From: Pseudomonas mendocina
Lineage (GTDB): Bacteria > Pseudomonadota > Gammaproteobacteria > Pseudomonadales > Pseudomonadaceae
NCBI RefSeq assembly: GCF_900636545.1
Contig: NZ_LR134290.1
Location: 4,526,001-4,590,000 of the forward strand
Length of the DNA: 64,000 nt
Reading direction: 5' to 3'
A program made the position numbers and the translations under genes. This document shows, piece by piece, positions 1 through 64,000 of the stretch (its first letter is position 1; the number at the start of each line of letters is the position of its first letter). The notes beneath the pieces were generated by a model. That model ran no database searches. It was not told where the DNA came from and saw only the letters and a program-made list of their open reading frames with translations.

Positions 1-2
1 CC

Positions 3-1376
3 CTGGCCGAGGAAATGGAGGAGAAAGACCCGCACTATGCCGCCGTGCTGGGCACGCGCAAGCGGGCCGTCTCCGGGCTGCCAGTCGTTGTCGAGGCCGC
101 GAGCGAGGACGAACACGACGAGCAACTGGCAGAAGCTGTGCGCGAGCTGGTCGAGGCGCCCGAGTTCAGCGACATGCTCGATGACCTGCTCGATGCCATT
201 GGCAAAGGTTTCTCTGTCGCCGAGCCTATCTGGCAACTGATCGGCGACCAGTTCTGGCCAACCCGCTATGAGCACCGCGACCCGCGCTGGTTCCAGTTCG
301 ACAAGGTCACTGGCCAACGCCTGCAGTTGCGCAGCGAAGGCGGCGATGGTCTGGAGATTCCGCCCGGCAAGTTGATCGTCCACAAGCCGCGCTTGAAGTC
401 AGGCCTGCCGATCCGCGGCGGTGTCGCGCGCCTGGTGGCCGTGTCGTTCATGTGCAAGGCGTTCGGCCTCAAGGACTGGATGCGCTATGCCGAGCTGTAC
501 GGTATGCCGCTGCGCATTGGCCGCTATGGGCCGGGTGCCAAGTCGGACGATATCGCCGTCCTGCGCCGTGCCGTGGCCCAGCTCGCGGCAGATGCCGCAG
601 CCGTAATGCCGGAAGGCATGAAGATCGAGTTTGTAGAGATCGCCAACGCTGCAGGCGGCGCCGAGCTGTTCGAGCGCATGGCCGAGTGGCTCGACAAGCA
701 GATCAGCAAGGGCGTGCTGGGGCAGACGATGACCACCGATGACGGGTCGAGCCAGAGCCAGGCCAACGTGCACAACGAAGTGCGTATGGACATTCTGCGC
801 GCCGATGCCAAACAGCTCGCGGCGACGCTCAACCGCGACCTGGTGCAAACCTTCATCGACCTGAACTATGGCCCGCAGGATCGTTACCCGCGCATCGTCC
901 TGCAGGTGACTGAAGCTGAGGACTTGAAGGCGCTGGCCGATGCCCTCGGGCCGTTCATTGACCGAGGGCTGCCGGTAGAAGCCTCGGCGATCCTGGACAA
1001 GTTCGGCCTGTCCGCGCCCCAGTCCGGCGCCCAGGTGCTGCGCCCGCAGCATTCCATGCAGCCGCTGGCCCTGAACCATCAGCAGCAATCGTGCGCCTGC
1101 TCGGCATGCGGCGAGCGCAAGGCATTGAACGCCGAGCAACCGAAGCGCGACGAGCTGGACGAGCTGGTGGCCGACGAGCTGGGCGACTGGGTTCCGGTGA
1201 TGAAGCCCGTGCTCGATCCGGTGCAGCAGCTGGCGCAGCGGGTTGGAACCTTCGACGAGTTCCGCGCCGGCCTGGCCGGCCTGCTCGAGGAAATGGACGA
1301 CAGCGCCCTGATCGAGCGCCTGGCCCTGGCCGCGTTCAAGGCCCGCGCCACTGGCGACGTGAGCGACCAGCTATGA
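3..1376 (+). CDS. Mu gp29-like portal protein (DUF935), 5' end cut by window
   Basis: The portal is the dodecameric head vertex through which phage DNA is packaged. The frame is open to the left edge, so the N-terminus is missing and the first ATG (15) is internal. The visible part, about 457 residues, has the DUF935 core with a 'PEGMKIEF' segment and the 'TTDDGSSQSQANVHNEV' signature near residues 240-256. The C-terminal tail carries an ALNAEQ hexapeptide at nt 1122-1139 that recurs in the protease/scaffold. The stop overlaps the ATG of the next gene (ATGA), implying translational coupling. Family assignment is secure; length against the roughly 500-residue family supports a modest truncation. 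Confidence 0.9.
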   Translation: MAEEMEEKDPHYAAVLGTRKRAVSGLPVVVEAASEDEHDEQLAEAVRELVEAPEFSDMLDDLLDAIGKGFSVAEPIWQLIGDQFWPTRYEHRDPRWFQFDKVTGQRLQLRSEGGDGLEIPPGKLIVHKPRLKSGLPIRGGVARLVAVSFMCKAFGLKDWMRYAELYGMPLRIGRYGPGAKSDDIAVLRRAVAQLAADAAAVMPEGMKIEFVEIANAAGGAELFERMAEWLDKQISKGVLGQTMTTDDGSSQSQANVHNEVRMDILRADAKQLAATLNRDLVQTFIDLNYGPQDRYPRIVLQVTEAEDLKALADALGPFIDRGLPVEASAILDKFGLSAPQSGAQVLRPQHSMQPLALNHQQQSCACSACGERKALNAEQPKRDELDELVADELGDWVPVMKPVLDPVQQLAQRVGTFDEFRAGLAGLLEEMDDSALIERLALAAFKARATGDVSDQL

Positions 1377-2164
1377 CCGGGCCGACACGTGAGCCGCTGC
1401 CCGTCCCTGTGCCAAAGGAAGCGCTCGACTACCTGCGCGCCAAGGGCTACCGGGTGGGCTTCGATCACCGCGACGTGTTCCAGGAAGAGCACGCTACGGC
1501 CTGGACGGTGGCCAAGGCCATGCGCCTGGACATCCTTGAGGCGATCCGCGCGGCGGTCGACGAGGCGATCACGGGCGGCCAGGCCTTCGCAGAGTTCAAG
1601 CGGGATCTGCAGCCGCTCCTGGAGAAGCTCGGTTGGTGGGGCCGTGGCGAGCTGCTCGACCCGCTGACCGGAGAGACGCGCGAGGTGCAGCTGGGCAGCC
1701 CGCGCCGCCTGCGAACAATCTATGACGTGAACCTGCGCCAGGCCCATGCGGCCGGCCAGTGGGAGCGCATCGAGCGCACATCGAAGACGCATCCGTATCT
1801 GCTCTATGAGCTGGGGCCGAGCCGAGAGCATCGGCCAGAGCACGTGGCGTGGGCCGGCATCCTGCTGCCCGCCGATGACCCGTGGTGGCAGACGCACTTC
1901 CCGCCCAATGGCTGGGGCTGCAAATGCCGGGTTCGCCAGGTCAGCCGCCGAGAGGCCGAGCGCCTGCAGGCATCAGGGCGCTATATCACGGCCGCGCCCG
2001 ACCTGGCCCCGCAGGAGTACGTCAACCGCCGCACCGGGCAGGTCGTCAGCGTGCCGCGAGGCATAGAGCCGGGCTGGGCCTATAACGCCGGGCAGGTGTC
2101 CAGGCTGGCCAGGGCGCAGCAGCTCCTGGACGAGAAAGAGGCCGCAATACCGGCCGAAAGCTGA
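1373..2164 (+). CDS. Mu gpF-like minor head protein (gp30)
   Basis: Minor capsid protein of the Mu F / SPP1 gp7 family, thought to act at the portal vertex during head assembly. The start was chosen at ATG 1373, overlapping the portal stop; a longer in-frame ORF upstream lies inside the portal gene. The protein is 263 residues. The signature lies near its middle: an 'RTIYDVNLRQAHAAGQ' helix, then 'HVAWAGILLP', then 'HFPPNGWGCKCRV', the Cys-x-Cys motif typical of this family. It is followed by roughly 290 bases without a phage structural gene and then the com-mom cargo. In Mu the next genes would be G and I, so the order is altered here. Confidence 0.9.
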   Translation: MTGPTREPLPVPVPKEALDYLRAKGYRVGFDHRDVFQEEHATAWTVAKAMRLDILEAIRAAVDEAITGGQAFAEFKRDLQPLLEKLGWWGRGELLDPLTGETREVQLGSPRRLRTIYDVNLRQAHAAGQWERIERTSKTHPYLLYELGPSREHRPEHVAWAGILLPADDPWWQTHFPPNGWGCKCRVRQVSRREAERLQASGRYITAAPDLAPQEYVNRRTGQVVSVPRGIEPGWAYNAGQVSRLARAQQLLDEKEAAIPAES

Positions 2165-2241
2165 CCCCGCCAAAACGGCCCGCCACGCAACGAACGGCAG
2201 TTGATGGCTACCACGGCTAGGGGGAAGGCTCGAAAACAGTT

Positions 2242-2260
2242 TCTAACGCCGGTCTAACGC
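2242..2260 (+). repeat. Tandem TCTAACGC direct repeat upstream of com
   Basis: TCTAACGC occurs at 2242-2249 and again at 2253-2260, 11 bases apart, which puts both copies on one face of the helix. It lies in the otherwise gene-free stretch 2165-2450 before com. A binding site for a late activator is possible, but no regulator is identified and the match could be chance. Confidence 0.3.
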
Positions 2261-2401
2261 GGCCTGCGAACTATCGGAAGGGAGGGCGAGCGATGAAATA
2301 GCGAGGAAGGAACAAAGAGAGGGTGCCCGAGGGCGATGCACGAACATCGCAAACAGGCACCGACAGCAGAGCAACCCTGCATGCCAGCCAAGACCCTCCC
2401 A

Positions 2402-2413
2402 CTCTCGCGAGAG
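2402..2413. promoter_or_regulatory. 12-base perfect palindrome upstream of com
   Basis: CTCTCGCGAGAG is self-complementary over all 12 bases and lies 38 bases before the com start codon. It could be an operator or an RNA stem in the com leader. No Dam sites (GATC) of the kind that control Mu mom transcription were found in 2165-2450. Confidence 0.3.
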
Positions 2414-2450
2414 CGGGCGGAAGCCTACCAGCTTATTAAGGGCATTGCAG

Positions 2451-2672
2451 TTGATAGACATACGTTGCGGCGGCTGTGGCCGACTACTCGGCAAGGCCGT
2501 CAGTTTTACCCTGTTGCAGATCAAGTGCCCGCGTTGCCGGGTAATGAATCAGATAGCCACGAGCTGCCCGAATCCAGAGCGCCCCCGAGCGCCTCGATCC
2601 GTTGAGGCAGCTCATGGCAAAGAAAGCCCACCACCCGGCAGCACCGGGACAATTCACCCCACCTACCACTGA
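2451..2672 (+). CDS. com: Com-like zinc-finger translational activator of mom
   Basis: Com of phage Mu is a small zinc-binding protein that opens an RNA hairpin over the mom start so that mom can be translated. This 73-residue product starts at TTG 2451, chosen because AAGGG (2438-2442) lies 8 bases upstream and because the reading then aligns with Mu Com from its first residue: IRC-x2-C with LL-KA-SF following, then a second C-x2-C in 'IKCPRC'. The four cysteines form the zinc site. The gene runs 59 bases past the mom start in another frame, as com and mom overlap in Mu. Similarity to Mu Com was judged from memory of its sequence. Confidence 0.8.
   Translation: MIDIRCGGCGRLLGKAVSFTLLQIKCPRCRVMNQIATSCPNPERPRAPRSVEAAHGKESPPPGSTGTIHPTYH
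2587..2613 (+). promoter_or_regulatory. mom translation-inhibitory hairpin masking the Shine-Dalgarno
   Basis: GAGC-GCCTC (2587-2595) pairs with GAGGC-(A)-GCTC (2604-2613): nine base pairs with one bulged A and an 8-base loop. The 3' arm contains the only good ribosome site of mom (GAGG, 2604-2607) and abuts the ATG at 2614. In Mu an equivalent hairpin blocks mom translation until Com binds. The structure was read by eye; no energy was calculated. Confidence 0.65.
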
Positions 2673-3387
2673 CCAGGTGGGATACCTGAACGGGAGCGAA
2701 GCCCTGGCCGGCTTCGGCTCCCGTAGCTTCTACGTGGCGCAGCTCCCACGCGCCGAGGCCAACCAGATGATCATCGCCAACCACTACTCCGGCCGCATCG
2801 TGAACAACTCATACATTCACCTGGGTGTATGGATTGGCGGCGTACTGCGCGGCGCGTTGCAATTCGGCTATGCCCTGAACCCGGTGGCAGGCGCGCAGAA
2901 GTTCGTAGCCGGCACCCAGGTTGATCAGTACCTGGAGCTAAACCGCATGTGGCTGGACGACGTGGCGCCGCGCAATAGCGAGAGCCGCGCCCTGTCGTAT
3001 GCCTTCAAGTTCATCAAACGGGCCTGCCCGCGTGTGGCCTGGGTGCAGAGCTTTGCGGACGAGCGTTGCGGGGGCTGGGGCGTGGTCTACCAGGCAGCGA
3101 ACTTCCTTTACCTGGGCCACCATCGCACCAGCTTCTATGAGCTGGATGGGCAGGCGTACCACCCAATGCTACTGACCGCCCACAAGAAGGCCGGTAAGCG
3201 CGGCGAGTTCCTGCGGGCCAACAAGCATCGGGCGATCAAACGGAGCCTGTTGCAGTTCCGCTATATCTACCTGATCAAGCCGAGCTGGCGGGCCAGGTTC
3301 AAAAAGGCGCCGCTGCCGTTTCCTAAGCCTGGGCAGGTATTGCCAGATCGTCGACGCTTGAAGTCAGCGCTAGCTAAGCAGGCCTAA
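2614..3387 (+). CDS. mom: Mom-like DNA adenine modification protein
   Basis: Mom of Mu converts adenines in phage DNA to N6-carbamoylmethyl-adenine, protecting it from many host restriction enzymes; the fold is GNAT-like (known for the family). This 257-residue protein has the family's conserved stretches: 'IANHYSGR' near residue 55, 'LGVWIGG' and 'GALQFGYAL' in the first half, 'ELNRMWLDD' and 'NSESRALSYAFK' in the middle, and 'SFADERCGGWGVVYQAANFLYLG' split across residues about 145-170. ATG 2614 was chosen over TTG 2602 because GAGG lies 6 bases upstream. It overlaps com and is convergent with the next gene by 18 bases. In Mu the pair is at the far right end of the genome; here it is inside the head module. 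Confidence 0.88.
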   Translation: MAKKAHHPAAPGQFTPPTTDQVGYLNGSEALAGFGSRSFYVAQLPRAEANQMIIANHYSGRIVNNSYIHLGVWIGGVLRGALQFGYALNPVAGAQKFVAGTQVDQYLELNRMWLDDVAPRNSESRALSYAFKFIKRACPRVAWVQSFADERCGGWGVVYQAANFLYLGHHRTSFYELDGQAYHPMLLTAHKKAGKRGEFLRANKHRAIKRSLLQFRYIYLIKPSWRARFKKAPLPFPKPGQVLPDRRRLKSALAKQA

Positions 3388-3885
3388 AGCAGCTGGTATT
3401 CCCGCACCTACAATCGCAGCAACTAGGGGGTGAGCAAGAAACGCATTGAGCAGGTTCTTTGCTTCCTCCCTTTCCTCACGAGAGGCGCCAGAGTCATCAA
3501 TACGCTGGAGAATTTCTCCCAGAACCAGCTGGAGATTCTGAACATTGTGATCGCCGATCTGGATGCCTTGAGAGTTATGTATCGCAATGTGGTTGGTTGT
3601 AGTTTTGACTGGAGGGTTTGCCTGAATAGCTGTGTCTTTATGGAGCTTAAGAGTGAAGTGCGCAGGAATGCTGGATAAGCCACTGCTGTAATTCGATTGA
3701 ACTACGGTGAAACGTTCCTCTCTACCATTCGGCAGCTTATGCAAGACCTTATCACCCTCGCTAACATCCAAGGTCTTGTCATAAATGGTAATTCCATTAG
3801 CGCTGAACTTGGTCTTGTAGGGGCCGTGTCGCTCCCCAGTTTCTGCGCTCTCAATGAAGACTTCGTCTGTATGGAATCGGAACAT
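3370..3885 (-). CDS. Prophage cargo protein with RHIM-like amyloid motif
   Basis: A reverse-strand gene among forward-strand phage genes, clearly richer in A+T than its neighbours, with its own ribosome site (AAGGAG 9-10 bases before ATG). The 171-residue product has three parts. Residues 1-85 are a beta-rich domain with 'GPYK' and 'LPNGREE' patches. Residues 100-116 contain NSQGIQIGDHN, whose I-Q-I-G core and flanking N-S-x-G and x-x-N closely match the RHIM of human RIPK1 as I recall it. Residues 118-147 are a charged helix, followed by a hydrophobic C-terminal segment (149-170) that could enter membrane. RHIM motifs assemble into functional amyloid in cell-death signalling. A role in phage defence or abortive infection is inference only. 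Confidence 0.75.
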   Translation of the reverse strand: MFRFHTDEVFIESAETGERHGPYKTKFSANGITIYDKTLDVSEGDKVLHKLPNGREERFTVVQSNYSSGLSSIPAHFTLKLHKDTAIQANPPVKTTTNHIAIHNSQGIQIGDHNVQNLQLVLGEILQRIDDSGASREEREEAKNLLNAFLAHPLVAAIVGAGIPAALGLLS

Positions 3886-3916
3886 TCGACCACTCTCCTT
3901 GGTTTGTCTGCATCAA

Positions 3917-3945
3917 AGCGTAAGCAACCGTCTGAGAATCAGCAA
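3917..3945 (-). promoter_or_regulatory. Sigma-70 promoter of the RHIM-motif cargo gene
   Basis: On the reverse strand TTGCTG (3945-3940) and TACGCT (3922-3917) are separated by exactly 17 bases. The predicted start of transcription falls about 25 bases before the ATG at 3885. An independent promoter fits a gene expressed from the lysogen rather than with the late phage genes. Confidence 0.4.
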
Positions 3946-3978
3946 CTACTGACACCCGTCCCCTAATCCCGCCCCCCT

Positions 3979-4002
3979 CATGCCGCCGACCATGGCGGCA
4001 TG
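3979..4002 (+). promoter_or_regulatory. Hairpin containing the protease start codon
   Basis: CATGCCGCC (3979-3987) is perfectly complementary to GGCGGCATG (3994-4002) around a 6-base loop. The ATG that starts the protease gene (4000-4002) is the last three bases of the 3' arm, and no clear Shine-Dalgarno precedes it. It may hold back initiation or mark a terminator for readthrough from upstream. Confidence 0.45.
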
Positions 4003-4992
4003 AACACACAAAACGCCCCGCACAACCGCACCACCTCCACAGCACTCTGTTTCGAGCTGAGCGCCGACGTGCCCGAGTGGGTCGAGGTGCTGCCGCCCGG
4101 CCCGACAGTGACCGGCCGCGATGGCCGCACCTGGTCGTATGACCCGGCCCAGGTGCTGGCCGCCACCAAGGCGCACACCGCAGGCGCTGACCTGCCGTTC
4201 GATTACGTACACGCCACCGAGCTGAAAGCGCCCCAGGGCGACGACGCACCGGCCAGCGGCTGGGCGCGTGAATACCGCATCAACGAGCGCGGCGCCATCG
4301 AGGCCCGCGTGGAGTGGACGGCCAAGGCCCGCAACGCCATCGCTGAGCGCGAGTACCGCTACATATCGCCGGTATTCACCTACGACGACGACGGTCGCAT
4401 TCACCGCTTTAGCAGCTTCGGCCTGGTCAACAAGCCGAACTTGCTGACCAAGGCGCTCAACGCTGAACAACCCACCACGGAGAACATCCCGATGCTCGCA
4501 GCAGCCATCCGGGCAGCCCTCGGCTTGCCTGAAACCGCGACGGAAGACGAGGCCGTCGCCGCCATCAAGGCGCTGAAGGAGGCCAAGGAAACGGCCCTCA
4601 ACAGCGAGAAAGCACCCTCCCTGCAGTTGTACGTGCCGCGCGGCGACTACAACGCCCTGGAGCAGCGCGCCCTCAACGCCGAGCAGAAGCTCAAGCAGCG
4701 TGAAGAAGACGAGCTGAAAACCGCCATCAACACCGAAATCGACGCGGCCCTCAAGGCCGGGAAGATCACGCCAGCCACCAAGGGCTACCACCTGGCGGCC
4801 TGTCAGGAGGAAGGCGGCCTGGAACGCTTCCGCGAGTTCGTCAAAGCGGCGCCCTCGGTGACGGCTACGGTCGTGCCCGAAGGCCGGGTGGACGAGCAGA
4901 ACAAAACCGCGCTCAACGCCGAGCAACAGCAGGCCGCGCGGTCGTTCGGCATGACCGATGACCAGTACATCAAGCACATCGAGGGGCAATAA
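4000..4992 (+). CDS. Mu I-like prohead protease with C-terminal scaffold
   Basis: Mu protein I is the head maturation protease whose C-terminal part also serves as scaffold. The 330-residue product shows the Mu-I N-terminal core ('WVEVLPPGP', 'GRTWSYDP', 'LPFDYVHATELK', 'ASGWAREY', 'YRYISPVF') through about residue 150, followed by a charged, helical scaffold. The hexapeptide ALNAEQ occurs at residues 152, 224 and 304, with a variant ALNSEK at 199; the first copy lies just where the protease and scaffold join. The start ATG 4000 is the only start codon after the upstream in-frame stop at 3964, though it sits in a hairpin. The gene is followed after 2 bases by the major head gene. Confidence 0.9.
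   Translation: MNTQNAPHNRTTSTALCFELSADVPEWVEVLPPGPTVTGRDGRTWSYDPAQVLAATKAHTAGADLPFDYVHATELKAPQGDDAPASGWAREYRINERGAIEARVEWTAKARNAIAEREYRYISPVFTYDDDGRIHRFSSFGLVNKPNLLTKALNAEQPTTENIPMLAAAIRAALGLPETATEDEAVAAIKALKEAKETALNSEKAPSLQLYVPRGDYNALEQRALNAEQKLKQREEDELKTAINTEIDAALKAGKITPATKGYHLAACQEEGGLERFREFVKAAPSVTATVVPEGRVDEQNKTALNAEQQQAARSFGMTDDQYIKHIEGQ
4492..4992 (+). CDS. Internal in-frame scaffold start (Mu Z-like)
   Basis: In Mu the scaffold protein Z is made from an internal start within gene I. Here ATG 4492 follows GGAG (4479-4482) by 9 bases and lies just past the protease domain, giving a 166-residue alpha-helical scaffold beginning MLAAAIRAALG. It shares the reading frame and stop of the protease gene. 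The existence of a separate scaffold product is inferred from the family and the ribosome site. Confidence 0.55.
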   Translation: MLAAAIRAALGLPETATEDEAVAAIKALKEAKETALNSEKAPSLQLYVPRGDYNALEQRALNAEQKLKQREEDELKTAINTEIDAALKAGKITPATKGYHLAACQEEGGLERFREFVKAAPSVTATVVPEGRVDEQNKTALNAEQQQAARSFGMTDDQYIKHIEGQ

Positions 4993-4994
4993 AC

Positions 4995-5912
4995 ATGGCA
5001 ATTCAAATCACACCGGGCCTGCTGGATGCGCTGTTCAAGGGCTACAGCGCTGAATATCAGAAAGCACTGGCCAAGGCCCAAGGCGATGCGCAATGGAAGA
5101 AGGTCGCCACGCTGGTGCCCAGCAGCGGCGCTGCAAACCTCTACGCCTGGCTGGGGCAGTTCCCGCAGCTGGTTGAATGGATCGGCGCCCGCGTTATCCG
5201 TGACATGGCAGCCAAGGGCTACACCATCACCAACCGCCTCTTTGAAAGCACTGTCGGTGTGCCGCGCGTCATGGTGGAAGACGACATGGCCGGCGTGTTC
5301 CTGCCCATGTTCAACGAGATGGGGCGCGCTGCGGGCTATCACCCGGACTCGCTGGTTTTCGAGCTGCTGATGGCTGGCTTTACCGAGGCGTGCTTCGACG
5401 GCCAGAACTTTTTCGATGATGAGCACCCGGTGTACGCCAACGTCGATGGCACCGGCGCTGTGACCAATGTCAGCAACATGGACGTTCCGGCCGCAGATGC
5501 TGGCCCGGCCTGGTTCCTGCTCGACACCTCCCGCGCCCTGCTGCCGTTCATCTTCCAGGAGCGCACCAAGCCGGAGCTGACCAGCAAAACCAACCCGAAC
5601 AACAGCGACCATGTGTTCGAGCATGACGAGTACCTGCATGGCGTGCGTTACCGCTGCGAGGCCGGCTTTGGCTTCTGGCAGATGGCCTACGCATCCAAGC
5701 AACCGCTCACTGGCGAGTTCTATGGCAAGGCCCGCGCTGCTATGCAGTCGTTCAAGGCTGACGGTGGGCGTCCTCTGAAAATCCGCCCGACCACTCTGGT
5801 CGTGCCGCCGCAACTGGAAGCGCAGGCACGCAAGCTCTTGGTCAAGGACGAGAACGGTGGCAACGAATGGGCCGGCACGGCCGAGCTGTTCGTATGCGAC
5901 GAGCTGGTCTAA
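4995..5912 (+). CDS. Mu T-like major head protein
   Basis: Major capsid subunit, 305 residues, about the length of Mu T (gp34). Recognisable stretches include the N-terminal 'TPGLLDALFKGYSAEYQ', 'RDMAAKGYTITNR', 'VPRVMVEDDMAG', 'FFDDEHPVY' in the middle, and 'LVVPPQLEAQARKLL' near the C-terminus. It begins 2 bases after the protease/scaffold stop, so the pair should be translated together. No ALNAEQ cleavage-type repeat is present in this protein. Confidence 0.92.
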   Translation: MAIQITPGLLDALFKGYSAEYQKALAKAQGDAQWKKVATLVPSSGAANLYAWLGQFPQLVEWIGARVIRDMAAKGYTITNRLFESTVGVPRVMVEDDMAGVFLPMFNEMGRAAGYHPDSLVFELLMAGFTEACFDGQNFFDDEHPVYANVDGTGAVTNVSNMDVPAADAGPAWFLLDTSRALLPFIFQERTKPELTSKTNPNNSDHVFEHDEYLHGVRYRCEAGFGFWQMAYASKQPLTGEFYGKARAAMQSFKADGGRPLKIRPTTLVVPPQLEAQARKLLVKDENGGNEWAGTAELFVCDELV

Positions 5913-5924
5913 GGGGGCGCCGCC

Positions 5925-6368
5925 ATGATCGTTCGTATCAAGTCAAAACGGGACGGCTACCGTCGCTGCGGCATCAGCCACCCCCGGCTTGCCACCGACC
6001 ACCCGGCCGAGCGCTTTACCGAAAGCATGCTGGCAAAGCTGCAGGCCGACCCGGTGCTTACCGTCGAGCTGATCGATGGCGAACTGCCTGGCCCGGCGCA
6101 GCAGAGTGCTGGCCAAGGTGGCGGCTTGGAGTCTGGTGACACCGACAGTAATACCAACCAGGTAGGCACCACACCGGCCCCGGCCAAACCAACCAAGCCC
6201 GCTCCGGCCAAGCCGAAGGCGAACAAGCCTGGTGCCAAACCCGCTGCGAAAAAGCCGGCCAAGCCTGCGGCGAAACCGTCCGCACCGGCCGCGCCTGCTG
6301 ACACGTCTGCCGCTCAGGAAGAGCAAGCCGGCGAGCAACCGGCCGCGCAGCAGGACAGCGAGGCATAA
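5925..6368 (+). CDS. Mu gp35-like (FluMu HI1506-type) small head-region protein
   Basis: A 147-residue protein of unknown biochemical role placed directly after the major head gene, as gp35 is in Mu-like phages. The N-terminal 55 residues ('YRRCGISHPR', then a short 'MLAKLQADPVLTVELI') match the FluMu-type N-terminal domain. The remainder is a low-complexity linker of Ala, Pro and Lys (about residues 75-130) ending in an acidic Gln-rich tail. The basic linker could contact DNA or the capsid; this is inference. It is tightly packed with the following gp36-like gene (2-base gap). Confidence 0.7.
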   Translation: MIVRIKSKRDGYRRCGISHPRLATDHPAERFTESMLAKLQADPVLTVELIDGELPGPAQQSAGQGGGLESGDTDSNTNQVGTTPAPAKPTKPAPAKPKANKPGAKPAAKKPAKPAAKPSAPAAPADTSAAQEEQAGEQPAAQQDSEA

Positions 6369-6370
6369 CC

Positions 6371-6781
6371 ATGGCCTACGCGACCCTTGAGGCGCTGATC
6401 AAGCAGTACGGCCTGGACGCCGTGCTGCTTGTGGCTGACCGCGACCAAGACGGCGACATCGACGCCGATGTGGTGGAGCAGGCTCTGGCCGATGCCACGG
6501 CCGAGATCGACACCTATGTAGGCGCCAAGCATCGCTTGCCGCTACCAGCCGTGCCGCCTGTGCTGGAGCGGCTGTGCTGCGACGTTGCCCTCTACCGCAT
6601 GTCATCCGATGGCGGCTCCCTCACAGAGGAAAAGCGCCAGCGCTACGAGGACGCCGTTTCACTGCTGATCCGCATTGCGGGCGGCAGCGTGTCCCTGGGC
6701 ATGCCGACGCCGGATGAGCAGGAAACCAGCGGCGAGGCCTGGTTCGAAGCCCAGCCCGTGCGATTCGGGAAGTTGCTGTGA
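6371..6781 (+). CDS. Mu gp36-like head-tail adaptor (DUF1320)
   Basis: A 136-residue DUF1320 protein, an expected head-completion/connector component of Mu-like phages. The signature order is visible: an N-terminal 'MAYATLEALIKQYG' helix, an acidic 'DRDQDGDID' turn, 'AEIDTYVGAKHRLPL', then 'LERLCCDVALYRM' and 'RYEDAVSLLIRIA'. The stop overlaps the GTG start of the following G-like gene (GTGA). Function is taken from family position. Confidence 0.85.
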   Translation: MAYATLEALIKQYGLDAVLLVADRDQDGDIDADVVEQALADATAEIDTYVGAKHRLPLPAVPPVLERLCCDVALYRMSSDGGSLTEEKRQRYEDAVSLLIRIAGGSVSLGMPTPDEQETSGEAWFEAQPVRFGKLL

Positions 6782-7221
6782 GCGGCGCGGGCATCCGTAC
6801 CAACTTGCTGGCTGATCCGCGCCTGGCTGGACGCCTGGAGCGCTTGGCCCAGCTCGACACGACGCCGCTGCTGGAGGCTATCGGCGCCGAGGTCGAGAGC
6901 CAGACGCGCCGCCGCATTGCCGTCGATAAGACCAGCCCGGCCGGCTTGCCCTGGCCGGAGTGGTCGACCGAATACGCCAAAACGCGGCACAGCGGCCAGA
7001 GCCTGCTGCAAGGCGATGGCCACTTGCTGGACAGCATCACGTACCAGGTTGAAGGCGACAGCGCGCTGATCGGCAGCCCGCTGATCTACGCCGCCACTCA
7101 CCAGTTCGGCGACCTGGAACGTGGCATCGAGCAGCGCGAGCTGCTCGGCCTGGAGGGTGACGACCTGGACGACGTAGTGGGCCTGGTCGAGGACTACCTG
7201 GAGGACATCGCAAGTGACTGA
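6778..7221 (+). CDS. Mu G-like virion morphogenesis protein
   Basis: A 147-residue protein of the phage virion morphogenesis family (Mu gpG), implicated in tail completion or head-tail joining. The family hallmarks 'RRRIAVDKTSPAGLPWPEWS', 'GHLLDSITYQV' and 'IYAATHQFGD' are all visible. It starts with GTG overlapping the previous stop and ends 8 bases inside the next gene. In Mu, G lies between F and I; here it lies after the gp36-like gene, an arrangement expected of siphovirus-tailed Mu-like phages. Confidence 0.85.
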   Translation: MSGAGIRTNLLADPRLAGRLERLAQLDTTPLLEAIGAEVESQTRRRIAVDKTSPAGLPWPEWSTEYAKTRHSGQSLLQGDGHLLDSITYQVEGDSALIGSPLIYAATHQFGDLERGIEQRELLGLEGDDLDDVVGLVEDYLEDIASD

Positions 7222-7681
7222 GTACACCGCTGACCAGGTGCTGCAAGGCATCAAGGAATGGGCCGAACAGTGCTACCAGCAGGCCGGCCAGAAAGTGGAA
7301 GTGGCGCTGCATGGCGGCCGTTTCACCCCGGCCGACCTCAAGCGCTACGCCACCGCCGACCGCGCCTGCCGAATTGCCCTGGAGGGATTGCGTTTTGAAG
7401 CGGGTAACCGGGGTCAACTGATCGCCAGCGGCCAAGTCGTGGTGGTCGTGCTTGCAGGCGACAACAGCAAGAAAGGCACCCGCGCCCTAAACGTGCTGCA
7501 AGTCGCCAGTCCGCTGCAGGCCGCATTACCCACAAGCCGCTGCGGGCTGGAGTTGCAAGACAGCATCAATGCCAAGGACGTGCGAAGCGCCAACCTCTAC
7601 AGCGCGGCGCTGGATACGGCAGGCACGGCCGGCTGGGTCATCACCTGGCCGGTGAAGTTTCAACACCCACACGTCCGCTAG
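7214..7681 (+). CDS. Mu gp37-like (DUF1834) tail terminator-type protein
   Basis: A 155-residue protein in the tail-completion position. It starts at GTG 7214 and overlaps the upstream gene by 8 bases. The 'YATADRACRIAL' helix, the central strands ending in 'GQVVVVVLAGD' and 'LQVASPLQAAL' are consistent with DUF1834/gp37-type proteins that cap the tail tube. The assignment rests on position between the G-like gene and the tube as much as on sequence, so it is moderate. Confidence 0.65.
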   Translation: MTEYTADQVLQGIKEWAEQCYQQAGQKVEVALHGGRFTPADLKRYATADRACRIALEGLRFEAGNRGQLIASGQVVVVVLAGDNSKKGTRALNVLQVASPLQAALPTSRCGLELQDSINAKDVRSANLYSAALDTAGTAGWVITWPVKFQHPHVR

Positions 7682-7689
7682 GAGGACAC

Positions 7690-7884
7690 ATGAGCAAGCA
7701 AGCCACGCCCGCCTCTGCGGGCACCGAACCGGCCAAAACCGTGAAGGTGAAGATCACCCGCAAGGAAGGCCACCGCCATGCCGGCGAGCTGCACGCCCTC
7801 GACGCCGTTATCAGCGTCAGTGAGCGCGACGCCGTAATCATCGTCGAGCGCCTCAAGGCCGGCGAACGTGTAAAGGGGGAATAA
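7690..7884 (+). CDS. Small Mu gp38-position protein
   Basis: A 64-residue protein preceded by an excellent ribosome site (AGGAGG, 3-4 bases before the ATG). The second half ('KVKITRKEGHRHAGELH' and 'RDAVIIVERLKAGERVKGE') is a small beta/alpha fold resembling the short gp38-type proteins found before the tail sheath or tube in Mu-like phages. Its function is unknown; a head-tail joining accessory role is likely from position. Confidence 0.6.
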   Translation: MSKQATPASAGTEPAKTVKVKITRKEGHRHAGELHALDAVISVSERDAVIIVERLKAGERVKGE

Positions 7885-7887
7885 CCC

Positions 7888-8625
7888 ATGACAGCACCCA
7901 AGGTATTCAAGGGCGTCGGCATCGTGCATGCCCAGCGTCTTAGTGTTCCCAACGCCCCGCTGCGCGATCTGGGCGACGTTGAGGTAGTCAAGATTTCACA
8001 CCGCAACAACCAGCAGGTATGGAAGCAGCATCGCCGGCCTGGTGGCGGCAACTTGCACACTATGGATACGCCGGATGGACTCAGCCTCGATATTCAAATG
8101 CAGGAATGGACGGAAGAGAACCAAGCCATGGCGCTACAAGGCAAGGTCGTTGAGCTGCCGTCCCAAACCGTAAGCGGCGAGGAAATTGTGCTGCAACCTG
8201 GTTCGCTGTGTATGACCGCGCAGCCCGGCCCGACCAACATAACGCTAACCAAAGTCAGCGACAGCAGCGAGATTCCCTTGTCCGCCGTCACCGTGTCTGC
8301 GGCCGGAGTGACAGTGCCGGCAAGCAGCACTGTGATCACTGAGCCGACCCCGGCGACGATTGCCTACACCAGTACAAAGGCCAAGCGCATTGAACCCTTG
8401 GTTGAGGCCGGCGAGGTGTACCGCGTCGTCATGGATGGTCTCAACGAGGCAGAGAGCAATCGCCCGTGCATCATTGTGTTCCGCCGTTGGAAAGCACCGC
8501 CCGCCGAGGAACTGGCGCTGATCGACGCTGAGAACCCCGGCAAGTTGCTCTCCAAAGGCGAGCTGCTAGCTGACCCGTCCGCCCCGGCCGGCGAGTCGCC
8601 GTTCTACAGCATCACCTGGCTGTAA
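7888..8625 (+). CDS. Major tail tube protein (siphovirus type)
   Basis: The 245-residue product sits immediately before the tail chaperone and tape measure genes, the invariant position of the tube protein in long-tailed phages. It is mostly predicted beta structure and includes an Ig-like Thr/Ser-rich segment around residues 105-160. There is no contractile sheath gene, so the tail is flexible rather than Mu-like. A GC hairpin follows the stop, probably setting the high tube-to-chaperone ratio. Identification is mainly positional. Confidence 0.7.
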   Translation: MTAPKVFKGVGIVHAQRLSVPNAPLRDLGDVEVVKISHRNNQQVWKQHRRPGGGNLHTMDTPDGLSLDIQMQEWTEENQAMALQGKVVELPSQTVSGEEIVLQPGSLCMTAQPGPTNITLTKVSDSSEIPLSAVTVSAAGVTVPASSTVITEPTPATIAYTSTKAKRIEPLVEAGEVYRVVMDGLNEAESNRPCIIVFRRWKAPPAEELALIDAENPGKLLSKGELLADPSAPAGESPFYSITWL

Positions 8626-8636
8626 CCACCCATAAC

Positions 8637-8660
8637 GCCGGGCCGCAACGGCCCGGCTTT
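8637..8660 (+). terminator. Attenuator-like hairpin after the tail tube gene
   Basis: GCCGGGCC (8637-8644) pairs perfectly with GGCCCGGC (8650-8657) around a 5-base loop and is followed by only three T. A partial terminator between an abundant tube and a scarce chaperone is a sensible arrangement. Confidence 0.55.
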
Positions 8661-8673
8661 GGAGCCTGCACGC

Positions 8674-9021
8674 ATGAGCATGACCCTGAGCAAAACCATT
8701 CAACTGCCCGGCCTGGTGGTGACCGTTCGCGAGCTGACCGTGGGCGAGATTCGCGCCTGGATGAAGCGCACCGCCGAGGGCGGACACGACCCGGTAGACG
8801 ACACCCTGTTGCAGGAAGTCAGCCTGGCCGACCTGTACGCAATGACCGACCTGCAGGCCGGCCAGGCCGAGAGCCTGACGCCCAGCCAGTTGCGCCTGGT
8901 GTTCGAGGGTTGCCGGGAGGTGAACCCTGATTTTTTCGGCCTGCGGGATCGGATCGAAAGCGCCGGGCGCCAGATCCTCGAAAGGCTCTCCAGCGACTTG
9001 AGCGAAACGCCAGCGCACTGA
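8674..9021 (+). CDS. Tail assembly chaperone (G-like, pre-frameshift product)
   Basis: Long-tailed phages encode a chaperone between tube and tape measure that is made in a short form and a -1 frameshifted long form. This 115-residue short form begins at ATG 8674 (GGAG 9 bases upstream; a TTG at 8659 has no ribosome site). It has the expected 'VTVRELTVGEIRAWM' start and a helical middle. The slippery sequence T TTT TTC lies at 8931-8937, in the codons for the Phe-Phe of 'NPDFFGL'. Confidence 0.8.
   Translation: MSMTLSKTIQLPGLVVTVRELTVGEIRAWMKRTAEGGHDPVDDTLLQEVSLADLYAMTDLQAGQAESLTPSQLRLVFEGCREVNPDFFGLRDRIESAGRQILERLSSDLSETPAH
8931..8937 (+). other. Programmed -1 ribosomal frameshift site
   Basis: T TTT TTC is a canonical X XXY YYZ slippery heptamer in the correct phase of the chaperone frame (TTT 8932-8934, TTC 8935-8937). 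A possible stimulating stem-loop follows, GGATC (8951-8955) with GATCC (8973-8977) around an inner GCGC/GCGC pairing. The -1 frame is open from here to 9125. Confidence 0.75.
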
Positions 9022-9125
9022 CCCGGCACGGGCACAGCCAGGTGTGGACGTACCCCTGGGGCACGTTCCTGGCGGCGTTGGAGGAAGCGACTAGCGCGGC
9101 CGAGAAGGCGCAAGCAGGGCGCTAA
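8937..9125 (+). CDS. -1 frame extension of the tail chaperone (GT-like)
   Basis: After slipping at 8931-8937 the ribosome would read cgg at 8937 and continue without a stop to TAA 9123-9125, adding about 62 residues. The extension is basic at first and ends with 'QVWTYPWGTFLAALEEA', a Trp/Pro then Leu-rich pattern like that of the T half of other chaperones. It has no ribosome site or start of its own. The last 35 bases overlap a reverse-strand gene. Confidence 0.7.
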   Translation, partial: RPAGSDRKRRAPDPRKALQRLERNASALTRHGHSQVWTYPWGTFLAALEEATSAAEKAQAGR

Positions 9126-9246
9126 GGAACAGCGCCCCGAGGCAGATGGCCAGGCCGGCCAGCACGGTGAGCGCCAGGGCCGAAGCAGTGAAGCGCGGAA
9201 ACATGGCCAGGCAGAGCAGCAGGCCGAGCAGCGGGAAGGCTTTCAC
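9091..9246 (-). CDS. Small two-helix membrane protein, second of an antisense pair
   Basis: A 51-residue product from GTG 9246, four bases after the stop of the preceding reverse-strand gene, so the two are probably translated together. It contains two hydrophobic helices (about residues 3-18 and 22-44) separated by a short 'FPRFTAS' turn and ends in a basic tail. It overlaps the end of the frameshift extension on the other strand. Function unknown; a holin-like or superinfection-exclusion role is possible. A longer ORF beginning at ATG 9291 overlaps the upstream gene and is less likely. Confidence 0.45.
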   Translation of the reverse strand: MKAFPLLGLLLCLAMFPRFTASALALTVLAGLAICLGALFLSALLAPSRPR

Positions 9247-9250
9247 AGGC

Positions 9251-9421
9251 TCAACGCTTTGGTGGGCCGGGCAGGAACAGGCTGGCGACATATGCGGGGC
9301 CAGACACCAACAGCATTAAAAGCGCGGCCAAGAAGCCAGCGCCCACAAGCCACCAGGCCAGCTTGGGCATTACCAGCGCAATGACGACCAGGGCAAGCAA
9401 TACAAAGTGAGCAAGTTTCAT
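9251..9421 (-). CDS. Small two-helix membrane protein, first of an antisense pair
   Basis: A 56-residue protein starting at ATG 9421, whose CATG is shared with the divergent tape-measure start (9420). It has two strong hydrophobic segments (residues 3-18 and 20-40) and a short tail ending 'GPPKR'. It and its downstream partner share a similar layout (M/V-K start, two helices, basic Pro-containing tail), which may reflect duplication. The forward strand has no gene between 9126 and 9419, supporting a real reverse gene here. Function unknown; no strong ribosome site is visible. Confidence 0.5.
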   Translation of the reverse strand: MKLAHFVLLALVVIALVMPKLAWWLVGAGFLAALLMLLVSGPAYVASLFLPGPPKR

Positions 9422-12400
9422 GACTGATGTCCGTCTCTCAGTTTCCGTCGATGCCGATGCAGGTCGGCGCACTATGCAGGCCTTCCAGGCCGGCTATAAA
9501 GCGTTGGTCGATCAGTTGCGCCAGCCGCTGGGGCAGATCGGCGCCTTTCGCGATCTGCAGGCAAGCCTAGTTCAGAATGAGGCCCAGCTCAATGCAACGC
9601 GCCAGCGGGTGCGTGAACTGCGCGACGAACTGATACGCACCGAGAAGCCGACCCGCGACCAGCAGAACGCCTACCGCGCCGCCACGACCGAGGCGACGAA
9701 CCTGGAGCGCGCAATTGCCAGCCAGCGGGGCCAGCTCGCACAGCTGTCTGCTGCGCTCAAGACTGCGGGCGTTGATACCAACCAACTGAGCAACGAACAG
9801 AAGCGTTTAGCGGCGGATATGGCACAGGCCGCCCGCGCGGCCGACCAGCAAGCGCGCATTGCGGGCGCCCGCGATGCCCTAGGCGTTCGCCCGCACCGAG
9901 AGATTCGCGGGGAGATCGTCCAACTGCAGCGCCAGTACCAGTTGCTGGCCCGCACCGGGCAACTGACCAGCTCCGAATTGGCACAGGCCAAGGTGCGCCT
10001 GCGTGAGCGTGTGAGCGAGCTGGAGCAAGGCACCAACGGGTGGGCGCAGAGCCTGACCCAAGTGCGCCTGCAGGTAGGTGCTGCTGCTGCGGGCATGGGC
10101 GCGATGGTGTATGCCGGTGGCGCACTGCTCTCGTTCTATGCCCAGTTCGCCCAGCGCATGGGCGAGGTCAACAGCATTACCGATTTGAACCAGGCGCAGT
10201 TCCAGGCGCTGAGCACCGACGTGCGCCAGCTCAGCCAGGCCATGGGCAAGGACGCGGCGCAGTCGGCGGCGGCGCTGTACGACATTCTTAGCTCGGGCGT
10301 CAGCCCGGACAACAGCATCAAGACACTGGAGCTGGCTACCCGCGCGGCCGTGGCCGGTGTGACTGATACGGCCACCGCCGTTCGTGGCGGCCTGTCGGTT
10401 GTGAACGCCTATGGCGAAGATATCGAGAACCTTGGCCTGCGCTATGACCAACTGTTTCTGACAGTACGCGACGGCGTCACCACCTTCCCCGAGTTGGCCA
10501 ACTACATCGGCGACACCCTCCCCACTGCCAAGGCGGCAGGGGTTGAGTTCTCCGAGGTTGCCGCGGCTATCGCTTTGATGACCAAAGCCGGTATCCGTAC
10601 GCCCCAGGCGACCACCGCAATCAAGGGTGCGATCAACGCCCTAGCCGCCCCAGGCGAGGCGGCTGCCAAGTCCATGGCTGCTCTGGGCATCGAGTGGAAT
10701 GGCCTCACGGCGACGCTTGAAGAAATCGCCAGCCGTGGCCTGGGCATCGCCGCCATGAAAGAAATACTGCCTGACGTCGAAGCGCGTACCGCCGTGCTGG
10801 CCTTGACGCAGAACATGGCCGGCCTGAAAGCAGAGGTGGAAGCCATGAGCAATGCTGGCGGCGCGCTCGATGCCGCCTATGCCAAGATGGCCGCTACCCC
10901 CCAGGCCGAACTGGACAAGTTCAATGCGGCCTGGGGCGAGCTCAAGCTACAGCTTGGCGAGGCTGCTACGGCATTTCTCCCTTTGATCGAGCTTGGCCGT
11001 GACGCGGTTACGACGTTCAACGAACTGCCCGCGCCGATGCGTAATCTGGTGGCCGTTCTGCTGGCCGGTGCTGCTGCAACGCTGGCGGTAAGAGCTGCCG
11101 TGTTGGCGGTGCGTAATCCCTTCGGCCTTTTCCTGGCCCATATGTCCGCCACCCCGGCCGCTGCAGGCGCTGCCGCGACGGGCATGAGCACCGTAGGCAC
11201 CGCCGCCACCTCGCTGATTCCCAAACTGCGTACCCTGGCCGACGTCGCCAAGCTGGCCAAGGCTGGCCTGGCTCTAGGTGTGGTGAGCTGGACAGGCAGC
11301 AACCTGGTCGAACTGTATGACTCGATTCAGGCGATTCGTGACCTGGAGAAGGCTCAGGCCGACTACCAGGGCAGCCTGCAAGCGACCATTACCAAAACAG
11401 CCGAGTATGCCGGCGCAGTGATCCTGCCCGCTGAAACCCTGCGCCGCATGACCGAGGAAGAGCGGCGCGCCTACGCCGAGCGCCTGCGCCTGGCCGAGGA
11501 ACACTACCGCGCCCAGGGCGAGCTGCTCAGCCGGCAGGACACCAGCAGCGAAATCAACCAGGACGCCCTGGCCAACCAGCGCCGCGCGACGGAGTACCGA
11601 AAGGCGCTGACCGCGATCAAGAACGAGCACGCCGAGCGCGAGGCAGCAGAGCGTCGTCATAACGATCAGTTGGCCAAGATCAAGGCCGACAACCTGCAAT
11701 CGATCCAGGACGCGCTGGGCAAGGAAATCCAGGCCTACGACGAAGCCACCAAGGCGCTGGAAGCGGCGAACAAGAAAACCCAGGCAGCGATGAAGGCCCG
11801 CGCCGATATCGCCAAAGAGTTCGACCAGCTCGTCAAGGACATGCGGGCGCCGACGAGCGAAGGCCCGGCCACGTTCGGTGACGTGACCGCGCTCAAGGCT
11901 GGTGCCAGAGCATCGCTCCAACGTGGTGACTCGGCCGAGGCAATCCGCCAGGCGCGTGAGGCTGGCGAGATCCTCCGCGAGCTGAAAGAGGCCGGCGCAA
12001 ACACCTATGGATTTGCCGGTATTGCAGGGGAGTTGGCACAACTGGCAGACGAGGCAGCGCGCCTCGACGAGCTACAGGCCGACGTCGAGCGCATCGACGC
12101 GCAGGCACGCCTCGACGAAATCAAAGCGGGCATGGATGACTTGTTGGCCCAGGCCGAGGCGTTCAAGCGCATCGATATCGAGTTCACTGGTTTTGAACAG
12201 TCGGCCGAGTACCTGGAGCAACAAGCCAAGGAACTGGCCGAGCGCCTGAAGAAATACATGGTGATCCCGGTTAACTACATCGGAGCCGGTGCAGACGCGG
12301 CGTCGGCTGCGTCTACCGCAAACGATAACGCGGGCAACCTGATCAATGGCCAGCCGATCAAGCGTGCCGCTGGTGGCTGGGTCGAGGGTCCAGGGAGCCC

Positions 12401-12716
12401 AACCAGTGACAGCGTGCTGCTGGCCGCGTCGCGCCGTGAGTTTGTTGTAAAGGCCAGCTCGGCCGCGCGCCTGGGCGCCGCGAACCTGGCCTACATGAAC
12501 AGCACTGGCGACCTCCCGCGTGAGCACCTGATTCCGGACTTTCCGGACTTCCCGCCGTCGCTCGACCGAATGGGCGACCGCCAGCCTCTTAACCTAGCCA
12601 TGCCCTGGGGCGGCAGCTACGCCCTGGAGGGCGCCCCGAACGAAGTGAAACGCTTCCAGGATGACCTGGAGCGCGCGCGGCTCATGTTCGGCAGCGTGGG
12701 AGGGCCGCGGAAGTGA
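9420..12716 (+). CDS. Tail tape measure protein
   Basis: The 1098-residue product sets tail length and is the longest phage gene here. The N-terminal 170 residues are coiled-coil rich in Gln, Ala and Arg; residues about 215-530 carry the TP901-type core ('GEVNSITDLNQAQFQALSTD' and 'AAAIALMTKAGIRTPQATTA'). Hydrophobic Ala-rich segments near 540-610 would cross or insert into membrane during DNA entry, followed by long charged coiled coils to about residue 970. The C-terminal 'AAGGWVEGPGSPTSDSVLL' is the usual tape-measure tail motif. At about 1 residue per 1.5 angstrom it implies a tail near 160 nm. Confidence 0.93.
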   Translation: MTDVRLSVSVDADAGRRTMQAFQAGYKALVDQLRQPLGQIGAFRDLQASLVQNEAQLNATRQRVRELRDELIRTEKPTRDQQNAYRAATTEATNLERAIASQRGQLAQLSAALKTAGVDTNQLSNEQKRLAADMAQAARAADQQARIAGARDALGVRPHREIRGEIVQLQRQYQLLARTGQLTSSELAQAKVRLRERVSELEQGTNGWAQSLTQVRLQVGAAAAGMGAMVYAGGALLSFYAQFAQRMGEVNSITDLNQAQFQALSTDVRQLSQAMGKDAAQSAAALYDILSSGVSPDNSIKTLELATRAAVAGVTDTATAVRGGLSVVNAYGEDIENLGLRYDQLFLTVRDGVTTFPELANYIGDTLPTAKAAGVEFSEVAAAIALMTKAGIRTPQATTAIKGAINALAAPGEAAAKSMAALGIEWNGLTATLEEIASRGLGIAAMKEILPDVEARTAVLALTQNMAGLKAEVEAMSNAGGALDAAYAKMAATPQAELDKFNAAWGELKLQLGEAATAFLPLIELGRDAVTTFNELPAPMRNLVAVLLAGAAATLAVRAAVLAVRNPFGLFLAHMSATPAAAGAAATGMSTVGTAATSLIPKLRTLADVAKLAKAGLALGVVSWTGSNLVELYDSIQAIRDLEKAQADYQGSLQATITKTAEYAGAVILPAETLRRMTEEERRAYAERLRLAEEHYRAQGELLSRQDTSSEINQDALANQRRATEYRKALTAIKNEHAEREAAERRHNDQLAKIKADNLQSIQDALGKEIQAYDEATKALEAANKKTQAAMKARADIAKEFDQLVKDMRAPTSEGPATFGDVTALKAGARASLQRGDSAEAIRQAREAGEILRELKEAGANTYGFAGIAGELAQLADEAARLDELQADVERIDAQARLDEIKAGMDDLLAQAEAFKRIDIEFTGFEQSAEYLEQQAKELAERLKKYMVIPVNYIGAGADAASAASTANDNAGNLINGQPIKRAAGGWVEGPGSPTSDSVLLAASRREFVVKASSAARLGAANLAYMNSTGDLPREHLIPDFPDFPPSLDRMGDRQPLNLAMPWGGSYALEGAPNEVKRFQDDLERARLMFGSVGGPRK

Positions 12717-13234
12717 TCGAGGACATCGTCCCGCTGGTGCTCGGAGGTATCGAGATACTGCCGCACTCCGGCCCGATCCGGCAGCGCTACGAATACTTTG
12801 GCGGCAGCCGTGAGCTACGCATGGCCAGCGGCCGAGGCGTCAAGCAAACCCACTGGCGTAAGACCTCCACGTCGATCAGTGCAACGGGCCACCTTGATCC
12901 GGCGCTTGAGTCGCTCGACTACAGCCGCCCGCTGGAGCTGCTGTGTGTTGCGCCGAAGTGGGTCGGCGGGACTGCCCTGGTGTACGAGCTGCCTGCCGCG
13001 CAGAAGCGCCGCCCCGACCAGCAGCCCTGGGCAATCGCCATGGTTGGCGGCAACTGGGTCGATACCGGCCTGGTGCTCGATGGCGACGTCGCGACCGTGG
13101 CGCCGATCCCCGGTGCCAGGGCGTACCGGGTGGGCTGGCTGCCGCGCCTGATGGTGCTCACTGACGGGCCGGTTACTGAAACAGACGACAGCCGCGAGCT
13201 GATCGATTGGTCTATGGATGCGCGGGAGGCGTGA
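12713..13234 (+). CDS. Distal tail protein-like, siphovirus tail tip
   Basis: A 173-residue protein that begins at GTG 12713 overlapping the tape measure stop. It occupies the position of the distal tail protein that joins the tube to the hub. The sequence starts 'PLVLGGIEILPHSGPIRQRYE' split by a Gly-Gly turn and contains a 'RMASGRGVKQTHW' stretch, both reminiscent of distal-tail proteins of B3/D3112-like phages. No catalytic motif is visible. Assignment is positional. Confidence 0.55.
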   Translation: MIEDIVPLVLGGIEILPHSGPIRQRYEYFGGSRELRMASGRGVKQTHWRKTSTSISATGHLDPALESLDYSRPLELLCVAPKWVGGTALVYELPAAQKRRPDQQPWAIAMVGGNWVDTGLVLDGDVATVAPIPGARAYRVGWLPRLMVLTDGPVTETDDSRELIDWSMDAREA

Positions 13235-13776
13235 TGCAGCGACATATCAACCATTGGCAGACCGCACTGAGCGCAACGCTCCCGGTCGGCGCCGAGCAAA
13301 TGACCGTGCCGGCTGCTGCGGCCGGGCTGCTGACCCTCACCGATGGAGCCTGGTACAAGGCCACGATCACGAATGCCGCGCGCAGCGCATGGGAAATCGT
13401 CATGGTGACAGCACGAGCGGGCGGCGTGCTGAACATCGCCCGCGCCCAGGAAGGGACGAACGCGGCCGAGTGGCCGGCCGGTAGCGTGGCGTTCATCGAG
13501 CTGACGGCGGGTGCCCTGCACGACATTGCGTCCAGGTTCGCCGCGCTGGAGGCCAGGGTCGCCGCCCTGGAAGCGGGCGGCGGCCCCGATCCAGAGCCCG
13601 AGCCGGACGGTGCGCTAGTAGATGGGGCCGGCAATGTCCTGGTCGACCAGCAAGGCAACACGCTGGTGATGGGCGCGGCCGACACTGACCCCGAGCCTGT
13701 GCCAAATGGTGCGCTAACGGATGGGGCCGGCAACACGCTGGTCGATCATGCCAATAATCTGTTGGTGACCGGCTAA
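13234..13776 (+). CDS. Tail-tip protein with C-terminal tandem repeats
   Basis: A 180-residue protein starting at ATG 13234 behind GGGAGG. The N-terminal 90 residues form a beta-rich domain ('LLTLTDGAWYKATITN', 'NIARAQEGTNAAEW') of the kind seen in phage tip or spike-associated proteins. A short coiled coil ('RFAALEARVAALEAG') follows. The C-terminus holds two imperfect repeats, each an acidic 'DPEPxP' run followed by 'GAL-DGAGN-LVD' and 'N-LV-G'. The coiled coil suggests a trimer. Function unknown; perhaps part of the receptor-binding tip. Confidence 0.55.
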   Translation: MQRHINHWQTALSATLPVGAEQMTVPAAAAGLLTLTDGAWYKATITNAARSAWEIVMVTARAGGVLNIARAQEGTNAAEWPAGSVAFIELTAGALHDIASRFAALEARVAALEAGGGPDPEPEPDGALVDGAGNVLVDQQGNTLVMGAADTDPEPVPNGALTDGAGNTLVDHANNLLVTG

Positions 13777-15485
13777 TGCTCGGCCTCGGCCCCCTCAACA
13801 GCTTCCCGATGAACACCCTGTCGGTGATGCAGGGTGCCGCTGTGGTCGTGCCCGATAGCCAGGCCTGGCGCGTGCGCGTGCTGATCGGCGGCGAGGACAT
13901 GTCCGACCGGCTGACGGGTGTGGCCAGCATCGAATTTGAAGAGTCAGGCAGCCGACTCTGCACCCTGCGCCTATTGCCCGATGCGGGCGTGTTCGAGCCG
14001 GACGCATTCACCGGCCGGCCGGTGACCTTCTACCACCAGCGCCTGGAGGGCGACGTGGTAGCCGCGCAGTTGCTGTGGTTTACCGGCGAGGCGATGCAGC
14101 CGAGCGTTGACCTGAGCAGTAAGGTGGTCACGATCACGGCCACCTGCCAGCGCCAGCGACGCCTGGCCGACATGACCACTGAGCAGATCGCGGCGTTGAT
14201 ACCAGGTGACTATGCCGTGGGGGTATTTGGCGAGATCGAGGATGGCGAGCGCTATGCGGCCGACCTGCTGAGCACTCGCGCGCTGGCGCTGGACTGTGGC
14301 GCTGATGGGCAGTTCAGGCTGACAGCGTGGGAAGCGGCACCGGTTGCCCACTATACATTCACAGCGGACGAAATCATTGACGACACGCTGCGGCTCACTC
14401 TCGCGACTGCTGATCAACTGCTCAATCGAGTTGAGCTGACAGTCGAATACCGATACCAGCGCCTGCGCCATCGTGAATACACATTCGCTTGGGAGCATCC
14501 GGCCGGGTCGTTCTGTGTGTGGCTGGCCGACAACACCCAACTGCCGACCCTGAGCATGCTGACCGGTGCGCTCGATCAGGCGAACTGGTCGACGCTGGGG
14601 CTCACATACGAAGCGCTGCCACCGTCGATGCCAAACCCCTGCGGCAGCGGTGGTGCGTGGATAAACCGCTACACCGCCGACCCGCACTTGCTTGAGTTCA
14701 ATGCCCGTGTGGGCGCCCGCGTAGCGCAGACGCTGACAGAGACCTACAAGCTGACTCTGGAAGTCGATGGCTCACTGACGGCCTACGGTGTGCGCGGCGG
14801 GACAGCGCGTTATTCGGACGATGTCGAGTTTGACGGCGGCGAGTGGGAAGGCGAAGACGGCCCACGTCCAGAGACCGCCGTGCTCGATGAACTGGGCGAC
14901 TGGATCATCGACCAGGACGAGCCTGAACGGCGCAACAATCTGCTGCGCACGGCCTATGCAGTCGAGTACGTGCGCATGCACGCCAGCCATCGCCTGAGCC
15001 GCCTCGCGTTTCAGACGCCGATCACTGATGACGTGTTCGACCTGGTGCATACCATCCAGGTCGAAGCGCTGGGCGTGCGGGCCAAGGGCAAGGTGGTACG
15101 TGGTGCCGCGCGCTGGGATCACGACAGCGGCGAAGCCGTCGCCGAGCTAGAACTGGCGCTGACCAGGGTCGGCCAGGTCGAGGCCGGAGCCGGCTTCATC
15201 CTGCCGGATCGGCCGGAGTTCGATTTTGGCGCCCCGCCCGAGGCCATCGCCCACCTGGCGACCCAGCTGGGCGGCCGGTTCACGTCGCCCCCTTATGACG
15301 AAGACCTTGACGGGTTCGCAGGCAACTACGGCTGGGAAACACCCAGCGCGGAAGGCCACCCGCGACGCCTACAGATCACCACGCCTGATATTGCGGCCGA
15401 GCATCGAGACCCGGCCGAGGCAACGCGCGAGCAGACGTATTCCGTCGGCCTACCGAGTGACCTGCTGCTACTGGAGGTGGCATGA
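13776..15485 (+). CDS. Tail hub/baseplate-like protein
   Basis: A 569-residue protein whose ATG overlaps the preceding stop (TAATG). It is beta-rich throughout, begins with 'WRVRVLIGGEDMSDRLTGVASIEFEESGS', split by turns, and has repeated 'VTITATCQRQRR' and 'LNRVELTVEYRYQ' strands, resembling the hub-type proteins downstream of the tape measure in Mu-like siphophages. It may form the central tail hub that opens during DNA ejection. No peptidase or muramidase motif is seen. Recognition is by position and general architecture. Confidence 0.55.
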   Translation: MLGLGPLNSFPMNTLSVMQGAAVVVPDSQAWRVRVLIGGEDMSDRLTGVASIEFEESGSRLCTLRLLPDAGVFEPDAFTGRPVTFYHQRLEGDVVAAQLLWFTGEAMQPSVDLSSKVVTITATCQRQRRLADMTTEQIAALIPGDYAVGVFGEIEDGERYAADLLSTRALALDCGADGQFRLTAWEAAPVAHYTFTADEIIDDTLRLTLATADQLLNRVELTVEYRYQRLRHREYTFAWEHPAGSFCVWLADNTQLPTLSMLTGALDQANWSTLGLTYEALPPSMPNPCGSGGAWINRYTADPHLLEFNARVGARVAQTLTETYKLTLEVDGSLTAYGVRGGTARYSDDVEFDGGEWEGEDGPRPETAVLDELGDWIIDQDEPERRNNLLRTAYAVEYVRMHASHRLSRLAFQTPITDDVFDLVHTIQVEALGVRAKGKVVRGAARWDHDSGEAVAELELALTRVGQVEAGAGFILPDRPEFDFGAPPEAIAHLATQLGGRFTSPPYDEDLDGFAGNYGWETPSAEGHPRRLQITTPDIAAEHRDPAEATREQTYSVGLPSDLLLLEVA

Positions 15486-15835
15486 GCTATCAGCGTCTGA
15501 TCAGTGACCTGCAAGGCCTGTTGCAGCCTGAGCGACAGCAGGGGCTGCCCGTCGTAGCACGGCGCGGAGTTCGGGCAGGCAAGCGCATCAGCGTGCCCTA
15601 TGTCGCCCCGCCGACCGGAGCCGGTATCTCATGGCCCCTGGTCGAGGGCGGCGGTGCTGGTGATACGGCCGAGTACGCTCGGACATTCCACGGCAGTTCA
15701 ACAGTCCTGGTTACAACTGATGGGCTCGTAGCGCTGGAGCTACCTCAGGTCGCCGCCATCACAATGCATGACGCCAACGGAGAGGTTGGCGAAATTCGAT
15801 TCGCAGAGCGCCCGGTAGCGGAGGGCGAGCCGTGA
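15482..15835 (+). CDS. Small tail-tip protein, unknown function
   Basis: A 117-residue protein starting at ATG 15482, overlapping the hub gene stop (ATGA), and ending within the next gene start (GTGA at 15832). The first 45 residues are basic and helical; the rest is beta-rich ('TVLVTTDGLVALELPQVAAITM', split by turns). Its strict coupling to both neighbours suggests a structural subunit made in step with the hub and receptor-binding proteins. I do not recognise the family. Confidence 0.5.
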   Translation: MSYQRLISDLQGLLQPERQQGLPVVARRGVRAGKRISVPYVAPPTGAGISWPLVEGGGAGDTAEYARTFHGSSTVLVTTDGLVALELPQVAAITMHDANGEVGEIRFAERPVAEGEP

Positions 15836-17613
15836 TCGACATAGACCTCGCACTGCCCAACTACAGGGCCTTTGGCTTCCCATGCCATGGGTTGGTCAAG
15901 GGGGCGCTGATGGAGCTGCCGAACGGCTCCACGATTGAAATCAACTCACCGCAGAACGGAGACAACTGGTTGTTGGCCGTACCTGGAGCACCTGGTGCGG
16001 TTCGTACCCCAGACGAGTCTCTGAAAGACGAGGCGAGAGGCTGGAGCTGGCCCGTGGACATTCTCTGCTGGCCAGGTGGTTTCGTGCACGGCGTTGCGTG
16101 GCAGAACGTGTCGAAAACTGCCCAGCAAATAGAAGCGGCGGCTCGTTTTGTTTATGCCGAGGCGCCAGGCCGGTGCTGGTTCGTAGGTATGCGTGGGGTA
16201 TCTGGCGGGCCGGTTGGAAGGCGTCTAGAAGTTTCCATCATTTCGACGCATGCGCCAGGCAACTCTGCGCCGGTCATCATCTACCCAGCTATGCCAGATG
16301 GTGTTACGGGCGAAATGCTGCCCGATCATCTGCAACTGGCGGACGTCTCCCGCCGTGGCGACGCGGCGATATTCCGTGCGAATGGGTACGGACAGCACCT
16401 TTTCGTGTTGCGGTTGACGCGTGCAGATGACACCTGGACGGCCGAACTGGAATACATAGGAGGCCCATCTACTGCAGAGCGTACCGGCTACTCCGCGCAG
16501 TGGAACACGCTCCAGGCAGCTATAGCGCTGGAGGCAGGTAACACCGAGGTGCTAGACGGCGCGTGGTTCTGGACCGGCGACGATGAGCCGGAATATTTCT
16601 CTGAGTATCGAGGCGTGCCTCTCAAGACGCCGCGTGTCACCTACGAGGCCGCCGTTGCTACCCCGCAGAGTCACCCGGATGTGGCCCTGTTTCCTATCAA
16701 CGTCAGCGCCCAGGATGGCGAAGTGCGCTGGGACCTGGGGAACGAGATCGTCACGGCCTGGTTTGACGACGACGGCAACGTCCAGCTGCTGGAGCAGGCG
16801 ATCCGCTACGAACTAACTGCCTCGACTGTGTTCGACGTTTCCGCCTCCGGGGACATTCTCATTTCAAATGGAACCCCCTATTACGCTGACGGCGAGGTTC
16901 GCCCGTTACCCGCGCCAGCCAACCAGGCCTGGGAGGATGCCGAATACCTGGTGGGCCAACTGTCGTTTGGGTACACCCGGACGATCCGCGAGACCGTCAC
17001 GTGCTCCCTCCGGCTCAACGGTGCCGAGGTAGACAGCGCCCAGTTGCGCAGGGTGCTGGAGCTGACTACCACCTCTGAGCCGCTCACGTCCACGAACCCC
17101 GACGAACCGCTAGAGCTACGGGGTGATACGTCGCTGAGTGAGCTGTCGAGCCTCGTCTATCGGGCGCAAATGAACGCTCATCTCTTTATCGACGACGAGC
17201 AAGTGGCATCCGCCTCACTCGATGGCGTCGTTGGCAGCGGCAGCACTGCACCAAATCCTGAGCAGATCGACTCCACACTGCTGAGCGGGTTTGGCTACCC
17301 AGCCACCTTCAGCGGCTCCTTGAACGACATTCAGGTTCCGCCTGTTGGTTATTTGGCATTAGGGGGCAGCGGGGCCTACTTCTATGCCGGTGTTCACCGC
17401 TATTCGAACAAGCTCGCAGCGATCTGGACGGGGGGCGATGGCGTGCCGTTCGTGGCCAATCTGCGCGCCGCCGTCAGCCCCGTGGGGTTCAAGCCCGGCA
17501 CCGAGCAAACCATCAATGATTTCCCAGGTAGCAGCCTGCGCGGCTCCTACAACTCACGCAACGGGGAGGCTGTGACAGCCCCCTCGTCAACCGCGCCCAT
17601 CAATTGGGCATGA
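15832..17613 (+). CDS. Large tail-tip / receptor-binding candidate
   Basis: A 593-residue protein from GTG 15832. It is beta-rich with many Gly/Thr/Ser turns and no obvious enzyme motif. Its position as the last large gene of the late operon, after the hub, suggests a central fibre or receptor-binding protein. Codon use is slightly less GC-biased than in the upstream head genes, as is common for host-range proteins. No tail-fibre collagen-like repeats or chaperone gene follow. Function is inferred from place only. Confidence 0.5.
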   Translation: MIDIDLALPNYRAFGFPCHGLVKGALMELPNGSTIEINSPQNGDNWLLAVPGAPGAVRTPDESLKDEARGWSWPVDILCWPGGFVHGVAWQNVSKTAQQIEAAARFVYAEAPGRCWFVGMRGVSGGPVGRRLEVSIISTHAPGNSAPVIIYPAMPDGVTGEMLPDHLQLADVSRRGDAAIFRANGYGQHLFVLRLTRADDTWTAELEYIGGPSTAERTGYSAQWNTLQAAIALEAGNTEVLDGAWFWTGDDEPEYFSEYRGVPLKTPRVTYEAAVATPQSHPDVALFPINVSAQDGEVRWDLGNEIVTAWFDDDGNVQLLEQAIRYELTASTVFDVSASGDILISNGTPYYADGEVRPLPAPANQAWEDAEYLVGQLSFGYTRTIRETVTCSLRLNGAEVDSAQLRRVLELTTTSEPLTSTNPDEPLELRGDTSLSELSSLVYRAQMNAHLFIDDEQVASASLDGVVGSGSTAPNPEQIDSTLLSGFGYPATFSGSLNDIQVPPVGYLALGGSGAYFYAGVHRYSNKLAAIWTGGDGVPFVANLRAAVSPVGFKPGTEQTINDFPGSSLRGSYNSRNGEAVTAPSSTAPINWA

Positions 17614-17628
17614 ACCAGGAGGTACACA

Positions 17629-17928
17629 ATGGCAACAGTCCAACACGTTGTAACCGGCGAAGGCGATCCGACAATGACGCCCCCATCGATAGGGGCACAT
17701 TACATAGATGAGCTGACAGGCCGAAGCTGGATTTCATACAGATGGGATGGCGAACTCTTCTGGATCGAGCAGCTTACCGCGGTGGTTGAAACGTCGCCTC
17801 CCGACCATTTGTACACATACCCAACCCCTGGAATCTGGCTTGACCGCCAAGCCCAAGGCGTCTGGCTAAGCGTGCCGTTTGAGGACGGCTACAGGTATCG
17901 GAAGGTGGTATTCGAAGAGACGATCTGA
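17629..17928 (+). CDS. Small last late gene of the prophage, unknown function
   Basis: A 99-residue protein with an AGGAGG-type ribosome site 6-7 bases before its ATG. It is Trp- and Tyr-rich ('RSWISYRWDGELFWIEQL', 'GIWLDRQAQGVWLSVPF'), a composition typical of small carbohydrate- or surface-contact modules at phage tail tips. It is the last recognisable prophage gene before the right terminal repeats. No family is recognised. Confidence 0.5.
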   Translation: MATVQHVVTGEGDPTMTPPSIGAHYIDELTGRSWISYRWDGELFWIEQLTAVVETSPPDHLYTYPTPGIWLDRQAQGVWLSVPFEDGYRYRKVVFEETI

Positions 17929-18040
17929 AGGGTGAGGAGGCTATGCCAAATAGCCCGCAAATGCCCCGGCGGCCTGCAAAGGTTGGTTATGCCAAAGCGG
18001 CTGCAACGCTATGCCAAATCCGGCGCGCGCTTACATTTAA
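17929..18040 (+). mobile_element. Prophage right end with three transposase-site-like repeats
   Basis: TATGCCAAA occurs at 17942-17950, 17988-17996 and 18010-18018. The two outer copies are 22 bases apart and share a preceding GCGGC(C)TGCAA. Mu ends carry transposase sites of about 22 bases arranged in the same way (two adjacent plus one further in). Transposons of this family end in CA; a candidate terminal CA is at 18034-18035. The left end and target duplication are outside the window, so the boundary cannot be proven. Confidence 0.55.
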
Positions 18041-18080
18041 GTACCGTCGCGCTCCGCGGCGCCAGCAAAGGATGCGTGTT

Positions 18081-19361
18081 ATGCGAGACCGCACCAGCAG
18101 GATCGCCGTTTCACCGCCGCACCTCGAACAGCTATGGCAGCGTTATCAGCGGGTGCGCGCTGCCAGTGAGCGGCTCTGTGAGCCGCTGGAGGCCGAGGAC
18201 TATGTGATCCAGAGCATGGCGGACGTCAGCCCGCCGAAGTGGCATCTGGCGCATGTCACCTGGTTCTTCGAGGCCTTCGTGCTGCAGCCCTTTCTGTCGG
18301 GTTATCGCCCGCTGGATAAGCGCTACGACCATCTATTCAATTCCTACTACAAGACCCACGGCACGCCCTTCGAGCGCGCGCGGCGCGGGTTGTTGTCGCG
18401 GCCGACGGTAAGCGAGGTGTACGCCTATCGCAGCCATGTCGATCTGGCCATGGCGCAGTTGCTCCAGTCAGGCAGTGAACTTGCCGACGAGGTGCTGCAG
18501 CGGGTCGAGCTGGGGCTGGAGCACGAGCAGCAGCATCAGGAGCTGCTGTTGATGGATATCAAGCACATCCTGGCGCAGAACCCGTTGCGGCCGGTTTACC
18601 GGCATGACCTCAAGCCAGGCGGAGCTAGCGCAAGCGAACTGCGCTGGATTCAGTTCCCCGCCGGGCTGCGCCATGTCGGCCATACCGGCGATGGATTTGC
18701 CTTCGACTGCGAGCAGCCGCGCCATCGGGTGTTCGTCGAGGCCTTTCAGTTGGCCAGCCGACCGGTGAGCAATGGCGAGTATCTTGAGTTCATTCGCGAT
18801 GGTGGTTACCGCAGCACGGCGCTGTGGCTGGCGGACGGTTGGGACCATATCCAGCGCGCTGGCTGGCAGGCGCCGCTGTACTGGCAACGCGAGGGGGACG
18901 ACTGGCTGGAGCTGACCCTGGGCGGCCCGTGCGAGCTGGATCTGGATGCGCCGGTCTGCCACCTGAGCTACTTCGAGGCCGAGGCCTTTGCCACCTGGGC
19001 GCAGGCGCGCCTGCCGCGTGAAGAAGAGTGGGAAGTTGCCGCACAGGACGAACCGCTGTGGGGCAACTTCGTCGAGAACGATCATCTGCAGCCGGTGGCC
19101 GCAGGGGCCGGCGATGGCCTGCAGCAGCTATATGGCGATGTCTGGGAATGGACGGCCAGCGCCTACCGGCCCTACCCCGGCTTTCGGCCGCTGGGCGGCA
19201 GCCTGGGTGAGTACAACGGCAAGTTCATGTCCGGGCAGATGGTGTTGCGTGGCGGCAGCTGCGCCACGCCTGAAGACCACGTGCGCCCCACCTATCGCAA
19301 CTTCTTCTACCCCACCATGCGCTGGCAGTTCTCCGGCCTGCGCCTGGCCAAGGAGCTCTGA
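18081..19361 (+). CDS. egtB: Ergothioneine biosynthesis protein EgtB (iron-dependent sulfoxide synthase)
   Basis: EgtB joins trimethyl-histidine to a thiol donor using O2 and non-haem iron, the C-S bond step of ergothioneine synthesis. The 426-residue protein has an N-terminal DinB-like domain with the iron ligands in 'WHLAHVTW' (about residue 55) and 'HEQQHQELLL' (HxxxH), and a C-terminal FGE-sulfatase domain ('GDVWEWTASAY', 'VLRGGSCATP', 'RPTYRNFFYP'). ATG 18081 was chosen because AAAGGA lies 8 bases upstream and homologues begin here; an in-frame ATG at 17943 lies in the prophage end. egtD follows 2 bases later. The prophage lies immediately upstream and probably separates the gene from its original promoter. 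Confidence 0.93.
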   Translation: MRDRTSRIAVSPPHLEQLWQRYQRVRAASERLCEPLEAEDYVIQSMADVSPPKWHLAHVTWFFEAFVLQPFLSGYRPLDKRYDHLFNSYYKTHGTPFERARRGLLSRPTVSEVYAYRSHVDLAMAQLLQSGSELADEVLQRVELGLEHEQQHQELLLMDIKHILAQNPLRPVYRHDLKPGGASASELRWIQFPAGLRHVGHTGDGFAFDCEQPRHRVFVEAFQLASRPVSNGEYLEFIRDGGYRSTALWLADGWDHIQRAGWQAPLYWQREGDDWLELTLGGPCELDLDAPVCHLSYFEAEAFATWAQARLPREEEWEVAAQDEPLWGNFVENDHLQPVAAGAGDGLQQLYGDVWEWTASAYRPYPGFRPLGGSLGEYNGKFMSGQMVLRGGSCATPEDHVRPTYRNFFYPTMRWQFSGLRLAKEL

Positions 19362-19363
19362 GC

Positions 19364-20326
19364 ATGGCATTGGCAATCCGTACCCACGAACAATCCCTGA
19401 GCCCGGAACAGGAAGGCCTGCGCGAAGAAGCGCTGCGCGGCTTCGCGGCCAGCCCGAAGACGATGTCGCCGAAGTTCTTTTACGATCATCGCGGCTCGCA
19501 GCTGTTCGAGCTGATCTGTCAGCAACCGGAGTACTACCCGACGCGCACCGAGGAAACCATCCTGCGCCTGGCGGCCAACGACATCGCCGAACTGGCCGGG
19601 CGCAACGCCAGCCTGGTGGAGCTGGGCAGCGGCGCCAGCCGCAAGATTCGCCTGTTGCTCGAAGCCCTACGCCCGGCGCGCTACCTGGGCATCGATATCT
19701 CCCGCGAGTTTCTGGATATCTGCACCCGCCGTCTGGCCGCCGACTATCGCTGGCTCGATGTGCATGCCCTGTGCGCCGACTTCAGCCAGCCGCTGAAACT
19801 GCCCGCCGAGGCTCTGGGGCAACGGCCGCTGGCGTTCTTCCCTGGCTCCAGCATTGGCAACTTCGATCCGGATGAAGCGCGGGCCTTTTTGCGCAACCTG
19901 CATCGGGCGCTGCCGGCAGGCAGTGGCCTGCTGATCGGGGTGGATCTGGTCAAGGACCGCCAGGTGCTGGAGCGCGCCTACAACGACCAGGCCGGGGTCA
20001 CTGCACTGTTCAACCTCAACCTGCTCGAGCGTATTCGCAACGAGCTGCACAGCGATATCGACCCGCGCCGTTTTCAGCACCGGGCCTTCTACAACGAAGC
20101 CGAGTCTCGCATCGAGATGCATCTGGTCAGCCGGCAGGCGCAGCGGGTGCGCATCGAGGATCGCGTGTTCGACTTCGCCGCTGGCGAAACCCTGCACACG
20201 GAGAACTCCTACAAGTACACGCCAAGCGGCTTTGGTGAGTTGGCAGGCGAATGCGGCTTCGCCTCGGTCGCCATGTGGCGCGACCCGGCGCAGCTGTTCA
20301 GCGTGCATTTTTTGCGGCGGGAGTGA
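19364..20326 (+). CDS. egtD: L-histidine N-alpha-methyltransferase EgtD
   Basis: EgtD trimethylates histidine to hercynine with S-adenosylmethionine, the first step of ergothioneine synthesis. The 320-residue product has the family signatures 'SPKFFYDHRGSQLFE' and 'PEYYPTRTE' near the N-terminus, the SAM-binding 'LVELGSGASRK' (about residue 85), 'GIDISREFL', 'FFPGSSIGNFDPDEA' and 'LLIGVDLVKD', and the C-terminal 'LHTENSYKYTP'. It is translationally coupled to egtB. No egtA, egtC or egtE is nearby; the sulfoxide lyase step must be encoded elsewhere. Confidence 0.95.
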   Translation: MALAIRTHEQSLSPEQEGLREEALRGFAASPKTMSPKFFYDHRGSQLFELICQQPEYYPTRTEETILRLAANDIAELAGRNASLVELGSGASRKIRLLLEALRPARYLGIDISREFLDICTRRLAADYRWLDVHALCADFSQPLKLPAEALGQRPLAFFPGSSIGNFDPDEARAFLRNLHRALPAGSGLLIGVDLVKDRQVLERAYNDQAGVTALFNLNLLERIRNELHSDIDPRRFQHRAFYNEAESRIEMHLVSRQAQRVRIEDRVFDFAAGETLHTENSYKYTPSGFGELAGECGFASVAMWRDPAQLFSVHFLRRE

Positions 20327-20388
20327 GGGGGTTCGGGGCGGCGAAAGAATTGGCAAGATTGTGGTACCACCTTCTCCCTCTCCCCCAA

Positions 20389-20414
20389 CCCCTCTCCCAT
20401 AAATGGGAGAGGGG
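20389..20414 (+). terminator. Hairpin downstream of egtD
   Basis: CCCCTCTCCCAT (20389-20400) pairs with ATGGGAGAGGGG (20403-20414). It lacks a T-run, so it may be an intergenic repeat element that stabilises the 3' end or a weak terminator. Similar CTCTCCC/GGGAGAG repeats occur near 26.66 and 26.76 kb. Confidence 0.45.
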
Positions 20415-20503
20415 AGCCGATCACCAGGCCTTAACGTCCGCAGCATTTCGCATCACGGATGTACTCCTGCGAATCAACTGAAGCAAGTCGTTCGGCTTAG
20501 CCC

Positions 20504-20662
20504 TCAACGCTTGGCGATGATGTACACGGCGTGGACGATGCCGGGGATATAGCCGAGCAGGGTGAGCAGGATGTTCAGCCAGAACGCGCCACCGAAACCC
20601 ACCTGGAGAAAGACGCCCAGCGGCGGCAGCAAGATGGCGACGAGGATGCGGATAAGGTCCAT
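20504..20662 (-). CDS. YqaE/Pmp3-family small membrane protein
   Basis: A 52-residue protein with two transmembrane helices and the Pmp3 signature 'ILLPPLGVFLQVGFGGAFWLN', here split by the Gly pair, followed by 'LLGYIPGIVHAVYII'. Members in yeast and plants affect membrane potential and salt tolerance; bacterial roles are stress-related but poorly defined. ATG 20662 was chosen over longer starts because AAAGGAG lies 6-7 bases upstream and the family is about 52 residues long. Confidence 0.92.
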   Translation of the reverse strand: MDLIRILVAILLPPLGVFLQVGFGGAFWLNILLTLLGYIPGIVHAVYIIAKR

Positions 20663-20820
20663 GCGGTACTCCTTTACGTTCCATAAGGGGTACTGAAACA
20701 GACTCCTGGCAACGCCTTGCAGTTCATTCAGGGTGACGTGGCCAGCGGCAATACTGAGAACCAGCCACTGGCACCGGCAGGGATATGACTTTAGTCTGGC
20801 GCCAAGATGGAAGCGCCCAT

Positions 20821-21456
20821 ATGCCTGAACGATCACAACAAGAACGCATCATAGTGGCCGACGATCATCCGGTTTTCCGCGATGGTCTGTGCCGCATCGC
20901 CCAGCGCGTCTTTCCCCAGGCGTGCATCCTCGAAGCCGGAGATATGGAGGACGTGCTGCGCCTGGCGCAAGCCGGCACGGCGCCGAGCCTGTTCATGCTC
21001 GACCTGCTCTTCCCCGGCCAATCACCGCAAGCCATCAGCGCGCTGCGTCAGGCGTTTGCACGCAGCTCGATCGTGGTCGTGTCGATGGTCGACAACCGCG
21101 AGCTGATCGATGAAGTGATGGCCGCAGGCGCCGACGGCTTCATCGGCAAGGCGACGCCACCCGATGAAATCGCCGCTGCGCTAATGGCCGTGCGCGACGG
21201 TGAGTTCGTGCTGACCCTGGGCCCCGCCGGTGTGCCGGCCTTCGCCGAAAGCCGCCACCTGCTGGAACAACTGACGCCGCGGCAGCAGGAAGTTCTGCGA
21301 CTGGTGGTGCGCGGCCTGTCGAACAAGGAAATTGCCCGCGAGCTGGCGATTTCCCCATTCACCGTGCGCATCCATGTTTCCTCGCTGCTGCGCACGCTGG
21401 ACGTTAGTACCCGCGCCGCAGCTGCCGCCAAGGGTGCCAAGGCCGGGCTGGTGTGA
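20821..21456 (+). CDS. NarL/FixJ-family response regulator
   Basis: A two-component transcription factor of 211 residues. The receiver domain shows the acidic pair in '[14 protein letters not shown]', the phospho-acceptor Asp in '[10 protein letters not shown]' (about residue 60) and Lys in 'GFIGKATPP'. The C-terminal LuxR-type helix-turn-helix is '[22 protein letters not shown]', split after VRG, with '[14 protein letters not shown]'. ATG 20821 has GGAAG 7 bases upstream. It converges with a hybrid sensor kinase whose stop is 3 bases away, making that kinase its likely partner. Confidence 0.9.
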
Positions 21457-21459
21457 GCA

Positions 21460-23091
21460 TCACGCAGCCTTGAGCTTGAGTTTCAGCGCCACCAACAGCG
21501 AGCGCAGCTCGGCAGGCTGTACCGGTTTCGACAGGATCGGGATATCGCTGTCGCCCACCTGCTCCTGTACGCGGCGCACGTCGTGGCCGGTCATGATGAT
21601 CGCCGGCACCTTGCGCCCGCTGCTGCGCCGCAGATGGCGGATGCAGTTGGCGCCCGAAGCCTCGGTGCCGAGGTCGAAGTCGGTGACCACCAGATCGAAA
21701 TGCGTCGACGCATCGGGCAGCGTGTCGAAGGTGGCGACCTCGCAGCCCCACTTCTGTAGCAAGGTGGCGGTGGCCAGCAGCACGTTGTGGTCATCCTCGA
21801 TCAGGCACACGCGCAAGCCATCGAGCATGCGCGGCGCCTGAAGGTCACTGCGCCTGGCCGTCGGCATCGCGCTCGGCGCCTCGACCCGCTGCAGGCCGTC
21901 GATCACCGCCCGCGTGCCGCGCGCCTCAACCGAGTGAATGCTGACGCGCATGTCCATCAGCGCGCCCAGGCGCCTGACGATGGCCAGGCCCAGGCCCATT
22001 CCCTCGACGTCGCTGTCTCGCTCCTGACGCACGCGGTAGAACTCTTCGAAGACGCTGTCGAGATGGTCGGCGGCGATGCCACGCCCCTTGTCGTAGACCT
22101 CGATAGTGACGCCTGCGCCGCTGCGCCGACAGGCGATCAGCAGCGGTTTGCCGGGGGCATATTTCAGCGCATTGGAAAGCAGGTTCTGCAGCATGGTGGT
22201 GAGCAGCACCGCGTCGGCCCGCACATGAACCGGCGGGCAACGCAGGCGTACTTCGACCCCGGCCCAGCGCGCGGCCTCGGCATTCTGCTGGATGAGTTGC
22301 TCGAGCAGAGGACGCAACGCCAGCGGCTCCAGTTGCGGCACCACCTTGCCGCTGTCGAGCGAGTACATGTCGAGAATGCTGCGGAACAGGCGCGCGACGC
22401 TGTGCAGGGATTTGTCGATGTTCTCCACCAGGCGCCGCTGCTCGCTGCCCAGGCTGCTGTCGCGCAGGCAGGCGGTGAACAGGCTGATGGAATGAATGGG
22501 CTGGCGCAGGTCATGGCTGGCCTGGGCGAGAAACTGCGACTTGGCGCGGATCGCCGCCTGCTCGGCCTCGGCCGCCTGCCGCGAGCGTTTGAGCAGGGCA
22601 TGCATGTAGGCCGGCGCCATGATGGTGGTGAGCAGCAGCGTGAGGATCAGGTAGGGCTGCGACTGCCAGTAAGGCGACGTGCTGGCGGTCACCGTCAGCG
22701 ACAGCAACGCCATGACCGTGGCCAGCAGCAAATACCCCGAACCGTAGCGCAGGCCGTAGCCGATGGTGACCCAGATCAGGATCGCGTAGACCGGCAGCAT
22801 GGCGGCGCCGCCATTCGCCAGCGCCACGGTGATACCGGTGTAGTCGGTGAGCATGGTGAACAGGCGCCGCCCGCGATAGTGCCCCGGACGACGCAGGATA
22901 TCGGTCCAGATCAGCGTGGCCACGACGCAGAACAGGCCTTTGAGCAGGAAGACCTTCCACACCAGCGCGGGGTCGATCAAGGAAAAATGGTAGAGCGCTG
23001 CGGTGTAGCAGCCGGCGACGGCCACGAAGATCATGCGCACGCCGGCCTGGGCGCGCTCGGTATCGTAGGCGGCGGAAACCTTCCTGGTCAT
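21460..23091 (-). CDS. Hybrid sensor histidine kinase
   Basis: A 543-residue membrane kinase. The N-terminal 190 residues contain about six hydrophobic helices and no periplasmic sensor domain, suggesting sensing within the membrane. A dimerisation domain follows with the phospho-accepting His in 'ASHDLRQPIHSISLF', then an ATPase domain ('NLLSNALKYAP', 'DKGRGIA', 'GMGLGLAIVRRL'), and a C-terminal receiver with 'LIEDDHN', 'VVTDFDLG' and 'ILSKPVQP'. ATG 23091 was chosen for GGGAG 6 bases upstream. The signal is unknown. Tail-to-tail arrangement with the response regulator supports a functional pair. Confidence 0.9.
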   Translation of the reverse strand: MTRKVSAAYDTERAQAGVRMIFVAVAGCYTAALYHFSLIDPALVWKVFLLKGLFCVVATLIWTDILRRPGHYRGRRLFTMLTDYTGITVALANGGAAMLPVYAILIWVTIGYGLRYGSGYLLLATVMALLSLTVTASTSPYWQSQPYLILTLLLTTIMAPAYMHALLKRSRQAAEAEQAAIRAKSQFLAQASHDLRQPIHSISLFTACLRDSSLGSEQRRLVENIDKSLHSVARLFRSILDMYSLDSGKVVPQLEPLALRPLLEQLIQQNAEAARWAGVEVRLRCPPVHVRADAVLLTTMLQNLLSNALKYAPGKPLLIACRRSGAGVTIEVYDKGRGIAADHLDSVFEEFYRVRQERDSDVEGMGLGLAIVRRLGALMDMRVSIHSVEARGTRAVIDGLQRVEAPSAMPTARRSDLQAPRMLDGLRVCLIEDDHNVLLATATLLQKWGCEVATFDTLPDASTHFDLVVTDFDLGTEASGANCIRHLRRSSGRKVPAIIMTGHDVRRVQEQVGDSDIPILSKPVQPAELRSLLVALKLKLKAA

Positions 23092-23283
23092 GACGACTCC
23101 CTGCTGACAGCTCATGTTGCCTGCCAGCACCTTAGGGCCAGGTAACAGTCAGCGCAAGGAACTGATTGGCAGGCGATTCGACATCAGTACACCCGTACTA
23201 TTTCAGGCCAGGCGCCCTCGTTTCTAGAATCCGGGCATCGCCTCGGCACTGGGTCGGGGCCCGGCCACTGAAGGGAATGTCTG

Positions 23284-23658
23284 ATGAACATCAAGGAAAG
23301 AAGCCTGGCAATCGTCCTCAGCACTGTTGCACTGACCTCGCTGAGCGGATGCCTGCCGCAGAACACGCAAACCCAGGGGCTGCAGAATACCCAGCTGGCC
23401 AACGACCCCTGTGCCCCGACTGCGACCAGCAACCTGATCGCCACCGGCCGCAGTTTGCTGGATATGGCCAATACCGTGCTGGAGACCCAGCACAGCCTCA
23501 ACGGCAACTCCGCCACTTATGCACAGCGCATGCAGGTCGCGGAAAACGCGCAGAAGGTCAATCAGGGCCACAACGTACTGAGCAACGTCGAAGCCCTGGC
23601 CGGTGCCGGCCAGCAACCTTGCGTACCCGCCGCAGCGCCGGCCAGCGCATCGCGCTGA
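23284..23658 (+). CDS. Small lipoprotein, unknown function
   Basis: A 124-residue protein with a signal peptide and lipobox 'LSGC' (Cys about residue 23), so it is a predicted lipoprotein. The mature part is Asn/Gln-rich and helical with a Cys at each end ('DPCAPTA', 'QQPCVPAA') that may pair. It converges with the diguanylate cyclase that ends 8 bases downstream. No function can be assigned. Confidence 0.75.
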   Translation: MNIKERSLAIVLSTVALTSLSGCLPQNTQTQGLQNTQLANDPCAPTATSNLIATGRSLLDMANTVLETQHSLNGNSATYAQRMQVAENAQKVNQGHNVLSNVEALAGAGQQPCVPAAAPASASR

Positions 23659-23665
23659 GAACCCC

Positions 23666-24766
23666 TCAGAAGCGTACGTCGAACTTGTCCAGCAGCAGTT
23701 CGGCTGGCAGGTCGGCGCTGACCAGTTGATTGCGCCCACGCTGCTTGCCGCTGTACAGGCGGCGGTCAGCTGTGCGGTACAGCTCGGCGGCGCTACGACC
23801 ATCTCTCGGCCAGGCGGCCAGGCCGAAGGTGGCGGACAATGCGATCTGGGCGCCGTCGTATTCCAGCGGTTGATCGGCGATCTGCTTGCGCAGCTTTTCC
23901 ACCAGCGGGTCAGCGCCAGCACTGTCGGTGTGGCGTAGCAACAGGCCGAACTCCTCCCCGCCCAGACGACCGAGAAAATCGGTCACGCGCAGGCGCTGCT
24001 GCAGGATCTGGCAGATGTGCTGCAGCGCCATGTCGCCGGCCTCGTGCCCCCACTGATCGTTGACCTGCTTGAAGTGATCGACGTCGAGTAGCACTAGCAC
24101 CAGATGCCCACTGCTGCGCTCGGCCTCCTGGATGCTGCGCTGCAATGCATGCTGGAAGCTGCCGCGGCTGGCGACGCCCGTCAGCGAGTCGGTCTGCGCC
24201 AGGCGCTCCAGCTCCTCGTAGGCCTGCATGCGCAAACCGTCGTAGATATGCACGAAGACCAGGATCAATACGCCACACAGGGCAGCGTTGCCGACGTCGA
24301 TCAGGCCATGAGTGTCCAGATTCAGGTGGTTATCGGCGAAGTACAGCAGCAGGCCGGCGAGCATGAACGGCGCAGTGAGCAGGAAGGCGCGGCGCTTGCC
24401 CAGCAGCAGGTAGGCCAGCAGCGGAATCATGTACAGCCAGACGAACGCCGCCGAGGACGCATCCGGCATGACGATGATGTAGAGGATGAAGCAGAAGGTC
24501 GGGATCAGGTACAGGTAGATCCACAGGTACAGGTGGCGGGCACGCTCGATACGCCAGGCACCGAACAGCAGCAGGGCCGTAAATAGCAGTTCAATGATGG
24601 CGAAGGGATAGTTGCCGGCCAGCGCCTGCAGGATGGAAAAGCCGCCCAGGGTCAGGCCGGTGGCGAGCAGGATGGTGCGCATCAGCGTGCGCTTGCCAGA
24701 CTCGCGCAGCCCTTCGCAGTGCCCTGCGCCTACATCCTTGTGATCGTTATAGTTGCCGTCGCCCAT
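23666..24766 (-). CDS. Membrane diguanylate cyclase (GGDEF)
   Basis: Makes cyclic di-GMP from GTP. The protein is about 366 residues. The N-terminal half carries five or six membrane helices; the C-terminal GGDEF domain begins at 'DSLTGVASRGSFQHAL', has the metal-binding 'VLLDVDHFKQVND', and an intact active-site GGEEF in 'GRLGGEEFGLLL'. No RxxD inhibitory site is obvious five residues before it. ATG 24766 is preferred; a GTG at 24781 is an alternative. Input signal unknown. Confidence 0.9.
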   Translation of the reverse strand: MGDGNYNDHKDVGAGHCEGLRESGKRTLMRTILLATGLTLGGFSILQALAGNYPFAIIELLFTALLLFGAWRIERARHLYLWIYLYLIPTFCFILYIIVMPDASSAAFVWLYMIPLLAYLLLGKRRAFLLTAPFMLAGLLLYFADNHLNLDTHGLIDVGNAALCGVLILVFVHIYDGLRMQAYEELERLAQTDSLTGVASRGSFQHALQRSIQEAERSSGHLVLVLLDVDHFKQVNDQWGHEAGDMALQHICQILQQRLRVTDFLGRLGGEEFGLLLRHTDSAGADPLVEKLRKQIADQPLEYDGAQIALSATFGLAAWPRDGRSAAELYRTADRRLYSGKQRGRNQLVSADLPAELLLDKFDVRF

Positions 24767-24846
24767 GTTATTGCCCAGCACCGCCTGCGGCGGTGCGCAG
24801 CCCCCCGCTGCGCACCTTCAGGCAACTATAGACGGCCTTGTCTGTT

Positions 24847-26142
24847 TTACACCGCGTAACCCATTACACGCGGCAGCCACAGGGCGATTTCGGGGAAGAT
24901 CGCCACCAGCAGCAGGGCGCTGGACATCACCACTACGAACAGCGCGGCCCAGCCGACGGTCTGTTCCAGACGTATCTTGGCGACTTCCGCCGTGACCATC
25001 AGGTTGATCGCCACCGGTGGGGTGAACTGGCCGATGGCGATGTTCATCGCCAGCAGGATGCCGAACCACACCGGGTTCCAGCCGAAATGCTGCATGACGG
25101 GAATCAGGATAGGCATCAGGATCAGGTAGATCGAGATGGCATCGAGCAGCATGCCGGCCAGCAACACGGCGAGCATCACCAGCGCCAGCAGCACCCAGCC
25201 GTTGTCCGACAGCGAGATCAGCCATTCGGCCAGATGGCGGAAGGTGCCGAGCATGGTGCCAGCCCAGGCGAAGATGCCGGCCAGGGCGATGATCAGCATG
25301 ACCACGCCGGAGATCACCCCCGCCTCGCCGCACAGGCGCCAGAGGTTGCGCCAGTCCAGCTCACGGGTGAGGAACAGGCCGACCAGCACGCCATAGGCCA
25401 CGCCGACCACGGCGGCTTCGGTGGGCGTGAACAGGCCGCTGCGCAGGCCGCCGAGGATCAGTACCGGTGCGAACAACGCCGGCAGCGCCTGCCTGAAGCT
25501 CTCGCCCAGCGGCGGACGCTCGCCCTCCTCCGGGGATTCCCAACCATAGTGGCGCGACAGCAACCAGGCCGGCAGCAGCAGCACCAGGCCGGCGAGAATG
25601 CCGGGGAACAGGCCGGCGGCGAACAATGCACGCAGATCGACGCCCGGCACCACGATGGAATAGAGAATCAGCGCGATGGACGGCGGAATCAGGATGGCGG
25701 TGGAGGCCGAGGCGGCAATCAGCGTGGCCGAGAAGGGCTTGGGGTAGCCGGCCTTGGTCATGCTCGGCAGCATCACCATGGCCACGGCAGCGGCATCGGC
25801 CGGGCCTGAGCCACTCATGCCGCCCATGATCAGGCAAACCAGCACCGCGACCAGGGCCAGGCCGCCATGGCGCGGACCGATCAGCGCCTGGGCGAAGCGC
25901 ACCAATCTGAGTGCTACGCCGGCTTTCTCGAACACCAGGCCAGTGAGGATGAACAGCGGGATGGCGATCAGCGGGTACTTGGCCACGCCGTTGTAGGTGT
26001 TGGTGCCGAGGGTGGCGAGCATGTCCGGCGACAGGCCGGCGATGATGCCGATGGCCCCGGATAGGCCCAGGGCGAAGGCCACCGGCACGCCGAGCGCCAG
26101 CAGTACGGCGAAACTGAGGATCAGCCAAAGATCAGGGCTCAT
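24847..26142 (-). CDS. TRAP transporter large permease (DctM family)
   Basis: The large, 12-helix membrane subunit of a tripartite ATP-independent periplasmic transporter, driving sodium- or proton-coupled uptake of an organic acid. The 431-residue product shows the DctM motifs 'LIAIPLFILTG', 'GGMSGSGPADAAAV' and 'GQFTPPVAINLMVT'. ATG 26142 was chosen for GGGAG upstream; it overlaps dctQ by 11 bases, so the two are coupled. The operon order dctP-dctQ-dctM runs on the reverse strand. Substrate unknown. Confidence 0.93.
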   Translation of the reverse strand: MSPDLWLILSFAVLLALGVPVAFALGLSGAIGIIAGLSPDMLATLGTNTYNGVAKYPLIAIPLFILTGLVFEKAGVALRLVRFAQALIGPRHGGLALVAVLVCLIMGGMSGSGPADAAAVAMVMLPSMTKAGYPKPFSATLIAASASTAILIPPSIALILYSIVVPGVDLRALFAAGLFPGILAGLVLLLPAWLLSRHYGWESPEEGERPPLGESFRQALPALFAPVLILGGLRSGLFTPTEAAVVGVAYGVLVGLFLTRELDWRNLWRLCGEAGVISGVVMLIIALAGIFAWAGTMLGTFRHLAEWLISLSDNGWVLLALVMLAVLLAGMLLDAISIYLILMPILIPVMQHFGWNPVWFGILLAMNIAIGQFTPPVAINLMVTAEVAKIRLEQTVGWAALFVVVMSSALLLVAIFPEIALWLPRVMGYAV

Positions 26143-26608
26143 CGCTGATTCTCCCGCGCAGGCGATCAAGGGTCATCTGGGTCAGCCGCACGAACACCAG
26201 CAGCGCCAGGATCGGCAGCCAGATCACGTACCACCAGTTGGGCAGACCGAGGCCGGGTGATTCGGAATCCCATTGGAATTCCTCCCAGGCGAACTGTCCG
26301 CCGTACCAGCAGACCAGCCCCAGTACCAGCACGCTGGCCAGCCACTGCAACAGGATCAGTGGCGTGCGCAGGCGCGGGAACAGGCGCTCGAGCAGGCCGA
26401 TACGAATGTGTCGGTTGCTGCGCATGGCCACCGAAGCACCGGCGAAGGTGAGGATGACCAGCAGGAACACCGAGATTTCCTCGGTGAAGGCAAAGGATGC
26501 ATCGGTGAAATAACGCACCACGACGTTGGCCAGGCTGATCAGGCTGATGATCACCAGGGCCAGGGTGGCGAGCACGCGCTCCAGCGGCGCGTCGACTTGC
26601 TTGCTCAT
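26132..26608 (-). CDS. TRAP transporter small permease (DctQ family)
   Basis: The four-helix small membrane subunit, 158 residues. It shows the DctQ pattern 'ANVVVRYFTDASFAFTEEISVFLLV', split by the Thr-Asp turn, then 'GASVAMRSNRHIRIGLL' and a last helix near 'WYVIWLPILALLVFVR'. ATG 26608 follows GAGG by 6-7 bases; a longer frame to 26758 enters the repeat-filled gap and is not supported. A 205-base repeat-containing gap separates it from dctP, which may lower membrane-subunit expression relative to the binding protein. Confidence 0.92.
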   Translation of the reverse strand: MSKQVDAPLERVLATLALVIISLISLANVVVRYFTDASFAFTEEISVFLLVILTFAGASVAMRSNRHIRIGLLERLFPRLRTPLILLQWLASVLVLGLVCWYGGQFAWEEFQWDSESPGLGLPNWWYVIWLPILALLVFVRLTQMTLDRLRGRISDEP

Positions 26609-26639
26609 AAGAACCTCGAATGACCGGAGTAATGCGCTC

Positions 26640-26795
26640 ATGCTGTGGCGCCCCCTGCCCTCTCCCCCGGCCCCCACTCTGTGCCCCAGCCCTTCGCAGA
26701 GCTCAGGTCGCGACAGCGGGCGAAGCAGTGCTTCGCTGCTTCCGCTGTCGCCCCGCAAGCGGGAGAGAGGCTGGGAGAGAGGGCTAAGTGAGCTT
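26640..26795. repeat. Inverted-repeat cluster between dctP and dctQ
   Basis: The gap contains a CCCTCTCCC motif near 26657 and GGGAGAG motifs near 26761-26778 that can pair over 100 bases, enclosing a GCGAAGCA/TGCTTCGC hairpin near 26717-26733 flanked by CGACAGCGG/CCGCTGTCG arms. This is a typical Pseudomonas intergenic repeat and probably protects or separates the dctP message from dctQM. Confidence 0.5.
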
Positions 26796-26813
26796 CCGGT
26801 CAGATAAAACGAA

Positions 26814-27815
26814 TCAGGGCTGGGCCACGGCCTTGCGCGCGGCTTCCATCAGCGCGTCGCCGATGCGCGGTGCCCATTTCTCCTGCACGCTGGCAGTGGC
26901 CTCGACGAACGCGGCGCGCTCGGCGTCGGTCAGTTCGATCACTTCCACGCCGCGCTCACGTACGTCGGCCAGGCGTTGGGCCTGAGCACCACGCGACAGC
27001 TCGATCTCCCACTTGCCGGCGTCGATGGCGGCCTGGCTGAGCAGTTCGCGATCTTCCTCGGGCAGGGATTTCCATACGCGCTGGTTGACGGCGAACACCA
27101 GCGGATCGGCCATGTAGTCCCACAGGGTCAGGTACTTCTGGCCGACCTGGTCGACACGCGCCACGTCGAAGACCGACAGCGGGTTTTCCTGGCCGTCCAC
27201 CGCGCCGGTGGTCAGTGCCGGCTTGGCGTCGGCCCAGCTCATTTGCGTGGGGTTGGCGCCGAGGGCGGTGAAGGTGTCCTGGAACAGCGGCGAACCGACC
27301 ACGCGGATCTTCAGGCCCGCCAGATCGGCAGGGCTGCGCACCGGCTTGGCCGAGTTGGAGATCTGCCGGAAGCCGTTCTCGCCCCAGGCCAGCGGCACGA
27401 TGCCGCGCTGCTCGATGGCGGCGAAGGCCAGCTTGCCGGCTTCACCCTGGGTGATGGCGTCAAGGTCGGCGTCGTTCTTCATCAGAAACGGCAGGGAGAA
27501 CAGGTTGAGTTCCGGCACCTGCGGCGACCAGTTGATGGTCGAGCCCACGGCCATGTCGATCAGGCCCGAGCGCATGGCGGAGAATTCCTTGGTCTGGTCG
27601 CCGGCGACCAGCTGCGCGTTGGGATAGACGCGCAGGGTGATGCGCCCTTCGGAGCGTTCGTTGACCAGATCGGCCCACTTCTGCGCGGCCTGGCCCCAGG
27701 GGAAGGCGTCGGACAGTACGGTGGAGACGGAGTATTCACGCGCCTGCGCGGTGGCGCACAGGGCGGTCAGCGCAGCGCCGGCGGCGAGCGCGGAGAAGAG
27801 TCGCTTGAGTTTCAT
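26814..27815 (-). CDS. TRAP transporter substrate-binding protein (DctP family)
   Basis: Periplasmic binding protein, 333 residues with a signal peptide cleaved after 'ATAQA' (about residue 25). The DctP signatures are visible: 'LVNERSEGRITLRVYPNAQL' near residue 50, 'LKIRVVGSPLFQDTFTALGA' with the conserved substrate-carboxylate Arg at about 170, 'GAVDGQENPL', and 'VFAVNQRVWKSLPEEDRE'. It heads the reverse dctPQM operon, divergent from a sigma-54 activator 297 bases away. The ligand is probably a C4-dicarboxylate or related acid, but this cannot be settled from sequence. Confidence 0.93.
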   Translation of the reverse strand: MKLKRLFSALAAGAALTALCATAQAREYSVSTVLSDAFPWGQAAQKWADLVNERSEGRITLRVYPNAQLVAGDQTKEFSAMRSGLIDMAVGSTINWSPQVPELNLFSLPFLMKNDADLDAITQGEAGKLAFAAIEQRGIVPLAWGENGFRQISNSAKPVRSPADLAGLKIRVVGSPLFQDTFTALGANPTQMSWADAKPALTTGAVDGQENPLSVFDVARVDQVGQKYLTLWDYMADPLVFAVNQRVWKSLPEEDRELLSQAAIDAGKWEIELSRGAQAQRLADVRERGVEVIELTDAERAAFVEATASVQEKWAPRIGDALMEAARKAVAQP

Positions 27816-28112
27816 CGGGGCGTCCTTGTGTGGATCTTGGCGTTATCGTTGTGGCACCGGCAAAGCGGTGCGGATCCAGCGGCGAGCGGATGGCTCGCCT
27901 GGCGCGCCTGGTCAGCACGCGAAAGGGACACGGCAGGTGTCAGGGCTGCCGGGCAGGCCTTGTGAGCGATCGGCAGGTGCCGGCGGGTTACGCGCAGCCG
28001 CTCAACTATTCCAGAAGCGCGCGTCGAATGCCATTGTCCGATGACTGTTGACATTGCCCGCGCGGATCGGCGCCAACCATAATCAGCAGCTTCTGACTTC
28101 GGACATTCGCCC

Positions 28113-29573
28113 ATGGCCATCTCCCGCGACGACCTCGACCAGCACGGCCTGATCATCGGCGTGTCGCCCGAGCGCTTTCGCGCGGTGGCCATGCCGCTGC
28201 TGTTCGATCACCTCGACGCGCAGTGCGAGGGCACCATCGCGGTCAACCGCCAGGCGCGCATCGTCTGGATCAACGACAAGTATGCGCAGAAGGTCGGCAT
28301 CGCCGATGCACGCACGGCGCTCGGCAAGGAAATCGAGGAAGTGCTGCCGGCCAGCCGCCTGCGCGAGGTGGTGGAAAGCGGCCAGCCGAGCATGCTCGAC
28401 CTGATGGCCTTCGGCAACGAGCACTTCGTGGTCACTCGCATTCCGCTGCGCGACGAGGACGGCACCCTGGTCGGCGCGCTGGGTTTCGTGCTGTTCGACC
28501 GCGCCCGTCACCTCAAGCCGCTGATGGCCAAGTACGCCAACCTGCAGACGCAGTTGCTCGCCACTCAGCACGAGCTGGCCAAGGCGCGCCGTGCGCGCTA
28601 CACCATCGCCGGGTTCATCGGCGCCAGCGCGGCGGCCAGCGAGGTAAAGCGCAAGGCCCGTCGCGCCGCGCAACTCGATGCCACGGTGCTGATCCGTGGC
28701 GAAACCGGCACCGGCAAGGAGCTGCTGGCGCAGGGCATCCACAACCTGTCGCCACGCGCCAACGGGCCGTTCGTCGCGGTCAATGTCGCGGCGATTCCGG
28801 AAACCCTGGTCGAGGCCGAGCTGTTCGGCACCGCGCCGGGCGCCTTTACCGGCGCCGAACGCAAGGGGCGCATCGGCAAATTCGAGGTGGCCAACGGCGG
28901 CACATTGTTTCTCGACGAGATCGGCGACCTGCCACTGCCGTTACAGGCCAAGTTGCTGCGCGTGTTGCAGGAGCAGGAGGTGGAGCCGCTCGGCTCCAAT
29001 CAGGTCAAGCCGCTCAACGTGCGGGTAATCGCGGCGACCCATATCGATCTGGAAACCAAGGTGGCCGCCGGGCAGTTCCGCGACGACCTCTACTACCGCC
29101 TCAACGTGCTGGCCCTCCGCGTGCCGCCACTGCGCGAACGTGCCAGCGACATTCCCGCACTGATCGAACACCTGCTCGATGACCTGGCCAACCGCTCCGG
29201 TCTGGCGCCCATGGAGCTGACGGACGATGCCCTCGCCCTGCTCTGCGCGCAGCCGTGGAAGGGCAACGTGCGCGAACTGCGCAACCTGCTGGAGCGGGCG
29301 CAGTTGGCGGTCGATGGGCGGCTGGATGGCGAGGCCTTGCGCGGTTTGCTGGTCGATCCGGTGGCGCCGAGCGAGGCGGTGCCCGTTTTGCCAGTGGTGA
29401 CGAGCACAGCGCAGACGCTGGCCGAGCATCTGGCGCAGGCCGAGCGTCAGGCGCTGCAAGCCGCACTGGCGGCGTGCGACGGCAATCGGCAATTGGCCGC
29501 CGAGCGCCTGGGTATTTCCCGCGCCGGGTTCTACGCCAAGCTGGCGCAGCATGGGCTGGGGCGAAAGGGCTGA
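28113..29573 (+). CDS. Sigma-54-dependent transcriptional activator with PAS domain
   Basis: An enhancer-binding protein of 486 residues. Residues about 25-130 form a PAS-type sensor; the AAA+ domain has Walker A GETGTGKE (196-203), the sigma-54-contacting GAFTGA (243-248), Walker B in 'GGTLFLDEIGDL' and an arginine finger region; the C-terminus (about 440-486) is a Fis-type helix-turn-helix ('GNRQLAAERLGISRAGFYAKL'). It lies between the divergent dctPQM operon and the gntP/CoA-transferase operon, which has a sigma-54 promoter and a nearby palindrome. The second is the better-supported target. Confidence 0.92.
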   Translation: MAISRDDLDQHGLIIGVSPERFRAVAMPLLFDHLDAQCEGTIAVNRQARIVWINDKYAQKVGIADARTALGKEIEEVLPASRLREVVESGQPSMLDLMAFGNEHFVVTRIPLRDEDGTLVGALGFVLFDRARHLKPLMAKYANLQTQLLATQHELAKARRARYTIAGFIGASAAASEVKRKARRAAQLDATVLIRGETGTGKELLAQGIHNLSPRANGPFVAVNVAAIPETLVEAELFGTAPGAFTGAERKGRIGKFEVANGGTLFLDEIGDLPLPLQAKLLRVLQEQEVEPLGSNQVKPLNVRVIAATHIDLETKVAAGQFRDDLYYRLNVLALRVPPLRERASDIPALIEHLLDDLANRSGLAPMELTDDALALLCAQPWKGNVRELRNLLERAQLAVDGRLDGEALRGLLVDPVAPSEAVPVLPVVTSTAQTLAEHLAQAERQALQAALAACDGNRQLAAERLGISRAGFYAKLAQHGLGRKG

Positions 29574-29579
29574 GCGCCT

Positions 29580-29985
29580 CATTCTGCAGGAGCCGGCTTG
29601 CCGGCGATGCGCCACGCGCAACACTTCCCCACAACAGTCGCGGCTAAAGCCCCTCCCACAAAAAGCGTGGCAAGCCGGAAATCGCTTCGCGGCTGAAGCC
29701 GCTCCTACAATTACCGTTGCAGGCCGCAGTTGCGTAGCCCGGATGAAATCCGGGGATCAGGCGCCACAAAAGTCCCGGATTGCATCCGGGCTACGGTTCT
29801 GGTCGCTGGTCGCTGGTCGCTGGTCGTGGGAGCGGCTTCAGCCGCGATTGTCACCGAACCGGAAATCGCTTCGCGGCTAAAGCCGCTCCTACAGATATAA
29901 CGGCGCTGGCCGCAATCGCGTAGCCCGGATGAAATTCGGGGAGCAGCTCCCCACAAAAGCTCCGGATTGCATCCGGGCTACGCGT
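29580..29985. repeat. Mosaic of intergenic palindromic repeats
   Basis: The 680 bases between the activator and gntP hold no gene. A composite unit of about 120 bases occurs twice (about 29677-29795 and 29859-29983). Each copy has CGCTTCGCGGCT(G/A)AAGCCGCTCCTAC, then GTAGCCCGGATGAAAT with the complementary CGGATTGCATCCGGGCTAC. A related partial copy precedes at 29582-29660. These are REP/BIME-like elements common between Pseudomonas genes. Confidence 0.75.
29799..29826 (+). repeat. Four tandem copies of CTGGTCG
   Basis: CTGGTCG is repeated four times without interruption between the two composite repeats. As a 7-base tandem array it may vary in copy number between strains. Confidence 0.85.
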
Positions 29986-29992
29986 CCATATT

Positions 29993-30040
29993 TCTGGAAT
30001 TCCCCACAAATAGAATCTACAAATCTGGACTTAATCCAGA
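29993..30040 (+). promoter_or_regulatory. Candidate upstream activator sites for the gntP promoter
   Basis: TCTGGA (30024-30029) and TCCAGA (30035-30040) form a perfect 6-5-6 palindrome; another TCTGGA lies at 29993-29998, 31 bases (three helical turns) upstream. They are about 110-160 bases before the sigma-54 promoter, the usual position for enhancer sites, and probably bind the nearby activator. Confidence 0.5.
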
Positions 30041-30151
30041 AAACTGGACGCCCACCTATATCCATCCTGACAGCACCGCATCAGGCATGAACGCCTGAGA
30101 CCCTCTGGCTATCTGCATTCCAGCCTTATCGACCAAAGTCTCACCCCACCC

Positions 30152-30167
30152 TGGCACGACTCTGGCT
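30152..30167 (+). promoter_or_regulatory. Sigma-54 (-24/-12) promoter of gntP operon
   Basis: TGGCACG-ACTC-TGGCT matches the consensus TGGCACG-N4-TTGCW with one mismatch and keeps the invariant GG and GC ten bases apart. It lies 88 bases before the gntP start codon, downstream of a sigma-54 activator gene. Confidence 0.7.
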
Positions 30168-30255
30168 CTATATCCGGCAAAGGCGCGCTGCCGCATCTGC
30201 GCCTTCCAGATAAAACGGCCTCGAGCCGCTAGAACAACAACAAAAGGAACCACCC

Positions 30256-31641
30256 ATGGGTACCCTCGGTATTCTGATTTCCCTCGCATTGTTGATGTAC
30301 CTCGCCTATCGCGGCATCAACGTCCTGATCCTCGCCCCGCTGCTGGCCCTGCTGGCATTGCTGTTCGCCGGCGACATCGCCCTGCTGCTGCCCACCTACA
30401 CCCAGGTGTTCATGAAGGCCATGGGCGGCTACGTGATCCAGTTCTTCCCGCTGTTCCTGCTCGGCGCGCTGTTCGGCAAGTTAATGGATGACTCCGGGTC
30501 GGCGCGCGCCATCGCCCACGGCATCGTTGCCAAGGTCGGCAGCCAGCGCGCCATCCTGGCCATCGTGCTGGCCTGCGGCATCCTCACCTACGGCGGTGTG
30601 TCACTGTTCGTGGTGGCCTTCGCCGTGTACCCGATTGGCGCCGCGCTGTTCCGCGAGGCGGGCATTCCCAAGCGCCTGCTGCCTGGCGCAATCGCCCTCG
30701 GCGCCTTCACCTTCACCATGACCGCGCTGCCCGGCACCCCGGCGATCCAGAACGCCATCCCCAACCCCTTCTTCGGCACCGACGCCTTTGCCGCGCCAGG
30801 TCTGGGCGTGATTGCCGGGCTGATCATGTTCGGCCTCGGCACCTGGTGGCTCACCGCGCAGTCGCGCAAGCTGATGGCCGCAGGCGAAGGCTACGGCGAG
30901 CACCGCGATGACCCGGTCGTCGAAGAGCGCCGCGACATTCCCGGCTTCTGGCTGGCACTGCTGCCGATTTTCGTGGTGATCGCGCTCAACTTCCTGATGG
31001 CCAAGCAGATTCTGCCGGCGGTGGACACCAGCTACCTGGCCAAGCCGGAATTCGGCGGCCTGCAGGATGCCAAGTCGCTGATCGGTATCTGGTCGATCAT
31101 CGTTGCCCTGGGCGCCGCCATCGTGCTGCTGATCGCCATGCACTGGAAGCGCTGGATGGATCTGAAGAAGAGCGTCAACGACGGCGCCTTCGGCTCCATG
31201 CTGCCGATCCTCAACACCGCCGCCGAGGTGGGTTACGGCACGGTGATCGCTTCCCTGGCCGGCTTCGTCATCATCCGCGACCTGGTGCTGGGCGTGTCCA
31301 GCAACCCGCTGATTTCCGAAGCGGTGGCGGTGAATATTCTCGCCGGCATCACCGGTTCCGCCTCCGGCGGCATGTCCATCGCGCTGAAGACCCTCGGCGC
31401 TCAGTACCTGGAAATGGCCAACGCCGCCGGCATCAGCCCCGAGCTGCTGCACCGCGTCGCCGCCATGGCCTCGGGCTGCATGGACACCCTGCCGCACAAC
31501 GGCGCAGTGATCTCGCTGCTGGCGATCTGCAAGCTCACCCACCGTGAGTCGTACAAGTTCATCTTCGTCAACACCGTGGCCTTCCCGATGGTGGCGCTCG
31601 CTGTCGTCATCACCCTGGGCACGCTGTTCGGCAGCTTCTGA
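30256..31641 (+). CDS. GntP-family permease
   Basis: An inner-membrane uptake protein of 461 residues and about 12-14 helices. The GntP family carries gluconate, hydroxy acids or short-chain keto/hydroxy acids. The family features 'LGALFGKLMDDSGSARAIA', 'GGVSLFVVAFAVYPIG', 'FTMTALPGTPAIQN' and 'GITGSASGGMSIAL' are visible. It is followed 69 bases later by an acyl-CoA:acid CoA-transferase, so the imported substrate is probably an acid activated by CoA transfer, such as a short-chain hydroxy- or keto-acid. Controlled by the sigma-54 promoter at 30152. Confidence 0.9.
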   Translation: MGTLGILISLALLMYLAYRGINVLILAPLLALLALLFAGDIALLLPTYTQVFMKAMGGYVIQFFPLFLLGALFGKLMDDSGSARAIAHGIVAKVGSQRAILAIVLACGILTYGGVSLFVVAFAVYPIGAALFREAGIPKRLLPGAIALGAFTFTMTALPGTPAIQNAIPNPFFGTDAFAAPGLGVIAGLIMFGLGTWWLTAQSRKLMAAGEGYGEHRDDPVVEERRDIPGFWLALLPIFVVIALNFLMAKQILPAVDTSYLAKPEFGGLQDAKSLIGIWSIIVALGAAIVLLIAMHWKRWMDLKKSVNDGAFGSMLPILNTAAEVGYGTVIASLAGFVIIRDLVLGVSSNPLISEAVAVNILAGITGSASGGMSIALKTLGAQYLEMANAAGISPELLHRVAAMASGCMDTLPHNGAVISLLAICKLTHRESYKFIFVNTVAFPMVALAVVITLGTLFGSF

Positions 31642-31710
31642 CGGGCCTGACATGGCGCCCTCGGGCGCCATGCGCCTGGACTCAATGTTCAATCGCTTCG
31701 AGTACCCGCA

Positions 31711-33264
31711 ATGAGCAAGATCATGACCGCCGCCGAAGCCGTGGCGCGCATCCCGGACAACGCCAACCTGGCCACCGGCGGCTTCGTCGGCATCGGCTTC
31801 GCCGAGCAGATCGCCATCGCCCTGGAACAGCGCTTCGTCGCAGAACAGGCACCGCGCGATCTGACCCTGGTGTATGCCGCCGGCCAGGGCGACGGCAAGG
31901 GGCGTGGCCTCAACCACCTGGCCCATGAAGGCCTGGTGCGCCGGGTGATCGGCGGCCACTGGGGCCTGGTGCCGGGGCTGCAGAAGCTGGCGGTGGACAA
32001 CCGCATCGAGGCCTACAACCTGCCGCAGGGGGTGATCTCGCAGCTGTTTCGCGATATCGCCGCCGGCAAGCCAGGGCAGCTGTCGCGCGTCGGCCTCGGC
32101 ACCTACGTCGACCCGCGTCATGGCGGTGGCAAGCTCAATGCGCGCACCACCGCCGATCTGGTGCGGTTGATGCCCATCGATGGCGAGGACTATCTGTTCT
32201 ACCCGACCTTCCCGATCCACGTCGGCATCGTCCGCGCCACCAGCAGTGATCCCGACGGCAACCTCAGCTTCGAGCGCGAGGCGCTGACCATCGAGAGCCT
32301 GGCCATCGCCATGGCCGCGCGTAACTCAGGCGGGCTGGTGATCGCCCAGGTCGAGCGCATCGTCGAGCGCGGTTCGCTCAACCCACGGCAGGTGAAGATT
32401 CCCGGCATTCTGGTGGATTGCGTGGTGCAAGCTGAGCCGGCCAACCACCAGCAGACCTTCGCCACCGCCTACAACCCGGCCTTCGCCGCCGAGACCCGCG
32501 TGCCGGTGGACAGCCTGACGCCCATGCCGCTGGACGTACGCAAGCTGATCGCGCGCCGCGCGGCGTTGGAGCTGAAGAGCGGCGCGGTGGTCAACCTCGG
32601 TATCGGTATGCCCGAAGGCGTCGCGGCGGTGGCTGCCGAAGAGGGCGTGATCGAGCGCCTGACCCTGACCGCCGAGCCCGGCGTGATCGGCGGCGTACCG
32701 GCCTCGGGCCTGGACTTCGGCGCGGCGAGCAACCACAGCGCCCTGCTCGACCAGCCTTATCAGTTCGATTTCTACGATGGCGGCGGCCTGGATATCGCCT
32801 TTCTCGGCCTGGCCCAGGCCGATGCGGCGGGCAACCTCAACGTGTCCAAGTTCGGCAGTCGGCTGGCAGGCGCTGGCGGTTTCATCAACATCAGCCAGAA
32901 CGCCAAGCAGGTGGTGTTCGTCGGCACTTTCAGCGCCGGCGCGCAGGATATTCGCATCGAAGGCGGCCAGTTGCGCATCGTTCAGGACGGCGAGCTGCGC
33001 AAGTTCGTCGCCGAGGTGGAACACCGCACCTTCGCCGGGCGCCTCGCCGCCGAGCGTGGCCAGCCGGTGCTCTACGTCACCGAGCGCTGTGTGCTGCGTC
33101 TGACCCGCGAAGGGCTGGAGCTGATCGAGGTGGCACCGGGCGTGGACATCGAGCGCGACATCCTCGCGCGCATGGACTTCGCCCCCATCGTACGCGAACC
33201 GAAGCTGATGGACGCGCGGCTGTTCCGGCCAGAGCCCATCGGCCTGGAGCAATGCCTGGACTAG
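31711..33264 (+). CDS. Acyl-CoA:carboxylate CoA-transferase (YdiF/PCT type)
   Basis: A fused alpha-beta family I CoA-transferase of 517 residues that moves CoA from an acyl-CoA (often acetyl-CoA) to a carboxylic acid. The N-terminal half has '[19 protein letters not shown]' and '[20 protein letters not shown]'; the C-terminal half has '[13 protein letters not shown]' and the catalytic Glu322 in 'TAEPGVIGG', then '[18 protein letters not shown]'. It shares the gntP operon and should activate the imported acid. A strong terminator follows 29 bases after the stop. Confidence 0.92.
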
Positions 33265-33293
33265 CGCCAGGCCACTCTTTGAGCGTGAACTTG

Positions 33294-33317
33294 CGGGCCG
33301 GAACGGCCCGTTTTTTT
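33294..33317 (+). terminator. Rho-independent terminator of gntP operon
   Basis: CGGGCCG (33294-33300) pairs with CGGCCCG (33304-33310) around GAA and is followed by seven T. Confidence 0.9.
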
Positions 33318-33407
33318 GCTCGGCCTCACGCCGCCCGAGCTAGACGGTTGCGGGCTCGGCCCTGGGCTGGCATGGTGCGCCTCTCTCATGAACAAGGATC
33401 GTTACCA

Positions 33408-34751
33408 ATGAGCATGCCCGCCCCCACTCCGCTCGTTTTCTGCTCCAACCCCATCGACGATGAGCTGCCTTTCAAGGCCTGGACCGATCTGTCCCTGGAA
33501 ATCGATGACCAGCCCAGATACGAAGAGAACCTGCTGAACCTGGCAGGCTTTCTCGTGCGCCAGGCCCTGGCTGATCAACAGCCCGAACGCATCAAGCGCG
33601 CCAGTGATGTCGAGTCGGCGCTCTACGGTTTGCGCGCTCATGTGCAATTGCATTCCGGCGGCTGCTTCAATTTCGCCGAGGCACTCACCGAGCAAGATCA
33701 GCCGTCGCCAGAGGTGCAGGTGATCCCGGGGCTATCCATCGGCAACCTGCTGCTGCTCGCAGAGGGCTCCGCCCGTGCCGGAATCGAAGCGCTGCATCGT
33801 CACCTGAAACCCGTCGATGCGCTGGCCAACGCCTTGAAGCAGGCCCAGCAATCCGAGCTGTCACAACCGGCCAAGCATGTCTGCGCCCTGCTGCCAGCTA
33901 TGACCATCACCCTGACCCCGCCCTTCGCCGATAGCCAGACCCTGATTTACCCGAGCCGCCTGGAGACCTATCAGCAGGAACTCAAGCTCGAAGAGCTGGC
34001 CGGCCTGCCGCAGCAACGCTGCGAAATCATCCTCGGTGACCAGCCGCTGGAGGAAAGCCAGGCAGCCTATGGCATCGCCTACGAAATTCTCTCGAGCATG
34101 CTGCACCTGCTTCGCCACCGCGCGCAGGAGAATGATCGCTCCGATCTGTCCGCGCGCCAGCAGGAATGGGAGCGGGTGCGCCTGGTGATCGGCAGCGGCG
34201 TGCACTACAGCGCGCAGTTCATGCTCCACCCCGAAACCTACCGACCTGCCTTCGGTAGCGCGATGCGCGGCCTGAAGCTGGCGGGCACGCAGAGTATCCT
34301 GCTGCCGGACCATTTCGACCTTGCGGCCCTGGAGCAGATCTGGGACGCCCTGGCGCATCAGGACGCCCATAGCGAATGGCAACGGATACAAGCGAGCAAG
34401 GATGAGACAGACCGCTCGCTGGTGCTCAATCTGGAAGTAGCCTGCCGTCTGGACGTCCTCGCCCCAGGCGAGGACGGGCAACTGCAAGTGCTGGAAAGCT
34501 ACCGCGACAGCGACTTCATCACTCAGCCGGCCGAACCCAAGGTGGCGCAGAAGGCTCCAGCCGCCCTGCCGGAGGCCAAGCGCGAGAACAACCCGGAGCA
34601 AGCCCCCATAACCAGCGCGGCGCAGAGCGAACAGCCAGCGACTAACGCGTACAACGGCCGTATGGCTTCCCGCAAATCCGGCAGTTACGGCCCAGTGCTG
34701 CTGGCAGCCGTGGTCGTCGCGACACTGATTGCAGTTCTGCTCAAAGGCTGA
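33408..34751 (+). CDS. Tail-anchored cytoplasmic protein, unknown function
   Basis: A 447-residue protein starting at ATG 33408 (AAGGA 10 bases upstream; a longer frame to 33252 overlaps the terminator). The body is alpha-helical and acidic with no enzyme motif I recognise. Residues about 385-425 are a low-complexity Ala/Pro/Gln linker, and the last 20 residues ('GPVLLAAVVVATLIAVLL') form one membrane helix, so the protein is anchored by its C-terminus with the bulk in the cytoplasm. Some features recall secretion- or stress-related hypothetical proteins of Pseudomonas, but no function is claimed. Bracketed by terminators, so monocistronic. Confidence 0.7.
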   Translation: MSMPAPTPLVFCSNPIDDELPFKAWTDLSLEIDDQPRYEENLLNLAGFLVRQALADQQPERIKRASDVESALYGLRAHVQLHSGGCFNFAEALTEQDQPSPEVQVIPGLSIGNLLLLAEGSARAGIEALHRHLKPVDALANALKQAQQSELSQPAKHVCALLPAMTITLTPPFADSQTLIYPSRLETYQQELKLEELAGLPQQRCEIILGDQPLEESQAAYGIAYEILSSMLHLLRHRAQENDRSDLSARQQEWERVRLVIGSGVHYSAQFMLHPETYRPAFGSAMRGLKLAGTQSILLPDHFDLAALEQIWDALAHQDAHSEWQRIQASKDETDRSLVLNLEVACRLDVLAPGEDGQLQVLESYRDSDFITQPAEPKVAQKAPAALPEAKRENNPEQAPITSAAQSEQPATNAYNGRMASRKSGSYGPVLLAAVVVATLIAVLLKG

Positions 34752-34759
34752 ACGCGCTA

Positions 34760-34791
34760 ACGCCAGCCTCGGCCCGCTCCGGGGCTGGCGT
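34760..34791 (+). terminator. Hairpin after the tail-anchored protein gene
   Basis: ACGCCAGCC (34760-34768) pairs with GGCTGGCGT (34783-34791). Only a short T-poor tail follows, so efficiency is uncertain. Confidence 0.6.
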
Positions 34792-34871
34792 CTGGCGTTG
34801 CGGCAAACAACCTGAACCATCCCACGCCCCCTCCGTCGTAACTGCAAGACGACGAGCCAGGGAGACGGAGC

Positions 34872-37187
34872 ATGAAACCCCGATTCAAACCCTATCGTGG
34901 ACCTTCCGGTGGCTGGGGTTCGGCCAATGCCGTGGGCACCATCCTGCTGCGCGAGCGGGCGCCGCTGACTGGCGCTACGGCACTGCTCAAGCAGAACCGC
35001 CCGATCGATGGCTTCGCCTGCGTCAGTTGCGCCTGGGCCAAGCCGCACCCGTCCAAACCCCTGGCCTTTTGCGAGAACGGCGCCAAGGCCACTGCCTGGG
35101 AAACCACCAGCCTGCGCTGCACCCCGGAGTTCTTCGCCGGCCACACCCTGAGCGAACTGCGCAACTGGAGCGACTATCAGTTGGAACAGCAGGGCCGGCT
35201 CACCGAACCGATGCGCTGGGATGCAGCCACTGATCGCTACCTGCCCGTGAGCTGGGATGAGGCCATCGCCGAGATCGGCGCCGAACTCAAGGCTCTCGAC
35301 GATCCCGATCAGGCCGTGTTCTATGCCTCCGGCCGCGCCTCGCTGGAGGCCTCGTACATGTGGCAATTGCTGGCCCGCCGCTACGGCACCAACAACCTGC
35401 CTGACAGCTCCAACATGTGCCACGAGAGCACCTCGGTGGCCTTGCCGGAAAGCATAGGCGTGCCGGTCGGCACCGTCACTCTGGAGGACTTCGCCAAGAC
35501 CGACGGCCTGCTGATCTTCGGTCACAACACCAGCAGCAACAGCCCGCGCATGCTGCATGATCTGGATGCGGCCCGGCAGCGCGGCGCGCCCATTCTCACC
35601 TTCAACCCGCTGCGTGAACGCGGCCTGGAGCGTTTCACCAATCCTCAGTCGCCGCGGCAGATGCTCACGGGAGAGTCGGAAGTGGTCAGCACCCACTATC
35701 ACCAGCTCACCATCGGCGGCGACACCGCGGCCATTGCCGGCATCTGCAAGGCCTTGCTGACGATGGACGATGCCGCGCGCGAAAGCGGTCAGGATCGTGT
35801 TCTGGACATCGCCTTCATCGAGCAGCACACCCAGGGTTTCGAGAGCTTCGAGCGGACCATCCGCGGCTACACCTGGGAGATGCTGGAGCGCCGCAGCGGC
35901 CTGACCCGCGGCGCGATGGAGGGTGCCGCCAGGATCTACGCGGGTTGCCAGCGGGTCATTGCCATCTACGGCATGGGCCTGACCCAGCATCGCCATGGCG
36001 TGACCAGCATCCAGATGCTGGTCAACCTGCTGCTGATGCGCGGCAATCTGGGCAAGGAAGGCGCGGGCATCTGCCCGGTGCGTGGTCACTCCAACGTGCA
36101 GGGCCAGCGCACCGTCGGCATCACCGAGAAGGTCGCGCAGGTGCCGGTCGAGCGCATTTACCAGCAGTTCGGCTTCAACGTGCCGGAGCGCGACGGCACC
36201 ACCACGGTGGACGCCTGCGAGGGCGTGCTCAACGGCAGGATCAAGGCATTCCTCTCCCTCGGCGGCAATTTCGTCCGCGCCACACCGGACAGCCAGCGAA
36301 TGGAGCCAGCCTGGAGCAAACTGCGCCTGACCGTGCAGATCGTCACCAAGCTCAACCGCAGCGCCCTGGTGCACGGCGAGAAGGCCTACATCCTGCCCTG
36401 CCTGGGGCGCACCGAGATAGATGTTCAGGCAAGAGGCCCGCAATACCACACCACCGAGGACAGCACCGCCTGCATTCGTGCCTGGCAGGGCGTGGTCAAG
36501 CCGGCGGGTGAGCACCTGCGTTCGGAGCCGGCGATCATCGCCGCCCTGGCCAAAGCCACGCTGGCGCCAGACCCGCGCATGGACTGGGATGCCTGGGTGG
36601 CCGACTACGGGTTGATCCGCGATGCCATCGCCATCACCTATCCCGACATTTTCCACGACTTCAATACGCGCATGCTCGAACCGGGCGGCTTCCATCGGCC
36701 ATTGCCGGCCAGTTGGCGCGAATGGAGTACCGACAGCGGCAAGGCCAACTTCACCCGGCCGGACAGCCTGGCGCTCAATGACGACGTCGAGCAAAGCCCT
36801 GAGCGCCGCGATGTGCTGAACCTGATGACGATCCGCAGCAACGATCAGTTCAACACTACGGTGTATGGCTACGACGACCGCTTTCGCGGCGTCTACGGCA
36901 CTCGCTCGGTGCTGTTCATGCACCGCAACGACATGGCCCGGCTGGGTCTCAGCGAAAGCGATCAGGTGCAGGTGAGAACCGCCGTGGACGACGGCGTGCA
37001 GCGCTCGGTGGGGCCGCTGCGCGTCACCCCGCACGACATTCCGGAAGGCTGCTGCGCCGCCTACTACCCCGAGTGCAATGCGCTGGTACCGCTCTGGCAC
37101 CACGAGGAAAAGGCCAAGGTGCCGGCCTCCAAGTCGATCCCCGTCACGCTGCGGCCATTCATTGCCACGACTCGCGCCTTGCAATGA
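34872..37187 (+). CDS. FdhF/YdeP-family molybdopterin oxidoreductase
   Basis: A cytoplasmic molybdenum (bis-MGD) enzyme of 771 residues resembling formate dehydrogenase alpha subunits; E. coli YdeP is linked to acid resistance but its substrate is unknown. The N-terminus has 'FACVSCAWAKP', a Cys pair rather than the full four-Cys [4Fe-4S] motif of FdhF, and the molybdenum region 'NLPDSSNMCHESTSVAL' offers Cys as metal ligand. Later motifs 'TFNPLRERGLE', 'MRGNLGKEGAGICPVRGHSNVQG', split after GAG, and 'RSNDQFNTTVYGYDDR' are typical. The 'MKPRFKPYRGPSGGWGS' start is characteristic of the family. Monocistronic with its own GGAG site. Confidence 0.92.
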   Translation: MKPRFKPYRGPSGGWGSANAVGTILLRERAPLTGATALLKQNRPIDGFACVSCAWAKPHPSKPLAFCENGAKATAWETTSLRCTPEFFAGHTLSELRNWSDYQLEQQGRLTEPMRWDAATDRYLPVSWDEAIAEIGAELKALDDPDQAVFYASGRASLEASYMWQLLARRYGTNNLPDSSNMCHESTSVALPESIGVPVGTVTLEDFAKTDGLLIFGHNTSSNSPRMLHDLDAARQRGAPILTFNPLRERGLERFTNPQSPRQMLTGESEVVSTHYHQLTIGGDTAAIAGICKALLTMDDAARESGQDRVLDIAFIEQHTQGFESFERTIRGYTWEMLERRSGLTRGAMEGAARIYAGCQRVIAIYGMGLTQHRHGVTSIQMLVNLLLMRGNLGKEGAGICPVRGHSNVQGQRTVGITEKVAQVPVERIYQQFGFNVPERDGTTTVDACEGVLNGRIKAFLSLGGNFVRATPDSQRMEPAWSKLRLTVQIVTKLNRSALVHGEKAYILPCLGRTEIDVQARGPQYHTTEDSTACIRAWQGVVKPAGEHLRSEPAIIAALAKATLAPDPRMDWDAWVADYGLIRDAIAITYPDIFHDFNTRMLEPGGFHRPLPASWREWSTDSGKANFTRPDSLALNDDVEQSPERRDVLNLMTIRSNDQFNTTVYGYDDRFRGVYGTRSVLFMHRNDMARLGLSESDQVQVRTAVDDGVQRSVGPLRVTPHDIPEGCCAAYYPECNALVPLWHHEEKAKVPASKSIPVTLRPFIATTRALQ

Positions 37188-37260
37188 GATAAAGCGGAAC
37201 CCCGCTGCTCTGGCGGGTCTATAGTTGCTGCCTCTTCATCAATCCGCCAGAGGGAACACC

Positions 37261-37818
37261 ATGAGCAAGACCTACAACGTCGCCGTGCTGGTCGGCAGCC
37301 TGCGCAAGGCCTCCATCAACCGCAAGCTGGCGCTCGCGTTGGCCGACCTGGCCCCCGCCTCGCTGAACCTGGAAATCCTCGAGATCGGCGACCTGCCGCT
37401 GTACAACGAAGACGCCGACGGTGACACCGCTCCGGCCTCCTACGCGCCGTTTCGCAGCAAACTCAAGGCGGCCGACGCGGTGCTGTTCGTCACCCCGGAA
37501 TACAACCGCTCGATCCCCGGCGCGATGAAGAACGCCATCGACGTCGGCTCGCGCCCTTATGGCCAGAGCGGCTTCAGCGGCAAGCCGGGCGCCGTACTCA
37601 GCGCCTCGCCAGGTGCCATCGGTGGCTTCGGCGCCAACCATCATCTGCGCCAGTGCCTGGTATTCCTCGACGTGCATGTGCTGCAACAGCCGGAGGCATA
37701 CCTCGGCGGTGCCGGCAATTTCTTCGACGAGAACGGCGTGCTCAGCGACGGCATCAAGCCCTTCCTGCAGAAGTTCATCGATGCCTATGCGGCGTGGGTG
37801 GCCAAACAACTGGGCTGA
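37261..37818 (+). CDS. NADPH-dependent FMN reductase (ChrR-like)
   Basis: A flavodoxin-fold quinone/chromate-type reductase of 185 residues. The FMN phosphate loop is 'LVGSLRKASINRKLA', the isoalloxazine contact is 'FVTPEYNRSIPGAMKNAID' (about residues 78-96), and 'LSASPGAIGGFGANHHLR' follows. Such enzymes make two-electron reductions of quinones and protect against redox stress. ATG 37261 has GGGAA upstream. A terminator lies after the stop. Confidence 0.93.
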   Translation: MSKTYNVAVLVGSLRKASINRKLALALADLAPASLNLEILEIGDLPLYNEDADGDTAPASYAPFRSKLKAADAVLFVTPEYNRSIPGAMKNAIDVGSRPYGQSGFSGKPGAVLSASPGAIGGFGANHHLRQCLVFLDVHVLQQPEAYLGGAGNFFDENGVLSDGIKPFLQKFIDAYAAWVAKQLG

Positions 37819-37830
37819 GTGGAAGAAAAA

Positions 37831-37854
37831 ACGCCCCGGCGGTAGACGGGGCGT
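37831..37854 (-). terminator. Terminator for the reverse operon (bidirectional)
   Basis: ACGCCCCG (37831-37838) pairs with CGGGGCGT (37847-37854). Read on the reverse strand it is followed by a run of T (forward AAAAAA at 37826-37831), so it ends the amidotransferase-like operon; it can also serve the FMN reductase gene. Confidence 0.8.
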
Positions 37855-37878
37855 CGCGACAGGCTCGCAAAAGGGTGT

Positions 37879-38583
37879 TCAGGTCATATGGGCGTGAGCA
37901 CCCGAGAGGTAATCGAGCAGGCGGTACAGGGTGGCGTTGGCCGATGCGACATGTGGCGCACCGTCACGGATGCTGGCGCGATCCTGCACCTCGCCCGGCA
38001 GAGCGAGATCGGCCGGGGCCTGCTGCAGGCGCTGATTGAGACTCTCGGCATCGCTTTCCAGCTGGCAGAGCAAACCGATGGCGCGTTCCTGCCAGACGAA
38101 CCCCTGCAAGGTCGCAGCCGCAGAACCGTACAAGGCGATCGCACCGTGCGGCAGGCTGCAGCTTTCACGCTGCCAGTGCAGCGCCAGCAGACGCTGCGGC
38201 AGCATGCGGCCAAGCGGCGACTGCCGCGATTGCGGGTCCTTTTCCAGTTGCCACCAGCCGATTCGCGCAGCCTCCGAGCCACCCGTGATACGTGCCCCCA
38301 GGGCCTCGGCCAGGAACAAGGCACCCAGTCCGCTGCCGAACACCCGCTTGCGCGCCATCAGCGATTGATGGATCAGGCACTTCTCCGCGCCCATCCAGCC
38401 GTGCTGGCGCTCGTCGTGCACACTCAACGAACCGTCGAGCAGCATCAGCAGCTCGAAATCCTCCAGGCTCGGCAGGGGCTCCCCGGCGTATACCCGGTGC
38501 CAACTGACCTGGTGCTCGCCAAGCCATGGCAACATTGCCGCTGGGCCTACACCCGCGCTGTGTTGAATCACCGCAATACGCAT
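37879..38583 (-). CDS. Glutamine amidotransferase-fold protein lacking catalytic residues
   Basis: A 234-residue class I amidotransferase-like protein. The fold is recognisable ('LLMLLDGSLSVHDE', 'ALFLAEALGARITGG', 'IGWWQLEK', then 'LPHGAIALYGS'). The nucleophile elbow, normally G-x-C-x-G, reads G83-S84-G85-L86-G87, so Cys is Gly. The usual His-Pro-Glu near the end reads 'LLCQLESD', so His is Gln. It should not hydrolyse glutamine and may be structural or regulatory. The start overlaps the stop of the aminotransferase-like gene (ATGA), implying coupled translation. Confidence 0.8.
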   Translation of the reverse strand: MRIAVIQHSAGVGPAAMLPWLGEHQVSWHRVYAGEPLPSLEDFELLMLLDGSLSVHDERQHGWMGAEKCLIHQSLMARKRVFGSGLGALFLAEALGARITGGSEAARIGWWQLEKDPQSRQSPLGRMLPQRLLALHWQRESCSLPHGAIALYGSAAATLQGFVWQERAIGLLCQLESDAESLNQRLQQAPADLALPGEVQDRASIRDGAPHVASANATLYRLLDYLSGAHAHMT

Positions 38584-39725
38584 CAGGCCACCTCCTCGCA
38601 GCGCTGCTCGACCTGCTGCAATGCCCGGCCCAGGCGACGCAGCATTTCCTCGACGTTGCCATGGCTCACCGTCAGCGCCGGCGACAGGCAGAGGCAGTCA
38701 CTACGTGCGACGCCAAGCAACAACCCCTGCTCACGCGCGGCACGCTGCACCACCGGCGCCGACAGCCCGATCAGCGGCAAGCCAAGCAACAGGCCGTGCC
38801 CGCGCAACGAGCCATGGCCATGACTCCGCGACAACCGCGCCAGGCCCTCGCGCAAATGCTCGCTGACGTCGCGCACCTGGCTGAAGAAACTGCCTTCGAG
38901 CACAGCGCCAAGCACCGCAACACCGGCAACCGTCAGCAACGCCTCGGCCGAGCAGGCAGGCAGCAGGGCCGCGGACGCCCCGGCGATCCGCCCACGCGCC
39001 AGCACGGCAGCGATGGGCAGACCGCCGCCGAGCGCGCAGCCCAGGGTCAATAGGTCGGCGCGCACGCCGTACAGCTCCTCGGCCAGCAGCGCGCCACAAC
39101 GTCCCATACCGCTGCCAGTCTCATCAAGGATCAGTACGGCGCCCTGCTCGCGGCAAAGCCGCTGCGCGCCTTGCAGGTATTCCAGAGTCGCGGGTACCAC
39201 ACCGGCAGCCTGTTGCACCGGTTCGATCAATACGGCGGCACAACGCAGATCGACCACGGCAGCCAGGGCCTCGAGATCGTTGAACGGCACCCTTACAACT
39301 CGCGTCGCCCCCAGATGCAGCGGCAAGGCGAGGTGACTGCCGTCGAGCAACACCAGGGTGTCGGCAGCCGGCTTCTGCAGCGCCGCCCCCTGCAGAGCCA
39401 AGCGTATGGCCAGGGCGTTGGCCTGCGCGGCGTCGCTGCAGAACGCCGCCTGCTCGCTGCCGGTGGCCTGGCATAGACGTGAGGCAAGCTTGAGCTGCCC
39501 CCGGCTGCACTGTTCGCGCCCAGGGCTTATCAACTGCTCGGCCTGACGGCGCAGGGCATCCAGCAGCAGGGTCGGGCTGTGACCCAGGCTGTTACCTCCC
39601 TGGCCCTGGTCGAAATCGAGATAGGCGCGTCCGTCGGCGTCCCACAGCCAGGAGCCCTGGCCGCGCACGAACAGCGGTGCATCGTGCTCGCCCATCAGTT
39701 GCAGCCTTGCCATGCCATCACGCAT
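38583..39725 (-). CDS. Class III aminotransferase-fold protein lacking the PLP lysine
   Basis: A 380-residue protein with the overall class III fold: 'LWDADGRAYLDFDQGQGGNSLGH', split after DFD, at the N-terminus, 'VLIEPVQQAAGVV', and 'LILDETGSGMGRCG' keeping the pyridoxal-contacting Asp. The catalytic segment, normally L-A-K-A-L-G-G-G, reads L-G-C-A-L-G-G-G with Cys230 in place of Lys. The protein has only two Lys in total, neither near the active site. It overlaps the MOSC gene by 8 bases upstream and the amidotransferase-like gene downstream. A pseudoenzyme or a protein with a new chemistry is inferred. The order recalls PA0529-PA0531 of P. aeruginosa (from memory). Confidence 0.8.
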   Translation of the reverse strand: MRDGMARLQLMGEHDAPLFVRGQGSWLWDADGRAYLDFDQGQGGNSLGHSPTLLLDALRRQAEQLISPGREQCSRGQLKLASRLCQATGSEQAAFCSDAAQANALAIRLALQGAALQKPAADTLVLLDGSHLALPLHLGATRVVRVPFNDLEALAAVVDLRCAAVLIEPVQQAAGVVPATLEYLQGAQRLCREQGAVLILDETGSGMGRCGALLAEELYGVRADLLTLGCALGGGLPIAAVLARGRIAGASAALLPACSAEALLTVAGVAVLGAVLEGSFFSQVRDVSEHLREGLARLSRSHGHGSLRGHGLLLGLPLIGLSAPVVQRAAREQGLLLGVARSDCLCLSPALTVSHGNVEEMLRRLGRALQQVEQRCEEVA

Positions 39726-40437
39726 AACGGCGCTCCACCTCGGCGACCGCGCCCTCCAGCGGCAGGCCGAGCAGACGCGCCGACCAGTTCTCCAGGCGGC
39801 CGCTGCGCAGACGTTGCGCGGCGATTTCACGCCAGCGAGCCGATAGCGCCGGGCACAGCTGCAACTGCTGCAGACCCGCTCGCTCCATGGGCGAGTGATA
39901 GAAATGCTGTAGGGCCCGCGCCACGCTCAGGCTGGGATAGCTGCGCTGCACCAGCTCGAATGGCAGCTCGGCACTGACGAAACCTGGTTTGAGCACACGA
40001 TAGAACCAGCCACAGCGACCACTGTCCTGAACCACCTGCGCCAGCTCCGGATGCAGCCCCTGACGGTTGAGGCGATAGCAGGGCGAGCGCGGCTGGCTGA
40101 CCTGCAGCAGTACGTCGCCCCAACGAAACACATCACCGATGCACACCTGTGCCTCGGTCAATCCGTGGCTGGAGAGATTCTCGCCGAAGCTCGGCCGTGA
40201 CCAGTCCAGCTGCGGGTACAGCGCTTGCCAGTGCTCATAGTGTTCCGCCGGGTAGTGGTGCAGGGCACGCTCGGGACCACCATGGAAGCGGACATCGCCC
40301 TGCTCGTCCTGGCCGAGGCCCTGCGGCCACAGCCACAGGCGGTGATCGACCCGTTGCTTGCGTTGCGCGACACTGAGCCCACCGCCAATTTCTTCGGCTT
40401 TACCTATGAATACACCTTGAATCTCGACCTGCTTCAC
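39718..40437 (-). CDS. MOSC-domain protein (YiiM-like)
   Basis: MOSC domains handle sulfur or molybdenum cofactor; YiiM-type proteins reduce N-hydroxylated compounds together with a partner. The 239-residue protein shows 'GDVRFHGGPERALHHYPAEHY', split after GGP, 'SFGENLSSHGLTEAQVCIGD' and the conserved Cys in 'QPRSPCYRLNRQG'. The start is GTG 40437 behind GGAG. It is the first gene of a reverse operon with the aminotransferase-like and amidotransferase-like genes, which suggests a shared role in a nitrogen or sulfur reaction; the exact function is unknown. Divergent from a LysR regulator. Confidence 0.88.
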   Translation of the reverse strand: MKQVEIQGVFIGKAEEIGGGLSVAQRKQRVDHRLWLWPQGLGQDEQGDVRFHGGPERALHHYPAEHYEHWQALYPQLDWSRPSFGENLSSHGLTEAQVCIGDVFRWGDVLLQVSQPRSPCYRLNRQGLHPELAQVVQDSGRCGWFYRVLKPGFVSAELPFELVQRSYPSLSVARALQHFYHSPMERAGLQQLQLCPALSARWREIAAQRLRSGRLENWSARLLGLPLEGAVAEVERRYA

Positions 40438-40539
40438 CGACCGCTCCGGCCTTATCGGCTGTTGATCATGTCGCTAGACTAGGTAGCCGCGGGCCATTTT
40501 GACATTTCGATTTCCCTGCTTGATTCATAACGGAAACTT

Positions 40540-41427
40540 ATGGATTTTCGTCAGCTTCGCTATTTCGTCGCGCTCTATGAGGAAGGCCATGTCGGCCGTG
40601 CCGCCGAGCGCCTGAGCATTTCCCAGCCGGCGCTGTCGCAACAGATCCGCCATCTGGAGGGCGATCTGGATGTCGGCCTGTTCCAGCGCAGCGGTCGACG
40701 CCTGCTGCCCACACTGGCCGCCCACACGCTGTACAACCACGCCGTGCCCTTGCTCGACGGCATGGAACGCGCGCGCGAGGCATTGCGCAGCTTCCGCGGG
40801 CCGGGCCCACGCAGCCTGTCCATCGGTGTCCTGCAAACGGTCAACGCCAGCCTGGTGCCGCTGCTGCTGGAACGCTTGCAGCAGGCGCAGCCACAGCTGG
40901 TGGTCAAGCTCTATGAACTGTCGGGTGTGGACATCGAGCGGCGCCTGCTCAGCGGCGGCCTGGACATTGGCATCGGTTTTCTGCCGCCACGTCAGCCGGG
41001 CTTGCATAGCCTGGCGCTGTACGAGGACGAGTTGCAACTGGTGGTGCCGGAGAACCATCCCCTGCGCGAGTTTCGCAAGGTATCGCTGAGCCAGGCCGCG
41101 GAGCTGCCGATGCTGCTGCTCGGCGAGGAGTTTCGCATTCGCCAGATCTGGCAGGAGCAACTCGCCTTGCTCGGCCGCAGGCCGCAGGTGCAGGCAGAGC
41201 TGAACCACATGAACGGCATCCTCGACAGCCTGCCGCACACCACTCTGGCCAGCGTGCTGCCCGGGCGCGCCAGGCAGATGCATGCCCATCATGGCCTGCT
41301 CTGGAAGCCCCTGAGCGAGCCTCGCATCCCGCTACAGGTCGGCCTGGTCTATCGCGATGCCCAGCGCCAGCAGGCGATGATCGACCTGCTGCGCAGCGCG
41401 CTCGATGGCGCCTGGGAAACCCCGTGA
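40540..41427 (+). CDS. LysR-family regulator (CynR-like)
   Basis: A 295-residue transcription factor. The N-terminal helix-turn-helix is 'RAAERLSISQPALSQQIRHLE', split after QPA; the effector-binding domain follows from about residue 90 ('LSIGVLQTVNASLVPLLL'). It is divergent from the MOSC operon with a 102-base gap containing ATTTTGACATTT near 40495, so that operon is its most likely target. The inducer is unknown. Confidence 0.9.
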   Translation: MDFRQLRYFVALYEEGHVGRAAERLSISQPALSQQIRHLEGDLDVGLFQRSGRRLLPTLAAHTLYNHAVPLLDGMERAREALRSFRGPGPRSLSIGVLQTVNASLVPLLLERLQQAQPQLVVKLYELSGVDIERRLLSGGLDIGIGFLPPRQPGLHSLALYEDELQLVVPENHPLREFRKVSLSQAAELPMLLLGEEFRIRQIWQEQLALLGRRPQVQAELNHMNGILDSLPHTTLASVLPGRARQMHAHHGLLWKPLSEPRIPLQVGLVYRDAQRQQAMIDLLRSALDGAWETP

Positions 41428-41475
41428 AACGCGCGCGAATTGCCGATATGGCCTGATCAGCGGCCTGAATGACAC

Positions 41476-41504
41476 TGGCCACTAGACCGACTGGTCTAGA
41501 TAAT
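41476..41504 (+). promoter_or_regulatory. tetR promoter with embedded operator
   Basis: TGGCCA (41476-41481) and GATAAT (41499-41504) are 17 bases apart. The spacer is filled by the perfect palindrome CTAGACC-GACT-GGTCTAG (41482-41499), resembling the TAGACC..GGTCTA operators of NemR/YxaF-type TetR repressors. Binding would exclude RNA polymerase, giving autorepression of tetR and the hydrolase. Confidence 0.75.
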
Positions 41505-41511
41505 CCGGGCC

Positions 41512-42093
41512 ATGACCAAGAGCACTCGCGACAACCTGATCGACACCATGATCGATGCCCTGCAGCGCAAAGGCCTGCATGGCGTCGGTCTGAACGAACT
41601 GCTGGCCGCCGCTGAGGCGCCCAAGGGCAGCCTTTACCACCACTTCCCCGGTGGCAAGACCGAGCTCGCCGTGGCGGCCATCGAACGCGTCGGCCAACAC
41701 GCCGAGCAGGCGTTCGCCGCGCTCTTCGAACGTCAGCCCGACCCGCTCGATGCACTGAGCAGCTGGCTGCAGAGCGCGCTTGGCCAACTGCAGGACAGCG
41801 CATTCGAACGGGGTTGTCCGTTGGCTGCAGTCGCCCTGGAAAGCGGGCCAGAAGATCACCAGATTCGAGCCGCCCTGGCCAACGCCTTCATGGTCATTCG
41901 CCAGGCACTGCAGCAGCAGTTGCAACGCCACGGTTATCCACAGCCACAGGGCCTGGCTGCCCTGTTCGTCGCGCTCTACGAAGGCGGCCTGCTGCAGGCG
42001 CGGGTCGCCGGCAGCAGCGAACCGCTGAAGCAGGCAGTGACCACCCTGCTCGACCTGACCCGCCAGCACCGCACGGAGCCCCTGTCGCCATGA
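41512..42093 (+). CDS. TetR-family repressor
   Basis: A 193-residue repressor. The DNA-binding domain is 'KGLHGVGLNELLAAAEAPKGS', with 'LYHHFPGGKTELAVAAI' completing the helix-turn-helix; the C-terminal half belongs to the LfrR/YxaF ligand-binding type ('FERGCPLAAVALES'). The predicted transcription start (about 41511) coincides with the ATG, and no Shine-Dalgarno precedes it, so the mRNA is probably leaderless. The stop overlaps the hydrolase ATG. The ligand is probably a small electrophile or lipid-like compound, by analogy only. Confidence 0.92.
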   Translation: MTKSTRDNLIDTMIDALQRKGLHGVGLNELLAAAEAPKGSLYHHFPGGKTELAVAAIERVGQHAEQAFAALFERQPDPLDALSSWLQSALGQLQDSAFERGCPLAAVALESGPEDHQIRAALANAFMVIRQALQQQLQRHGYPQPQGLAALFVALYEGGLLQARVAGSSEPLKQAVTTLLDLTRQHRTEPLSP

Positions 42094-42968
42094 CCACAGC
42101 CATTCGCCGCGAAACCCAGCCCCTGCTGGCCCTCGATGATTATCCGTTGGCCGCCACTCGTTATCACGCCGAGCGCCCCCAGGCGCAGTTGCTGATCGCC
42201 GGCGCCACCGGTGTGCCGCAAGGCTTCTACCGGCGCTTCGCAGAACATGCCGCCAGCCGCGGCTTCAACACCCTGACCCTGGACTACCGTGGCATCGGCC
42301 AATCCAGGCCGGACAGCCTGCGTGGTTTCGAGATGGAGTATCTGGACTGGGCCAATCTTGACCTCGCCGCGGCAGTGGATCAGCACCGGCATACCGAGCG
42401 CCCGCTGTTCATGATCGGTCATTCCTTCGGCGGCCACGCCTTCGGCCTGCTGCCCAACCATGATCAGGTCGCCGGCTTCTACACCTTCGGCACGGGCGCT
42501 GGCTGGCATGGCTGGATGCCCAGGGCCGAGCAGCTTCGCGTGCTGACGATGTGGCGGGTGATCGGCCCGCTGATGACGCGCTACAAGGGCTATCTGGCGT
42601 GGAGCAAGCTGGGCATGGGCGAGGATCTGCCACTGGGCGTCTATCGCCAGTGGAAACGCTGGTGCCGCTTCCCGCGCTACTTCTTCGATGACCCGCAGAT
42701 GCCGGGGCTGGCCGAGCGTTTCGCGCAGGTGAGCACGCCCATCGTGGCGCTCAACACGCTGGACGATCTGTGGGCACCGCCCGCCTCACGCGATGCCTTC
42801 ATGGCCGCCTACGTCAACGCGCCCTATCAGGCACGCACGGTCGATTCGCAGGCCGAGGGCCTGGGCGCCATCGGTCATATGGGTTATTTCCGCCCTGCGG
42901 CGCAGCGGCTGTGGGACGAGACGCTGGACTGGTTCGAGCGATTGCGCCTCGAACAACGTGCAGCATGA
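42090..42968 (+). CDS. Alpha/beta hydrolase
   Basis: A 292-residue serine hydrolase-fold protein. The nucleophile elbow is 'GHSFGG' (Ser about residue 112), preceded by the oxyanion/strand segment 'LDYRGIGQS'. The acid is probably in 'LNTLDDLWAPP' and the catalytic His in 'IGHMGYFRP' near the C-terminus. ATG 42090 overlaps the tetR stop (ATGA); an apparent longer frame to 41814 is inside tetR. As the only gene controlled with tetR it probably acts on the repressor's ligand or a related ester or lactone. Confidence 0.9.
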   Translation: MTTAIRRETQPLLALDDYPLAATRYHAERPQAQLLIAGATGVPQGFYRRFAEHAASRGFNTLTLDYRGIGQSRPDSLRGFEMEYLDWANLDLAAAVDQHRHTERPLFMIGHSFGGHAFGLLPNHDQVAGFYTFGTGAGWHGWMPRAEQLRVLTMWRVIGPLMTRYKGYLAWSKLGMGEDLPLGVYRQWKRWCRFPRYFFDDPQMPGLAERFAQVSTPIVALNTLDDLWAPPASRDAFMAAYVNAPYQARTVDSQAEGLGAIGHMGYFRPAAQRLWDETLDWFERLRLEQRAA

Positions 42969-43012
42969 ACGCCAGAGGGTGAGGGCAAACGACCAGGCAG
43001 AAAAAAGAAAAA

Positions 43013-43031
43013 CCCCGCGATTGCGGGGCTT
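43013..43031 (+). terminator. Terminator after the tetR-hydrolase operon
   Basis: CCCCGC (43013-43018) pairs with GCGGGG (43023-43028) around GATT and is followed by CTTT; an A-run precedes it, so it may work in both directions. Confidence 0.8.
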
Positions 43032-43181
43032 TGCAGACTGTTGTCCTGACATCCTTGATCTGCTCACCGTCCTGGTGGCTGTCCAGGGTGTCCCTGTTTG
43101 TCTAGGCGCTTCCTGCGCTGAATCCATGTGACGCAGAGTACGCCCGTACCTGATTGGTCGACAGTGGCGATAATCGGGACA

Positions 43182-43205
43182 TCTTGTAAGCCATGGCTTA
43201 CAAGA
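43182..43205. promoter_or_regulatory. Perfect 24-base palindrome upstream of endonuclease gene
   Basis: TCTTGTAAGCCA at 43182-43193 is followed by its exact reverse complement at 43194-43205. It lies in a 340-base gene-free gap, 167 bases before the endonuclease start. It could be the operator of a dimeric or tetrameric regulator or a cruciform; no T-run follows, so it is a poor terminator. A possible promoter closer to the gene (TTGCTA near 43306) is weak. Confidence 0.6.
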
Positions 43206-43371
43206 GCCCGTTGCGATTCACTCCGGCCAATGCTGGCTGGCGTTTGCCCTGAGCCATCCCAAGTTGGGTGCAAACGTCTGCATATGTTTTTTGTGACGCA
43301 CGTCTTGCTAGACTCCAGTTTGTCCTACAAAAACAACAGACGCCGTCAACGGCGGTCACTGGGGCTTGAGT

Positions 43372-44034
43372 ATGCGCGCAGTCACTGTGCTTCTCGGTTG
43401 CCTGGCAACCTCCTGCATGAGCACCTTTTCCCTGGCCAGCGGCCAGACCCAACTGAGTGACGCCAAACAGGCCATCGAACAGGCGTTCTGGCAGAACCTC
43501 TATGGCAACGGTGGCGCCACGCTGTATTGCGGCCAGACCTTCGCCCGCGAAAGTGGCACGCTGACGGCCAGCCCGATCTACAGCAGCAAACAGCTCAAGA
43601 GCGCGATGCGCTGCGTCACCGATCGCCAGTGCACCATCATGAACCCGCGCTACCCCTATATCGTCGCCGACCTGCACAACTACTATCCGGCGCTGGCGCG
43701 CGTGGAGCTGGTCCGGCGCAACGCCCAGTTCGCCGACCTGGCCGACGATGTACCGAGCAAGTTCGCCGATATCGGCTGCGACATGAAGACCAGCTACCAG
43801 TTGGTGGAGCCGCGTGACGAAGCCAAGGGCAATATCGCCCGGGCGATCTTCTACATGCATATCGAGTACGGCCTGCCCATCGTTGGCCTGGTGCCGATGT
43901 ACAAGGCCTGGCACCGCATGGACCCGCCGGACGCAGAGGAAAAGGCACGCAACGACAAGATCGAAGCGCTGCAAGGTACGCGCAATCGCTTTATCGACGA
44001 TCCGTCGCTGGTGGATCAGCTGATCAGCGACTGA
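43372..44034 (+). CDS. Secreted endonuclease I (EndA-like DNase)
   Basis: A periplasmic or extracellular nonspecific DNase of 220 residues. A signal peptide is cleaved after 'FSLASG' (about residue 25). The endonuclease I active-site region is 'YIVADLHNYYPALARVELVRRN', split at the Pro-Ala, with the metal-binding His-Asn; later 'KGNIARAIFYMHIEYG' and 'WHRMDPPDAEEKARNDKIEAL', split after EE, and 'NRFIDDPSLVDQL' match the family. Several Cys suggest disulfides. ATG 43372 is preferred to TTG 43366. Role: DNA scavenging or defence outside the cytoplasm. Confidence 0.93.
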   Translation: MRAVTVLLGCLATSCMSTFSLASGQTQLSDAKQAIEQAFWQNLYGNGGATLYCGQTFARESGTLTASPIYSSKQLKSAMRCVTDRQCTIMNPRYPYIVADLHNYYPALARVELVRRNAQFADLADDVPSKFADIGCDMKTSYQLVEPRDEAKGNIARAIFYMHIEYGLPIVGLVPMYKAWHRMDPPDAEEKARNDKIEALQGTRNRFIDDPSLVDQLISD

Positions 44035-44039
44035 TTTCG

Positions 44040-44105
44040 ATCTGTGGGAAGGGCTTTAGCCGCGACGAAACCACTGCGGATAGCCGGCAAGCCGGCTCCT
44101 ACGGT
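44040..44105. repeat. REP-like intergenic repeat
   Basis: GTGGGAAGGGCTTTAGCCGCG and AGCCGGCAAGCCGGCTCCTAC are fragments of the same REP-type elements seen near 29.6-29.9 kb. They lie between the convergent endonuclease and hutC genes and may act as a bidirectional message end. Confidence 0.6.
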
Positions 44106-44116
44106 TGGTGGACAAC

Positions 44117-44830
44117 CTACGCTCTGCGTTTGTGCAGCGAGCGCAGCTTGTAGCGGTCACCGGGATGGATCAGCCGCGCGTAGCTGATCAGGTGATCGTC
44201 CGACCAGGTACGGCGAATCACGCTCAGACAGGGCATGGCCGGGTCGATCTGCAGCAGCTCGGCCGTGCGTGCATCCACCAGCACCGCTTCGACCACGTGC
44301 TCGACATCCGAGATCGGGCAACTGGCGACCAGCACCTCGTTGGGTGTGACCTGGGTAAAGTCGCTTTGCAGGTAATGCGGCACCCAGCGCGGGTTGACGA
44401 AACGATCCTCAAGCTGGATCGGCAGACCGTCCTGCAGATGCACGAGGATGCTGTGAAACACCTCGCCGCCCAGGCGCAGCCCCAGGCGTAGAGCCACTTC
44501 GTCATCGGCGGCGATGGCTTCGCAGCGCACCACTTCGTTACTGTAAGCATGGCCGCGCCCGCGCACTTCGCTGGCGATGTTCATCACCTCGTGCAGCGGC
44601 GACTCGGCCTTGCGGTCGGTGACGAAGGTGCCGAGCCCGGCCTGACGCACCAGATAGCCCTTTTGCACAAGGTTCTGGATCGCCTTGTTGGCCGTCATCC
44701 GGCTGACGGAGAAATCCCGCGCCAGTTGCTCCTCGGGCGGGATCTGGTGATTGACCGGATAGGCACCACCGTGAATGCGCTCGAGGAGGAAATCCTCGAT
44801 GGCCTTGTAGCGCGGGGTGGGACTGGTCAC
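44117..44830 (-). CDS. hutC: Histidine utilisation repressor HutC
   Basis: A GntR/HutC-family repressor that releases DNA when urocanate accumulates. The 237-residue protein has a winged helix ('PPEEQLARDFSVSRMTANKAI' and 'LVQKGYLVRQAGLGTFV') and a UTRA ligand domain ('QLEDRFVNPRWVPHYLQSDF', 'YARLIHPGDRYKL'). GTG 44830 is chosen because AAGGAG lies 6 bases upstream. It is the last gene of the reverse hut operon, giving autogenous control; its operators TGTATATACA occur at 51840 and 52024. Confidence 0.93.
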   Translation of the reverse strand: MTSPTPRYKAIEDFLLERIHGGAYPVNHQIPPEEQLARDFSVSRMTANKAIQNLVQKGYLVRQAGLGTFVTDRKAESPLHEVMNIASEVRGRGHAYSNEVVRCEAIAADDEVALRLGLRLGGEVFHSILVHLQDGLPIQLEDRFVNPRWVPHYLQSDFTQVTPNEVLVASCPISDVEHVVEAVLVDARTAELLQIDPAMPCLSVIRRTWSDDHLISYARLIHPGDRYKLRSLHKRRA

Positions 44831-44918
44831 GGCTGCTCCTTGGGTATGCCCGGTGCGCGGATGATAGCGGAGCTTGCGCCGCGCTCCCACTTGCGGGAGC
44901 GGGCGCAAGCCAGGCGCA

Positions 44919-46454
44919 TCAGCCTATCGACGGCAACATGCCGGCCGGCAGTAGCGGCGTCAGCACGCGCTCGGCCAGCAGCTCGTCGGCGGCGGCGATG
45001 TCCGGGGCGAAGAAGCGATCCTCGACGTAGTACGGCACCTTGGCGCGCAGCGTCTGGCGGGCCTGTTCCAGCGCCGGCGTGCTCTTCAGACCTTCGCGGA
45101 AGTCCAGGCCCTGGCAGGCGCCCAGCCATTCCACGGCGAGCACACCACGGGTGTTGGCGGCCATATCCCAAAGGCGCTTGCCGGCGTTCGGCGCCATGGA
45201 AACGTGGTCTTCCTGGTTGGCCGAAGTGGGCAGGCTGTCGACGCTGTGCGGATGGGCCAGCGCCTTGTTGTCGCTGGCCAGGGCTGCGGCGGTGACCTGG
45301 GCGATCATGAAGCCGGAGTTCACCCCGCCATTGGCCACCAGGAACGGCGGCAGTTGCGACATGTGCTTATCCATCATCAGCGAGATACGGCGCTCGGAAA
45401 GCGAACCGATCTCGGCGATGGCCAGGGCGATATTGTCGGCAGCCATGGCCACGGGTTCTGCGTGGAAGTTGCCACCGGAAATCACCTCGCCTTCGGCAGC
45501 GAACACCAGCGGGTTGTCAGAGACCGCGTTGGCCTCGACGCCGAGCACCTCGGCAGCCTGGCGCAGCTGGGTCAGGCAGGCGCCCATGACCTGGGGCTGG
45601 CAACGCAGCGAGTACGGGTCCTGCACCTTGTCGCAGGCGGCGTGGGAGCGGCCGATCTCGCTGCTGTCGCCGAGCAGGTGACGGAAAGCGGCCGCTGCGT
45701 CGATCTGCCCGCGCTGGCCGCGAGCTGAATGGATGCGCGCATCGAAGGGCGAGCGCGAACCGAGCAGCGCCTCGACGCTGAGCGCACCGCAGACGCTGGC
45801 GGCGGCGTACAGGTCTTCAGCCTCGAACAGGCCGCGCAGGGCGTAGGCAGTGGACACTTGAGTGCCGTTGAGCAGGGCCAGGCCCTCCTTGGCGGCCAGG
45901 GTCATCGGCTCCAGGCCGGCGATGGCCAGTGCCTCGGTGGCCGGCAGCCATTGGCCCTTGTGGCGCGCCTGGCTTTCGCCGAGCAATACCAGCGACATAT
46001 GCGCCAGCGGCGCCAGGTCACCGGAGGCACCGACCGAGCCTTTCAGCGGGATATGCGGGTAGACCTCGGCATTGACCAGGGCGATCAGCGCCTCGATCAC
46101 CTGGCGGCGGATGCCGGAAAAGCCGCGGGCCAGGCTGTTGATCTTCAGCAGCATGATCAGCCGCACCATGGCATCGCTCAGCGGCTCGCCGATACCGGCG
46201 GCGTGGGACAGCACCAAGGAGCGCTGCAGCTTTTCCAGATCGTCGTTGGCGATGCGGGTCGAGGCCAGCAGGCCGAAACCTGTGTTGATGCCGTAGGCGG
46301 TGCGGCCCTCGGCGATGATCTGGTTGACGCTGGCGACGCTGGCGTCGATGGCCTGATGGGCGCTGGCGTCCAGGGTCAGTTGCACGGGGGCCTGGTAGGC
46401 GGCGCGCAGGTTGGCCAGGGTCAGGTGGCCGGGTTTCAGATTCAGGGTGGTCAT
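44919..46454 (-). CDS. hutH: Histidine ammonia-lyase HutH
   Basis: Converts L-histidine to urocanate and ammonia. The 511-residue protein has the Ala-Ser-Gly triad (143-145, in '[12 protein letters not shown]') that cyclises into the MIO cofactor, and conserved 'AYGINTGFG', '[15 protein letters not shown]' and '[15 protein letters not shown]'. ATG 46454 was preferred to the GTG 15 bases upstream because GGAAG precedes it. Lies between hutU and hutC. Confidence 0.97.
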
Positions 46455-46571
46455 GTTCTGTTCTTCCACGGGGTGAGTTCGCGCCTGGCGAATCAGAGCC
46501 GAATAATGGCTGAAGTCGCGATGCTTGCAGTGATTGATGCGCCGGCCCAGCGGGCCGGCGTCGAACTTGCC

Positions 46572-48233
46572 TTAACCGATCATCGGCAGATTCAGGCCCT
46601 GCTCCTTGGCACAATCGATAGCGATCTGGTAACCGGCATCGGCATGACGCATCACGCCAGTGCCCGGGTCGTTGGTCAGCACGCGGGCAATGCGCGCGGC
46701 GGCTTCATCGGTGCCATCGCAGACGATGACCATACCCGAATGCTGGGAGAAACCCATGCCCACGCCACCGCCGTGGTGCAGCGACACCCAGGTGGCTCCG
46801 CTGGCGGTGTTGAGCAGGGCGTTGAGCAGCGGCCAGTCGGACACGGCGTCGGAGCCATCCTGCATCGCTTCGGTCTCGCGGTTGGGGCTGGACACCGAGC
46901 CGCTGTCCAAGTGGTCGCGGCCGATGACGATGGGCGCACTCAGCTCACCGCTACGCACCATCTCGTTGAACGCCAGGCCCAGCTTGGCGCGCAGACCCAG
47001 GCCCACCCAGCAGATACGCGCCGGCAGACCCTGGAAGGCGATGCGCTCGCGGGCCATGTCCAGCCAGCGGTGCAGATGGGCGTCGTCCGGGATCAGTTCC
47101 TTGACCTTGGCGTCGGTTTTGTAGATGTCCTCGGGATTGCCGGACAGCGCCGCCCAACGGAACGGGCCGATGCCGCGGCAGAACAGCGGGCGGATGTAGG
47201 CCGGGACGAAGCCGGGGAAATCGAAGGCATTGCTCACGCCTTCTTCCTTGGCCATCTGGCGGATGTTGTTGCCGTAGTCGAAGGTCGGCACGCCCATCTT
47301 CTGGAAGTCGAGCATGGCCTGCACATGCACAGCCATGGACTGCTTGGCCGCCTTGACCACGCCAGCCGGGTCGGTGGCTGCGCGACCCTTGTATTCGGCC
47401 CAAGTCCAGCCGATCGGCAGGTAGCCGTTGAGCGGATCGTGGGCGCTGGTCTGGTCGGTGACCATATCCGGGCGCACGCCACGGCGTACCAGTTCCGGCA
47501 GGATCTCGGCGGCGTTGCCCAGCAGAGCGACGGAGATGGCCTTGCCTTCTGCGCAGTATTTGGCAATGCGCGCCAGGGCGTCGTCCAGATCGGTGGCCTG
47601 CTCGTCGACGTAACGGCTGCGCAGGCGGAAATCGATGCTGGTCTGCTGGCATTCGATGTTCAGCGAGCAGGCGCCAGCCAGGGTGGCGGCCAGCGGCTGG
47701 GCACCGCCCATGCCACCCAGACCCGCGGTCAGCACCCAGCGGCCCTTGAGGTTGCCGGCGTAGTGCTGGCGACCGGCTTCGACGAAGGTTTCATAGGTGC
47801 CCTGGACGATGCCCTGGCTACCGATGTAGATCCACGAACCGGCGGTCATCTGGCCGTACATGGCCAGCCCCTTGGCGTCGAGCTCGTTGAAGTGCTCCCA
47901 GCTCGCCCAGTGCGGCACCAGGTTGGAGTTGGCGATCAGTACGCGCGGCGCATTGCTATGGGTCTTGAACACGCCGACCGGCTTGCCGGATTGCACCAGC
48001 AGGGTCTCGTCGTCATTCAGCTCCTTGAGGGTCTCGACGATCTTGTCGTAGCACTCCCAGTTACGCGCGGCGCGGCCGATACCGCCATAAACCACCAACT
48101 CCTTGGGGTTCTCGGCCACGTCCGGGTCGAGGTTGTTCATCAGCATGCGCAGCGGCGCTTCGGTCAGCCAGCTCTTGGCGGTGAGCGTGGTGCCGCGCGG
48201 GGCGCGGATTTCGGTGTCGCGGAACTTGGTCAT
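46572..48233 (-). CDS. hutU: Urocanate hydratase HutU
   Basis: Converts urocanate to imidazolonepropionate using NAD+ as an electrophile. The 553-residue protein is full length, with the NAD-binding '[19 protein letters not shown]', '[11 protein letters not shown]', and '[20 protein letters not shown]', split at GSV, near the active site. It is followed by hutH 117 bases downstream. Confidence 0.97.
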
Positions 48234-48271
48234 GTTGCGGGCTCCTGTGGGAACGGGTCAGTGGTGGGCGG

Positions 48272-49597
48272 TCAGAGCCAACCCAGAAATTGGGCGAGGT
48301 AGGCCAGGGGGATGGCCAGCAGCAGGCTGAGCAGGGTGCGCTGCAGCCAGATCAGCAGCAGGTGGCCCAGGCTCAGCGGAATTCGCGTGGCCAGCACGCA
48401 GGGAATCGAGGCGGAGAGAAACAGCACGCTGCTGACCGAAACGATGGCGGTGACGAACTTCACCAGCACGTCGGCATCCTTTAGCAGCATCGCCGGCAGG
48501 AACATCTCGGCCAGGCCGGCGGACATGGCGCGGGCCACCTGCATGGGCTCTTCCAGGCCGAATAGCCAGGTCAGCGGGTAGAGCAGCACGCCGAGGGCGT
48601 CGAACAGCGGCGTGTACTTGGCGGCGAGCAAGCCGAGCAGGCCGACGGCGAGAATGCTCGGCAGGATGGCGGCGGTCATGCGCAGGCCATCGACGAAAGT
48701 TTCACGCAGCGCCGAGCCCAGCGAGGGCGCCACGCTGGCCTGCTGCATGCCGGCGCGCCAGGCGCTGCCCAGGCGGCTTTCACCGGGTTGCAGCTGCGCC
48801 TCGGGCGTGGATTCGGACGGCAGGCGCGACAGCGGGTAGATGCGTGCGCTGATCGCAGTGACGGCGAAGGTCACCACCATCGCGCCCCAGAAATACAGGT
48901 TCCACTGGCCCATCAGGCCCAGGGTCTTGGCGATGATCACCATGAACGGCGCCGACACGGTGGAGAAGCCGGTGGCGATGATCGCCGCCTCGCGCACGCT
49001 GTAATGGCCCTGCTGGTACATGCGGTCGGTGATCAGCAGGCCCACCGAGTAGCTGCCGACGAAGGACGCCACAGCGTCGATGGCCGACTTGCCCGGCGTG
49101 CGCCAGATCGGCCGCATCACCGGCTGCATCAGCACGCCGATCAGCTCCAGCAGGCCGAAGCCTATCAGGAACACCAGGGCCAGCGAACCCAGCGGCACGA
49201 TCAGCGCCAGGCTGAGCACCAGTTTCTCGAACAGAAACGGCAGCATGCCCGGCTGGTACAGCGCCTGCGGGCCAAGCTGCAGCAGGTAGGCGGCGCCGAT
49301 CTGCAGGCCGAACACCTTGAGCACGCTGAATACCGTATGGGTCAGGCTGCGCCGCCAACTGCCGTCGAGCCAGGGCGCCAGCGCGCCGTAGAGCATGAAC
49401 AGCAGCGCCACGCCGATCACCAGTGGCCGCGCGTGCAGTTGCAGGGCGCTGGCGGCGTGGTCGAGCAGGATGGTCGAGCGCCCGGCGATCTCGAACGGCA
49501 CGAAGAACAGCAGCAGGCCGATCAGGCTGTAACCCAGCAGGCGCGCCAGCGCGCGTGGGCGCGATACGCCGTCACTCAAGGACAGGGACTCAGACAT
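48272..49597 (-). CDS. YjiH-family membrane protein in the hut operon
   Basis: A 441-residue protein with about ten membrane helices containing gate (nucleoside-recognition) domains: 'GFGLLELIGVLMQPVMRPIWRTP', split after GVL, 'GSYSVGLLITDRMYQQGHYS', 'IIATGFSTVSAPFMVIIAKTLG', split after SAP, and 'LAEMFLPAMLL'. ATG 49597 follows AGGAG by 8 bases; the longer frame lies inside hutG. Its place between hutG and hutU makes it a candidate transporter for histidine, urocanate or a breakdown product. No experimental function is known to me. Confidence 0.85.
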   Translation of the reverse strand: MSESLSLSDGVSRPRALARLLGYSLIGLLLFFVPFEIAGRSTILLDHAASALQLHARPLVIGVALLFMLYGALAPWLDGSWRRSLTHTVFSVLKVFGLQIGAAYLLQLGPQALYQPGMLPFLFEKLVLSLALIVPLGSLALVFLIGFGLLELIGVLMQPVMRPIWRTPGKSAIDAVASFVGSYSVGLLITDRMYQQGHYSVREAAIIATGFSTVSAPFMVIIAKTLGLMGQWNLYFWGAMVVTFAVTAISARIYPLSRLPSESTPEAQLQPGESRLGSAWRAGMQQASVAPSLGSALRETFVDGLRMTAAILPSILAVGLLGLLAAKYTPLFDALGVLLYPLTWLFGLEEPMQVARAMSAGLAEMFLPAMLLKDADVLVKFVTAIVSVSSVLFLSASIPCVLATRIPLSLGHLLLIWLQRTLLSLLLAIPLAYLAQFLGWL

Positions 49598-49677
49598 GGC
49601 GCGGCTCCTGGCCGCGGCGGGCGGTGATGAACATCGGGGTTTCCTCGTAGTTATTTTTGTGCGGGAAAACGTCGGGC

Positions 49678-50613
49678 TCAGAGGCTGAGCAGATGAATCA
49701 GCCGCGCCGCCACCTTGGCGGTACGGTTGTCGATGTCGTACTCGGGGTTGATCTCGGCCAGGTCGGCCAGGCGCAGCTTGCCGCTGGCCTTGAGCCGTTC
49801 GAGCAGCGGCTCCAGCAGTTCCAGGCGCACGCCACGCGCCGCTGGGGCGCTGACGCCCGGCGCTTCGCAGGCCGGCAGCACGTCGATGTCGATGGTCAGG
49901 TAGAGCGCGTCGCAGTCGGCGGCGAAGGCGTCCAGCTCGGCGCCGATGGCATCGAGGGTGGACTCGCGAATCTCGTGATCCTCGCGCACCAGCACGTTCA
50001 GCTCGGCGGCGCGGGCGAACAGCGCGCGGGTATTGCTGGCGCGGCTGACGCCGAGGCAGGCGTAGCGGAACGGCCAGCCACGGGTGGCGCACTGCTCGGC
50101 GATCTGCGCGAAGGGCGTGCCGGAGGAATGCACATGGGCCGGGTCGCGCAGGTCGAAATGGGCGTCGAAATTGATGATGCCAATCTTCGGCGCAGGGTTG
50201 CCGGACAGGTGCTCGGCCAGGCCCGACCAGCTGCCGAAGGCCACCTCATGCCCGCCGCCGATCACCAGCGGCAGATGGCCGGCGTCCAGCATCGCGCAGA
50301 CGTTTTGACCAAGACGCGCCTGCGCGGCTTCCAGATCGCCGTCTTCGCAGGTGACGTCACCGGCGTCATAAGCCGGCGCCTGACGGTGCCAGGCGAGGTT
50401 GGCCAGCGCCTTGCGTACGCTCTGCGGCGCGCCGGCGGCGCCGACGCGGCCATGGTTGCGGCGCACGCCTTCGTCGCAGGCGAAGCCGAGCAGGGCCAGG
50501 CCCGGCTGGCTGTCTTCGGCCAGCGGCTGGATACGTTGGTGCCAGCGCGCGCTGTCGGTTTCGGGATCGATGCGGCCGGTCCAGGCGCTCATGCAATGAC
50601 GGTCAGCGTGCAT
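49678..50613 (-). CDS. hutG: Formimidoylglutamase HutG (arginase family)
   Basis: Hydrolyses N-formimino-L-glutamate to glutamate and formamide. The 311-residue protein has the manganese-binding arginase motifs '[13 protein letters not shown]', '[10 protein letters not shown]' and '[10 protein letters not shown]'. ATG 50613 has GGAG 8-9 bases upstream and overlaps hutI by 11 bases; ATG 50592 is an alternative. The presence of this enzyme indicates the one-step route from formiminoglutamate; no hutF deiminase is in the window. Confidence 0.93.
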
Positions 50614-51820
50614 AAACCACTTCTCCATTGAAAACGCGCTGGCGCAGGCGCCCGGCCTGCACCGCGTAGGCCAGTTCGGCCGGTTGCTGGATATCCCACA
50701 GGCACAGATCAGCAGGCGCGCCGACGGCGATGCGGCCGAGGTCGGGTAGGCCGAGAGCGCGAGCACCGTGGGCGGTCATACCGGCCAGGGCCTCGCGCGG
50801 GGTGAGGCGAAACAGGGTGCAGGCCAAGTTGGCCATCAGCGTCGGCATGCAGATTGGCGAGGTGCCGGGGTTGGCGTCGCTGGCCACCGCCATCGGCACA
50901 CCGTACTGGCGCAGCAGCTCGATGGGCGGCAGCTGGGTTTCACGCAGCACGTGGAAAGCACCGGGCAGTAACACGGCCACGGTGCCGGCCTCGGCCATGG
51001 CGCGCACGCCGGCTTCATCCAGGTATTCGATATGGTCGGCGGACAGCGCGCCGTAGCGTGCGGCCAGGGCACTGCCGCCCAGGTTGGACAGTTGCTCGGC
51101 ATGGGCCTTGATCGCCAGGCCGTGGGCCTGGGCTGCCTGATAGATGCGTTCGCACTGCGCCGGGGAAAAGCCGATGCCTTCGCAGAACACGTCCACTGCA
51201 TCGGCCAGCCGTTCATGGACTGCGGCCGGGATCATCTCGTCGCAGACCAGGCTGACGTAGTCGTCGGCGCGGCCGCCGTATTCCGGCGGCAGGGCATGGG
51301 CACCGAGCAGGGTAGTGAGCACCCGCACCGGGCGCAGTTCACCGAGGCGGCGGGCCACGCGCAGCATCTTCAGTTCGTCGGCAAGGGTCAGGCCGTAACC
51401 GGACTTTATCTCCACTGTGGTCACGCCATCGGCCAGCAGCGCATCGAGACGCGGCAGGCTGGCGGCGATCAGCTCGTCTTCGCCGGCGGCGCGGGTGGCG
51501 CGCACGCTGCTGATGATTCCACCGCCGTTACGGGCGATGGTTTCGTAGCTGACACCTTCCAGGCGCTGCTCAAACTCACCAGCGCGGTCACCGGCGTACA
51601 CCAGATGGGTGTGGCAATCGACCAGCCCCGGAGTCATCACGCCGCCACGCCCAGCTTCGACTGCACCTTGAGCCAGCGCCTCGTCGAAGGTGCTCGACGG
51701 CCATAGGCCGGCAATGCAACCGTCCTCGACCAGCAGGTTCATCGCCTCGTCCAACTGCGCCAGGCCATCGAAGACCTGCACATCGCGCCAGAGCTGTTTC
51801 GAGGTGGAATGCATCGGCAT
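50603..51820 (-). CDS. hutI: Imidazolonepropionase HutI
   Basis: A metal-dependent amidohydrolase that opens imidazolonepropionate to formiminoglutamate. The 405-residue protein has the metal ligands H70 and H72 in '[15 protein letters not shown]', the substrate-binding 'VEIKSGYGL', '[14 protein letters not shown]', and '[10 protein letters not shown]'. It is the first gene of the reverse hut operon, with GGGAG before the ATG and a HutC operator 20 bases upstream. Confidence 0.97.
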
Positions 51821-51839
51821 GGGATTCTCCCGGCTTATT

Positions 51840-51876
51840 TTGTATATACAATATGGACTGATTCAATTGCCGTCAA
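51840..51876 (-). promoter_or_regulatory. hutI promoter with HutC operator
   Basis: TTGTATATACAA (51840-51851) is a perfect palindrome matching the HutC site TGTATATACA. On the reverse strand TTGACG (51876-51871) and TATTGT (51853-51848) are 17 bases apart; the operator overlaps the -10 element and the start site, so HutC would block initiation. Confidence 0.75.
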
Positions 51877-52023
51877 GCCATGACCATCCGTACGATCCAA
51901 TGATAAAGCCACTTAGCGAGACGCCAGCTGTCTACGTAAATAGCCTATTAGCCAGCTAGAAGCATTTATTCAGAGACACGAATACCCGCTCCGTGATCGA
52001 AACCACTCGTCGCATCACTCGTT

Positions 52024-52035
52024 ATGTATATACAT
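52024..52035 (+). promoter_or_regulatory. HutC operator upstream of hutD
   Basis: ATGTATATACAT is a perfect palindrome containing the same TGTATATACA core. It ends 11 bases before the hutD start codon and touches the ribosome site (GGAG, 52038-52041), so HutC should also repress hutD. Confidence 0.75.
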
Positions 52036-52046
52036 TTGGAGAGCTA

Positions 52047-52640
52047 ATGCCTTTCACTCTGCTCGATCCCACAATGGCCCTCGCCATGCCCTGGAAGAAC
52101 GGCGGCGGTACGACGCTGCAACTGGCCATCTCGCCTGCGGGCGCGGGCCTGGAGGATTTCGCCTGGCGCATCAGCAGTGCTCAGGTAGCGGTGGGCGGAG
52201 CCTTTTCCAGCTTCCCAGACATCGACCGCAGCCTGACCGTGCTCGCCGGCAAGGGCTTGTGCTTGCAACGCGAGGATGGCCGGATCGAAACGTTGCACAG
52301 CGGTGGTGCCATAGCGGCTTTTCCAGGCGAAGAGGCAATCGACGCGCAATTGCTGGACGGCCCGATCACCGACCTCAATCTGATGACCCGACGAAGCCTC
52401 TGGACGCATCAGGTGCAGTTGCTGAAATGGCAGGGAACCCAGGAACTGGAAAACGATGCGGCGGTACTGCTGCTGTGGAATGCAGCCGAGAGCGCAGTCG
52501 ACGTGAATGCTGGCGGTGCGATGCACCCGCTAGCGGCGGGAAACGGCTTGCTGATCGAGAACGAACCCGGCCAGTTGCACCTGCGCGCACAACGCCCCGC
52601 CCTGCTCTACGTGGCCAGGCTGAACCCGTGCGCCCCCTGA
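52047..52640 (+). CDS. hutD: HutD (Ves-family) protein
   Basis: A cupin-fold protein of 197 residues found in Pseudomonas hut loci, proposed to limit histidine catabolism. Signatures 'MPWKNGGGTTLQLAI', 'DFAWRISSAQVAVGGAFSSFP', split after QVA, and 'GPITDLNLMTRR' are present. ATG 52047 has GGAG 5 bases upstream; a frame starting 54 bases earlier is unlikely because it crosses the HutC operator. Confidence 0.92.
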   Translation: MPFTLLDPTMALAMPWKNGGGTTLQLAISPAGAGLEDFAWRISSAQVAVGGAFSSFPDIDRSLTVLAGKGLCLQREDGRIETLHSGGAIAAFPGEEAIDAQLLDGPITDLNLMTRRSLWTHQVQLLKWQGTQELENDAAVLLLWNAAESAVDVNAGGAMHPLAAGNGLLIENEPGQLHLRAQRPALLYVARLNPCAP

Positions 52641-52647
52641 AATGAAA

Positions 52648-52671
52648 AGCCCCGGCACACGGGCCGGGGCT
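52648..52671 (-). terminator. Bidirectional terminator between hutD and acyl-CoA dehydrogenase
   Basis: AGCCCCGGC (52648-52656) pairs with GCCGGGGCT (52663-52671). On the reverse strand it is followed by TTTTCATTT, so it ends the acyl-CoA dehydrogenase message and may also end hutD. Confidence 0.8.
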
Positions 52672-52686
52672 CAAGATGCAGCGTGA

Positions 52687-54465
52687 TTAGAACTGCGTAG
52701 CATCCAGCAGATACAGCGACTCGCTGCCGGCTTTGACCGATGCGCTCAGCGAGTGGATACGCGGCAGCAGGCGAGCGAAGTAGAAGCGTGCGGTGCCCAG
52801 CTTGCTGGCGTAGAACTCGTCCTGCCCTTCCTTGCCCAACGCGGCGCGGGCCATCAGCGCCCACATGTAGGCGTAGGCGGTGTAGCCGAAGGCCTGCAGG
52901 TACTCGACCGAAGCGGCGCCGATTTCGTTGGGGTTGCTCTGCGCCCGATCCACGACCCAGGCGGTCAGCTCATCCAGGTTCTGTACGGCGGCCGCCAGCG
53001 GCTGAGTAAATTCGGCCAGCGAGGCATCAGCCGAGGCGACGAAGGCTTTGATCTCGTCAGCGAAGTGCTTGTAGTAGCTGCCACCGCTACCGACGATCTT
53101 GCGCCCGACCAGATCCAGCGACTGGATACCGTTGGTGCCTTCGTAGATCTGGGTGATGCGGCAGTCGCGCACCAGTTGCTCCTGGCCCCACTCGCGAATG
53201 AAGCCGTGGCCGCCGAAAATCTGCTGGCCATGCACGGTGGTTTCCAGCGCCATGTCGGTGAGGAAGGCTTTCGCCACCGGCGTCAGCAGCGCCACCAGTT
53301 CGTCGGCACGCTTGGCGGTGTCCTTGTCCTCGCTGTACTTGGCGGTGTCGAGCTGCATGGCGACGTAGCTGGAGAAGGCGCGACCACCCTCGTTCAGCGC
53401 TTTCATGGTTAGCAGCATGCGGCGCACGTCCGGATGCACGATGATCGGGTCGGCCGCCTTGTCCTTGGCCACCGGGCCGGTCGGCGCGCGGCTCTGGATA
53501 CGCTCGCGGGCGTATTCGACGGCGCTCTGATAGCTGCGCTCGCCCAGGGCCAGGCCCTGAATACCAACGCCCAGGCGCTCGTAGTTCATCATGGTGAACA
53601 TCGCCGCCAGGCCCTTGTTCACTTCGCCGATCAGGTAGCCGGTGGCACCGTCGAAGTTCATCACGCAGGTGGCCGAAGCCTTGATGCCCATCTTGTGCTC
53701 GATGGAGCCACAGCCCAGTGCGTTCCTCTCGCCCAGCGAGCCGTCGGCATTGACCATGACCTTCGGCACCAGGAACAGCGAGATGCCTTTCGGGCCAGCC
53801 GGTGCGTCCGGCAGCTTGGCCAGCACCAGATGGATGATGTTCTCGGTCAGGTCGTGCTCGCCGCCGGTAATGAAGATCTTGGTGCCACTGATCTTGTAAC
53901 TGCCGTCGGCCTGAGGTTCGGCCTTGGTGCGGATTATCCCTAAGTCGGTACCGGCATGCGGCTCGGTCAGGCACATGGAGCCGGCCCAGACGCCGGCGTA
54001 CATGTTCGGCAGGTACTGCTGCTTCAGCTCTTCGCTGGCGTGATTGAGGATCGACAGGCAAGCGCCGGAGGTGAGCATCGGGTACAGGCCGAAGGACAGG
54101 CTGGCCGAGTTGACCATTTCCTCGACCTGGGCGCCGATCACCTTGGGCATGCCCATGCCGCCGAACTCCGGCGCGCCACCTACACCGACCCAGCCGCCTT
54201 CGGCGTAGGTACGGTAGGCCTCGGGGAAGCCTGCCGGAGTCTTCACGTTGCCGTTGTCCCAGGAGCAACCTTCCTCGTCGCCGCTACGGTTCAGCGGGGC
54301 GATGCTGCCCGCGGTGACCTTGCCGGCCTCTTCGAGAATGGCGTTGGCGGTGTCTTCATCCACCACTTCGGCCAGGGCCGGCAGCTCGGCCCACAGCTTG
54401 GAGACTTCGAATACTTCATTGAGCACGAAGCGCATGTCGCGCAGGGGGGCTTTGTAATCGGCCAT
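52687..54465 (-). CDS. Acyl-CoA dehydrogenase (FadE type)
   Basis: Catalyses the first, FAD-dependent step of fatty acid beta-oxidation. The 592-residue protein is of the long Pseudomonas FadE form. Visible are 'MCLTEPHAGTDLG' (substrate/FAD domain), 'GTKIFITGGEHDLTENIIHLVLAK', split after EHD, '[20 protein letters not shown]', and the catalytic base in 'IYEGTNGIQSLDLVGRK'. The extra C-terminal helical domain is intact. GAGG precedes the ATG. Its paralogue lies at 56091 with a diguanylate cyclase between; gene order resembles PA0506-PA0508, from memory. Confidence 0.93.
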   Translation of the reverse strand: MADYKAPLRDMRFVLNEVFEVSKLWAELPALAEVVDEDTANAILEEAGKVTAGSIAPLNRSGDEEGCSWDNGNVKTPAGFPEAYRTYAEGGWVGVGGAPEFGGMGMPKVIGAQVEEMVNSASLSFGLYPMLTSGACLSILNHASEELKQQYLPNMYAGVWAGSMCLTEPHAGTDLGIIRTKAEPQADGSYKISGTKIFITGGEHDLTENIIHLVLAKLPDAPAGPKGISLFLVPKVMVNADGSLGERNALGCGSIEHKMGIKASATCVMNFDGATGYLIGEVNKGLAAMFTMMNYERLGVGIQGLALGERSYQSAVEYARERIQSRAPTGPVAKDKAADPIIVHPDVRRMLLTMKALNEGGRAFSSYVAMQLDTAKYSEDKDTAKRADELVALLTPVAKAFLTDMALETTVHGQQIFGGHGFIREWGQEQLVRDCRITQIYEGTNGIQSLDLVGRKIVGSGGSYYKHFADEIKAFVASADASLAEFTQPLAAAVQNLDELTAWVVDRAQSNPNEIGAASVEYLQAFGYTAYAYMWALMARAALGKEGQDEFYASKLGTARFYFARLLPRIHSLSASVKAGSESLYLLDATQF

Positions 54466-54639
54466 GACACATCCTCAGAAACGGACTTACGTGAGAGAAC
54501 CGAGTTTACTTGAACAACTTTACAGACACATAGGGTCGTGTTGTGACTAATAATCCACAAAAGGTCAGCAGCTACCTGATGTAAAAATCACGCCCTTCAT
54601 CCATCGCAAAGCGTTTTGCACCGTTCGTCTGCAAACGCT

Positions 54640-55959
54640 TCAATCTCGGCCCGACGTCAGCCTGACAGCGCCCCGCCGCTGCCCGGCAATGCGAATGCAG
54701 TTGCGCCCGGCCGCCTTGGCGCTGTACAGGGCCTTGTCCGCTTCCTTGATCACTTCCTGCGGGTTGCGCTGCTCGCTCTGACGCTCGGCAACGCCCATGC
54801 TCACGGTTACCGACACTTCGCTGGCCGCCTTGCCAGCACGGCGCTGCTTGCCCTCACGATCATCGCTCGGCCGGCTTTGCTTATCGCGCAACTGCATGCG
54901 GTATTGCTCGATGGCCAGGCGCACCGCCTCCATGTACGGCATGCACTGCTCCACGCTCTTGCCGGGGAATAGCAGGGTGAATTCCTCACCACCGTAGCGA
55001 TAGGCCTTGCCGCTGCCACCGACCTTGCGCAGCTGGCTGGCGACCAGGCGCAACACCTGATCCCCTACGTCATGGCCATGGGTGTCGTTGAATTTCTTGA
55101 AGTGGTCGACATCGACCATGGCAATAACGTACTCACGTCCCAGGCGCTGCAGACGCTCGTTGAGCGCACGCCGCCCCGGCAGCCCGGTCAGTTCGTCACG
55201 GAAGGCCATCTGGTAGGCCTCGTGGGCCACGGCGGCCACCAGCATGAGCATTACCAGGCTAACCATCACCTGCAGCGCGTTGGCCAGGATGAATACCTGC
55301 GGCAGCATCCACAGCAGGCCGAACAACCCCACCAGTTGCGCAGCATGCAGCGGGCGCGGCCGGCGCAGGTACTGCATCAGCAATGCGATGAACGCGAGCA
55401 GGAAGGCCAGGTAGGACAGTTGCGCGAGATTCATCCAGGCGCCGTGCAGCGACGGCCAGTGAATCTGCGCCAGCCAATCGGCGATGCCCTGCGGATAACG
55501 CCGCGCGAGCCCGACGGTCACGGCGCTGACCGCCAGCAGCACCAAGCTGCGGGCAAACATGTCCTGCAGTAGATGCGAACGCTCCTCCCAGCAGCCGTAC
55601 AGGGCATAAAGCAGGGGCAAAAGCAGGCAGATCAGGTGAAAGACCAATGCAGCGTCACCGCGCACCTGACCATTGTCACGAAAGTGATCGACCTGGGTAT
55701 CCAGCAGGAAGTAACTGACATACAGCGCCAACAACAGGAACACTTCACGCTGACGGCCGTAGACCAGGCAGAAGGCGCCACCAAGCAGCAGCAGTAGAGT
55801 CGGCAGCACATTGAAAAGGGAGATGAAGAACTCGCTCAGTACCGGCAAGCGTGCAGCCACCAAGGCACCGACCAGCAACGGCAACGATGAAAAGAAGTGA
55901 CTGAGGCGCAGATTGGCCAGACGTATCACGCTGACATCCTTGGCGAGAGATGAAGGCAT
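54640..55959 (-). CDS. Membrane diguanylate cyclase (GGDEF)
   Basis: A 439-residue cyclic di-GMP synthase. Seven or eight membrane helices (about residues 15-255) with no periplasmic domain precede the GGDEF domain: 'DELTGLPGRRALNERL', metal-binding 'AMVDVDHFKKFNDTHGHDVG', and active site 'AYRYGGEEFTLLFPGK' intact. A charged insertion rich in Lys/Arg/Asp ('DKQSRPSDDREGKQRRAGK') lies within the domain at about residues 355-373. It sits between two FadE-type genes; a link between fatty acids and signalling is possible but unproven. Confidence 0.9.
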   Translation of the reverse strand: MPSSLAKDVSVIRLANLRLSHFFSSLPLLVGALVAARLPVLSEFFISLFNVLPTLLLLLGGAFCLVYGRQREVFLLLALYVSYFLLDTQVDHFRDNGQVRGDAALVFHLICLLLPLLYALYGCWEERSHLLQDMFARSLVLLAVSAVTVGLARRYPQGIADWLAQIHWPSLHGAWMNLAQLSYLAFLLAFIALLMQYLRRPRPLHAAQLVGLFGLLWMLPQVFILANALQVMVSLVMLMLVAAVAHEAYQMAFRDELTGLPGRRALNERLQRLGREYVIAMVDVDHFKKFNDTHGHDVGDQVLRLVASQLRKVGGSGKAYRYGGEEFTLLFPGKSVEQCMPYMEAVRLAIEQYRMQLRDKQSRPSDDREGKQRRAGKAASEVSVTVSMGVAERQSEQRNPQEVIKEADKALYSAKAAGRNCIRIAGQRRGAVRLTSGRD

Positions 55960-56024
55960 TTTGCCTGCTTCGACTCATGAAAACAGCGACAGGATGCGAC
56001 ATTCGCTTCAGTGCACGGCGCAAA

Positions 56025-56060
56025 AACGACAACGCCGCCCGAAGGGGCGGCGTTGTCGTT
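56025..56060 (-). terminator. Strong terminator of the second FadE-type gene
   Basis: A perfect 16-base-pair stem, AACGACAACGCCGCCC (56025-56040) with its complement at 56045-56060, closes a GAAG loop. On the reverse strand it runs into a stretch of T, so it ends the acyl-CoA dehydrogenase message from 56091. Confidence 0.9.
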
Positions 56061-56090
56061 CAACCTAACGGATAGGGCATCGAGCCGATC

Positions 56091-57896
56091 TTAGAAGCCC
56101 AGAGCGAAGTGCTCTTCGTCCATGTCCATCAGGTTGCTGGCGCCGGACAGCATGGCTTCGACGTGCGTACGGGTACGCGGCAGGATACGTGCGAAGTAGA
56201 AGCGCGCGGTCTGCAGCTTGGCCTTGTAGAAAGCCTCGTCGTTGGTACCGGCAGCCAGTTTCTCGGCAGCCAGGCGCGCCATGTCGGCCCAGAAGTAGGC
56301 CAGGCAGGCGTAGCCGGAGTACATCAGGTAATCCACCGAAGCGGCACCGACTTCCTCGCGATCTTTCATCGCCGCCATGCCGATCTTCATGGTGATGTCG
56401 CCCCACTCCTTGTTCAGCTTGGCCAGCGGCTCGACGAACTCCTTGACGGACTCGTTGCCTTCGTTGGCCTGGCAGAACTTGTGGACGATCTTGGTGAAGT
56501 TCTTCAGGGCACCGCCCTGAGTCATCAGCACCTTGCGGCCCAGCAGGTCCAACGCCTGAACGCCGGTGGTGCCTTCGTACATCATGGAGATGCGGCAGTC
56601 GCGCAGATTCTGCTCCATGCCCCACTCACTGATGAAGCCATGGCCACCGTAGATCTGCATACCGTGGGAGGCGGACTCGAAGCCCACTTCGGTCATGAAG
56701 GCCTTGGCGATCGGAGTCAGGAAAGCCAGCAGCTCATCAGCCGCTTTCTTCTCTTCTTCGTTCTGGCTGTGCTGAACGATGTCCACTTGCTTGGCGGTGA
56801 AGTAGACCATGGCGCGGTTGCCTTCGGCGAACGCTTTCATGGTCAACAGCATGCGGCGTACATCCGGATGCACGATGATCGGGTCAGCGGCCTTTTCCGG
56901 TGCTTTCGGGCCGGTCAGCGAACGCATCTGCAGACGCTCGCGAGCGTACTTGATGCCGCCCTGGAAACCGATTTCGGCATGGGCCAGGCCTTGCAGCGCG
57001 GTGCCCAGACGAGCGGTGTTCATGAAGGTGAACATGCAGTTCAGGCCTTTGTTGGCCGGACCGATCAGGAAGCCGGTGGCGCCGTCGAAGTTCATCACGC
57101 AGGTGGCGTTACCGTGGATGCCCATCTTGTGCTCGATGGAGCCACAGGACACAGCGTTACGCTCGCCTACGCCGCCTTCGGCGTTGGGCAGGAACTTCGG
57201 CACGATGAACAGCGAGATACCCTTGGTACCGGCCGGCGCATCGGGCAGGCGGGCCAGAACGATATGGACGATGTTATCGGCCATGTCGTGCTCACCCGCG
57301 GAGATGAAGATCTTGGTACCGGAAACCTTGTAGCTGCCATCGGCCTGCGGTTCGGCCTTGGTGCGCAGCATGCCCAGGTCGGTGCCGCAATGCGGCTCGG
57401 TCAGGCACATGGTGCCGGTCCACTCGCCGGAAACCAGCTTGGTCAGGTAAGTGTGCTTCTGCTCGTCGGTACCGTGGGCACTCAGGGTGTTCATCGCGCC
57501 ATGGCTCAGGCCCGGGTACATGCCCCAGGACCAGTTGGCCGAACCGACCATTTCGCTGACCGCCAGACCGAGCGACTCAGGCAGGCCCTGGCCGCCGTGC
57601 TCGACGTCATGGGCCAGGCTCGGCCAGCCACCTTCGACGAACTGCTGATAAGCCTCTTTGAAGCCGGTCGGGGTCTTCACGCCGGATTCGCTCCAGGTGC
57701 AGCCCTCGGTGTCACCCACACGGTTCAGCGGTGCCAGAACCTGCTCGCAGAACTTGGCGCCTTCTTCGAGGATGGCGTCGACCATGTCCGGAGTGGCGTC
57801 CTGACAACCTGGCAGGCTCTGGTAGTGAGCTTCATAGCCCAGCAGCTCGTCACGAACGAAACGAATGTCACGCAAGGGGGCCTTGTAGTCAGGCAT
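56091..57896 (-). CDS. Acyl-CoA dehydrogenase (FadE type), PsrA-box regulated
   Basis: A 601-residue paralogue of the enzyme at 52687. The same landmarks occur: '[22 protein letters not shown]', split after DLG, '[24 protein letters not shown]', split after EHD, '[22 protein letters not shown]', split after HPD, and catalytic '[18 protein letters not shown]'. ATG 57896 has AGAGG 9 bases upstream; a longer frame to 58007 runs through a regulatory palindrome. The upstream TCAAAC-AGGC-GTTTGA box suggests control by the fatty-acid-responsive repressor PsrA. One of the two paralogues probably prefers long and the other medium chains. Confidence 0.93.
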
Positions 57897-58004
57897 AACG
57901 GTAAACCTCTGCGGTGGATTCCTAGTAGTTGGGGTGACCGTCTTGGCGGTCGCTCTCGGGATCACTCCCGGCTGCCTGGCCACTGAGGCTGCGGCCGAAG
58001 CAAT

Positions 58005-58018
58005 CAAACAGGCGTTTG
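58005..58018 (-). promoter_or_regulatory. PsrA-like operator upstream of FadE-type gene
   Basis: CAAAC-AGGC-GTTTG fits the PsrA consensus (C/G)AAAC-N2-4-GTTT(G/C) exactly, and the flanking T and A extend the palindrome. An adjacent AAAC-ATAC-GTTT (58020-58031) forms a second, overlapping copy. Located 109 bases before the dehydrogenase start. Confidence 0.6.
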
Positions 58019-58065
58019 AAACATACGTTTACGCCATCCCCTTGTCAAGCGCTGCCAATCGGCCG

Positions 58066-58803
58066 CTATGCGACCAGATCGATGCGCGGCTCCGAGGCGG
58101 GCAATTCGCCCAGACTCCGATAAAGATCAAGATTAGGCGCTGGTGGCGAAGCCTGCCGCGATTGCTCGGCCGGCTGTTCATCGGCAGAGCTAGCGTCGTC
58201 ACGGGCCTTGCGCTCTTCGACGGCATTGCTGGTCTCTTCCCGTCGCAGTTCGGCCAGTTCGACGCGCGCCTGCGCCGCTTGCGCCTGGGCCAGAGCGGCT
58301 ACGCGCAAATCCTGCGCAGAGGGTTCGATGGGGGCGAGCGCCGCACGCAAGACGATCTCCATCTTGCGCAGCGTCGCCTCGGGGTCGTTGGGGACGGGGG
58401 AGGTATCGATGCCTACTTCACCGGACACAGCGTAACGCTGACCATCCGGACCACGCTTGAAGCTGTAGGTAGGCGAGCCGGCGTGCTGCCCACCTACAGC
58501 CGCATGTGCCTGCTCGTGAGTGCGGACCTCGCGGTCGCGCTGTACGAGATCGGTGATTTCCAGCTGTCGCTGGCGTTGCTCCTGGGGCGTGAGCTTTGGT
58601 TCGCCCGGGCGAGTCGGTGAGTTGGCGTCGCGATCTGCCTCCTCTCGTCCGGAGGCAGCCGAGTCAGCCTGCTGCTCTTGTGGCGCGGCGACCGGTGCCA
58701 GGTCCGCACGGGCGATATCGGCAGACACATCGGATGACAGCGGCCTGGCCGGACTGACAGCGGGCGCTGGAGTGAAAGCTGGAAGGCTGTTGCCGATTTG
58801 CAT
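58066..58803 (-). CDS. SprA-related putative metalloprotease
   Basis: A 245-residue protein with a disordered Ala/Pro/acidic N-terminus (1-70), a central domain with zinc-binding HEQAH (96-100, HExxH) in 'REVRTHEQAHAAVGG', followed by 'SPTYSFKRGPDGQRYAVSGEV' split at GPD, and a charged coiled C-terminus. This pattern matches the SprA-related family of putative metalloproteases, whose substrates are unknown. No signal peptide is visible. It precedes (downstream) the second FadE gene and follows a flagellar-rod-like gene. Confidence 0.8.
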   Translation of the reverse strand: MQIGNSLPAFTPAPAVSPARPLSSDVSADIARADLAPVAAPQEQQADSAASGREEADRDANSPTRPGEPKLTPQEQRQRQLEITDLVQRDREVRTHEQAHAAVGGQHAGSPTYSFKRGPDGQRYAVSGEVGIDTSPVPNDPEATLRKMEIVLRAALAPIEPSAQDLRVAALAQAQAAQARVELAELRREETSNAVEERKARDDASSADEQPAEQSRQASPPAPNLDLYRSLGELPASEPRIDLVA

Positions 58804-58855
58804 GAGCGCCCTCCTGCCTCGCCAGCGGACGCATCCGCGGCCGGGGTAAAACTAC

Positions 58856-59155
58856 CTACGCACGGGTGTCGATCAAGGTCCCCAGCACCTCGTCAGCCGT
58901 ATCGACGACACGCGCATTGGCACGCACTTCGTTTTCACCGACACGCAACGCCACGAGACTCTCGGTCAGGTCGGGGCGGGTGCGCTCGGAAGTCTGTGAA
59001 CTGGGGTTGACCTGATTCTGCGGCGGGGTCTGGGTGGCTTGCTGCGACGGGTTGACCGTGTTGCTGGCGATATCACTGGCAGCCTGATCGACACGGCGTT
59101 GTCCGGCCTGGATACCGTTCAAACCCGAATTGAATGCGTTGGCGGAGATTTCCAT
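58856..59155 (-). CDS. Short flagellar-rod-like protein
   Basis: A 99-residue protein whose first 30 residues ('ISANAFNSGLNGIQAGQRRVD', then 'QAASDIASNTVNP') are the N-terminal helix of flagellar rod and hook proteins (FlgB/FlgC/FlgG type), and whose end ('VALRVGENEVRANARVVDTADEVLGTLI', split after NAR) resembles their C-terminal helix. The large middle domain is missing, replaced by a Gln/Pro/Asn linker. No flagellar genes surround it. It may be a stand-alone mini-rod protein; the family is conserved in Pseudomonas next to bioD (from memory). Confidence 0.75.
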   Translation of the reverse strand: MEISANAFNSGLNGIQAGQRRVDQAASDIASNTVNPSQQATQTPPQNQVNPSSQTSERTRPDLTESLVALRVGENEVRANARVVDTADEVLGTLIDTRA

Positions 59156-59254
59156 CGGCAGCCCCCTGGGGGATGTAGAACCTAATGGCCAGTATTGAAG
59201 CAGAAATCGGCTAAAAAACGTACAGACAAAAGGCTATGATCGCGTTGCTGTTTA

Positions 59255-59941
59255 TTACCAGCCAGGTAATCGTTCCAGATCGAGGTAAGCCGATACGGCA
59301 TCGGCCCTAGCAGCCACCAGCCGCGGCACATGTCCCAGGCATGGGGCCGGCAAGCGTTCGGCGAGGGTCGCCAAGTTGTCTTCCAGTCGCGATGTTTGCG
59401 GCTCGACGATATTGGCCACCCAACCCGCCAATTGCAGACCATCGCGGACGATGGCTTCGGCGCTCAGCACGGCGTGGTTGATGCAACCCAGGCGCACACC
59501 GACTACCAGAATCACCGGCAAACCCAGCGCGATGGCCAGATCCGAGAGCGTCTGCTCGCCTGCCAGCGGCACACGCCAGCCACCCGCCCCCTCGACGAGA
59601 GTGAAACCGGCGCACTTGTCCAGAACGCTCCGCACAGGTTGGTAGAGGCTGGCGACATCCAGCTCGACGCCAACTTCGCGGGCCGCCAGGTGAGGGGCGA
59701 TGGCTGGTTCGAAGGCCAGCGGGTTGACCTCCTCGTAGCGCAGCGGCAGCGAGCACTGCGCCAGCAGCGCCAGCGCGTCGTCATTGCGCAGCCCCTGTGC
59801 CGTCCTCATGCAACCGGAAGCCACCGGCTTGGCCGCCGCAGTACTCAGCCCATGCAGGCGCGCGGCATGCAGCAGGCCAGCGGCGATGGTGGTCTTGCCG
59901 ACCTCGGTATCGGTGCCGGTCACGAAGTAGGCCTGGGCCAT
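59255..59941 (-). CDS. bioD: Dethiobiotin synthetase BioD
   Basis: Closes the ureido ring of dethiobiotin from diaminopelargonate, CO2 and ATP. The 228-residue protein has the Walker A loop 'GTDTEVGKTT' (residues 9-18), 'AAKPVASGC', 'FTLVEGAGGWRVPL' and 'VVGVRLGCINHAVLSAEA'. ATG 59941 follows GAGGAG. Last gene of the reverse bioBFHCD operon. Confidence 0.97.
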   Translation of the reverse strand: MAQAYFVTGTDTEVGKTTIAAGLLHAARLHGLSTAAAKPVASGCMRTAQGLRNDDALALLAQCSLPLRYEEVNPLAFEPAIAPHLAAREVGVELDVASLYQPVRSVLDKCAGFTLVEGAGGWRVPLAGEQTLSDLAIALGLPVILVVGVRLGCINHAVLSAEAIVRDGLQLAGWVANIVEPQTSRLEDNLATLAERLPAPCLGHVPRLVAARADAVSAYLDLERLPGW

Positions 59942-59970
59942 TACAGCTCCTCGAATCAACGTCCCTGGGG

Positions 59971-60804
59971 TTAAACCGGTTTCTGCAGCACGCCGTAGAC
60001 GACCTGATAGGTCGCAGGCAGGCCCAGAGGCTGACGAAAGCGCTCGTAGGCCTGGATCAGTGCGCGAATGCGCGAGCGCCCGGTCAAGCCACTCGGCCGC
60101 CCCGGATTCAGGTTGTGCGCACCGAGGTCCTTGAGCGAAGCAGTCAGGTTGCGCAGGTCAGGGAAATGCAGCACTTCGGCCTGACGCAGCAAGGTCAGCG
60201 GCTGCAAAGCGCTGGCCGCGCAGATCTGCTGATAATCCTCGAAACGACGAAAGCGATTGACGTGGACGAAGCCGTCGACCGCCAGCCAGCTGTCACGCAG
60301 CTCCTGCAGGGTACCCACACACAGGCTGGAAAACGCCAGCACACCACCAGGGCGCAACACCCGCTGCGCCTCGCTCAGCACCTGCGGAAGATCGCCGCAC
60401 CATTGCAGCGCCAGGCTGGAGAACAGCAAGTCGACACTGGCGTCCTGCAGTGGCAGGGCCTCGGCGTCGCCAGCGATGAAATGCGCAGCACCGCCCTGCG
60501 GCCTGGCATGACGCAACATACCCTCTGCGATATCCAACGCCAGCCCTTCGCCCCGCGCATAACGCTCGGCGAGGGCACGGGTGAAATGGCCCGTGCCGCA
60601 GCCCAGATCGAGCCAGCGACGTGGCAGCAGCGAAGTTGGCAAACGCGCCAGCAACTGTGCACCGACATTGCGCTGCAATTCGGCCACCGAGTCGTAGCTG
60701 CCTGCTGCGCGGGAGAACGATGCGGCGACCTGACGTTTATCCGGACCGCGGGGTGCGCCGTGCGCATCAGGGAACTCATGAGGCGTCACACGCAGCTCAG
60801 ACAT
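59971..60804 (-). CDS. bioC: Malonyl-ACP O-methyltransferase BioC
   Basis: Methylates malonyl-ACP so that fatty acid synthesis can build the pimeloyl chain. The 277-residue protein has SAM-binding '[18 protein letters not shown]', '[11 protein letters not shown]', '[23 protein letters not shown]', split after SVD, and '[14 protein letters not shown]'. ATG 60804 overlaps the bioH end by 8 bases. Confidence 0.95.
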
Positions 60805-61519
60805 CACTGGCCTCACGGATGAAATCGAGCATCAAGGTCGCCAGGGCATCTGCCTGCTCGCGCACAAAGGCATGGCCGCATTCTTCCAGCACGTCCACCT
60901 CACCCGCAGGCAACAGTGCCAGCAGTGCGTCGCCTGCCGCCGCTGGCACCAGCGCATCCTGCTCGGCCAGTAGATGCAATTGCGGCCCGCTGTATGCCGC
61001 CAGCGCAGCGCGACTGTCCAAGCTCGCCAGCAGGCGTAGCCCGGCCAGCAGAGCGGACTCGTCGCTGCTCGACAGATGGCGTTGCAACTGCCGCGACAGG
61101 CCGCGCGCGTCAGCGCCACCCTGGGCACAGAGCATGGCGAAACGTTTGAGCGTAGCTCCGGGGTTCTCCTGGCAGCTCTCATAGAAGGCTGCGTAGGTCT
61201 GTGCCGGCATGGCCGTCGGCCAGCTATCGCTGGCGACGAAACAGGCATTGCTGGCCAGGGTGATCAGGCCGCGACAGCGCTCGCCTCGGCGAGCCGCCAG
61301 TGCAGTGGCGAGCATGCCGCCGAGCGACCAGCCGGCCAGCCAGCAATCATGCGGCAGGCGTGTGTCCAGTTCGTCGAGCCAGTCGGCGGTGGCAGCGCTG
61401 CCTAACCGCGGCAGGGCCGGCACTTGCACGCTCAGCTCGTATCCCAGCGCGTCCGCCAATGGTTGCAGCACGGCGCCATCAAGGCCCCAGCCCGGCAATA
61501 GAATCAGCGTCTCACGCAT
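60797..61519 (-). CDS. bioH: Pimeloyl-ACP methyl ester esterase BioH
   Basis: Cuts the methyl ester from pimeloyl-ACP methyl ester, ending chain growth. The 240-residue alpha/beta hydrolase has nucleophile Ser65 in '[10 protein letters not shown]', 'LLPGWGLDG' at the oxyanion region, Asp in '[10 protein letters not shown]' and His in '[10 protein letters not shown]'. ATG 61519 overlaps bioF by 8 bases; upstream in-frame ATGs lie inside bioF. Confidence 0.95.
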
Positions 61520-62681
61520 CGGTCTGTACCTGCGGCCAGCACTCGGCCAACGCGTCGAGCAAGTGTTCAAGCTGTGCATCGCTGTGCGCAGCGGACAGGG
61601 TTACGCGCAAGCGGGCACTGCCCGCCGGTACGGTCGGCGGACGGATGGCACCGACCAGCAGGCCGCGATCCTTGAGCAGGGCAGACAGCTTGAGGGCGCG
61701 AGCACTGTCACCGACCAGAATCGGTTGAATCGGCGTCGGGCTGTCCATCAGGCTCAAACCGATCTCGGCGGCCCCCTGACGAAAACGCCCGATCAAGCGA
61801 GCCAGATGCTCGCGCCGCCAGTGTTCGCTGCGAAGTAGTTCCAGGCTTTTCAGCGTCGCGCAGGCCACCGCCGGCGGCTGGCTGGTGGTGTAGATGTAGG
61901 GGCGGGCGAACTGGATCAGCGTCTCGATCAACGCCTCACTGCCGGCAACGAAAGCCCCTGCCGTACCGAAGGCCTTGCCCAGGGTGCCGACCAGCACCTG
62001 CACGTCATCCAGGCCCAGACCGAAGTGCTCGACGATACCGCCCCCCGTCGCCCCCAGCGGGCCGAAGCCATGGGCATCGTCGACCATCACCCAGGCCTGG
62101 GCCGCACGCGCCTCGGCGCACAATGCAGGAAGGTCGGCCAGATCGCCGTCCATGCTGAACACGCCATCGGTCACCACCAGGCAGTTGCCGGCGGCCTTGT
62201 GCAGACGACTGGCCAGGCTTGCCGCATCGTTGTGCAGGTAGCGGGAGAATCGCGCCCCCGAGAGCAGGCCGGCATCGAGCAGCGAGGCATGATTGAGGCG
62301 ATCCTCCAGCACGCTATCGCCCTGCCCCACCAGCGCAGTGACCACGGCCAGATTGGCCATATAACCGGTGGAGAACAGCAGCGCACGCGGCCTTCCGGTG
62401 AACGCGGCCAGCGCCTCTTCAAGCTCATGGTGCGGTGTGCTGTGGCCGATCACCAGGTGCGAGGCGCCGCCACCGACACCCCATTTTTCCGCACCCTGCT
62501 GCAGTGCGCGAATCACCTCGGGATGATTGGCCAGGCCGAGATAGTCATTGGAGCAGAAGGCTAGCAACTGCCGACCGTCCGCCTCCACCAGCGGGCCCTG
62601 CGGAGTCTGCAGCAGCGGACGCTGGCGGAACAGATCGGCGGCCTGGCGCTCAGCCAGGCGCGTAGCAAGATCAAAGCTCAT
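61512..62681 (-). CDS. bioF: 8-amino-7-oxononanoate synthase BioF
   Basis: PLP enzyme joining pimeloyl-ACP and alanine. The 389-residue protein has '[14 protein letters not shown]', '[15 protein letters not shown]', '[13 protein letters not shown]', '[13 protein letters not shown]' and the PLP Lys236 in '[12 protein letters not shown]'. It follows bioB after an 88-base gap that holds an inverted repeat. Confidence 0.97.
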
Positions 62682-62689
62682 GCATGTTT

Positions 62690-62762
62690 TCCGTAGGAGC
62701 GAGCGTCGCGAGCGAAAAACCAGGACAGGAGGTCATTCGCGAGCAGAGCTCGCTCCCACATA
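62690..62762. repeat. Inverted repeat between bioB and bioF
   Basis: GTAGGAGCGAGCGTCGCGAGCG on one side and CGCGAGCAGAGCTCGCTCCCAC on the other can pair over much of their length. It is a REP-type element and may protect the bioB message or reduce readthrough into bioF. Confidence 0.6.
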
Positions 62763-62769
62763 AAAGGAA

Positions 62770-63828
62770 TCAGGCCGAAGCGGCGTTGTAGAACAGCTTG
62801 GAGTCACGCTGCTCGACCAGCGCCTGCTCGATGGCCGCCTGATGCACCTCGTCGGCATGCTCTTCGCGCTCTTCCGGCTTGATGCCGAGGCGCTTGAACA
62901 GGGCCATGTCCTTGTCCGCCTGCGGGTTGGCGGTGGTCAGCAGCTTCTCGCCATAGAAGATCGAGTTGGCGCCCGCCATGAAGGCCAGGGCCTGCATCTG
63001 CTCGTTCATCTGCTCGCGGCCGGCGGACAGGCGCACGTGGGATTTCGGCATCATGATCCGCGCTACGGCCAGGGTACGGATGAAGTCGAACGGGTCGACA
63101 TCCTTCTCCTCGGCCAATGGCGTGCCCTTGACCTTGACCAGCATGTTGATCGGCACGCTCTCCGGATGCTCCGGCAGGTTGGCCAACTGGATCAGCAACC
63201 CGGCGCGATCATCCACCGACTCGCCCATGCCGAGGATGCCGCCCGAGCAGATCTTCATCCCCGCTTCACGCACGTAGGCCAGGGTCTGCAGGCGCTCGCC
63301 GTAGGTACGGGTGGTGATGATGTTGCCGTAGAACTCCGGCGAGGTATCGAGGTTGTGGTTGTAGTAGTCCAGGCCGGCATCGGCCAGCGCCTGGGTCTGC
63401 TCCTGATCCAAACGGCCGAGGGTCATGCAGGTTTCCAGGCCGAGCTTCTTCACGCCTTTGACCATCTCCAGCACGTAGGGCATGTCCTTGGCCGACGGGT
63501 GTTTCCACGCCGCGCCCATGCAGAAGCGCGTGGAGCCGATGGCCTTGGCCTCGGCGGCCGCCTCCAGCACCTTCTGCACCTCCATCAGCTTTTCCTTGTC
63601 CAGGCCGGTGTTGTAGTGGCCGGACTGCGGGCAGTACTTGCAGTCTTCCGGGCAGGCGCCGGTCTTGATCGACAACAGCGTCGAGACCTGCACGCGGTTG
63701 GGGTCGAAGTGCTGACGATGGACGCTCTGCGCCTGGAACAACAGGTCGTTGAATGGCTGCTCGAACAGCGCGCGAACCTCGGCGAGGCTCCAGTCGTGGC
63801 GGGTGGTGATTTGGGCGGTTGCGCTCAT
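62770..63828 (-). CDS. bioB: Biotin synthase BioB
   Basis: Radical-SAM enzyme that inserts sulfur into dethiobiotin. The 352-residue protein has the [4Fe-4S] cysteines C59, C63 and C66 in '[13 protein letters not shown]', then '[20 protein letters not shown]', split after VLE, '[14 protein letters not shown]', 'GGILGMGES' and 'RLSAGREQM'. ATG 63828 follows AGGA by 8 bases; a longer frame to 63873 has no ribosome site. First gene of the operon. Confidence 0.97.
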
Positions 63829-63894
63829 CTGAGAAGTCCTTCGACGCTTGGCGGCATCTGTTGTCGGGCCCATGGGGGCATTCAGGCTTTGGCC

Positions 63895-63946
63895 ATCATA
63901 AGTGGCGATAGGATGCTGTCAACCACCACAAAGACAAAGGTTTACA
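63895..63946 (-). promoter_or_regulatory. bioB promoter with BirA-type operator
   Basis: On the reverse strand TTGACA (63922-63917) and TATGAT (63900-63895) are 16 bases apart. TGTAAACC (63946-63939) and GGTTGACA (63924-63917) form an imperfect inverted repeat with a 14-base spacer, like the BirA sites of gammaproteobacteria (TTGTAAACC-N14-16-GGTTTACAA). The operator covers the -35 box, so biotin-loaded BirA would repress. Confidence 0.65.
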
Positions 63947-64000
63947 TTTGATCAATTAACAACCAATAGAACTTATGTCATGGCACAAGGCCAAATGCTT

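What the first reader, a model, noticed from the sequence alone, without database searches (positions are those of the whole stretch)
3370..3885. Prophage cargo gene with a RIPK1-like RHIM motif
Residues 104-114 read NSQGIQIGDHN. The human RIPK1 RHIM, as I recall it, has NSTGIQIG then x-x-N, a near match. The gene is AT-rich, reverse-oriented, has its own promoter, and ends in a hydrophobic helix that could disrupt membrane. A sensor domain, amyloid motif and membrane-active tail together suggest a signalling or cell-death factor carried for phage-phage competition. It neighbours the anti-restriction com-mom pair, so this slot may be a defence/counter-defence hotspot.
Basis: partly seen in the sequence, partly recalled or inferred. 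Interest (0 to 1): 0.82.

Follow-up and report, generated by a model that had tools for sequence, protein, structure and literature searches.

The report
Prophage protein with necroptosis-like amyloid motif
A small cargo gene of a Mu-like prophage encodes a protein whose most conserved stretch is the same short motif that animal cell-death proteins use to polymerise, and several of its relatives sit beside known or suspected anti-phage genes, so it is probably an immune switch carried by the prophage.

Summary
The motif is real. The 171-aa protein passes Pfam's RHIM cut-off (23.3 bits against 20). In 73 aligned relatives Q109, G111 and N114 are invariant, and the core is the most conserved stretch. 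The gene is AT-rich and antisense, in a Mu-like head cluster, tail-to-tail with mom. A prophage with 97% identical Mom has a different gene in that slot.

Best reading: a self-assembling abortive-infection or signalling protein. Amyloid formation, membrane action and phage protection are inferred.

The parts
3370..3885 (-). RHIM protein gene, 171 aa, 48.6% GC; its 3' end overlaps the 3' end of mom by 18 nt (convergent)
3893..3900 (-). Shine-Dalgarno-like AAGGAGAG, 7 nt before the ATG
   Evidence: read directly from the sequence
3622..3885 (-). N-terminal beta domain, residues 1-88, predicted phage-stopper-like fold
3541..3594 (-). RHIM motif, residues 98-115 (core NSQGIQIGDHN, residues 104-114, is 3544-3576)
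   Evidence: PF12721, 23.3 bits; same place found by whole-genome search
3433..3552 (-). helices 112-130 and 136-151
   Evidence: model
3373..3429 (-). hydrophobic C-terminal tail, residues 153-171, with family-invariant G160
2629..3387 (+). mom, DNA-modification (anti-restriction) gene
   Evidence: PF25680 E 2.2e-75; phrog_1384
2445..2672 (+). com, translational activator of mom
   Evidence: PF10122 E 2.5e-13; phrog_6417
1376..2164 (+). Mu F-like minor head protein
   Evidence: phrog_220 E 2e-85
4000..4992 (+). head maturation protease/scaffold, other side of the slot
   Evidence: phrog_328 E 6.9e-83

Best explanation
A self-assembling immune-signalling or abortive-infection protein carried by the prophage as a moron. 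At rest the RHIM segment is unfolded between a folded N-terminal input domain and a helical C-terminal region. An infection cue acting on the N-domain clusters several copies. The RHIM segments then polymerise homotypically into a cross-beta assembly, as in RIPK1/RIPK3. This concentrates the C-terminal helices, whose hydrophobic tail attacks or anchors in the inner membrane and stops the cell, or which recruit a linked effector where one is encoded next door. The lysogen population is protected from a second phage. Shown: motif, its conservation, domain swapping, adjacency of defence genes, cargo slot. Predicted: fold of the N-domain, disordered RHIM, helical tail. Inferred: the cue, amyloid formation, membrane action, protection.
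For: RHIM above Pfam cut-off and the family's most conserved stretch (Q109, N114, H113 are the three most informative columns of 171). RHIM segment at low confidence in both models (pLDDT<50 at 94-101 and 103-107; 95-115). Tail hydrophobic in 86 of 100 (fraction 0.865 with Kyte-Doolittle mean >=1.6, n=89). Defence neighbours at E<=1e-15: 8 of 81 genes within about 3.5 kb against 1 of 81 genes 5-10 kb away in the same 21 loci (Fisher one-sided 0.017). The adjoining systems: SIR2-APAZ plus short Argonaute (L079), PDC-M71A kinase and PDC-M71B (L006), PDC-S59 (L052), PDC-S32 with AbiJ_NTD4 (L046), PDC-S67 (L017), and Pycsar 2 kb away in a prophage (L019). The N-domain is fused to a CAP12/Pycsar TIR effector on a plasmid (L089, E 1.3e-35). 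Moron-type placement in phage ENT39118: antisense between lysis-side genes and Q. No second RHIM in the complete genome, which favours homotypic action.
Against: The protein itself matches no PADLOC model. The near/far sets were hand-picked (81 of 165 and 81 of 129 candidates) and the near hits apart from the Pycsar cyclase's PADLOC match were already known to me; if every unscanned near gene were negative the contrast weakens to 8 of 165 against 1 of 129, one-sided 0.042. 15 of the 21 loci showed no such neighbour. Some N-domain relatives lack RHIM (15 of 24 places), and in L034/L054 the core Q is T. No experiment shows fibres, toxicity or protection for any member in the papers found.
Confidence: 0.45

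Rival explanations
1. Oligomerising adaptor rather than killer: RHIM assembly clusters a separate host or neighbouring effector (NADase, kinase, ATPase), and the tail merely anchors the assembly.
For: Close same-strand spacing to effector genes in five loci: about 101 nt (L006), 37 nt (L079), 34 nt (L052), 186 nt (L046), 23 nt (L017), by ORFs and models. Different partners suggest a generic add-on.
Against: In the window the gene stands alone. No partner carried a second RHIM in the neighbourhoods searched, although that search also missed three known divergent carriers (L021, L052, L054).
Confidence: 0.25
2. Phage decoy: the prophage-borne copy poisons RHIM-type immune assemblies of the host or of rival elements, as herpesvirus decoy RHIMs do (PMC7375649, abstract start seen in the listing).
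For: Phage location beside the anti-restriction pair com-mom; the short motif could cap a foreign polymer.
Against: Prophage and chromosomal copies share the whole architecture, including N-domain and tail (A1; contexts). This host has no other RHIM that could be blocked.
Confidence: 0.12
3. Virion-assembly saboteur: the stopper-like N-domain enters competing phages' head-tail joints and blocks them; RHIM and tail only aggregate the product.
For: Predicted stopper-like fold in two independent models. Prophage defence by blocking virion assembly exists (PMC10884400, title and abstract start in the listing).
Against: No profile similarity to lambda FII or ENT39118 Hc1. It does not explain why RHIM is the most conserved part, nor chromosomal copies beside SIR2-Argonaute or kinase genes.
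Confidence: 0.08
4. The motif is a non-amyloid structural turn or coiled-coil cap that happens to score as RHIM, in a small prophage protein unrelated to defence.
For: 22-position Pfam model; PDB pairwise E about 1.
Against: Exactly the core positions Q, G, N are invariant in 73 sequences; the module is moved between different N-termini.
Confidence: 0.1

Closest known systems
RHIM of RIPK1/RIPK3 (PF12721; PDB 8ib0, 9m6m)
   Same: Core G-I-Q-I-G-x-H-N; 10 of 17 identical in the printed alignment; disordered as monomer in the model.
   Different: No kinase or death domain in the same chain; hydrophobic tail C-terminal to the motif; fibre formation untested.
BASS3, the bacterial RHIM-like amyloid signalling motif of Bell/NLR gene pairs (passages of PMC8086366 read; also PMC12261475 and PMC12881547)
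   Same: RHIM-like motif in bacteria, expected link to cell death.
   Different: BASS3 is described at the C-terminus of a Bell effector and the N-terminus of a neighbouring NLR. Here the motif is internal, followed by two helices and a hydrophobic tail, and no second motif or NLR partner was found in the window's genome.
Phage head-closure/stopper proteins (phiXacJX1, Chi, Pam3, SPP1 gp16, lambda neck)
   Different: Sequence identity about 9-16% in the rows; no profile similarity to two stopper families; antisense to the head operon.
Prophage morons giving superinfection exclusion or abortive infection
   Same: Antisense, low GC, variable slot between late genes.
   Different: Not a known moron family; PHROGs 16834 and 5789 are of unknown function.

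Membership tests
RHIM (PF12721) | Match above the family's gathering score | tested here: met
   23.3 bits against 20; 70 of 73 A1 members match at E<=10
RHIM (PF12721) | Core I/V-Q-I/V/L/C-G-x-x-N (consensus recalled) | tested here: met
   IQIGDHN; Q, G, N invariant in 73 of 73
RHIM (PF12721) | Homotypic assembly into cross-beta fibres | not testable with these tools
   no experiment possible
BASS3 Bell/NLR amyloid pairs | Second copy of the motif on a neighbouring receptor | tested here: not met
   one place over cut-off in the complete genome (two more at 12.9 and 11.6 bits, below cut-off); A3 profile finds only itself. Sensitivity limit: a local search with the A3 profile missed three known divergent carriers
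BASS3 Bell/NLR amyloid pairs | Bell domain in the effector | tested here: inconclusive
   Pfam reports only RHIM and a sub-threshold T4_RIIA1 match; no Bell profile at hand
Phage stopper/head-closure | Fold | tested here: met
Phage stopper/head-closure | Sequence-profile similarity | tested here: inconclusive
   hhalign probability 2.4% and 0.2% against two shallow template families
Phage stopper/head-closure | Encoded in the head operon, sense strand | tested here: not met
   antisense
Known defence system (PADLOC-DB 2.0.0) | Match to a model | tested here: not met
   0 families at E<=0.01
Prophage moron | Inserted cargo: deviating GC, opposite strand, slot variable between relatives | tested here: met
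   48.6% GC; L256 and L257 carry other contents in the slot, L258/L259 carry RHIM
Prophage moron | Own promoter | tested here: inconclusive
   no sigma-70 consensus site found

The most novel reading that the evidence does not exclude
A bacterial necroptosis-like fuse whose trigger is a captured phage part. The N-domain is a repurposed phage head-closure (stopper) protein that docks into, or co-rings with, the neck of an infecting phage. The hexameric neck then templates a RHIM amyloid nucleus, and polymerisation drives the hydrophobic tails into the membrane. The same input domain is also wired to a TIR effector, and the same RHIM/tail output to other input domains, so this is an exchangeable sensor-fuse-effector kit used by prophages and by chromosomal defence loci.
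Probability: 0.12. Interest if true: 0.92.

Novelty: new variant of a known kind. Interest (0 to 1): 0.66.

Why it matters
RHIM amyloid signalling is the core of animal necroptosis. In bacteria the literature I could search describes it for Bell/NLR pairs. A compact, apparently partner-free RHIM protein with its own input domain and membrane-type tail, moved by prophages and lodged beside SIR2-Argonaute, Pycsar and candidate defence systems, would be a minimal testable model of how amyloid signalling serves antiviral death. If the stopper-like fold is functional, it would show an immune sensor made from the enemy's own structural part.

Tried and rejected
Virion structural gene of the Mu-like phage: rejected, antisense and patchy. 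RHIM receptor-effector pair: looked for a second motif in the complete genome and in 30 loci. Apart from the RHIM proteins only two chance-level ORFs appeared (E 0.067 and 0.39); the same search missed the known motifs in L021, L052 and L054, so absence is not strict.

Plasmid relatives: five records for P0001, 39 for P0051 (N-domain mainly), three for the L074 protein. Phage records: one phage, two accessions. Promoter and terminator scan: nothing. Class and phylum sampling: 3 of 369 and 5 of 398 genomes, so the family is rare outside a few lineages. PF12721 alone finds only 5 of 398 genus genomes over cut-off and misses carriers that the A1 profile finds; one of the five, L066, looks like a chance frame. 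Literature: no paper on a prophage RHIM protein in nine searches of the held library; subscription journals and preprints are mostly not held. Dyrka et al. 2020, the source of BASS motifs, is known to me from recall and from citations in passages read; Kajava et al. 2014 was not held.

Full report
What is there. The window gene 3370-3885 (-) encodes 171 aa. It lies in the head cluster of a Mu-like prophage: portal, F-like protein, com, mom, this gene (antisense), protease, major head protein. Its end overlaps the end of mom by 18 nt. It has 48.6% GC in a region of 59-70%. The host genome is complete in one contig of 5.19 Mb; the organism is a Pseudomonas by inference from relatives.

The RHIM is real. 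Pfam's RHIM model matches residues 98-115 above its gathering score. The two RIPK1 chains in the PDB align over 101-117, but with E about 1, after an unrelated hydrolase at 0.4. Of 82 proteins from the first homologue search I aligned 73 (A1): Q109, G111, N114 and G160 are invariant. By relative entropy the three top columns of 171 are Q109, N114 and H113, and the two best 8-residue windows start at 109 and 107. In a Burkholderia-type subset (A2, 24 sequences) the motif is again nearly invariant. NCBI already names relatives 'RIP homotypic interaction motif-containing protein', so the motif as such is not a discovery.

Anatomy. AlphaFold2 on A1 gives a confident beta domain (1-88), a low-confidence stretch (94-101, 103-107), and helices 112-130, 136-151, 153-159 and 162-170. 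An independent model from A2 repeats this. The tail's hydrophobicity is conserved: median best 17-residue Kyte-Doolittle mean 1.96 against 0.65 for the rest of the protein, n=89.

Module shuffling. In 398 genomes of the host's genus, 23 have a match to A1, at 24 places. Reading them: 7 full N-domain+RHIM+tail proteins (the window's included), 1 with another N-terminus and a RHIM (L030), 1 with another N-terminus and a degenerate core in which Q is T (L034), 2 N-domains with a different motif (NARVNxNSxDNSxN type) and tail (L031, L037), and 13 stand-alone N-domains. Plasmid relatives add an N-terminus that I read as winged-helix-like plus RHIM plus tail (L087) and N-domain plus CAP12/Pycsar TIR, PF10137 E 1.3e-35 (L089). 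A Verrucomicrobia contig has yet another N-terminus before the same RHIM and tail (L014, 19.8 bits, just under cut-off). Domain swapping of this kind is usual for conflict systems (general knowledge).

Neighbourhoods. L079: SIR2-APAZ and short Argonaute genes, then the RHIM gene about 37 nt on. A second genome of that genus has the same order, with the RHIM match split between two frames (L254; only 2 of 91 genomes of the genus match, and the neighbours in L254 were identified by eye). L006: protein kinase with intact-looking HxDxxxxN and DFG motifs (PDC-M71A), PDC-M71B, then RHIM. L052: RHIM then PDC-S59 ATPase. L046: RHIM then PDC-S32 with AbiJ_NTD4. L017: prophage RHIM then PDC-S67. L019: prophage RHIM with a Pycsar cyclase and PycTM about 2 kb away. 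L053: an N-domain protein with the other motif, an unknown ORF, then Drt4.

Control. I pooled 81 of 165 candidate ORFs within 3.5 kb of the RHIM gene and 81 of 129 ORFs 5-10 kb away, from the same 21 loci (L021 left out of both), chosen by hand with most hits already known. PADLOC at E<=1e-15 matched 8 near proteins (my assignment, because the pooled table does not name members) and 1 far protein. Fisher one-sided 0.017; 0.042 if all unscanned near genes are negative; by loci 6 of 21 against 1 of 21, 0.047. This is supportive, not strong: post hoc, small, and 15 of 21 loci show nothing.

Slot. Of 80 Mom-bearing viral contig loci, 4 keep a recognisable neighbour of the window's cluster. L256 (Mom 97% identical) has a different antisense 243-aa gene in the slot, L257 a 72-aa sense ORF, L258 and L259 an antisense RHIM gene 61-64% identical. 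In phage ENT39118 the relative is an antisense singleton between lysis-side genes and Q.

Mechanism. I think most likely that the protein is a single-component, self-assembling immune signalling or abortive-infection protein: N-domain input, RHIM polymerisation, membrane-directed tail (0.45). That no second RHIM was found in this genome speaks for homotypic action here, with the caveat that the A3 profile missed three divergent motifs in a local test. Rivals: adaptor for other effectors (0.25), decoy (0.12), non-amyloid motif (0.10), assembly saboteur (0.08).

Known or new. RHIM-like amyloid signalling in bacteria is in print (passages read in PMC8086366, PMC12261475, PMC12881547, PMC12133306). 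PMC7159879, PMC8195603, PMC12799240 and PMC13092281 do not contain the word RHIM in the held main text. I found no paper on this architecture or on prophage RHIM proteins in nine searches. Hence: new variant of a known kind.

Noticed in passing
L256:3737-4468 (-): In the relative with 97% identical Mom, the same slot holds a different antisense gene, 243 aa, with a hydrophobic N-terminal segment by eye; another candidate cargo of the slot. Not scanned against any library.
   Followed up: no
L056-L062 (centres near 8.2-8.5 kb): Stand-alone copies of the N-domain (about 90 aa) in the genus, in the seven loci read next to what I recognise by eye as nadC (four) or a phage-type amidase (three).
   Followed up: partly
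L031, L037, L075, L077, L086, L088, L090: N-domain relatives in which the RHIM is replaced by another recurrent motif of the type NARVNxNSxDNSxN and a different helical tail; possibly a second self-assembly motif. One (G163: L031/L053) lies upstream of Drt4.
   Followed up: partly
L089:4995-6095 (+): Conjugative-plasmid protein: N-domain followed by a CAP12/Pycsar TIR domain, next to a gene annotated DUF4238. A DUF4238 gene is also beside the RHIM gene in L007.
   Followed up: partly
L254:4450-8100 (+): SIR2-like and Argonaute-like genes followed by a RHIM match split between two frames; described only, not mended.
   Followed up: no
L087:4671-5213 (+): Conjugative IncF-type plasmid protein with a winged-helix-like N-terminus, a GSAQVGDGNTQN motif and the same C-terminal tail.
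   Followed up: no
L019:10543-12454 (-): A prophage that carries both a RHIM gene and a Pycsar cyclase/PycTM pair within about 4 kb.
   Followed up: partly
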